DNA from: a virus
Virus record (IMG/VR): IMGVR_UViG_3300048111_000264
Location: 1 to 22,878 of that record
Strand: one strand, 5' to 3'
DNA length: 22,878 bases
Part shown: positions 1 through 22,878 of the stretch, one piece after another
How positions within the stretch are numbered: position 1 is the stretch's first letter
Layout of the letters: every line of letters begins with the position of its first letter
The notes under the pieces: model-generated
Database searches by the model: none
The model's input: the letters and a program-made list of their open reading frames with translations, nothing else
What the model was told of the DNA's origin: nothing
Position numbers and translations under genes: made by a program

Positions 1-2
1 GT

Positions 3-1076
3 GAAAAGTTAAAAATAGATTTATCAACCTCGAATCAAGAAAAGTGGATTTGGAACAAAAAAGGTTTCTTACAAACCGATATTAAGGTAAATAATCTAAA
101 AGATGTGCAAACTTCTTTATTCTTCGAAAACTTTAAGATATACTCATTCGGTGATAAATTAGAGGTTCTAACGAGTTTTTATATCCGAATGGGTATAAGA
201 GATGGTTTGGGTAAGAGTATCCCTATAATGAAGTGGGGTGAGGTACTACGAGGTATTGCAGATGAATGGGATATAAAACATACAAACAATTGGGTGGATG
301 AAACGATGATTCCTATCCTTTCAGATATCGAGAGAAAAGGGATTCAGGTCGATAGGGAAAAATTTTTTGATAGATGGCCAGATAATCGTAAATCTTTATG
401 GTTTTCACACACATTCACCGAATACAATCCATATACGATTACATCAAGACCTTCCAATAGACATTTAGGTATCAATTATGGTGCATTAAACAAATCCGAT
501 GGTAGTAGGGGAGTATTCATTCCAAAGAAAGGTAAACTCTTTTTACAATTCGATTACGATGCATATCATGTCCGAATTATTGGTAAGTTGATTAAATACA
601 AACTACCCGATACTTCGGTTCACCAATGGTTAGCAGACCAATATGGTTGTGATTATGGGGAATCCAAAGGAAGAACGTTTAGAATCTTATATGGGGGAGT
701 ATCCGATGAAGATAGAAAGATACCATTCTTTGATAAAGTAGATAGGTTTATTTCCAAGATGCAAAACGAAGCAGTGAAAAATGGTTATTTACAAACTCCC
801 AAAGGTAGAAAAATACCTTTAGGTTGGATTGAAAAACCTAATGCACAAAAGTTCTTTAATTATATTCTCCAAGCGACGGAAACTGAGTTCAACATTGAGG
901 TACTGAGTAAACTTAAGAAGTTACAACTTCCTCTTCCTATATTATACACTTATGATTCATTCTTATTTGAATTTGATGATTCTGAGGTTGAAACTATTAA
1001 ATTAGTTAAATCCGTTCTCGAAAGTTATGGATTTCCTGTCAAAGCAGATTGGGGTAGTGATTACTCAAAAGTTTAA
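3..1076 (+). CDS. Family A (Pol I-like) DNA polymerase, C-terminal part; 5' end outside window
   Basis: Replicative DNA polymerase, palm and fingers portion. The frame is open to the left edge (357 codons visible), so the GTG at 105 is internal and not the start. Motif A is FDYDAYHVRIIG with the catalytic Asp at 552-554. Motif B, from 666, reads KGRTFRILYG and keeps the Lys, Phe and Tyr-Gly of Pol I (K758, F762, Y766-G767). Motif C is TYDSFLFE with the catalytic Asp at 954-956; the Pol I HDE triad is here YDS. The stretch ILSDIERKGIQVD (about 325-363) resembles the Pol I segment that precedes the palm. T4 itself uses a family B enzyme, so this is a different polymerase lineage joined to T4-like partners downstream. 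Any 3'-5' exonuclease domain would lie outside the window. Confidence 0.88.
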   Translation, partial: EKLKIDLSTSNQEKWIWNKKGFLQTDIKVNNLKDVQTSLFFENFKIYSFGDKLEVLTSFYIRMGIRDGLGKSIPIMKWGEVLRGIADEWDIKHTNNWVDETMIPILSDIERKGIQVDREKFFDRWPDNRKSLWFSHTFTEYNPYTITSRPSNRHLGINYGALNKSDGSRGVFIPKKGKLFLQFDYDAYHVRIIGKLIKYKLPDTSVHQWLADQYGCDYGESKGRTFRILYGGVSDEDRKIPFFDKVDRFISKMQNEAVKNGYLQTPKGRKIPLGWIEKPNAQKFFNYILQATETEFNIEVLSKLKKLQLPLPILYTYDSFLFEFDDSEVETIKLVKSVLESYGFPVKADWGSDYSKV

Positions 1077-1084
1077 TATTTATA
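1077..1084 (+). promoter_or_regulatory. Candidate late-type promoter box TATTTATA
   Basis: TTAATATTTATATA starts within the polymerase stop codon, 27 bases before the nuclease ATG. Close variants precede 1787, 3034, 5413 and 8024. It does not match the TTG-N20-TATATTTG class seen elsewhere. A role as a late promoter is inferred from recurrence and position only. Confidence 0.35.
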
Positions 1085-1111
1085 TATTGAACTAAAACTT
1101 TAATAAAAAAT

Positions 1112-1759
1112 ATGAAATTATTAAAATTAATCTTCTTTACATTCCTCTTAGTTGGGTGTAGTCCAGAAGAAATCGTTGCTCAAGAACTAAGAGAAGAAGT
1201 TATAATTGAGAACGCAGTATTTAAGGTGTGGTATAGTGAAGTATTGGAACAACCAGTAAAACTTACTTATACCTCAACAAATAGACCAAAAAACGTAGAT
1301 AGAGGTAATATGGATTTTCATAAAGAAAATGGAGTACATACATCAGATAAACATGATTATTACTCTAATCCATGGGATAAAGGACATCTTGCACCCGCCG
1401 CTACATATTCCGATTCTTATAATAATCTTTATACGACATTTTCTTATTTAAATTGTACTTTACAACAACAAGATTTGAATAGAGGTGCGTGGAGATTATT
1501 AGAACAAGAAGAAAGGGTTTGGGATGATGAACAAAATTTAACAATTACAATCGAAAACATCTTTGAAGAAGGACATGAAGTTTTACCAACAGGTGGACAT
1601 ATTCCAACTACAATGGTAAAAACAATTTACTTTGATGATGATGGTACTTGTAGAAAATTTGTATTCCCTAATGAAAAACCGACAAAACCTTGGAATGAAT
1701 ACGAAGTAGAATGTGAAGTAGAAACTCAAGGTAAGGCTCGTAAGAAGAGTTTACTTTAA
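1112..1759 (+). CDS. Exported lipoprotein DNA/RNA non-specific endonuclease (NUC1 family)
   Basis: A 215-residue sugar-non-specific nuclease of the beta-beta-alpha-metal (NUC1/EndA) type. Residues 1-16 form a lipoprotein signal peptide (MK, hydrophobic core, lipobox LVGC with Cys16), so the mature protein should be membrane-anchored outside the cytoplasm. DKGHLAPAA at 89-97 is the family DRGH-type motif with His92 as general base. LNRGAW at 122-127 supplies the metal-binding Asn (N123). GGHIPTTMVKTIY at 161-173 matches the late family core. The leader is A-rich (aataaaaaatATG) without a clear Shine-Dalgarno. It lies between DNA polymerase and tail-fibre-like genes. Possible roles are degrading extracellular or host DNA, or blocking incoming DNA; the sequence does not decide between them. 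Confidence 0.85.
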   Translation: MKLLKLIFFTFLLVGCSPEEIVAQELREEVIIENAVFKVWYSEVLEQPVKLTYTSTNRPKNVDRGNMDFHKENGVHTSDKHDYYSNPWDKGHLAPAATYSDSYNNLYTTFSYLNCTLQQQDLNRGAWRLLEQEERVWDDEQNLTITIENIFEEGHEVLPTGGHIPTTMVKTIYFDDDGTCRKFVFPNEKPTKPWNEYEVECEVETQGKARKKSLL

Positions 1760-1767
1760 TACTTATA
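1760..1767 (+). promoter_or_regulatory. Candidate late-type box TACTTATA and Shine-Dalgarno before tail-fibre gene
   Basis: TTTAATACTTATATAG at the nuclease stop differs by one base in the core from the 1077 box. It is followed by a clear Shine-Dalgarno, AAAGGAG at 1772-1778, eight bases before ATG 1787. The promoter role is inferred. Confidence 0.3.
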
Positions 1768-1786
1768 TAGTAAAGGAGATTTAATT

Positions 1787-2119
1787 ATGGCTTTCAATTT
1801 TCCTGATGGAGCATCAAGTGGAGATACTCACACCGCAAGTAATGGTACGGTATATCGTTATAATGGAACAACATGGGTAGTTGATTCTGTAGCTACCACA
1901 ACAACTTTTGATTCAAAATATTTAAACACAGAGGGTGATGGAATCATAAGTGGTTCAACTCAAATCACAGATGGTAGTAATATCATTAGTGGTTCAAATC
2001 AGATAGCAAGTTTAGGATATGTAAGTTCATCAACAGTAGATACGATACAAGTGATGACAACCGCATCTTATGAAGCAATTACACCAGTTAGTGGTACATT
2101 ATATATCATACAAGGATAA
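1787..2119 (+). CDS. Small tail-fibre/virion-associated protein with 13-residue repeat
   Basis: A 110-residue Ser/Thr/Gly-rich protein with no signal peptide. The N-terminus FNFPDGASSGDTHTASNGTV followed by YRYNGTTWVV is the pattern often seen in phage tail-fibre-like proteins (FNFPxxxxxGxxYTxxNGxxYxWxGxxW). Residues around 53-73 hold two copies of ISGSxQI spaced 13 residues apart (nucleotides 1943 and 1982), typical of a beta-structured fibre segment. It ends with GTLYIIQG, like fibre modules that continue in the next gene. Only two bases separate it from the lectin-like gene at 2122, so the two are probably translationally linked and may form one fibre or adhesin assembly. Confidence 0.6.
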   Translation: MAFNFPDGASSGDTHTASNGTVYRYNGTTWVVDSVATTTTFDSKYLNTEGDGIISGSTQITDGSNIISGSNQIASLGYVSSSTVDTIQVMTTASYEAITPVSGTLYIIQG

Positions 2120-2121
2120 CA

Positions 2122-3018
2122 ATGGATAGAAGGATTAATACCGCACAAGGCATTTATTTCAATAATGTTTCGGTGGATGGTGTTTATTATAATAACGAAC
2201 ACATCTGGCCAACAGGTAGTGCCTCAACTCCTTGGTCACCAAGTACAGATATCACAACTGTTGCTTGGATTGATGCATCAGATTCTTCAACTTACACAAG
2301 AAGTGGAACAGGTCTAAATTCTGTAACTGATAAATCAGGAACTTATACAATAGATATTGGTAGTAATGTAGTAACTAACTCATCAACTCAGAACGGATTG
2401 AATGTATTCGATTTTGATGGTAATGGAGATTATCTACAAAGTAGTACAAATGAAGCACAAGTATCAAATGGTAACCATTGGGCAATCGGTGTGTTTAGAT
2501 TCGAAGGAACAAATAGTACTCAAGATACACTTTGGAGTTATGAAACAAATCAATCACCAAAAAGAGATTATGCAATCAGTAGTGGTAACAACTCAAACTC
2601 TTGGCCAGGTGAATTAGATTTGGATGGTTTATTTTCTAACAGAATTAGTTCTACAATTGGTAATGTAGAATTATGGGATGATAAAAGTTTAACAAGAAAC
2701 CAATATCATGTAGTTGCTTGTTGGTTTAATAAGAGTGGAAACCAAATCGGTGTTAGAGTAGATGGTACAAATGCATTCACACCTGTAAATGATTATGATA
2801 ACTCATTACAAACAAACCAACAATTAAGGTTGATGAGAAACAGGTCATCTCAAGAATTGGATGGTAAATTAGGTGAATTCTTTGCAGTAGCAAATATACC
2901 TGGTACAAGTGGTACTGATTTAACACATTTAATAAAAGCAGAAGGTTATCTTGCACACAAATGGGGATTAACAAGTTCTCTACCAAGTGACCATACATAT
3001 AAGAATTCTGCACCTTAA
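2122..3018 (+). CDS. Concanavalin A-like lectin (LamG-type) virion protein, putative receptor-binding protein
   Basis: A 298-residue secretion-signal-free protein. After a short N-terminal segment (1-35) comes WIDASDSSTYT at 49-59 and then VTDKSGTY, the usual opening of marine ConA-like lectin/glucanase modules. FDFDGNGDYLQSS at 96-108 and the beta-rich middle fit a LamG jelly roll. The C-terminus, about 270-298 (AEGYLAHKWGL...LPSDHTYKNSAP), is the characteristic tail of such modules in marine bacterial and phage proteins. It follows the small fibre gene by two bases. I infer a tail fibre tip or decoration protein that binds host polysaccharide; the specificity cannot be read from the sequence. 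Confidence 0.65.
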   Translation: MDRRINTAQGIYFNNVSVDGVYYNNEHIWPTGSASTPWSPSTDITTVAWIDASDSSTYTRSGTGLNSVTDKSGTYTIDIGSNVVTNSSTQNGLNVFDFDGNGDYLQSSTNEAQVSNGNHWAIGVFRFEGTNSTQDTLWSYETNQSPKRDYAISSGNNSNSWPGELDLDGLFSNRISSTIGNVELWDDKSLTRNQYHVVACWFNKSGNQIGVRVDGTNAFTPVNDYDNSLQTNQQLRLMRNRSSQELDGKLGEFFAVANIPGTSGTDLTHLIKAEGYLAHKWGLTSSLPSDHTYKNSAP

Positions 3019-3026
3019 TATTTATA
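3019..3026 (+). promoter_or_regulatory. Candidate late-type box TATTTATA
   Basis: TTAATATTTATAGTATAGT starts in the stop codon of the lectin-like gene. The ATG at 3034 is only eight bases further on. If this is a promoter, the transcript would have almost no leader. It matches the 1077 and 1760 boxes. Confidence 0.3.
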
Positions 3027-3033
3027 GTATAGT

Positions 3034-5298
3034 ATGGATTATAAAGAAATCATAGATAGGTTAGTAAGAGAACTCTCATTCAGAGTAGGAATTCCCAATG
3101 TACATAACAAGGAACACCAATCAATCATGTCTGAGATTCTTTCAGAATGGGGTGAGTATGATGTAAAAGAAACTATCTTTGAATTTCTAACTAATGAAGA
3201 TGATACTGAAGGTGAGGATAAAGATTATGCTCATATTGGTAAAGGTTTTTATGTAAAGAAGGGTGATGAGAAAAAAGATGGTGCTAAAAAATACAAGAAG
3301 GATGACAGTGGAAAACTAAAAGCGGTATCTGATTCTGATTATGAAAAAGAAAAGCAAAAACAAGGAGAAGAAGGAGAAGAAGCTGCTAAAGATTCTGAAC
3401 AAAACTCAAGTGGTGATGGAATTTCACCAGAAGAAGAAAAGGAAAAACAAGATTCTATAAAGAAAACTTTTAATACTCCATCTCAAAAAGCACAAAGAAA
3501 AAAAGAAAAAGAAATTGCAGATAAAATCCAAAAAGACAAAGAAGGTGAATCTGAAGAAAAGAAATCAACTCCACAATCTCAACCAAATGTTCTAAAAAGA
3601 GAAAAAAATAAATCTCTTGGTGAAGTTAATAGAGAGTTTTATGAAAAAGAAATTGATATAACTGATGAAGAGTATGAAAAAAATAAACCAGAATCTAACT
3701 CTGATACACCAGTAAAATTACCAGAAGATATTTTTGGTTCACCATCGAAAGTACCAAAAAAATATGCTAAACTAATGGAGAGGTTAGTGAATGCTCGACT
3801 AGTGAATAGTACCACACCTCCAATGACTTCAATGATTGGTGGTTCTGGTGCAGGTAAGATACAAGCTCAAGCTGGTGAAGTAATGTCTATGGTATTCTCT
3901 ACATTGGATGATGAACAATTTGAACAAGTTGTATCTATCATTGAATCTCATAATGAAAAGTTAGAACAAAAAAAGGCAGATGGTTCATCTTATAAACCAC
4001 CAAGATATAAAAAAGGACAAGAACCTATTTTAGATGCAGGTTGGGTAAACTCTTCTAAAGCGGTAAGAGCGGGTATTAGACAAAGATATGATGCTGAGTT
4101 TGGAAAAGGAAATTGGGAAGTAGAAAATGGTGCATGGGATTTAGGTGATGAGGTAGAAGCAATGGGAATGGAAAGTTATTCTCAAAACAAAGGATTCTCT
4201 ACTGATATGTACCTTAGAGTAAAAAACAAAGAAACAGGTGAATCTAAATTAGATGAAGTATCACTTAAAAAAGATTTGGATATATTCCTATCACAACCAT
4301 CAGTAAGTGCAGTTGGTACATGGGCTTTAAGTGAAGAAGAATCTAAAGAGTTAGAACAGGTACAACAAAGAAGAGCTGAACTAAAAGCTAATAAAGAAAA
4401 TACAAAAGGTGAAGGTAAAAAAGAAGATGAAAAGTTAAAGAAAAGAGAACAAGAATTAAAAGAAGAAGGTATGAATAGAGTACCTGATGCAGCTTCTCCA
4501 AAAGTATTTAACGAGAAAATGAGAAGTAGTAATGTTGAATTCTATAATAATGTTTCTTTACAACAACTTACCTTAATGAATAGTATAGATGATTCACCAG
4601 AAGGTATTGCTAAATTATCAAAAGCACTAAATCAAGATAAAAAATATACTGCTGCATTTGTTAAAGTTTTAAAAGGATTAACACATCCAATCAACCGAGA
4701 TGAATTAAGAGATAAAATGATTGAAGCTGGATTTAAAAAACAAAAAACCACTTCAATGTACTTAGATAAGTTTTCTACAATGATGATGAGAACTGGTAAA
4801 TTTTTAGGTGATGAAGAATCAGAAAAGGAACTTGAAAAACATCTAAAAATAGGAAAAGATTTTAATAAAGCATTTGTTGAAAATATGGTAAACGAACCAT
4901 ACAAAAGTGGTATGATGAATACAGTAAGAGAAAAGTTTCCACTTAAATCATTACTTGAAGGAGAAGAGAAGATGTCTCTTGGAGGTGTTAATGCAGACCC
5001 TAAAGTTCTTGAAAGAATATTTGGTACAACCAATTATGATGAAATAGAAGAAAATCTAACAATAGATGGACCAGATGAAAAGGGTGATTATCAATTGGTA
5101 TTTGAAGTAGAGACAAGTGGAGAAAAGATTCCTCTCTCAACTGTTGCACCAAGACAAAGAGGTTTGGGTTATGAACCAGCAGTTAATTTAGAAATGAATC
5201 TACATCCTGCTATGAAAGAAAAACTATATTGTGCCAACGTTGCTGAGGGTAGAGATTTTCCTGAAAAAGAAGAGTATTCTAAGAAATACACTTGCTAG
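3034..5298 (+). CDS. Large charged phage protein, possible PD-(D/E)XK nuclease-like core
   Basis: A 754-residue protein I cannot name. Residues 1-55 are a compact helical segment (RELSFRVGIPN..NKEHQSIMSEIL). Residues 56-230 are a very Lys/Glu-rich, low-complexity linker that includes HIGKGFYVKKGD at 67-78. Residues 240-430 look folded: GSGAGKIQAQAGE at 270-282, then STDMYLRVKNKETGESKLDE at 389-408 and VSLKKDLDIFL. The spacing D391...E408-V-S-L-K412, with a possible helix Glu at 282, resembles the D-x(n)-E-x-SLK variant of PD-(D/E)XK nucleases; this is inference. A second Lys/Glu coiled-coil linker (433-478) leads to a helical C-terminal region (about 490-754). It lies next to fibre-like genes, so a virion or injected protein is equally possible. 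GSGAGKI is not a P-loop, as it lacks the Ser/Thr. Confidence 0.5.
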   Translation: MDYKEIIDRLVRELSFRVGIPNVHNKEHQSIMSEILSEWGEYDVKETIFEFLTNEDDTEGEDKDYAHIGKGFYVKKGDEKKDGAKKYKKDDSGKLKAVSDSDYEKEKQKQGEEGEEAAKDSEQNSSGDGISPEEEKEKQDSIKKTFNTPSQKAQRKKEKEIADKIQKDKEGESEEKKSTPQSQPNVLKREKNKSLGEVNREFYEKEIDITDEEYEKNKPESNSDTPVKLPEDIFGSPSKVPKKYAKLMERLVNARLVNSTTPPMTSMIGGSGAGKIQAQAGEVMSMVFSTLDDEQFEQVVSIIESHNEKLEQKKADGSSYKPPRYKKGQEPILDAGWVNSSKAVRAGIRQRYDAEFGKGNWEVENGAWDLGDEVEAMGMESYSQNKGFSTDMYLRVKNKETGESKLDEVSLKKDLDIFLSQPSVSAVGTWALSEEESKELEQVQQRRAELKANKENTKGEGKKEDEKLKKREQELKEEGMNRVPDAASPKVFNEKMRSSNVEFYNNVSLQQLTLMNSIDDSPEGIAKLSKALNQDKKYTAAFVKVLKGLTHPINRDELRDKMIEAGFKKQKTTSMYLDKFSTMMMRTGKFLGDEESEKELEKHLKIGKDFNKAFVENMVNEPYKSGMMNTVREKFPLKSLLEGEEKMSLGGVNADPKVLERIFGTTNYDEIEENLTIDGPDEKGDYQLVFEVETSGEKIPLSTVAPRQRGLGYEPAVNLEMNLHPAMKEKLYCANVAEGRDFPEKEEYSKKYTC

Positions 5299-5339
5299 AA
5301 CCCTCGTAGATAACTCTAATTCGATGTACATTACATTTA

Positions 5340-5353
5340 GTTAATATTTTAAC
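5340..5353 (+). other. Small AT-rich hairpin, GTTAA-TATT-TTAAC
   Basis: A 5-bp inverted repeat with a 4-base loop lies in the 114-base gap after the 754-residue gene. It is followed by ATTTTCG, not a clean T-run. It could be a weak terminator; support is slight. Confidence 0.25.
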
Positions 5354-5373
5354 ATTTTCGTAAAATTGGATTA

Positions 5374-5381
5374 TATTTATA
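5374..5381 (+). promoter_or_regulatory. Candidate promoter, TATTTATA / weak TTA-N20-TATATTTA
   Basis: GGATTATATTTATATG upstream of 5413 fits both the TATTTATA box class and a weak version of the host-type promoter (TTA at 5349-5351, 20 bases, TATATTTA at 5372-5379). The sequence alone does not say which is used. Confidence 0.35.
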
Positions 5382-5412
5382 TGTGACCATATATAAAGAG
5401 ATAGGAAATTTT

Positions 5413-5814
5413 ATGCAAACACAGTTACTTTGTACTTTCACTACTAAAGCTGAACTTCAAAATACCTTGCAACAAATTCGAGAAACGTATCATATAGTTT
5501 ATAACTATATCTATGTTTTACAGAATAAGGGTAATTTGGAAGAGCTTTTTGTTACCTATAATATAGATACAACATTTAGACCAGAAAGACCTCTTTCTGA
5601 TACTATATTAGTACATCGTAAGAAGCAATCTAATACTCTTTATACAATTAATGCACTAAACGAATTAGTTAAAGAAGAAAACAATGGTGTATTAGATAAA
5701 AAATTCTCTATCGATTGGGATAAATTCAAAAACTCAATCATCGTTACCAATGTAGAAGGAACTAAGAAAATTTCTACACGAATCTTCGAGGTAATCGAAT
5801 TTAACAAAAAATAA
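5413..5814 (+). CDS. Conserved-looking hypothetical phage protein
   Basis: 133 residues, no recognised domain. An upstream in-frame GTG at 5383 exists, but I prefer ATG 5413: it is preceded by GATAGGA at a reasonable distance and gives a compact start, MQTQLLCTFTTKAELQNTLQ. The protein reads as a mixed alpha/beta soluble protein with no signal peptide or membrane segment. It stands alone between the late-type genes and the first strong host-type promoter. Confidence 0.6.
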   Translation: MQTQLLCTFTTKAELQNTLQQIRETYHIVYNYIYVLQNKGNLEELFVTYNIDTTFRPERPLSDTILVHRKKQSNTLYTINALNELVKEENNGVLDKKFSIDWDKFKNSIIVTNVEGTKKISTRIFEVIEFNKK

Positions 5815-5826
5815 TTCACTTTTTGC

Positions 5827-5857
5827 TTGGATTTCTCGTTTTTTTTTCGTATATTTA
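5827..5857 (+). promoter_or_regulatory. Bacteroidetes-type promoter (TTG-N20-TATATTTA)
   Basis: TTG at 5827-5829, exactly 20 bases, then TATATTTA at 5850-5857, with TTTCG immediately before the -7 box. It matches the Bacteroidetes primary-sigma consensus (TTG, 19-20 bases, TAnnTTTG). It should drive the three small genes 5895-6706. Confidence 0.8.
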
Positions 5858-5894
5858 CTATGTAAATAATTAATAACACTTAAAAGTTAAACGA

Positions 5895-6236
5895 ATGAAT
5901 TACTTAGTAAACCCTTCCAATATCGTATCAAGAGCTCTTGGTATTGATTCTTTCAAACAAATGATTAATGATGAACAAATTCAATTCTCTGAATTGGTTG
6001 ATATTTCAGTACAGATAGCTGAAGAATGGACTAATGATTGGGATGAAGGAGATGGATTTGGTTCTTCTGATGGAACTTATCTTCTAAAAGATTTTATAGA
6101 TACAGTTATTAGTAACTTTACTAATAGTGTTTATAATCAAAGTGGATATCAAACAATATTCAACCCAACTTTATCAGTAACATACAAGTATTCTGAACCA
6201 GAATTAGTATCATTTGAAGATGATGGACAATTTTAA
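5895..6236 (+). CDS. Hypothetical protein, acidic
   Basis: 113 residues, acidic (EEWTNDWDEGDGFGSSDG at 47-64), no signal peptide, no membrane segment and no recognised motif. It is the first gene after the promoter at 5827-5857, with an A-rich leader (ttaaacgaATG). Its place in a small-gene block under a host-type promoter suggests an early protein; the function is unknown. Confidence 0.65.
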   Translation: MNYLVNPSNIVSRALGIDSFKQMINDEQIQFSELVDISVQIAEEWTNDWDEGDGFGSSDGTYLLKDFIDTVISNFTNSVYNQSGYQTIFNPTLSVTYKYSEPELVSFEDDGQF

Positions 6237-6248
6237 AATATATAAGAT

Positions 6249-6461
6249 ATGACAGTAGCAGATTTAGTAAAAAAATTAAATGATTTAACATATTTAACCA
6301 AAAAGCAATATTCTTGGTTAGTTAGTAATGATTCTAACTTTGATAGTTTGGATTTTAGTTACATTGGAGATTATAGTAAACAAGGCGATTACTTAAATTT
6401 ACAAGTTTATACTGAATACCTCCATCATGAGTATGTTCATAGAATGGAATGTGGAATATAA
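6249..6461 (+). CDS. Hypothetical small protein
   Basis: 70 residues, unrecognised. The N-terminus MTVADLVKKLNDLTYLTKKQ looks helical. The C-terminus holds HHEYVHRMEC (59-68), which resembles a metallopeptidase HExxH (HEYVH) but occurs in a protein too short to be a full enzyme. The start follows an A-rich leader (aaaatatataagatATG) 12 bases after the previous stop, so it is co-transcribed. Confidence 0.55.
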   Translation: MTVADLVKKLNDLTYLTKKQYSWLVSNDSNFDSLDFSYIGDYSKQGDYLNLQVYTEYLHHEYVHRMECGI

Positions 6462-6472
6462 AAATATAAAAT

Positions 6473-6706
6473 ATGAGAATAGGATATAAAAAATTTAAAG
6501 AAATTAAAAAATGGTATGGTTCATCTGATTTTGAAATCGGATATGATAGAAGTGCATTAACACTTAGATTTGGATATTGGCAAAAAGTAGATTTTGAAGG
6601 ATTACAACAAATACTACCAGATTACTTCGAAGTTACGGAAAATCTTGTAGATGAAGATGATGATTGTGGAGCACTTTTCAATTACATAATTAGACAAGCA
6701 TATTAA
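6473..6706 (+). CDS. Hypothetical small protein
   Basis: 77 residues, unrecognised. Aromatic-rich beta-like middle (DRSALTLRFGYWQKVDF) and an acidic C-terminal part (VDEDDD). The leader ataaaaatataaaATG is almost the same A-rich sequence used by its neighbours. Last gene of the 5895-6706 cluster. Confidence 0.55.
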   Translation: MRIGYKKFKEIKKWYGSSDFEIGYDRSALTLRFGYWQKVDFEGLQQILPDYFEVTENLVDEDDDCGALFNYIIRQAY

Positions 6707-6724
6707 AAAAAAGTGTTAAAAAAT

Positions 6725-6755
6725 TTGGTGGTCTAAAATATTTTTCGTATATTAG
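6725..6755 (+). promoter_or_regulatory. Bacteroidetes-type promoter (TTG-N20-TATATTAG)
   Basis: TTG at 6725-6727, 20 bases, TATATTAG at 6748-6755, with TTCG before the -7 box. It leaves a leader of only about 12-15 bases before ATG 6775. Confidence 0.75.
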
Positions 6756-6774
6756 TAGTGTAAGATTGAGAGTT

Positions 6775-7161
6775 ATGAAAGAATCAACAGTTAATAAAAT
6801 AATCAAAGAAATTTTCCCTAAGATAGAGAACCACTATGGATTCTCTAAATTCCAAGAATGTACTCCTTATGTAGAAACTCATAAAAACATTTATGAGAAG
6901 TATAGTGGTGAGGAAGGTGCTGAAGGTGAAGAAGATAAGTGTCACGCTGAGTATTGTTCAATGATGAATGAAATTACAGTTTACTATCCACAGATGAAAA
7001 GTAAGAAAATGGTTATTCAAACTTTGATTCATGAATACATCCACTACTTACAATCACCATCTTGGTTCAAAAGATATTACAATATGGGATATGATTATGT
7101 AACTCATCCATATGAGATTGAAGCGATTAGTTACGAAAAAGATTACAAATTATTTATTTAA
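6775..7161 (+). CDS. Small zinc metallopeptidase-like protein (HExxH)
   Basis: 128 residues from ATG 6775; a TTG nine bases upstream (6766) is in frame but sits too near the promoter to be preferred. TLIHEYIHYLQ at 83-93 is a zincin active site (H86, E87, H90). HPYEIEA at 111-117 supplies a likely third ligand or downstream Glu, a layout seen in small phage and bacterial metallopeptidases that act on intracellular protein targets. No signal peptide, so it acts in the cytoplasm. It is first after a host-type promoter and so probably early. The substrate is unknown. Confidence 0.7.
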   Translation: MKESTVNKIIKEIFPKIENHYGFSKFQECTPYVETHKNIYEKYSGEEGAEGEEDKCHAEYCSMMNEITVYYPQMKSKKMVIQTLIHEYIHYLQSPSWFKRYYNMGYDYVTHPYEIEAISYEKDYKLFI

Positions 7162-7180
7162 ACCTTTAAAATATAAAACA

Positions 7181-7474
7181 ATGGCAAAAATTATAATTGA
7201 TACTCAGTATTACGAAAATTATGGATTTCATGAGGGAACAACTCATTGGAAACCAAAAGGTGGCCATAAGTTCACAATGGAAGTATCATCAGATGTAGCA
7301 ATATGGACTGATGATATGAAGGGTAAACTATCTAAGATAGTAGAAAAACAATCCAATGATTTGGAGAGGTTTGAGTATATTGACCACGAGGTTATATTCC
7401 ATAACCCAACCGAGTTATCATATGATTTGTTAATGAAAGAAATTGATATTGAGGAACTATCTCAAGCTCAATAA
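7181..7474 (+). CDS. Hypothetical phage protein
   Basis: 97 residues. A longer in-frame ATG at 7112 would overlap the metallopeptidase gene by 50 bases, so I chose ATG 7181 behind the A-rich leader tttaaaatataaaaca. The N-terminus AKIIIDTQYYENYG and the segment HWKPKGGHKFTMEVSSDVAI suggest a small beta-rich fold seen in other phage hypothetical proteins. No function can be assigned. Probably co-transcribed with 6775. Confidence 0.6.
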   Translation: MAKIIIDTQYYENYGFHEGTTHWKPKGGHKFTMEVSSDVAIWTDDMKGKLSKIVEKQSNDLERFEYIDHEVIFHNPTELSYDLLMKEIDIEELSQAQ

Positions 7475-7495
7475 TAAAAAAAAATAAGAATTTGT

Positions 7496-7526
7496 TTGGA
7501 ATTGTAAAAATAAATTCGTATATTTG
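7496..7526 (+). promoter_or_regulatory. Bacteroidetes-type promoter (TTG-N20-TATATTTG)
   Basis: TTG at 7496-7498, 20 bases, TATATTTG at 7519-7526, preceded by ATTCG: an exact consensus copy ahead of the DUF1599 gene. Confidence 0.85.
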
Positions 7527-7544
7527 TATAAATAAAATTTAAAT

Positions 7545-7886
7545 ATGGAAGAAACAGCAAAAGAATACTGTGAAAGGTTATATCCTGAAACCACCGCAGA
7601 GTTTAGAAAAATCCTCGATGAGATGTACGAAACTTTTTGTAAAAAACAAAGGAACTATGGACCTGGTAATATATCAGTAGGTTCACCTTTGGAAACAACA
7701 GAAGATAAGAATGTTGCATTGACTGGATTGTGGTTTAGAAAGAATGATAAAATACAAAGATTACTACAATTAGTAGTCAAAGGCCAACCAGATGAGGTTG
7801 GAGAAAATATTCAAGATACCTATGAAGATTTATCAGTTTATGGTATCATTTCACAAATCGTTCAAAGAGATAAATGGGCTAAATAA
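7545..7886 (+). CDS. DUF1599 / nucleotide modification-associated domain 1 protein
   Basis: 113 residues, covering the whole small domain. Visible family features are KQRNYGPGNI at 34-43, RKNDKIQRL at 65-73 and ENIQDTYEDLSVYG at 87-100. This matches the DUF1599 pattern (K..dYG, DKiqRl, E...D...DLanY), a family Pfam names nucleotide modification associated domain 1. Its biochemical activity is not settled; the name comes from gene context in phages with altered DNA bases. It is a single gene under its own strong promoter directly before the ssb transcript, which suggests early expression and a link to nucleotides. Confidence 0.75.
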   Translation: MEETAKEYCERLYPETTAEFRKILDEMYETFCKKQRNYGPGNISVGSPLETTEDKNVALTGLWFRKNDKIQRLLQLVVKGQPDEVGENIQDTYEDLSVYGIISQIVQRDKWAK

Positions 7887-7934
7887 TTGTTAATAAGTAA
7901 TCACGAAAATTCGGTGTTTTTTGTGGTTTCTTTA

Positions 7935-7948
7935 TATTTATATATACA
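7935..7948 (+). promoter_or_regulatory. Candidate ssb promoter region (TATTTATA + TATATACA)
   Basis: TATTTATA at 7935-7942 overlaps TATATACA at 7941-7948, which is followed by CC and then the hairpin. The histone-like gene has TATAAACA-C in the same place relative to its own hairpin. A weak host-type reading is also possible (TTC at 7910-7912, 20 bases, TATATTTA at 7933-7940). Confidence 0.4.
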
Positions 7949-7950
7949 CC

Positions 7951-7973
7951 GAGTGTTAATAAGTTTGGCACTC
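7951..7973 (+). promoter_or_regulatory. 5'-UTR hairpin of ssb mRNA
   Basis: GAGTG/CACTC arms extend through T-G, T-G, A-T and A-T pairs to a 9-bp stem with loop TAAGT. It lies just after the likely transcription start and 50 bases before the ssb ATG. The core ATAAGTTTGG is repeated in the 13791-13806 hairpin. It is likely a 5' mRNA stabiliser or translational control element. Confidence 0.5.
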
Positions 7974-8023
7974 AAAACTTAAACTTAAACAATTAAATTA
8001 ATTAAAACTAAAAGGTAAAAATC

Positions 8024-8833
8024 ATGGCTTTAGACATTAACGCAATCAGAAGTAGACTGAACAAACTACAAAACACACAACGTAAAACTGATGCACTTTG
8101 GAAACCTACTCCAGGTAAACATCAAGTAAGAATCGTTCCTTATCAATTTGATAAAGATAACCCTTTCATCGAATTGTACTTTCACTACAACATTAACAAC
8201 AAAACTTACTTATCACCACAATCATTTGGTAGACCAGACCCTATTGTAGAGTTTGCGGATAAACTAAAAAGAATGGGTGATAAAGATGATTGGAAAGCGG
8301 CGAAGGCTATGGAGCCTAAGTTGAGAACTTTCGTACCTGTTGTTGTAAGAGGTGAAGAAGGTGAAGGAGTTCGTTTTTGGGGATTCGGTAAAACTGTATA
8401 TCAAGAAATTCTTGGTTACATTGCTGACCCTGATTATGGAGATATCACCGACCCAACAAGTGGTAGAGATTTAACAATCGAGTACAAATCAGCAGAAGAA
8501 GCTGGTACTACTTATCCAACTACTACTATTAGAGTTAAACCATCAACTACACCAGTGAGTGAAGATACTGATAAAGTAACTCAATTTTTAGAATCACAAA
8601 CTGAAATTACAGATTTATATTCTGAATTATCTTATGATGAATTAAAATCAGTATTAGAAGGTTGGTTAAACCCAAGTGGAGAAGGTGAGAAAGAAACTGA
8701 ATCTCAGGCTACCTTATCACAAAATACTCCAGCTTCTAAACCAGTAGAATCTGCACCAACTACTACAACAGAATCTTCATCGAAGAAAACTGATGATGTA
8801 GCGGCTGCTTTTGATGATTTATTTAACAACTAA
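8024..8833 (+). CDS. Single-stranded DNA-binding protein, T4 gp32-like
   Basis: 269 residues. Coats single-stranded DNA during replication and recombination and should contact the polymerase, helicase and recombinase. The N-terminus (MALDINAIRSRLNKLQN) corresponds to the gp32 self-association region. The OB-fold core runs from about residue 25 to 180 (GKHQVRIVPYQ, ELYFHYNI, RTFVPVVVRGEEGEGVRFWG). A Thr/Ser-rich linker (about 215-255) leads to the acidic tail DDVAAAFDDLFNN, the protein-interaction tail of gp32. There is no cysteine in the protein, so the zinc site of T4 gp32 is absent. AAAAGG precedes the ATG. Ten bases separate it from uvsX. Confidence 0.9.
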   Translation: MALDINAIRSRLNKLQNTQRKTDALWKPTPGKHQVRIVPYQFDKDNPFIELYFHYNINNKTYLSPQSFGRPDPIVEFADKLKRMGDKDDWKAAKAMEPKLRTFVPVVVRGEEGEGVRFWGFGKTVYQEILGYIADPDYGDITDPTSGRDLTIEYKSAEEAGTTYPTTTIRVKPSTTPVSEDTDKVTQFLESQTEITDLYSELSYDELKSVLEGWLNPSGEGEKETESQATLSQNTPASKPVESAPTTTTESSSKKTDDVAAAFDDLFNN

Positions 8834-8843
8834 ACCAAACTAA

Positions 8844-9974
8844 ATGGCGAAAAAGAAGGCAGTAAAAGAGCTTGACCTGGCTGATATTCTAGCGGGTGAA
8901 CTCAACAAACAATCGAAAGATTCCAAAGTAGCATTTTTTCTTAACGATGATGAAGCACCTACAAACGTAGATGGTTGGATATCGACAGGATGTGCAATGT
9001 TGGATGTGGCTGTTTCAAATCGTCCTTATGGTGGTTTACCCGTTGGTAGAATAACTGAAATCACAGGATTAGAACAATCAGGAAAATCATTAGTATCAGC
9101 ACACCTCCTTGCGGAAACACAGAAACAAGGTGGTGTTGCTGTTCTTATTGATACAGAAACTGCAGTAAGTAGAGAATTTTTAGAAGCAATCGGTGTTGAC
9201 GTTTCTAAACTTCTTTATGTAACCGCAGATTCGGTTGAACAAATCTTTGATTTCACAGAAACTATCATTGAGAAAGTTAGAGAAACTTCCAAAGATAAGA
9301 TAGTAACAATAGTAGTAGATTCAGTTGCGGCTGCTTCTACAACTAATGAATTAGCGGCAGATTACAAGAAAGATGGATATGCTACTGATAAAGCTATTAT
9401 TATCTCGAAGGCAATGAGAAAGATTACCAATATGATTGGTAGACAGAAAATCTCATTAGTATTCACTAACCAACTTAGACAAAAGATGAATGCTATGTTC
9501 GGTGACCCTTGGACTACAAGTGGTGGTAAAGCTCTTGCTTTTCACGCATCTGTAAGATTGAGGTTAAAGAATATGGGACAAATCAAGATGAAGGTAAATG
9601 GTAAGGACAAAACAGTTGGTATGAAAGTACGTTGTCAAGTTGTAAAAAACAGAATGGGCCCACCTCTAAGAGCGGCTGATTTTGAAATCTACTTTGACAG
9701 AGGGATTGATAACTACGGGTCATGGCTCGGAGTTATGAAAGAAAACAAATTAGTAAAACAAGCTGGTGCATGGTATGCATATGTTGATACTGAAACTGGT
9801 GAAGAATTTAAATTTCAATCAAAAGATTTTATTCCTTTGATGGATGAGAATACTGAACTCAGAGAACAGATTTACAAAAAGATATGTGAAGAAACAATCT
9901 TACAATATAAATCTGATACTTTAGATATCGATAATATGGAAGTAGATACTCGTGGTGCTGGTGTAAATGAATAG
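8844..9974 (+). CDS. uvsX: UvsX-like (RecA family) recombinase
   Basis: 376 residues. ATP-dependent strand-exchange protein that forms filaments on ssDNA, for recombination-dependent replication and repair. Walker A is GLEQSGKS at 75-82; Walker B is IVTIVVDS with Asp159. The loop TNQLRQKMNAMFGDPWTTSG (208-227) followed by GKALAFHASVRLRL is the RecA/UvsX L2 region and following strand. The N-terminal part (about 1-45) would mediate monomer contacts. The position directly after ssb is the expected partnership; the next small gene starts two bases after the stop. Confidence 0.93.
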   Translation: MAKKKAVKELDLADILAGELNKQSKDSKVAFFLNDDEAPTNVDGWISTGCAMLDVAVSNRPYGGLPVGRITEITGLEQSGKSLVSAHLLAETQKQGGVAVLIDTETAVSREFLEAIGVDVSKLLYVTADSVEQIFDFTETIIEKVRETSKDKIVTIVVDSVAAASTTNELAADYKKDGYATDKAIIISKAMRKITNMIGRQKISLVFTNQLRQKMNAMFGDPWTTSGGKALAFHASVRLRLKNMGQIKMKVNGKDKTVGMKVRCQVVKNRMGPPLRAADFEIYFDRGIDNYGSWLGVMKENKLVKQAGAWYAYVDTETGEEFKFQSKDFIPLMDENTELREQIYKKICEETILQYKSDTLDIDNMEVDTRGAGVNE

Positions 9975-9976
9975 TT

Positions 9977-10198
9977 ATGGACAAAAAATTATTTACGATG
10001 TTGAAAAGTAGTGCTGAGGCTGATAAGGCCAAAGCTCTACTTTCTTTAGAACTTCTTGGTAATAAAGCAGTTGGAATTGGTGACCACTCTACTGAAGATT
10101 TCTACAAAAACGCAGAGGAAGCTCTCGTTATGTTAGTAGATGCAGATGATAGATTAGGAGCACTTGAAAAATACTTTAATACTAAAGAAGTTTTATAA
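9977..10198 (+). CDS. Hypothetical small protein between uvsX and exonuclease
   Basis: 73 residues, probably helical (SSAEADKAKALLSLELL), no recognised motif. Two bases follow the uvsX stop, and its TAA overlaps the next ATG (TAATG at 10196-10200), so it is translationally coupled on both sides. That tight placement suggests a replication or recombination accessory protein. UvsY would be a natural idea, but I see no sequence support for it. Confidence 0.6.
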   Translation: MDKKLFTMLKSSAEADKAKALLSLELLGNKAVGIGDHSTEDFYKNAEEALVMLVDADDRLGALEKYFNTKEVL

Positions 10199-11253
10199 TG
10201 AAAGAACTATACAAAAACATTTTAGATTCGGTTGAAACCGATAGAGAACAAAATATCAATAGACACAAGAATTCTCGTGTTTTAATTATTGATGGGTTAA
10301 ATACATTTATCAGATGTTGGTCATCTATTCCTACAATGAATGAAGATGGTGACCATGTTGGTGGTGTAACTGGTGTTCTCAAATCGATTGGATATGCAAT
10401 TAGACAAACTCAACCGACTCGTGTTGTTGTAGTGTTCGATGGTAAGGGTGGTTCTACCCAAAGAAAGAAGAAATTTAGTGGATATAAAGCTCAAAGAGAT
10501 TCTAACAAACTCAGAGTAAATCGTGCCTATGCAGGTATGATGAATGATGAGGATGAAAGAGAATCCATGAAAAGACAATTCGTTTGGTTAAATGAAATGT
10601 TAGATGGGTTACCTCTTACAACTATGATATATGATGGTGTTGAAGCCGATGATATCATGGCTTATATATCCACCAAACTTCTCAAGGAAGATGAACAGGC
10701 GGTGATTATGTCAACTGATAAGGATTTCCTTCAATTGGTTGATGATACAACCATCGTCTGGTCACCCACCAAAAAGAAAATGTACAATACAACAATGGTA
10801 AAAGAAGAGTATGGAATTGAATCCAAAAACCTTTTACTATATAGAGTATTGGATGGGGATAAATCAGATAATATTCCTGGAGTATATGGATGTGGTATTA
10901 AGACCGTAGTAAAAAGATTTCCTGAAATTACAGAAGATGTTAAATTATCAGTAGATGATTTATTAAAATTATGTGAAGAAAAGGAAACTGAAACAAAAGG
11001 TAAAATAAAGATTTACAAAGATATACTTAAATCAAAAAGACAAATATTACTAAATAGGGAACTAATGCAACTCGATGATGTTGATATTAGTGGTAATATA
11101 AAAATGAAAACTTTAGATAGATTTAACGAACCTATCGAGCCCTTAAATAAAATGAATTTCATGAAAATTCTGTTAAAATACAAAGTTATCGGAAACTTTG
11201 GAGATATCAATGATTGGTTAAAAACCACTTTTGGAAATTTAATCATAAAATAA
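10198..11253 (+). CDS. 5'-3' exonuclease / RNase H (FEN-like, T4 Rnh type)
   Basis: 351 residues. Removes RNA primers and 5' flaps during lagging-strand synthesis. PIN/FEN active-site acids are visible in order: VLIIDGLN (D32), VVFDGKGG (D81), GVEADDI (E149, D151, D152), STDKDF (D174, D176) and LDGDKSDNIPGVYG (D221, D224). The last leads into a helix-hairpin-helix DNA-binding region (about 225-240). KKKFSGYKAQR at 90-100 is the conserved basic segment. The start overlaps the previous stop by one base. The C-terminal third (about 250-351) is less conserved and Lys-rich. Confidence 0.9.
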   Translation: MKELYKNILDSVETDREQNINRHKNSRVLIIDGLNTFIRCWSSIPTMNEDGDHVGGVTGVLKSIGYAIRQTQPTRVVVVFDGKGGSTQRKKKFSGYKAQRDSNKLRVNRAYAGMMNDEDERESMKRQFVWLNEMLDGLPLTTMIYDGVEADDIMAYISTKLLKEDEQAVIMSTDKDFLQLVDDTTIVWSPTKKKMYNTTMVKEEYGIESKNLLLYRVLDGDKSDNIPGVYGCGIKTVVKRFPEITEDVKLSVDDLLKLCEEKETETKGKIKIYKDILKSKRQILLNRELMQLDDVDISGNIKMKTLDRFNEPIEPLNKMNFMKILLKYKVIGNFGDINDWLKTTFGNLIIK

Positions 11254-11254
11254 T

Positions 11255-11285
11255 TTGGATATTAAAAATAAATTTCGTATATTTG
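11255..11285 (+). promoter_or_regulatory. Bacteroidetes-type promoter (TTG-N20-TATATTTG)
   Basis: TTG at 11255-11257, 20 bases, TATATTTG at 11278-11285 with TTTCG before it: exact consensus. It starts two bases after the exonuclease stop and drives the helicase. Confidence 0.85.
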
Positions 11286-11306
11286 TATAAGTTTTAAAAA
11301 GAGTCA

Positions 11307-12668
11307 ATGCAAGAACAAATAGATACATTATCAAAATATGGCCAATCGTTCCAATCGAAAGTAGTTTCGGCTCTACTTACAGATGGGAAATTCTTAGATA
11401 CGATTAGTGAAATAACTACCGCTAAGTTCTTTGAGAACGATGCTAACAAATGGATTATTTCTGAGATACTACAATATCATTTAGATTATAAAAAACCTCC
11501 TACACTCGATGTATTCAAATCACAATTATCAAAAGTAGATAACGAAGTTTTAAAGAAAACTGTTGTAGAACAACTACGACACGTTTTTACTCAAGTTGGT
11601 AATGTAGATTTAGATTATATTAAGGATGAGTTTAAAAGTTTTTGTATTAATCAAAATTTAAAAAACGTAATACTACAATCAGTAGATTTATTACAAGCTG
11701 GTTCTTATGATAGAATCAAAGATTTAGTAGATTCAGCTATGAAGGTTGGTAACGAAACCAACTTAGGTATGGATTATATCGAAGATTTCGATATGAGAAC
11801 TGAAGAACTAAATAGAACAACTGTTCCAACTAAATGGAATCCTATAAATGATTTAATGGATGGTGGATTAGGACCAGGTGAGTTAGGAGTAGTTGTTGCA
11901 CCATCAGGTGTTGGAAAAACATGGATTCTCACCGCTATCGGTGCAGAAGCTGTTCGGAGAGGTTTGAGTGTAGTACATTACACAATGGAATTATCAGAGC
12001 ACTACGTTGGTGCGAGATATGATACTGTGTTTACACAAATACCTTCCACAGATTTGAAGGACAAAAAAGAAGAGGTAAAAGGCAAAATCTCGAACTTGAA
12101 GGGGAAACTACTTATTAAGTACTTCCCTCCAAAGGGTGTTACAGTAAAAAAGTTACAGCAACATATAGAGAAAATGGTTACGTTAGATAACAAACCCGAT
12201 GTTATCATTGTTGATTATGCCGACCTTCTCCTCTCTCACTCTAATAAGTCAGACTCTACTTATGCGGAGCAAGGAGGAGTATATATTGACCTTCGTGGAA
12301 TGAGTGGTGAATTGGAAATTCCAATTTGGACTGCATCTCAGACCAACCGTTCAGCAATTGATTCCGAAGTTATCGAGGCAGATAAGATTGCAGATTCTTA
12401 TGCCAAAGTAATGAACGCAGATTTCATTATGAGTTGGAGTAGAAAATCAAAAGATAAATTGAATGATACTGCTCGAGCTCATATTATGAAAAACAGATTC
12501 GGACCAGATGGAATCACATTCCCATGTAAGATGAATACCAACACAGGTTACATTGAAGTTTATGATGGAACATCACCCGATGGTGTAATTGCACAGAAAG
12601 AGGCAGCAAGTGGACAATTAGAAACTAAAAAACTCTTACATAAGAAGTATGTAGAGAATATGGGATAA
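11307..12668 (+). CDS. Replicative DNA helicase, DnaB/T4 gp41-like
   Basis: 453 residues. Hexameric 5'-3' helicase of the phage replisome. The N-terminal helical domain (about 1-150) resembles the DnaB N-domain (QSKVVSALLTDGKFL). The RecA-like motor has Walker A APSGVGKT at 198-205, a probable catalytic Glu in TMELS (E228), Walker B VIIVDYADLL at 299-308, sensor-like ASQTNR at 343-348, and KNRFG at 395-399 as the likely arginine finger region. No separate primase is seen in the window. ATG 11307 follows the promoter by about 20 bases without a clear Shine-Dalgarno. The next gene starts one base after the stop. Confidence 0.92.
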   Translation: MQEQIDTLSKYGQSFQSKVVSALLTDGKFLDTISEITTAKFFENDANKWIISEILQYHLDYKKPPTLDVFKSQLSKVDNEVLKKTVVEQLRHVFTQVGNVDLDYIKDEFKSFCINQNLKNVILQSVDLLQAGSYDRIKDLVDSAMKVGNETNLGMDYIEDFDMRTEELNRTTVPTKWNPINDLMDGGLGPGELGVVVAPSGVGKTWILTAIGAEAVRRGLSVVHYTMELSEHYVGARYDTVFTQIPSTDLKDKKEEVKGKISNLKGKLLIKYFPPKGVTVKKLQQHIEKMVTLDNKPDVIIVDYADLLLSHSNKSDSTYAEQGGVYIDLRGMSGELEIPIWTASQTNRSAIDSEVIEADKIADSYAKVMNADFIMSWSRKSKDKLNDTARAHIMKNRFGPDGITFPCKMNTNTGYIEVYDGTSPDGVIAQKEAASGQLETKKLLHKKYVENMG

Positions 12669-12669
12669 T

Positions 12670-13671
12670 ATGGGAGTATTAAAGTGGAAAGACCCTTGGC
12701 AAAGAGATTATACAGAGATAAATGTATTATACGATACAGGATTGTGTAATAGAATTTTTCATTGGGAAATTGCTAATCATATTAATAGTAAGTTTCACAA
12801 TGATGAATTTACTATATCAGTAGAAGAATCTCAATGGCCGGAGTTAGAGGAGTTGATAACTCTTCCAAATACATCGGTAATATTAAAAGAAGATGAAATT
12901 AAATATTTTAATAATTTGAGTGATATTGCAATCACAGATTGGAAAACATTGGGAGATATATTTACAAAAAAATCTAAGTTAGATTCAACAAAAAATTATA
13001 TATCAAAATATCCATATACTGATTTAGGTTGTTTTTACGCTAAAGATTTTTATGGTCACTCTGAACATGATGAAAAAGTGATGTTTTTAGAAAATAGACC
13101 ATTGAGTTCTATAAAACTAAAAAATGAAAATAATCAAAAAATCATTGAAAAAATTACATCTGATTTAGTTGGAGTTCATATAAGAAGAAGTAGGGGAGTT
13201 AAGATTCCAGATGAGTTATATGAAAATGATGAATACTCAGAATATGTAAACTTTAGAAAAGAACAAGGAGCTATAGAACATTCAATATTTAAATATCATT
13301 CAGATGAAGAGTATTTTCAATTGTTTGATTCTATTTTAGAATTAAATCCAAATCAAAAGTTTTATTTATCTTATGATGTACCAAAAAAATATGTGAAAAA
13401 TATATTAGATAAATACAAAGATGTTTTGATAACAAAGGATGATTTGAAAAAAGAATTAGATTTAACAAATATAAAAAATAGTAAAGAAATGCATCTTGAT
13501 AATGTAGTTGATTTATTTGGATTATCTAATACTAAATTTCTCATTGCATATCCAGTATCAACATGGAGTGTATTTGCATATGAGTATAAAAAGAAAAAAA
13601 GAAATTTTATACATGATGACTTGGGGTGGATAGTTTCAAGATATGAAAGACTGTTAAAACCGAAGATATGA
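12670..13671 (+). CDS. Fucosyltransferase-like glycosyltransferase (O-FucT/NodZ superfamily)
   Basis: 333 residues. YDTGLCNRIFHW at 21-32 matches the opening GxGNR(L/I) motif, VGVHIRRSRG at 167-176 matches the nucleotide-sugar-binding HxRRxD-type motif, and YPVSTWSVFAYE at 294-305 matches the C-terminal STFS..A motif. These three are the signature of the GT-B alpha-1,2/1,6 and protein O-fucosyltransferase superfamily. No signal peptide, so it is cytoplasmic. Donor and acceptor (host surface sugar, virion protein or DNA base) cannot be told. It sits one base after the helicase stop and reads richer in A-runs than its neighbours, so a recent insertion into the replication cluster is plausible. 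Confidence 0.7.
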   Translation: MGVLKWKDPWQRDYTEINVLYDTGLCNRIFHWEIANHINSKFHNDEFTISVEESQWPELEELITLPNTSVILKEDEIKYFNNLSDIAITDWKTLGDIFTKKSKLDSTKNYISKYPYTDLGCFYAKDFYGHSEHDEKVMFLENRPLSSIKLKNENNQKIIEKITSDLVGVHIRRSRGVKIPDELYENDEYSEYVNFRKEQGAIEHSIFKYHSDEEYFQLFDSILELNPNQKFYLSYDVPKKYVKNILDKYKDVLITKDDLKKELDLTNIKNSKEMHLDNVVDLFGLSNTKFLIAYPVSTWSVFAYEYKKKKRNFIHDDLGWIVSRYERLLKPKI

Positions 13672-13688
13672 TATCAAAAAATTATTAC

Positions 13689-13718
13689 ACATAGTGGGTT
13701 GAGAAATAACAACTATGT
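13689..13718 (+). other. Inverted repeat after glycosyltransferase gene
   Basis: ACATAGT at 13689-13695 and ACTATGT at 13712-13718 form a 7-bp stem with a 16-base loop; an alternative GTTG/CAAC inner stem exists. No T-run follows. It is a possible mRNA 3'-end or processing structure. Confidence 0.4.
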
Positions 13719-13781
13719 AACAAAATAGAAATTAAAAAAAATAACGAAAAAAGTTTTTCGTTTTTCAATATATACAATAAT

Positions 13782-13789
13782 TATAAACA
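13782..13789 (+). promoter_or_regulatory. Candidate promoter box TATAAACA before the histone-like gene
   Basis: TATAAACA is one base from the T4 late box TATAAATA and sits two bases before the hairpin at 13791. A second TATATACA lies at 13769-13776. The ssb gene has TATATACA in the equivalent place. No good TTG-N20-TATATTTG match is present here. Confidence 0.4.
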
Positions 13790-13790
13790 C

Positions 13791-13806
13791 GACCATAAGT
13801 TTGGTC
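13791..13806 (+). promoter_or_regulatory. 5'-UTR hairpin of the histone-like mRNA
   Basis: GACCA/TGGTC, a 5-bp stem with loop TAAGTT. It shares the run ATAAGTTTGG with the ssb hairpin, and both are followed by CACT and a CAAAA-rich leader. It lies 30 bases before the ATG at 13837. Confidence 0.45.
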
Positions 13807-13836
13807 ACTTCAAAAACAATTAAAAGGAAATATTTT

Positions 13837-14007
13837 ATGGCAAATTCACAAGAACTATTTGAACAGATTAAAGATTTATTCGTTCAATTCGAAGATGAAC
13901 ACAATGGTTCATCAAAAGCAGCAAAATCAAGAGCTAGAAAAGCAATTGGTGAAATTAAGAAACTTGTAACAGATTACAGAAAAGCATCAGTAGACGAAAA
14001 CAAATAA
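13837..14007 (+). CDS. Hc1-like histone H1 family DNA-binding protein
   Basis: 56 residues from ATG 13837, which has AAAAGGAA upstream; the in-frame TTG at 13801 lies inside the hairpin and is rejected. The sequence pattern (MANSQELFEQIKDLF, then SSKAAKSRARKAIGEIKKLV, then DYRKASV) matches the short Hc1-like proteins common in Bacteroidetes, which bind and compact DNA. Basic residues cluster in the middle and the termini are acidic. In a phage it could coat or condense phage or host DNA or act as a virion nucleoprotein. It has its own leader with a structured 5' end, suggesting high expression. Confidence 0.75.
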   Translation: MANSQELFEQIKDLFVQFEDEHNGSSKAAKSRARKAIGEIKKLVTDYRKASVDENK

Positions 14008-14023
14008 AAACATAGGTTATATC

Positions 14024-15019
14024 ATGAGTAAATTATTCCAAGAAAGAATTCCGTTTAAACCATTCGAATATCCAATCTACTATACAGAAGGTTGGTTGAA
14101 ACAGGCCCAAGCATTTTGGTTACATACTGAAATCCCAATGCAAGGGGATGTTAAAGATTGGAATGAACGATTAACACCCGCTGAAAAAAACTTAGTGGGG
14201 AATATTCTACTTGGTTTTGCTCAAACCGAATGTGCAGTTTCTGATTATTGGACTAACATGGTTACTGATTGGTTTCCGAAACATGAAATCAAACAGATGG
14301 CTATGATGTTCGGTTCTCAAGAAACTATTCACGCTACAGCTTATTCATATCTAAATGAGACATTAGGGTTAGAGGACTTTTCAGCATTTCTGCACGAACC
14401 TGCAGTTGCTGAGAAGTTTGAACTCCTAACCTCAACTACCGCTGAATGGAAACATGAAGATTTGGCAACAAATCCAAAAGCAAGACAGGAAGTTGGTAGA
14501 AGTTTAGCAATATTTTCAGCATTCGCTGAAGGAGTATCGTTATACTCTTCATTTGCAGTACTTTACTCATTCCAAATGAGAAATCTACTAAAAGGTATAG
14601 GACAACAAATGAAATGGAGTGTAAGAGATGAATCTCTACATTCTAAGATGGGTTGTCAATTATTCAGACATATGTGTGATGAATATCCTGAATTATTAGA
14701 TGAGTGTAGAGAATCAATCATAGAAGCATCAAAACTAATTGTACAATTAGAAACAAACTTCATTGATATGATTTTTGAACAAGGGGATTTGGAAAATCTT
14801 GAAAAAGAAGATTTAAAAGAATTTATTAAAGCAAGAACAAATACAAAATTACAAGAATTAGGATATGAACCAATTTTTGAATTCGATAAAAAGAAAGCAG
14901 AAAAATTAGAATGGTTCTATCATCTTACAGGAGGACTAACTCACACAGATTTCTTCGCTATCAGACCTACTGATTATTCTAAAGCGAATGAAGGTGAGGA
15001 TTGGGACGATTTATTTTAA
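14024..15019 (+). CDS. nrdB: Class I ribonucleotide reductase small subunit
   Basis: 331 residues. Houses the dinuclear metal cofactor that starts radical chemistry for dNTP synthesis. Likely metal ligands are E69 (in FAQTECAV), E100 and H103 (QETIH), E169 (FAEGVS), E203 and H206 (RDESLH). Tyr107, four residues after His103, sits where the radical Tyr is found. The first ligand is Glu where most class Ia/Ib enzymes have Asp; a Glu there is known in class Ic and some related groups. There is no N-terminal ATP-cone. The C-terminus EGEDWDDLF is the usual acidic tail that docks on NrdA. Followed after six bases by mazG. Confidence 0.93.
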   Translation: MSKLFQERIPFKPFEYPIYYTEGWLKQAQAFWLHTEIPMQGDVKDWNERLTPAEKNLVGNILLGFAQTECAVSDYWTNMVTDWFPKHEIKQMAMMFGSQETIHATAYSYLNETLGLEDFSAFLHEPAVAEKFELLTSTTAEWKHEDLATNPKARQEVGRSLAIFSAFAEGVSLYSSFAVLYSFQMRNLLKGIGQQMKWSVRDESLHSKMGCQLFRHMCDEYPELLDECRESIIEASKLIVQLETNFIDMIFEQGDLENLEKEDLKEFIKARTNTKLQELGYEPIFEFDKKKAEKLEWFYHLTGGLTHTDFFAIRPTDYSKANEGEDWDDLF

Positions 15020-15025
15020 AAAATT

Positions 15026-15337
15026 ATGAAAATGGATTTAAATGAGTTAGCCATTAAGGTTAGTAATTGGGCAATTACAAGAAATATTGATAAGAAAGAA
15101 AATGCCCCAAAACAAATGATAAAAGTGATGGAAGAAGTTGGTGAAACAGCTGGAGCACTTTTGAAGAAAAATGAATACGAGATAAAAGATGGTATTGGTG
15201 ATATTCTTGTAACTGTTATAATTTTAGCACGCCAATTGGGTTATACACCTGAAGAGTGTTTAGAACAAGCATACAATGAAATAGAAAACAGAACAGGTAA
15301 AACTGTTGATGGTGTATTTGTAAAAGACGAAAAATAA
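15026..15337 (+). CDS. MazG-like nucleotide pyrophosphohydrolase
   Basis: 103 residues, a single MazG domain. KVMEEVGETAGALLK (33-47) carries the EExxE metal motif (E36, E37, E40), and KDGIGDILVTVIILA (54-68) supplies the downstream acidic residues (D55, D59). The family splits NTPs or dNTPs to the monophosphate and pyrophosphate. It lies between nrdB and nrdA, so adjusting the nucleotide pool is the obvious reading; phage MazG has also been discussed as acting on alarmones. A second in-frame ATG at 15032 is possible. Confidence 0.85.
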   Translation: MKMDLNELAIKVSNWAITRNIDKKENAPKQMIKVMEEVGETAGALLKKNEYEIKDGIGDILVTVIILARQLGYTPEECLEQAYNEIENRTGKTVDGVFVKDEK

Positions 15338-15343
15338 TATAAA

Positions 15344-17128
15344 ATGGCAAAAACAAACTACGGAGCAGATTTAGGTTGGGAACTTGATGTAGATTTCCCA
15401 TCATGGGCAAATACAGAGATATATGTAAAAACCATATCTAAAGGATATTTGTTACCTGGTGAAAAACCAAAAGATGCTTATTGGAGAGTTGCAACAAGAG
15501 TAGCTCAAAGGTTAAACAAACCTCAGATGGCAACTAAATTCTTCGATTATATTTGGAAGGGTTGGTTGAATTTAGCAACTCCTGTACTCTCAAATACTGG
15601 TACTGATAGAGGATTACCTATATCATGTTTCGGTATTGATGTTGCCGATTCCATTTATGATATCGGAAATAAGAACTTAGAATTGATGTTACTTGCAAAA
15701 CATGGTGGTGGTGTTGGTATTGGAATCAACCAAATCAGACCAGCAGGAGCACCAATTACAGGTAATGGAACAAGTGATGGTGTTGTACCATTCGCTAAAA
15801 TTTATGATTCTACGATACTTGCAACTAACCAAGGTTCAGTAAGAAGGGGAGCTGCTTCAGTTAACCTTAATGTTGACCACGAAGATTTCGAAGAGTGGTT
15901 AGAAATCAGAGAACCTAAAGGAGATGTAAATAGACAATCACTTAATCTACACCAATGTGCAGTTGTAGGTGATAAGTTTATGAGAAAACTCGAACAAGGA
16001 GAACCTGATGCGAGAAGAAAGTGGGGAAAATTACTACAAAAAAGAAAAGCAACTGGTGAACCATACATCATGTACAAAGGAAATGTAAACAAATCAAATC
16101 CTGATATGTACAAAAAAAATGGATTAAAAGTTCATATGACAAACATATGTTCTGAAATTACTTTACACACAGATGAGAACCATTCATTTGTTTGTTGTTT
16201 ATCATCAGTAAATCTTGCTAAGTACAACGAGTGGAGAGATACTGATTTAGTTTATACAGCAACTTGGTTCTTAGATGGAGTACTTTCTGAGTTTATTCAA
16301 AAGGCTAAAAACATGAGAGGATTTGAAAATTCTGTTGCATCTGCTGAAAAAGGTAGAGCATTAGGATTAGGAGTTTTAGGATGGCACACTTACCTACAAC
16401 AAAATGGTATTCCATTTGAAGGTATGGAAGCTCAATTCGAAACTCGTAAGATTTTTTCTCAGTTAAAGATAGAATCAGAAAGAGCATCAAGAGATATGGC
16501 AACCGAATATGGTGAACCTCTTTGGTGTAGAGAAAGTGGATTTAGAAATACTCACTTAAGAGCAGTTGCTCCAACAGTTAGTAACTCTAAATTAGCTGGA
16601 AACGTATCTGCTGGTATTGAACCTTGGGCGGCGAATGTATTCACCGAACAAACTGCAAAAGGAACTTTCATTAGAAAGAACAATGAGTTAGTAAAGGTTC
16701 TAAGAAAAGCAGGTATCAATAACAAAGATACTTGGGATAAAATAATGGAAGATGGTGGTTCGGTACAAGATATCAAAGAACTTGATAAGTGGTGTTACTT
16801 AGATAGTAAAATGGTATTATGTGAAGAAATCACTAATGGAGATAGAGAAAAAGTTTATCCTGTAAAAGATGTTTTCAGAACTTTCAAAGAAATCAATCAA
16901 ATGGATTTAGTTAAACAAGCTGGTGTTAGACAACAATATATTGACCAAGGAGTTTCATTGAATTTAGCATTCCCATCCATTGCATCACCTAAATGGATTA
17001 ATCAAGTAACTATGGAAGCTTGGAAACAAGGAATTAAGACGTTGTATTATATGAGAACTGAATCGGTTCTTAGAGGTGATATCGCAACAAGGGCAGTTGA
17101 CCCTGATTGTGTTGCGTGTGATGGTTAA
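15344..17128 (+). CDS. nrdA: Class I ribonucleotide reductase large subunit
   Basis: 594 residues. Reduces ribonucleotides to deoxyribonucleotides. Active-site elements are LPISCFG (C95), TNICSE (N267, C269, E271), FVCCLSS (C284 the likely resolving Cys), the radical-transfer pair YY at 568-569, and a C-terminal CVAC (589-592) that would receive electrons from thioredoxin, encoded 23 bases downstream. The N-terminus starts directly in the catalytic fold: the ATP-cone of cellular NrdA is missing, so dATP overall inhibition should be lost, as is usual for phage enzymes. The whole length is shorter than cellular NrdA (about 750). Confidence 0.94.
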   Translation: MAKTNYGADLGWELDVDFPSWANTEIYVKTISKGYLLPGEKPKDAYWRVATRVAQRLNKPQMATKFFDYIWKGWLNLATPVLSNTGTDRGLPISCFGIDVADSIYDIGNKNLELMLLAKHGGGVGIGINQIRPAGAPITGNGTSDGVVPFAKIYDSTILATNQGSVRRGAASVNLNVDHEDFEEWLEIREPKGDVNRQSLNLHQCAVVGDKFMRKLEQGEPDARRKWGKLLQKRKATGEPYIMYKGNVNKSNPDMYKKNGLKVHMTNICSEITLHTDENHSFVCCLSSVNLAKYNEWRDTDLVYTATWFLDGVLSEFIQKAKNMRGFENSVASAEKGRALGLGVLGWHTYLQQNGIPFEGMEAQFETRKIFSQLKIESERASRDMATEYGEPLWCRESGFRNTHLRAVAPTVSNSKLAGNVSAGIEPWAANVFTEQTAKGTFIRKNNELVKVLRKAGINNKDTWDKIMEDGGSVQDIKELDKWCYLDSKMVLCEEITNGDREKVYPVKDVFRTFKEINQMDLVKQAGVRQQYIDQGVSLNLAFPSIASPKWINQVTMEAWKQGIKTLYYMRTESVLRGDIATRAVDPDCVACDG

Positions 17129-17151
17129 TAATTTAATAATTAGGAGAAATT

Positions 17152-17415
17152 ATGTTAGAAGTTAAAAAATTTTATGCAGAATGGTGTGGACCATGTAAAA
17201 TGTTAACACCAATTATGGAACAAGTACAAGGAAAGTTTTCAGATGTATCATTTGAAAGTATTAATATTGATTCACAATTTGAAGTGGCTCAAAAATATTA
17301 TGTTCGTTCAGTACCAACAGTTATCATAGAAAAAGACGGAAAAGAAGTACAAAGATTTGCTGGTTTACAATCAGAAATGGCATACTCAAATGCAATCAAT
17401 GAATTAAAAAGTTAA
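17152..17415 (+). CDS. Thioredoxin
   Basis: 87 residues, a short thioredoxin. The redox motif WCGPC is at 11-15 and the cis-Pro is in VRSVPTV (P55). The first beta strand and helix of the classical ~105-residue fold are trimmed. It has a strong Shine-Dalgarno (AGGAG at 17142-17146, five bases from ATG). It probably reduces the CVAC tail of the adjacent NrdA. Confidence 0.92.
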   Translation: MLEVKKFYAEWCGPCKMLTPIMEQVQGKFSDVSFESINIDSQFEVAQKYYVRSVPTVIIEKDGKEVQRFAGLQSEMAYSNAINELKS

Positions 17416-17422
17416 AAAAGAC

Positions 17423-17453
17423 TTGGATAATTCATTTTTTTTTCGTATATTTG
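17423..17453 (+). promoter_or_regulatory. Bacteroidetes-type promoter (TTG-N20-TATATTTG)
   Basis: TTG at 17423-17425, 20 bases, TATATTTG at 17446-17453 preceded by TTTCG. It starts the 17475-20550 accessory operon. Confidence 0.85.
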
Positions 17454-17474
17454 TAAAACAAATTAAATTTATAT

Positions 17475-17717
17475 ATGGCAGGAATAAAATTCGTACACAA
17501 AGAAGAAAAACAGATTAAGTTAAAAGGTAAACCAAAAGTACCATTTAACAAAAGTAAAAAACTGAGCACGATGGATGGCTCACAATCATTATTTTATATT
17601 GAAACCGAAACGGCTTTCAAGATGAAACTTGATTCATTTGTAGATTTTACACAAAAACATCCACAATACGGTAATTACGCTCTAATTACTGTTCCAATCG
17701 AAAGAGTAGAAAAATAA
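17475..17717 (+). CDS. Hypothetical small basic protein
   Basis: 80 residues, Lys-rich N-terminal half (KEEKQIKLKGKPKVPFNKSK), unrecognised C-terminal half (FVDFTQKHPQYGNYALITVP). No signal peptide or membrane segment. First gene after the promoter at 17423-17453. No function is proposed. Confidence 0.6.
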   Translation: MAGIKFVHKEEKQIKLKGKPKVPFNKSKKLSTMDGSQSLFYIETETAFKMKLDSFVDFTQKHPQYGNYALITVPIERVEK

Positions 17718-17727
17718 TATAAAAAAT

Positions 17728-17928
17728 ATGTCAAAAACCTTATGGTTTTTTAGCAATAGGTTACGAGGCGAATCTCATCCGAGAGCAAAACTTACCTCTG
17801 AACAAGTAATACAAATTAGAGACCTTCATTCCAAGGGGTTCTCTACTAATGTTATTGCTCGAAACTTCAAAGTTTCTACATGGAATGTAGAAGAAATAGT
17901 AAAAAGAAAAACTTGGACACACTTATAA
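17728..17928 (+). CDS. Small helix-turn-helix protein
   Basis: 66 residues. From residue 15, ESHPRAKLTSEQVIQIRDLH leads into SKGFSTNVIARNFKVSTWNVEEIVKRKTW, the 'HPrAKLT..qV..Ir.l...G.s...IA..F.VS...V..I...k.W' pattern. It is the DNA-binding HTH that often accompanies phage HNH endonucleases or stands alone. No nuclease domain is present, so this is either a small regulator or a residue of a homing endonuclease. It follows 17475 by 10 bases behind the leader aatataaaaaatATG. Confidence 0.65.
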   Translation: MSKTLWFFSNRLRGESHPRAKLTSEQVIQIRDLHSKGFSTNVIARNFKVSTWNVEEIVKRKTWTHL

Positions 17929-17940
17929 AACTTAAAAATT

Positions 17941-18594
17941 ATGAATAAATATGATGAAAAAACACTCGAAACTAACTATAACAAGTTTATCGAGGCAATT
18001 AAAAAATCTTTCGAAGGTGAAAGATTAAAAAAACTCTTACATATGTACTCAATGGAAGAATTAGGGCCTAACCTAATGTTATCTCCAGCGAGTGGAAACG
18101 TAAACTACCACAACGCTTATGAAGGTGGGTATATCGACCATGTTATGAATGTAGCTAGAAATTCACTCAGAATGATGAAACTCTACAAAGAAGCAGGTGG
18201 TATTATTGATTTTACACAAGATGAATTATTATTTTCAGCTTTTCATCACGATTTAGGAAAGTTAGGAAGTAAAGGAAAAATTCATTATGTAGATAATCCT
18301 TCTGATTGGCATGTAAAAAATCAAGGTAAGATATATGTTAGTAATTCAGAACTATCATATCTAACTCATACTGATAGAACTTTTTTCTTACTACAAGAAT
18401 ATGGAATCAAATATAATGAAAATGAATACTTTGGAATCAAACTAACTGATGGTATGTATGATGAAGATAATGTAAAATATTTTAAAGTATTTGACCCAAA
18501 AAATTATTTAAAATCAAATATACAATTTATACTCCATTGGGCTGACCATATGAGTACTTGTATTGAAAGAGATATTCAAAACGCTCCGTTTTAA
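17941..18594 (+). CDS. HD-domain phosphohydrolase
   Basis: 217 residues. The HD metal site is complete: H67 (GGYIDHVMNV), H103-D104 (FHHDLGKLG) and D202 (ILHWADHMS). The family hydrolyses phosphate esters, including nucleotides, cyclic nucleotides and (p)ppGpp. The catalytic domain spans most of the protein. The specific substrate is not readable. It lies one base ahead of the asparagine synthetase-like gene and shares its operon. Confidence 0.8.
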   Translation: MNKYDEKTLETNYNKFIEAIKKSFEGERLKKLLHMYSMEELGPNLMLSPASGNVNYHNAYEGGYIDHVMNVARNSLRMMKLYKEAGGIIDFTQDELLFSAFHHDLGKLGSKGKIHYVDNPSDWHVKNQGKIYVSNSELSYLTHTDRTFFLLQEYGIKYNENEYFGIKLTDGMYDEDNVKYFKVFDPKNYLKSNIQFILHWADHMSTCIERDIQNAPF

Positions 18595-18595
18595 T

Positions 18596-20035
18596 ATGTG
18601 TGGAATCATTGGTGGAAATAATTACAACTCATCTTCTATAAAAGATGGGTTGGATAAAATAATTCATAGAGGTAGAGATAACTCAACTATCGAACAAGTT
18701 GGGGATTTCTACTTTGCTCATAATAGATTATCTATACAAGATTTATCAGAAACAGCAAACCAACCATTTTGGAATGAGGATAAGACAGTTTGTTTAGTTT
18801 ATAATGGTGAATTGTGGGGAAGTGAACTTACCGATGAACTTAAGAGTAAAATAACAATACCATTTAGAACAACTTCTGATACTGAGATTATACTTAATTC
18901 TTATTTAGAATTTGGAGTTGATTCATTTAAAGATTTGGATGGTATGTTTTCTTTTTGTATTATTGACACAAGAAATCAAACTACATATCTTGTTAGAGAT
19001 TATATTGGTGAACTTCCATTTTGGTATTCTGTTGATAAAGTAACTAATAAATTGGCATTTTGTTCTGAAAAGAAAGGATTACCTCTTTCGGATATTTACA
19101 GAAAAAGTGTAAAGACTGTTTATCCTGGTACTTATGTTGAATACAATTATAAAACGTTAGAACATGATGTTAAAACTTACTATGAGTTACCAAAAGAAAT
19201 TATAAATGATGATAGAGAAACTATTGTTAAAAGAATCAGAAAAGATTTAGAAGAAGCGGTAAGAGTAAAGATGATTTCAGATGTTCCTATTTGCACACTT
19301 CTAAGTGGAGGAATTGATTCTGTAATAACAACATATCTTTTATCCAAATTATATCCTAAATTAGAAGCATTTGTAGTAACAACGGATGGTGGTAGTGATA
19401 TAAAGTTTGCAAGAATAGCAGCTAAAGAATTTGGTATTAAATTACATGAAATCCATATGACAAATCAAGAAATTATGGATTCAATTGATACTACGTTATA
19501 TGTAACTGAACTGAAAAAATGGCAGAATGTAGGTAGTGCACTTGCAACTATTAAATTAGGTGAAGAAATAAACAAACATGGATTCAAAGTAGTGTTTAGT
19601 GGTGATTTATCTGATGAAATTTGGGGTAGTTATGGAATTGTAACAAGATTCTGTTATACAGAAGAATCATATGATAACGCAAGAAGAAAATTAATAAGGG
19701 AAGTACATAAAGGAAACTTTCCATCACAAAATCAATCTATGATGTGGGGTGGTACTGTTGAAATTAGAACTCCATATTCTTGGAGACCATTTGTAGAGTA
19801 TTGTTTAAATATACCACCTATATATCAAACTGAAAAAGGATTGATGAAACCATTATTAAGAGATGCGTTTAAAGGTGAAATATCAGATGAACTTTTATAT
19901 AGAAAGAAAGTTTGGTTTGCACAAGGAGCAGGAACATCAACTGATATTGAACAAGTTAAAGATACACTAAAAGAAAGATTAGATAATCAATTTCAATATA
20001 AGGATGATTTAAATATTAAAAAGTTTTGGGGTTAA
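18596..20035 (+). CDS. Asparagine synthetase-like glutamine amidotransferase (AsnB family)
   Basis: 479 residues from ATG 18596. An upstream in-frame start at 18563 is rejected because it overlaps the HD gene and would bury the essential Cys2 of MCGIIGG. N-terminal class II glutamine amidotransferase (about 1-195): Cys2 nucleophile, HRGRD (24-28; cellular enzymes have HRGPD), YNGELWG (69-75), TTSDTE (92-97). C-terminal ATP-PPi synthetase: LLSGGIDS (235-242) PP-loop and SGDLSDEIWGSYG in place of the cellular SGEGADELFGGY. The enzyme is expected to use Gln and ATP to amidate a carboxylate; Asp to Asn is the default. The altered second loop leaves room for another acceptor. Confidence 0.85.
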   Translation: MCGIIGGNNYNSSSIKDGLDKIIHRGRDNSTIEQVGDFYFAHNRLSIQDLSETANQPFWNEDKTVCLVYNGELWGSELTDELKSKITIPFRTTSDTEIILNSYLEFGVDSFKDLDGMFSFCIIDTRNQTTYLVRDYIGELPFWYSVDKVTNKLAFCSEKKGLPLSDIYRKSVKTVYPGTYVEYNYKTLEHDVKTYYELPKEIINDDRETIVKRIRKDLEEAVRVKMISDVPICTLLSGGIDSVITTYLLSKLYPKLEAFVVTTDGGSDIKFARIAAKEFGIKLHEIHMTNQEIMDSIDTTLYVTELKKWQNVGSALATIKLGEEINKHGFKVVFSGDLSDEIWGSYGIVTRFCYTEESYDNARRKLIREVHKGNFPSQNQSMMWGGTVEIRTPYSWRPFVEYCLNIPPIYQTEKGLMKPLLRDAFKGEISDELLYRKKVWFAQGAGTSTDIEQVKDTLKERLDNQFQYKDDLNIKKFWG

Positions 20036-20067
20036 ATGTAATTAAAATAAAAGAAGAGGGAGAACAA

Positions 20068-20550
20068 ATGGATAAGGTTATAGAAGAAACTATGGCCATT
20101 ATCGATATGTATCCTGATATCTTTCCACATATGTACAAACAAGGATTTAAACTTGTTGGTAGAATTCAGAAAGGAAACTTAGTTCTACAAGATGGTGTAA
20201 TGATTACATTTACACAATACTTACAAGGTGGTAAATTATCTCGAAACGCAACAACAATAAAGAAACCAAAAGATTTTATTATTCATCAGATTGCATCAGA
20301 CCAAACTCAAAAGGGAGCAACTAAAAAGGTTTTAGATGAATTTGTTGATTATTGTAAATCTAAAGGAGCTGGTAATATATTATTAACTGTTCGAGCTTTC
20401 AACGAAAGGGCTCGTAAGTTCTATGAAAGATATGGATTTAAATACGATTCAGATATTCAATGGAACTCAAAAGAAACAGGTATAATACCAGGTGTAATTT
20501 ATAGGTTACAATTAGAAAAAATAAAAAGTGATAAATTTTTTCAATTTTAG
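20068..20550 (+). CDS. GNAT-family N-acetyltransferase
   Basis: 160 residues from ATG 20068, chosen because GAGGGAGA lies just upstream; a TTG at 20026 overlapping the previous gene is in frame but unlikely. The acetyl-CoA-binding loop lies in HQIASDQTQKGATKKVLDEF (73-92, Q/RxxGxA type). VRAFNERARKFYERYGF (108-124) is the typical GNAT C-terminal motif with the Tyr that acts as acid. It is in the same operon as the amidotransferase. The substrate is unknown: a small molecule, a protein or a modified nucleotide. Confidence 0.8.
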   Translation: MDKVIEETMAIIDMYPDIFPHMYKQGFKLVGRIQKGNLVLQDGVMITFTQYLQGGKLSRNATTIKKPKDFIIHQIASDQTQKGATKKVLDEFVDYCKSKGAGNILLTVRAFNERARKFYERYGFKYDSDIQWNSKETGIIPGVIYRLQLEKIKSDKFFQF

Positions 20551-20551
20551 C

Positions 20552-20582
20552 TTGGATAATTCAAATAAATTTCGTATATTTA
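20552..20582 (+). promoter_or_regulatory. Bacteroidetes-type promoter (TTG-N20-TATATTTA)
   Basis: TTG at 20552-20554, 20 bases, TATATTTA at 20575-20582 with TTTCG before it. It begins immediately after the GNAT stop and drives the nuclease/methyltransferase pair. Confidence 0.85.
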
Positions 20583-20617
20583 CATAGTAAATAAGTTAAA
20601 ACATTAAATAATAAAAT

Positions 20618-22195
20618 ATGAGCAAAAAAGATAATTGGGAAATTTTAAACGAATTAGAAATAGACACAAAATCTGTAAAGGTGGGCCATTTATATGGCGA
20701 AATATCTAACGGCAGATTAGTATCAATACCTGAGTTTTTACAAAGAGCATTATTAACAGATAAGTGGTTTTCAAATGAGTATAAAAACGCAAAAGAGTAT
20801 ATAACATCAGTTTGGGTAGGACAAGGTAAGATTGACTCAATTACAATCGTACCAATTAATCTATTAGTACAAAAAATAAATGAAAAGATAGAAACCGAAT
20901 TTGATGAAATTGTAAGAGAATCTTTAAAAGATGGATTGGCTTTATTAGAAGAATATATAAAAAACGGAGCAAAATCAGCTATATTAGATGGACAATCAAG
21001 GGGGTTTTTAGGATTTCTTGAATATATGAAAGGTACTTTCCCACTTGGTTCAGATTTAGCAAAAAAGATTAAACTAAGAAATAATGGAAAAGCTAAATCT
21101 ATCTTAGCACACACTATATTTACAGAACTACCAACTAAATTACAAGATTTATTTAAAGATAAATTATTAAATGTAAATATTGTAACTAATTTTAGTGATT
21201 TCAATGATGTAATCGATGCATTGGTTAATAAACAAAAAGGTTTCTCTTGGTCTAAATTTCAAATTATAAAACAAAAGAATAGATTTACATCTTTTGTAAA
21301 TTCATTTATTAATTCCTTTAAACCAGTAAAAAATAAAAAAGGAAAGATAGAATGGGATGGTGGAACAAAATACATAGAATTTTATAAAACACTAACAAAG
21401 AATTTAGCTGATAAATTGAAAGTTGATAAAGATGGTCATCAGTTATTTATGTTACAATGTTCTTATCTTTTAAAGTATGGTGCTTGGCCGACTGAATCTG
21501 AATTAAATGAAATTTTTGAATCACCAACGAGAACAATTGGAGAGAGTTATTATAAAAAAGTTATAAATTATTTCTCAGATGACTTTTTCCCATATATTGG
21601 AAAACAAAAAGTTTCAATATCACTTTTAATTAATTATTTAGTTTTTAGAGAAAGTTTGAGTAGAACAAAAATTAATAATCCACTCTCACAAAGAATTCAA
21701 TTCGATAGTGATGTTATAATTAAAGACCAAAAAGAATTAACTGATAGGTTTTATAAATTTGATTTAAAATTATCTAATAAAAAAGTGAATAATCCTCATC
21801 CCGCTTCTTTTGTAAAAATTGATGGTAAGTGGGAAATTCGTAATGAAGGATATAAACACCAAAATTCATCACAGAGTACTGAAACAATAGGAAAAAGAAT
21901 GGAATTATTCTTTGAACATTTTGATTTTGATTCTATGGTAAAAGAAGATTTTTTAACGATTGTTGAAAATAATAAAATGCCTTCAAAAAATACATTATTA
22001 ATAGATAGTGGTTTTTCTGATGTTGATGATAATAAAATTATGATTTCTGACTTACATGAATATGATAGGTCTCATCATGAGTCGAAAGATAATTATGGTA
22101 CTAATCAAAAAGATAATCTATCACTTGAAAAGGCCGGTCCAAATCGTTCAAGGGGTTCAAAAAATATGGAAAAGAAAAAAACCAATGTTGTATAA
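20618..22195 (+). CDS. DUF262 ParB-like + HNH nuclease (GmrSD/SspE-like)
   Basis: 525 residues. The N-terminal DUF262 (ParB/Srx-like) domain is seen in VSIPEFLQRALLTDKW (35-50), WVGQGKIDSITIV (66-78) and AILDGQSRGFLGFLE (121-135), the DGQQR-type motif that in GmrS and SspE is tied to NTP use. NKQKGFSWSKFQI (about 208-220) fits the 'lN.G...l' element. A long helical middle region (about 230-440) follows. The C-terminus has HEYDRSHHES (480-489) with N500 and NRSRGSK (509-515), an HNH layout (H...N...NR.kG). Such proteins cut modified or foreign DNA in bacterial defence. Here a phage carries one next to a methyltransferase-like gene. The HNH assignment is by motif spacing only. Confidence 0.7.
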   Translation: MSKKDNWEILNELEIDTKSVKVGHLYGEISNGRLVSIPEFLQRALLTDKWFSNEYKNAKEYITSVWVGQGKIDSITIVPINLLVQKINEKIETEFDEIVRESLKDGLALLEEYIKNGAKSAILDGQSRGFLGFLEYMKGTFPLGSDLAKKIKLRNNGKAKSILAHTIFTELPTKLQDLFKDKLLNVNIVTNFSDFNDVIDALVNKQKGFSWSKFQIIKQKNRFTSFVNSFINSFKPVKNKKGKIEWDGGTKYIEFYKTLTKNLADKLKVDKDGHQLFMLQCSYLLKYGAWPTESELNEIFESPTRTIGESYYKKVINYFSDDFFPYIGKQKVSISLLINYLVFRESLSRTKINNPLSQRIQFDSDVIIKDQKELTDRFYKFDLKLSNKKVNNPHPASFVKIDGKWEIRNEGYKHQNSSQSTETIGKRMELFFEHFDFDSMVKEDFLTIVENNKMPSKNTLLIDSGFSDVDDNKIMISDLHEYDRSHHESKDNYGTNQKDNLSLEKAGPNRSRGSKNMEKKKTNVV

Positions 22196-22199
22196 ATAA

Positions 22200-22878
22200 A
22201 TGACAAACGCAGAAGATATATTAGCAAAATATGAGAAGGGAACTTACGAAGGTGAGTTCCCTACCATATCGCCAGAGGATTGGGAAACTTTAAAAGAGTC
22301 ATATCCCAAAGACCAAGTAAAGGAAATGTTGGCTGATTTGTTTATGAAATATCCAATACCATATGCAGATATCACCGAAGAGGATGCTTATAATGATTAC
22401 CTTAAATTAAAAGGTTTTAGATGGAGTGAGTATCTAAAAGAAGGTGAATGGTTTCCACGAAAAGCAGCTGAATCTAAGTATCCACTAACATATGATGGAA
22501 AACAACAATACTTTTCTCGTATCAATACAGGTAACAAAGCATCTAATTACTTCCAACAACATAACAGATGGAGTGTAGATGGTTCGGTTTCACCGGGCCC
22601 AAAAAGAACTTGGGAAACAAAATCATTTATGAAATCACTAATGGGTGCAGCTTATTCTTTAAAGTTACCACAAGTTGGTAAGAAAGAATTAAGAACAATG
22701 ATTGGGTTGAGAAAATACATATGTGCTCAATTCAAACCAAATGTAGCTAAAATGTTCTATGATATGAATAATGCTAAGACCGTACTTGATTTCTCAATGG
22801 GGTGGGGTGATAGATTAGCAGGAGCGTTTAGTAGTGAAACAGTTGAACATTATGTAGGGTTAGACCCTCGTAAAGAAA
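22200..22878 (+). CDS. SAM-dependent methyltransferase-like protein, 3' end outside window
   Basis: 226 codons visible and open at the right edge. ATG 22200 lies four bases after the nuclease stop. Residues 1-190 carry no motif I can name, though FSRINTGNKASNYFQQHNRW (105-124) suggests a nucleic-acid-handling segment. VLDFSMGWGDRLAGAF (195-210) followed by VEHYVGLDPRKE (215-226) is a Rossmann SAM-binding motif I with the acidic end of strand 2 (D222). The 'D.s.GWGDRL...yiG.DP' pattern is known from large-virus and phage DNA methyltransferases. The catalytic motif (for example (D/N)PPY) would lie beyond the window, so base and atom specificity cannot be stated. Confidence 0.7.
   Translation, partial: MTNAEDILAKYEKGTYEGEFPTISPEDWETLKESYPKDQVKEMLADLFMKYPIPYADITEEDAYNDYLKLKGFRWSEYLKEGEWFPRKAAESKYPLTYDGKQQYFSRINTGNKASNYFQQHNRWSVDGSVSPGPKRTWETKSFMKSLMGAAYSLKLPQVGKKELRTMIGLRKYICAQFKPNVAKMFYDMNNAKTVLDFSMGWGDRLAGAFSSETVEHYVGLDPRKE

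Follow-up and report, generated by a model that had tools for sequence, protein, structure and literature searches.

The 22,878-nucleotide window of viral DNA analysed here (IMG/VR record IMGVR_UViG_3300048111_000264, positions 1 to 22,878) carries, directly downstream of its replicative helicase gene, an intact open reading frame for a putative glycosyltransferase of the NodZ/FUT8/POFUT/GT11 superfamily. The gene appears to be what currently fills an exchangeable accessory slot, located where the replication operon of a group of marine T4-like phages reaches its 3′ end. Overall, we consider it probable that a superfamily enzyme with a protein or glycan acceptor now occupies a slot that serves this phage group in counter-defence or competition.

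The gene (12670-13671, forward strand; type A allele, see below) encodes 333 aa, starts with ATG and ends with TGA, and its start codon lies 1 bp past the TAA stop codon (12666-12668) of the DnaB-like helicase gene. The three superfamily motifs named in a preliminary description of this DNA were all found in the protein, with GLCNR at residues 24-28, HIRRSRG at 170-176 and STWS at 297-300. In an alignment of 28 family sequences, near-copies included, the invariant positions were W32, E58, T68, G168, H170, R172, R173, Y215, S234, D236, D281, L282, S297, S300 and Y306, and G24, R28 and W299 were nearly invariant. The string GLCNR itself varies in the family, reading for example GLGSK in cyanophage-type relatives. 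H170, R172 and R173, kept in 28 of 28 members, correspond to the HxRR motif, which contacts the phosphate of the GDP-sugar in the fucosyltransferase superfamily.

A first AlphaFold model, from 17 sequences (pLDDT 74.9), matched NodZ best (Z 13.6), and a second, built from the 28 family sequences, reached a pLDDT of 84.2 and a pTM of 0.86. When the second model was compared with solved structures by VIA-align, the best 43 of the 50 PDB entries listed were GDP-fucose fucosyltransferases (Z 13.7-11.6, 225-257 residues aligned), followed by WaaC as the next family at Z 10.6. POFUT2 (Z 13.7, 254 residues, rmsd 4.3), plant FUT1 (13.3), NodZ (13.2), FUT8 (13.1) and POFUT1 (12.6) scored too closely for the model to order them among themselves. 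All 50 rows listed by Foldseek were fucosyltransferases as well (best E 4.4e-6). The predicted GT-B fold therefore matches solved superfamily members above other GT-B enzymes among the 50 PDB entries listed, and the comparison with O-FucT and NodZ that the preliminary description had proposed came out in favour of its fucosyltransferase-like class. The DNA glucosyltransferases BGT and AGT of T4 were absent among the 50 VIA-align entries listed, which is no evidence of a differing fold.

The link to the superfamily rests on fold and motifs, because the curated profiles did not recognise the protein. It had no match to PF01531 (GT11), PF05830 (NodZ) or PF10250 (O-FucT) at E values up to 10, its sole Pfam match was to the unrelated family Lit (E 0.018, under the cut-off of that family), no match was obtained in NCBIfam or to PDB sequences, and PHROGs recognised 0 of the 28 family members, the window protein among them. 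Further PDB sequence searches gave chance-like matches only, and an hhalign comparison with two single cyanophage GT11 proteins scored 7.8% over 15 columns around HxRRG and 0.24%. Members scanned singly in Pfam matched GT11 in 5 of 28 cases (best E 0.013), NodZ in 2 (0.016) and O-FucT in 2 (0.026), all within E 0.013-0.1; these matches support the class weakly, since one or two members matched unrelated families at E values equally good or better (DOT1 0.00017, DUF3939 0.001, Lit 0.01). Taken together, predicted fold and motif strongly support the view that the gene product is a divergent branch of the NodZ/FUT8/POFUT/GT11 superfamily lying outside its curated families.

The gene was correctly placed in a replication cluster by the preliminary description. 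Upstream lie genes for a gp32-like SSB, a UvsX/RecA-like recombinase (8844-9974, +), a 5′-3′ exonuclease (10198-11253, +) and the DnaB-like replicative helicase (11307-12668, +; phrog_19, E 5.5e-77), and downstream lie genes for an Hc1/histone H1-like protein (13837-14007, +; 56 aa from a conserved ATG; PF07432, E 3.6e-10), the ribonucleotide reductase small subunit NrdB (14024-15019, +), which serves as a conserved downstream anchor, MazG, NrdA and thioredoxin. Comparison of slot loci gave the slot two borders, the helicase stop codon upstream and a conserved element, TATCAAAAAATTATTACA (13672-13689, +), downstream; this element has a single mismatch-free occurrence in the window. Among the empty slots whose sequence was read, an element of the form TATCAAAAAATTATWACA comes no more than a few bases after the helicase stop codon, with locus L062 differing. 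In filled slots the cargo ATG lies anywhere from 1 base inside the helicase stop codon to about 10 bp past it, and the conserved element stands at or just past the cargo end; type B genes read their final codons out of the element itself.

Past the element, a conserved intergenic stretch (13690-13836, +) contains a short hairpin (GACCA...TGGTC, 13789-13808) in front of the Hc1-like gene. By eye, its pairing is kept in other loci with changed sequence (CCACTC...GAGTGG in L031, CTACCA...TGGTAG in L063), so that it is possibly a 5′ UTR stabiliser; an Rfam scan of 12400-14100 returned nothing. Among the best 80 of 404 helicase matches, the Hc1-like gene follows the slot in every locus whose stretch reaches nrdB. 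A second variable slot with its own gene set was seen in the gap between nrdB and nrdA (15020-15343 in the window), which holds MazG here and, in relatives, MazG, SET-domain or small methyltransferase-like ORFs, others, or nothing (the MazG, SET and methyltransferase labels were checked with Pfam in one example each). Farther downstream (17941-20035) the window has a phosphohydrolase-like 217-aa gene, recognised by PHROG only, next to an asparagine-synthase-like gene. In some empty-slot relatives (L129, 10035-12240) a 232-aa thymidylate-synthase-like protein replaces the 217-aa gene beside a different asparagine-synthase-like enzyme, and the thymidylate-synthase-like and asparagine-synthase-like genes are possibly a nucleotide-modification pair.

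Whole-window megablast returned Flavobacterium phage immuto records only, over 3% of the window; immuto is the closest relative in culture. The immuto gene order is polA, two unknowns, SSB, RecA, exonuclease, helicase, nrdB and nrdA, its helicase-nrdB gap contains only a 105-bp ORF on the opposite strand, and a search of its whole genome at E 0.001 found no fucosyltransferase-family member. From this kinship the host of the window phage is probably a member of the Bacteroidota. Cargo is likewise missing after the helicase in two relatives whose helicases are farther removed, Microcystis phage Mel-JY01, where the next gene is an RNR gene by Pfam, and LR756508, where the next ORF is RNR-like by eye; no fucosyltransferase-family member was found in either.

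To survey the slot, helicase-based scans were followed through their best 80 of 404 and best 80 of 389 matches, giving 124 entries with the window and, after removal of those identical over up to 2500 bases, 71 distinct loci. Slot contents could be typed in 68 of these (7 from partial cargo, 3 from the conserved element alone), the other three stopping within 2 bp of the helicase. The slot was empty in 34 loci, held a fucosyltransferase-like gene in 21 and a DNA methyltransferase in 13, and showed no other content. The fucosyltransferase-like genes fell into the window's type A (5 loci), type B (15 loci, about 28-35% identical to type A) and type C (1 locus), and the methyltransferases into an N6_N4_Mtase family (type 1, 3 loci) and a second SPPY-type family (type 2, 10 loci). 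Type 1 scored over the Pfam cut-off for PF01555 and type 2 weakly and under it; PADLOC matched both as MTase_II and returned nothing for slot types A and B. We also noted a 71-kb contig (L132, 13648-16570, reverse strand) in which the slot is filled by two tandem, diverged N6/N4-type DNA methyltransferases.

The fucosyltransferase-like gene was thus missing from 47 of the 68 typed loci, as it was from immuto and from the near helicase relative L024, which bears out the earlier view of an insertion after the helicase; its presence in all relatives, which would have spoken against that view, was not what we found. Nor is it a unique insertion in one phage, since many relatives occupy the same slot. 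Because its borders are fixed and relatives show it empty, with other genes or with other alleles, the slot is best read as an exchangeable accessory site, a moron-like cargo site, closing the replication operon on its 3′ side. That its content is limited to fucosyltransferases and DNA methyltransferases is suggestive and not proven, because the independent cargo origins (two methyltransferase families and one to three fucosyltransferase lineages) are fewer than the 34 filled loci and methyltransferase-like genes also occur elsewhere in the group's phages (11 of 13 records matched, 6 over the cut-off). No description of this slot family surfaced in the literature searched, and we do not claim that it is unpublished.

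Turnover of the slot was traced on a DNA tree of the helicase, made by a quick search with SH-aLRT support only and with 15 of its 61 inner branches open. The six slot states required 14 changes on this tree (12 with types pooled), compared with a minimum of 5 and a mean of 31 for shuffled states. The window's nearest distinct helicase relative, L025, also has a type A gene and the next, L024, an empty slot, and L037, with a methyltransferase, is sister to L040, with a type B gene. Synonymous divergence was compared in 13 pairs of loci, 11 of which have the fucosyltransferase gene on both sides. The dS values of helicase, nrdB and fucosyltransferase gene were clearly discordant in L036/L041 (0.11, 0.08 and 0.79), L097/L098 (0.42, 0.62 and 0.14) and L049/L053 (0.43, 0.51 and 0.18), differed mildly between the window and L026 (0.06, 0.06 and 0.16), and in L036/L089 (0.47, 0.69 and 0.48) placed the gene close to its flanks. 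The history of the gene therefore differs from that of its flanks in at least three of the 11 pairs, and exchange is frequent but not universal, as in most pairs the dS of the gene is not clearly off that of the flanks.

Acquisition is shown by these relatives and not by composition, which the preliminary description had offered as a sign of it. The gene is indeed A-rich (A content 0.422) and has the lowest GC of the 15 window genes measured (0.256, helicase 0.353), but the genes for a 754-aa protein (0.429) and mazG (0.424) are richer in A, and the proposed codon-usage comparison gave a mild difference and no clear outlier, the distance to the remaining genes being 0.167 for the fucosyltransferase gene, 0.184 for mazG, 0.162 for polA and 0.160 for SSB. 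Composition alone would therefore not reveal the acquisition. The GC value is nearly equalled (0.266) by a gene at 20618-22195 whose 525-aa product had no match in Pfam, PHROG, NCBIfam or PADLOC. Type B alleles (n=10) have a GC of 0.235-0.252 compared with 0.31-0.35 for the helicases, and slot methyltransferases (n=6) one of 0.305-0.361. Outside the slot, family genes are only 0.007-0.028 under their surroundings in the six L208- to L234-type loci measured and 0.07-0.12 under them in L207, L230 and the cyanophage, so low GC is a trait of the slot-type lineages and some others and not of the whole family.

The wider family was scanned with the 17-sequence alignment, which gave 43 loci, many of them near-identical contigs, whose neighbours were typed by tblastn with neighbour proteins. 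Twenty-nine lie in the helicase slot, two are cyanophage-like and sit between uvsX and the helicase, one (L207) precedes an Hc1 gene, eight accompany a DegT-type aminotransferase and an amidinotransferase-like gene, one (L230) stands directly before an SF2 helicase, and two (L234 and L235) have none of these neighbour types. In L207, a more distant phage, the same Hc1-like gene follows the fucosyltransferase relative; a search of the 5 kb preceding that relative detected no helicase. An NDP-sugar epimerase occurs in seven of the eight DegT loci, and radical SAM and 2OG oxygenase genes in three. By locus, Pfam supported epimerases, PfkB, DegT, radical SAM and a 2OG oxygenase for L222, DegT for L208 and a 2OG oxygenase for each of L224 and L232. 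It also supported the SF2 helicase and the thymidylate-synthase-family gene of L230 and a tryptophan halogenase close to L234; the amidinotransferase-like and UvsW-like labels were assigned by eye.

Several of these loci deserve separate mention. A gene for a 2OG-Fe(II) oxygenase (PF13640) overlaps with the beginning of the fucosyltransferase gene in L222 (4367-6152), L224 (4348-6152) and L232 (4367-6131). Tandem family copies stand in a large-phage cluster with the DegT-type aminotransferase and amidinotransferase-like genes in L208 (3881-6023) and L210 (4989-7145), which suggests an elaborate phage-made glycan or metabolite. The distant member in L230 (4863-9484) lies immediately before the SF2 helicase gene; about 2.7 kb downstream is a complete gene of the thymidylate-synthase family (PF00303, E 2.6e-95), which could encode an ordinary thymidylate synthase or a hydroxymethylase. 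Another distant member (L234, 4674-8824) is near a tryptophan-halogenase-type flavoenzyme gene in a 69.5-kb viral contig, and the similar L235 locus is in a 216-kb contig that also holds L222. Contigs of the window's own phage group carry, far from the slot, a glycosyltransferase and sugar-nucleotide cluster (L190, 2090-11309; L191, 25-6820), in which epimerases and a nucleotide-sugar dehydrogenase were identified by Pfam and the rest, several glycosyltransferases included, by eye.

On the protein tree types A and B form one clade each (94/100 and 94/99), and the cluster members and L230 stand apart with moderate support (81/94); the deep order is unsure, with several long branches. A single clade for slot types A, B and C was not rejected (AU p 0.119), so the three types may go back to one acquisition or to several. 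The only family member among 50,697 phage records was the hypothetical protein XQU50079.1 of Synechococcus phage S-SCSM2R (24.6% identity over 87%). A scan of 51 stretches of genome contigs found no relatives, and a plasmid search with a type B query returned nothing.

The predicted enzyme would be a cytosolic, metal-independent, inverting GT-B glycosyltransferase, inverting and metal-free chemistry being a trait of the superfamily, and would most likely move L-fucose or a related 6-deoxyhexose from a GDP-sugar. GDP-fucose is the putative donor. No GDP-fucose synthesis gene was identified: PF16363-type epimerases, absent from the window, turned up in 8 of the 15 records tested, whether or not these carried the fucosyltransferase, and two epimerases from the largest contig with the gene (68 kb) scored 64 and 59 bits, where the NCBIfam model for GDP-fucose synthase has its cut-off at 500. 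GDP-fucose, if it is the donor, is therefore probably made by the host, and the donor could also be another sugar. In S-SCSM2R a cluster of its own is annotated with nucleoside-diphosphate-sugar epimerases and GT10/GT11 enzymes, both epimerases again falling under the NCBIfam GDP-fucose synthase cut-off. The report on cyanophage S-SCSM1 describes GDP-fucose genes together with three fucosyltransferases (PMC9602691).

Cargo genes sit directly behind the helicase, ahead of the conserved element, and from this position they are probably co-transcribed with the helicase; they are traded among phages, probably via homologous recombination in the flanks. The slot most likely carries counter-defence or competition functions expressed early in infection, as its alternative occupants are DNA methyltransferases. 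The known acceptors of the fucosyltransferase superfamily are glycans and proteins, and the distant relatives in sugar-gene clusters (8 of 43 loci) favour an acceptor of this kind; protein and glycan, taken jointly, thus make the likely acceptor class. Host O-antigen or capsule, virion proteins and hydroxylated DNA bases, the three acceptors named in the preliminary description, all stay candidates on the sequence data.

In one special case of this best explanation the enzyme would act on a protein of the virion or of the host, which might for example first be hydroxylated by 2OG-Fe(II) oxygenases, giving the acceptor hydroxyl, and then fucosylated. We regard it as possible. The PF13640 genes overlapping the gene start in L222, L224 and L232 fit such a scheme, as does S-SCSM1, to which its published description assigns 24 2OG-Fe(II) oxygenases alongside its three fucosyltransferases (PMC9602691), but no 2OG oxygenase was recognised in the window, which was read by eye with a scan of part of its ORFs. 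The oxygenase next to the S-SCSM2R gene had initially suggested a hydroxylate-then-glycosylate coupling; it has relatives in 441 phage records, with 14 of the 15 listed touching an annotated UvsX/RecA-type gene, whereas the fucosyltransferase is found in S-SCSM2R alone among 50,697 records. This pairing is nonspecific and was rejected as a sign of coupling, and the overlap in the three other loci stands.

Alternatively, the enzyme might be a DNA glycosyltransferase that adds a GDP-sugar to a hydroxylated base of phage DNA after replication, like the beta- and alpha-glucosyltransferases of T4, and swaps with DNA methyltransferases because both block restriction. DNA is in our view an unlikely acceptor, yet DNA methyltransferases are the only alternative contents of the slot seen, an alternation that suits DNA as well as a protein or glycan acceptor or better. 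It keeps DNA glycosylation in consideration together with the T4 neighbourhood, where a stretch of about 9.4 kb takes in dam, gene 41 (helicase), uvsX, beta-gt and gene 42 (dCMP hydroxymethylase); T4 also houses imm and dmd, which do not modify DNA, in its replication region, so that position alone is indecisive. The 25%-identical relative between uvsX and the helicase in S-SCSM2R, and the L230 relative, immediately before an SF2 helicase and some 2.7 kb away from a thymidylate-synthase-family gene, point in the same direction. Against DNA, besides the glycan and protein acceptors of the superfamily, the group's own thymidylate-synthase-like gene (232 aa; some 5.5 kb downstream of the helicase in the records that place it) was present in 4 of 32 partial records, all with empty slots, and in none of the 14 with the fucosyltransferase or the 6 with a methyltransferase; PF00303 was found in 4 of 13 records and in 0 of 5 with the fucosyltransferase gene. 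No profile similarity to T4 BGT or AGT was detected either (hhalign probability 0.25% and 0.29%, with single sequences on the T4 side). Protein charge, considered as an indicator of a DNA acceptor, was uninformative: the pI of ten family proteins (5.2-6.3) resembles that of T4 AGT (6.1) and the slot methyltransferases (5.4-6.0) and not that of T4 BGT (9.1).

Sugar clusters, for their part, do not exclude a DNA acceptor, because a putative DNA arabinosyltransferase lies inside a sugar-gene cluster according to PMC13390438. PMC12838424 describes another phage that combines a cytosine pentose with a thymidylate-synthase-type enzyme. A more specific proposal, that the helicase slot is a DNA-modification slot whose enzyme is a DNA 'fucosyltransferase' using GDP-fucose or another GDP-sugar on a NodZ/FUT8/POFUT fold, alternating with DNA methyltransferases from phage to phage and separate from the UDP-glucose enzymes of T4, strikes us as slightly less likely again than DNA as acceptor in general.

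Superinfection exclusion, by alteration of a host O-antigen or capsule glycan in the cytosol before export, would be another special case of the protein-or-glycan reading and seems to us improbable to the same degree as a DNA acceptor. GT11-type fucosyltransferases use cytosolic O-antigen intermediates, and the T4 superinfection gene imm also sits in a replication cluster, but a short lytic infection gives scant time to remodel the surface, and no flippase or lipid-linked glycan gene was recognised by eye among the window ORFs.

The gene is under purifying selection, with dN/dS at 0.15-0.28 in 8 of 10 within-type pairs and at 0.37 and 0.61 in the other two (between types, a single pair gave 0.48 at high dS); this and the many relatives rule out a chance ORF. 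A functionless passenger that hitch-hikes in a recombination-prone gap, which the absence of the gene from 47 of 68 typed loci might suggest, is scarcely credible given these ratios, the kept motif residues and the lack of any internal stop in 27 tree sequences.

The finding ties a predicted fucosyltransferase fold to a precisely bordered and fast-turning slot of a phage replication operon whose other occupants seen are only DNA methyltransferases, and raises the question of what the two enzymes share in the contest between phage and host. A protein or glycan acceptor, if true, would mean a new early counter-defence or exclusion tool, and a DNA acceptor, if true, a new chemistry of genome protection. 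The slot is in addition an address at which to look for more accessory functions in this marine phage group.

Among known systems, NodZ, FUT8, POFUT1/POFUT2, plant FUT1 and GT11 enzymes have the GT-B fold, HxRR motif and C-terminal S-x-W-S in common with the predicted window protein, which differs from them in its low identity (8-18% in structure alignments) and its phage operon setting. NodZ and FUT8 belong to GT23, POFUT1/POFUT2 to GT65/GT68 and plant FUT1 to GT37. Searches of BFVD with the first model indicated a common fold with viral fucosyltransferases of cyanophages S-SCSM1 (E 2.8e-6) and S-SRM01 (2.8e-5) and of giant viruses (best Solivirus, 1.2e-10). XQU50079.1 of S-SCSM2R is likewise near the helicase, inside the uvsX-to-helicase interval, but is flanked by uvsX and a 2OG-Fe(II) oxygenase gene upstream of the helicase, whereas the window gene is downstream of it. 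The T4 beta-glucosyltransferase/T6 TAGT slot, with dam and near 41, uvsX and 42, offers a parallel in arrangement; beta-GT is replaced by TAGT at the same place and the Dam-like gene is variable, according to PMC13390438. The glycosyltransferase families differ, and no thymidylate-synthase-type hydroxymethylase was found in the 14 partial contigs with the gene described here, but in both systems accessory modification genes are swapped near the helicase and UvsX.

Follow-up and report, generated by a model that had tools for sequence, protein, structure and literature searches.

Introduction

Bacteria are known to use enzymes of the DUF262-HNH type as weapons against phages. The DUF262 domain is defined by the motif DGQQR (PMC4619093), and GmrSD and BrxU, in which it is found together with HNH/DUF1524, are modification dependent; the DUF262-HNH enzymes studied mostly sense a modification and not its absence (PMC10952713). 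Chloroviruses and marseilleviruses carry restriction-modification systems, and the marseillevirus enzymes can cut the DNA of related viruses that do not possess the system, for which a role in co-infection exclusion has been proposed (PMC7253447). Homing nucleases, too, can serve in phage-phage competition (PMC11620839).

A literature search, conducted largely without subscription journals, revealed no named phage system with the layout described here. The DNA analyzed is a virus record of 22,878 bp, hereafter the window. Drawing on the precedent of the chlorovirus and marseillevirus systems (PMC7253447), we read the locus at its end, at just under even odds (a probability of about 0.48), as an allele of a restriction-modification-like cassette, variable and virus-borne, whose target would be other DNA present in the infected cell.

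Gene content of the window

The window, which is probably a piece of a bigger genome, contains genes for a recA-type UvsX, a 5'-3' exonuclease, a replicative helicase-like protein, ribonucleotide reductase, and thioredoxin. This gene content, along with promoters of the form TTG-N-TAnnTTTG, suggests that this marine phage is T4-like and that its host probably belongs to the Bacteroidota. Positions 1112 to 1759 encode a protein of the DNA/RNA non-specific endonuclease family (PF01223, E = 2.5e-17). Its signal peptide, MKLLKLIFFTFLLVGCS, is lipoprotein-like, which is unusual in a phage, and the enzyme might be active beyond the cytoplasm. A DNA polymerase A-like protein is encoded at positions 3 to 1076 (PF00476, E = 2.8e-05, below the cut-off). 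In related phages, whose loci are given here with L numbers, a DNA polymerase gene (PHROG 262) follows right after the methyltransferase gene described below, for example at 7270-9783 of L008, and the lineage may have two polymerases. An asnB-like glutamine amidotransferase gene and a GNAT gene (18563-20550) adjoin the methyltransferase region of the window and recall DNA hypermodification clusters, as does an ACC-deaminase-like gene that adjoins the methyltransferase in L008 (5159-6004).

A DUF262-like gene precedes a methyltransferase gene

The preliminary description of this DNA, made from its letters, had placed two adjoining genes under one promoter, and both genes were found at these positions. 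Gene A (20618-22195) and gene B (22200 to the window end at 22878) lie on the plus strand, separated by 4 bases. A putative Bacteroidota-type promoter-like element, TTG-N20-TATATTTAC (20552-20583; TTG-N20-TATATTT at 20552-20581), is located 66 bp upstream of gene A on the same strand. The block TTGGA...TTCGTATATTT recurs 49-68 bp ahead of the window genes at 5895, 7545, 11307, and 17475; occurring at 5827, 7496, 11255, 17423, and 20552, it is a candidate common promoter of this phage.

Gene A encodes a protein of 525 amino acids with the DUF262-type N-terminal signature IPEFLQR ... ILDGQSR. The motif IPEFLQR (residues 37-43; 20726-20746, plus strand) fits the 'P..QR' of DUF262, and DGQSR (residues 124-128; 20987-21001, plus strand) is a variant of the NTP-binding DGQQR. 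Among 690 open reading frames (ORFs), the combined signature P..QR...DGQ.R was confined to proteins of the DUF262-HNH family and gene A, with none expected from shuffling, so that a DUF262-like N-terminus is well supported by the sequence. The C-terminus contains an HNH-like tail, H480-EYDR ... N500-L ... N509-RSR (22055-22153, plus strand), noted by eye as a candidate metal site. A similar tail occurs in L098; in the 690-ORF test, however, the pattern HxxDR...NL...N was by itself at chance level (1 expected). Gene A gave no match at E < 1 in Pfam, PADLOC, or NCBIfam, including the Pfam models for DUF262 (PF03235), HNH, and DUF1524, and its matches in PHROGs were at chance level; neither a nuclease nor a homing-endonuclease family was matched in Pfam, PHROGs, or NCBIfam. 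The DUF262-HNH assignment in the preliminary description is less solid than the methyltransferase identity of gene B (see below): the signature supports its DUF262 part, and the HNH-like C-terminus is weak. We suspect that the C-terminus is a nuclease, and this suspicion is strengthened by the nuclease-like genes that occupy the same site in other phages.

The only relative of gene A among viral contigs, GTDB genome contigs, INPHARED phages, and PLSDB plasmids is a partial one in L002, with 86% identity over 107 amino acids and a Ka/Ks ratio of ~0.45. Since the alignment consisted of these two sequences, the AlphaFold model of gene A was of low confidence (pLDDT 32).

Gene B encodes the N-terminal 226 amino acids of a conserved phage SAM methyltransferase of ~410 amino acids, which is cut by the contig end. 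Its relatives were found at 80 loci, with identities of 61-93%. The SAM-binding motif I, VLDFSMGWGDRLAG (22782-22823, plus strand), contains residues D197, G201, W202, G203, D204, and R205, which were invariant in 47 relatives. The catalytic motif beyond the contig end, which had been left to be read from a longer sequence, was found in the full-length relatives: their motif I is DFSMGWGDRLAG and their motif IV is FTSPPYF. The L003 member of the family was modeled with a pLDDT of 89 from 47 relatives. The Pfam family N6_N4_Mtase was matched below the cut-off (E = 4.6e-4), and the PHROGs matches are phage DNA methyltransferases. In Foldseek searches, the whole protein matched proteins of giant viruses that carry the annotation DNA cytosine-N4 or type I methyltransferase; the matches in the PDB were generic methyltransferases, which do not fix the substrate. 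Taken together, family matches and predicted folds firmly support the methyltransferase initially proposed and suggest that gene B is likely a DNA base methyltransferase. An enzyme acting on RNA or a small molecule was also considered, and the SPPYF motif, the viral DNA-methyltransferase folds, and the replacement of the gene by DNA methylases in L094 (see below) make it less probable.

Distant homologues of gene B are present in Bacteroides and Vibrio phages; the Vibrio phage region has no nuclease annotated next to the homologue, and the Bacteroides phage region contains only hypothetical proteins. Many relatives harbor methyltransferase paralogues of ~405 and ~545 amino acids, both in tandem and at a distance (L003, 6001-8432; L047, 5950-8384; L008, 10582-12216), and these phages may therefore have two or three DNA methyltransferases.

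The site between the GNAT gene and the methyltransferase gene is variable

The left neighbor of gene A is a conserved gene for a GNAT-like acetyltransferase (20026-20550, plus strand; PF00583, E = 6.7e-07). Starting from this gene, we inspected those contigs of the window's clade in which the whole site is covered. Its borders, the GNAT gene and the methyltransferase or polB gene, are constant, and between them lie at least six unrelated nuclease-like families of the DUF262/ParB type. Family 1 comprises gene A and L002. Family 2 (L016/L018/L019, L011, L087, and L088) combines DUF262 with a zinc-type HNH and is supported by Pfam. The remaining families were assigned by motif, as Pfam showed no nuclease or ParB domain in them: family 3 is ParB-like (L017, L099, and L100), family 4 has NGQHR and an HxxDR tail (L098 and L093), family 6 has an HNH-like tail (L105), and family 7 has a PD-(D/E)XK-like EAKTF and a ParB-like GHTR motif (L094). 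Profile and sequence comparisons of gene A with the other families gave no match, and they were therefore counted as separate. The neighbor in L124 exceeds the Pfam cut-offs for both GmrSD_N (PF03235) and HNH, and PF03235 was matched below the cut-off in L016 and L180. The distance between nuclease and methyltransferase genes is 3-13 bp in L098, L102, L103, L096, L099, and L105.

Two cases illustrate the exchange at this site. L093 and the window share 99.8% identity across 4,842 bp that end at the start codon of the nuclease gene, beyond which L093 carries family 4. In L094, the usual methyltransferase is missing and two classical N6_N4 DNA methylases (E ~1e-42) occupy its place. The promoter-like element ahead of the site is retained in relatives although the nuclease gene downstream differs.

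In more distant phages (L031 and L043-L070), the GNAT gene is followed directly by the methyltransferase gene, and L034/L035 have a homing-type GIY-YIG gene at the site. Alleles with and without a nuclease gene are thus present at one site, as is typical of homing endonucleases. One may consequently ask whether the site is a selfish locus, favored by free-standing endonucleases that spread by cutting the nuclease-less allele, with harm to rivals as a side effect. The empty alleles, the GIY-YIG gene, and the HNH-endonuclease-like HTH fragments scattered nearby (17728-17928 of the window; L094, L105, and L011) are in line with this idea, and homing nucleases can themselves act in competition between phages (PMC11620839). 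Several observations, however, make it quite unlikely: several unrelated DUF262/ParB-type families occupy varied positions around the methyltransferase, unlike the homing to one target, and the nuclease start codon and the upstream promoter-like element survive the allele swap. Furthermore, to our knowledge, homing endonucleases typically do not contain DUF262 or ParB domains.

The HTH fragment is a mini-gene of 66 amino acids that resembles the C-terminal part of HNH endonucleases (PHROG E = 9e-09) and occurs at varied positions in related phages (window, 17728-17928; L094, between nuclease and methyltransferase; L011, ~4120-4294; L095 and L105, 4311-4541), as if it were mobile or a homing-endonuclease remnant. 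Further proteins encoded near the methyltransferase have a possible GIY-YIG-like start and a ParB-like GGNHT/GDGNHT motif, with no match to a Pfam nuclease family (L116, 4572-5855; L167, 2470-3849), or are proteins of ~600 amino acids with no Pfam match that by eye appear GHKL-ATPase-like and nuclease-like (L003, 3056-4840; L010, 4037-5845).

Nuclease genes are repeatedly associated with the methyltransferase

To quantify the association, we used 50 whole records selected by the methyltransferase, totaling 3.04 Mb. All eight matches of the family 2 DUF262-HNH profile were located less than 2 kb from the methyltransferase; the chance product for this proximity is 9e-8 for all eight and ~8e-5 once they are collapsed to five lineages. 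A search of 40 records with PF03235 gave four matches, three of them at the slot between the GNAT and methyltransferase genes, and both matches of the ParB-type family 3 were at the slot. The family 2 profile found no relative in genome contigs. The gene order varies, with the DUF262-HNH gene located upstream, downstream (L122-L124), or one gene off (L150, L160, and L166), and in L180 it lies beside a methyltransferase of 50% identity. The proposed link had been staked on the two genes not being rare neighbors in relatives, and DUF262-HNH or ParB-type nucleases do recur there in many lineages and several gene orders. In a tree of 49 methyltransferases, the label for a DUF262-HNH neighbor requires nine changes and is scattered to the same extent as shuffled labels; the association was therefore gained or lost repeatedly.

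Most methyltransferase loci do not have an adjoining nuclease gene, and L092, which has a family 2 relative, contains no such methyltransferase in its 38.7-kb record. This patchiness bears on a further explanation, namely, that the nuclease is directed at the host chromosome, which is unmethylated, and degrades it to obtain nucleotides or to shut down the host, with the methyltransferase as a shield for phage DNA. Such a role has been proposed for chloroviruses (PMC7253447), and gene A is near genes for ribonucleotide reductase, thioredoxin, and DNA polymerase. The nuclease is nevertheless exchanged rapidly among near-identical phages, and many relatives lack it, which fits variable opponents better than a steady supply, and we regard host degradation as very improbable.

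Nuclease and methyltransferase are not inherited as strictly cognate pairs. The family 2 nucleases of L088 and L011 are 95% identical, whereas their methyltransferases are ~70% identical and belong to different allele groups; family 3 (L017 and L099) is likewise found beside methyltransferases of different groups, so that both families occur with allele groups A and B. This leaves two options: the different methyltransferase alleles may recognize a common site, or the nuclease may be independent of this mark. An alternative explanation is a type IV-like weapon, in which gene A senses a modified base in the DNA of rival phages and cuts, as GmrSD and BrxU do, while the methyltransferase has a housekeeping role and the linkage reflects a common insertion site. 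The characterized GmrSD and BrxU depend on modification (PMC10952713), one nuclease occurs with different methyltransferase alleles, the methyltransferase is frequently present without a nuclease, and rivals may differ in modification since these phages carry several further methyltransferases. The linkage, however, tracks the methyltransferase more than a single site, given that the DUF262-HNH gene may be upstream, downstream, or one gene off, and in L094 the change of nuclease coincides with a change of methyltransferase. On balance, we consider this explanation unlikely, although it is the strongest of the alternatives.

The L093 exchange and the mixed pairings also contradict a fixed two-gene unit: the methyltransferase is core and often alone, and the nuclease is exchanged. 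The preliminary interpretation is supported in part.

Discussion

The restriction-modification-like reading that we prefer is favored by the change of slot content between constant borders, the nuclease switch in L093, the eight of eight proximity, the two family 3 matches at the slot, the nine changes on the methyltransferase tree, the Pfam matches of the L124 neighbor, the fold matches of gene B, and the double methylase replacement in L094; moreover, nuclease and DNA methyltransferase genes adjoin, as in a Type II-like system. Against it are the noncognate pairing, the majority of methyltransferase loci without an adjoining nuclease, the tendency of studied DUF262-HNH enzymes to sense a modification and not its absence (PMC10952713), L092, and a nuclease domain in gene A that is a candidate only. 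In the mechanism proposed, the resident methyltransferase would mark bases of the phage DNA, probably at an exocyclic amine because of its SPPY motif. The exchangeable neighbor would be an NTP-binding DUF262/ParB-type sensor fused to a nuclease, which would attack DNA that does not bear the phage's own mark, be it of co-infecting phages, plasmids, or the host chromosome, and rivalry between related phages would drive the replacement of the nuclease. The gene order, the slot, the repeated independent association, and the allele replacement are observations; DNA as the substrate of gene B, DNA cleavage by gene A, control of this cleavage by methylation, and rivals as its target are inferences.

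As a more far-reaching and tentative possibility, marine T4-like phages of Bacteroidota could maintain a dedicated weapon slot, in which a core methyltransferase provides self-identity and the nuclease, drawn from many unrelated DUF262/ParB-sensor types, can be inserted and replaced as a whole even among nearly identical genomes; this would be a modular self/non-self DNA discrimination in lytic phages and not in bacteria. Here, it is lytic-type phages that repeatedly gain DUF262-HNH genes next to a methyltransferase of their own, and these genes change even where the genomes are otherwise nearly identical. Should the pair function in the proposed way, such phages would themselves discriminate between self and non-self DNA, probably in competition with other phages, and the slot would offer a ready list of uncharacterized nucleases.

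Comparison with known systems

Gene A resembles the type IV enzymes GmrSD and BrxU (DUF262 plus DUF1524-HNH) in that it is a single chain with a DUF262-like N-terminus containing DGQxR and an HNH-like C-terminus, and its slot relatives match PF03235 and HNH models. It differs from them in being phage-borne and next to a DNA methyltransferase, in matching neither PF03235 nor DUF1524, for which the GmrSD DUF1524/HNH criteria are (E/D)H(I/L/V)xPQ and NLxLLxxxN, and in having DGQSR instead of DGQQR. SspE of the phosphorothioate-sensing Ssp system likewise has a DUF262 sensor, an HNH-type nuclease, and a proposed control by a self-mark; here, however, the neighbor belongs to a base methyltransferase family, and no recognizable Ssp gene (sspBCD) was among the annotated neighbors examined. 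Free-standing homing endonucleases, such as the weaponized gp210 of PhiPA3, are also accessory nucleases inserted next to conserved replication genes, and alleles that lack them exist; gene A, by contrast, has no match to their families, and its ParB/DUF262 domain and methyltransferase linkage are foreign to that class. The restriction-modification systems of chloroviruses and marseilleviruses share with this locus a viral methyltransferase beside a nuclease and a proposed exclusion of co-infecting viruses (PMC7253447). In contrast to these, the locus described here belongs to a tailed phage, its nuclease is of the DUF262/ParB sensor type, and this nuclease is swapped between near-identical genomes while the methyltransferase is core.
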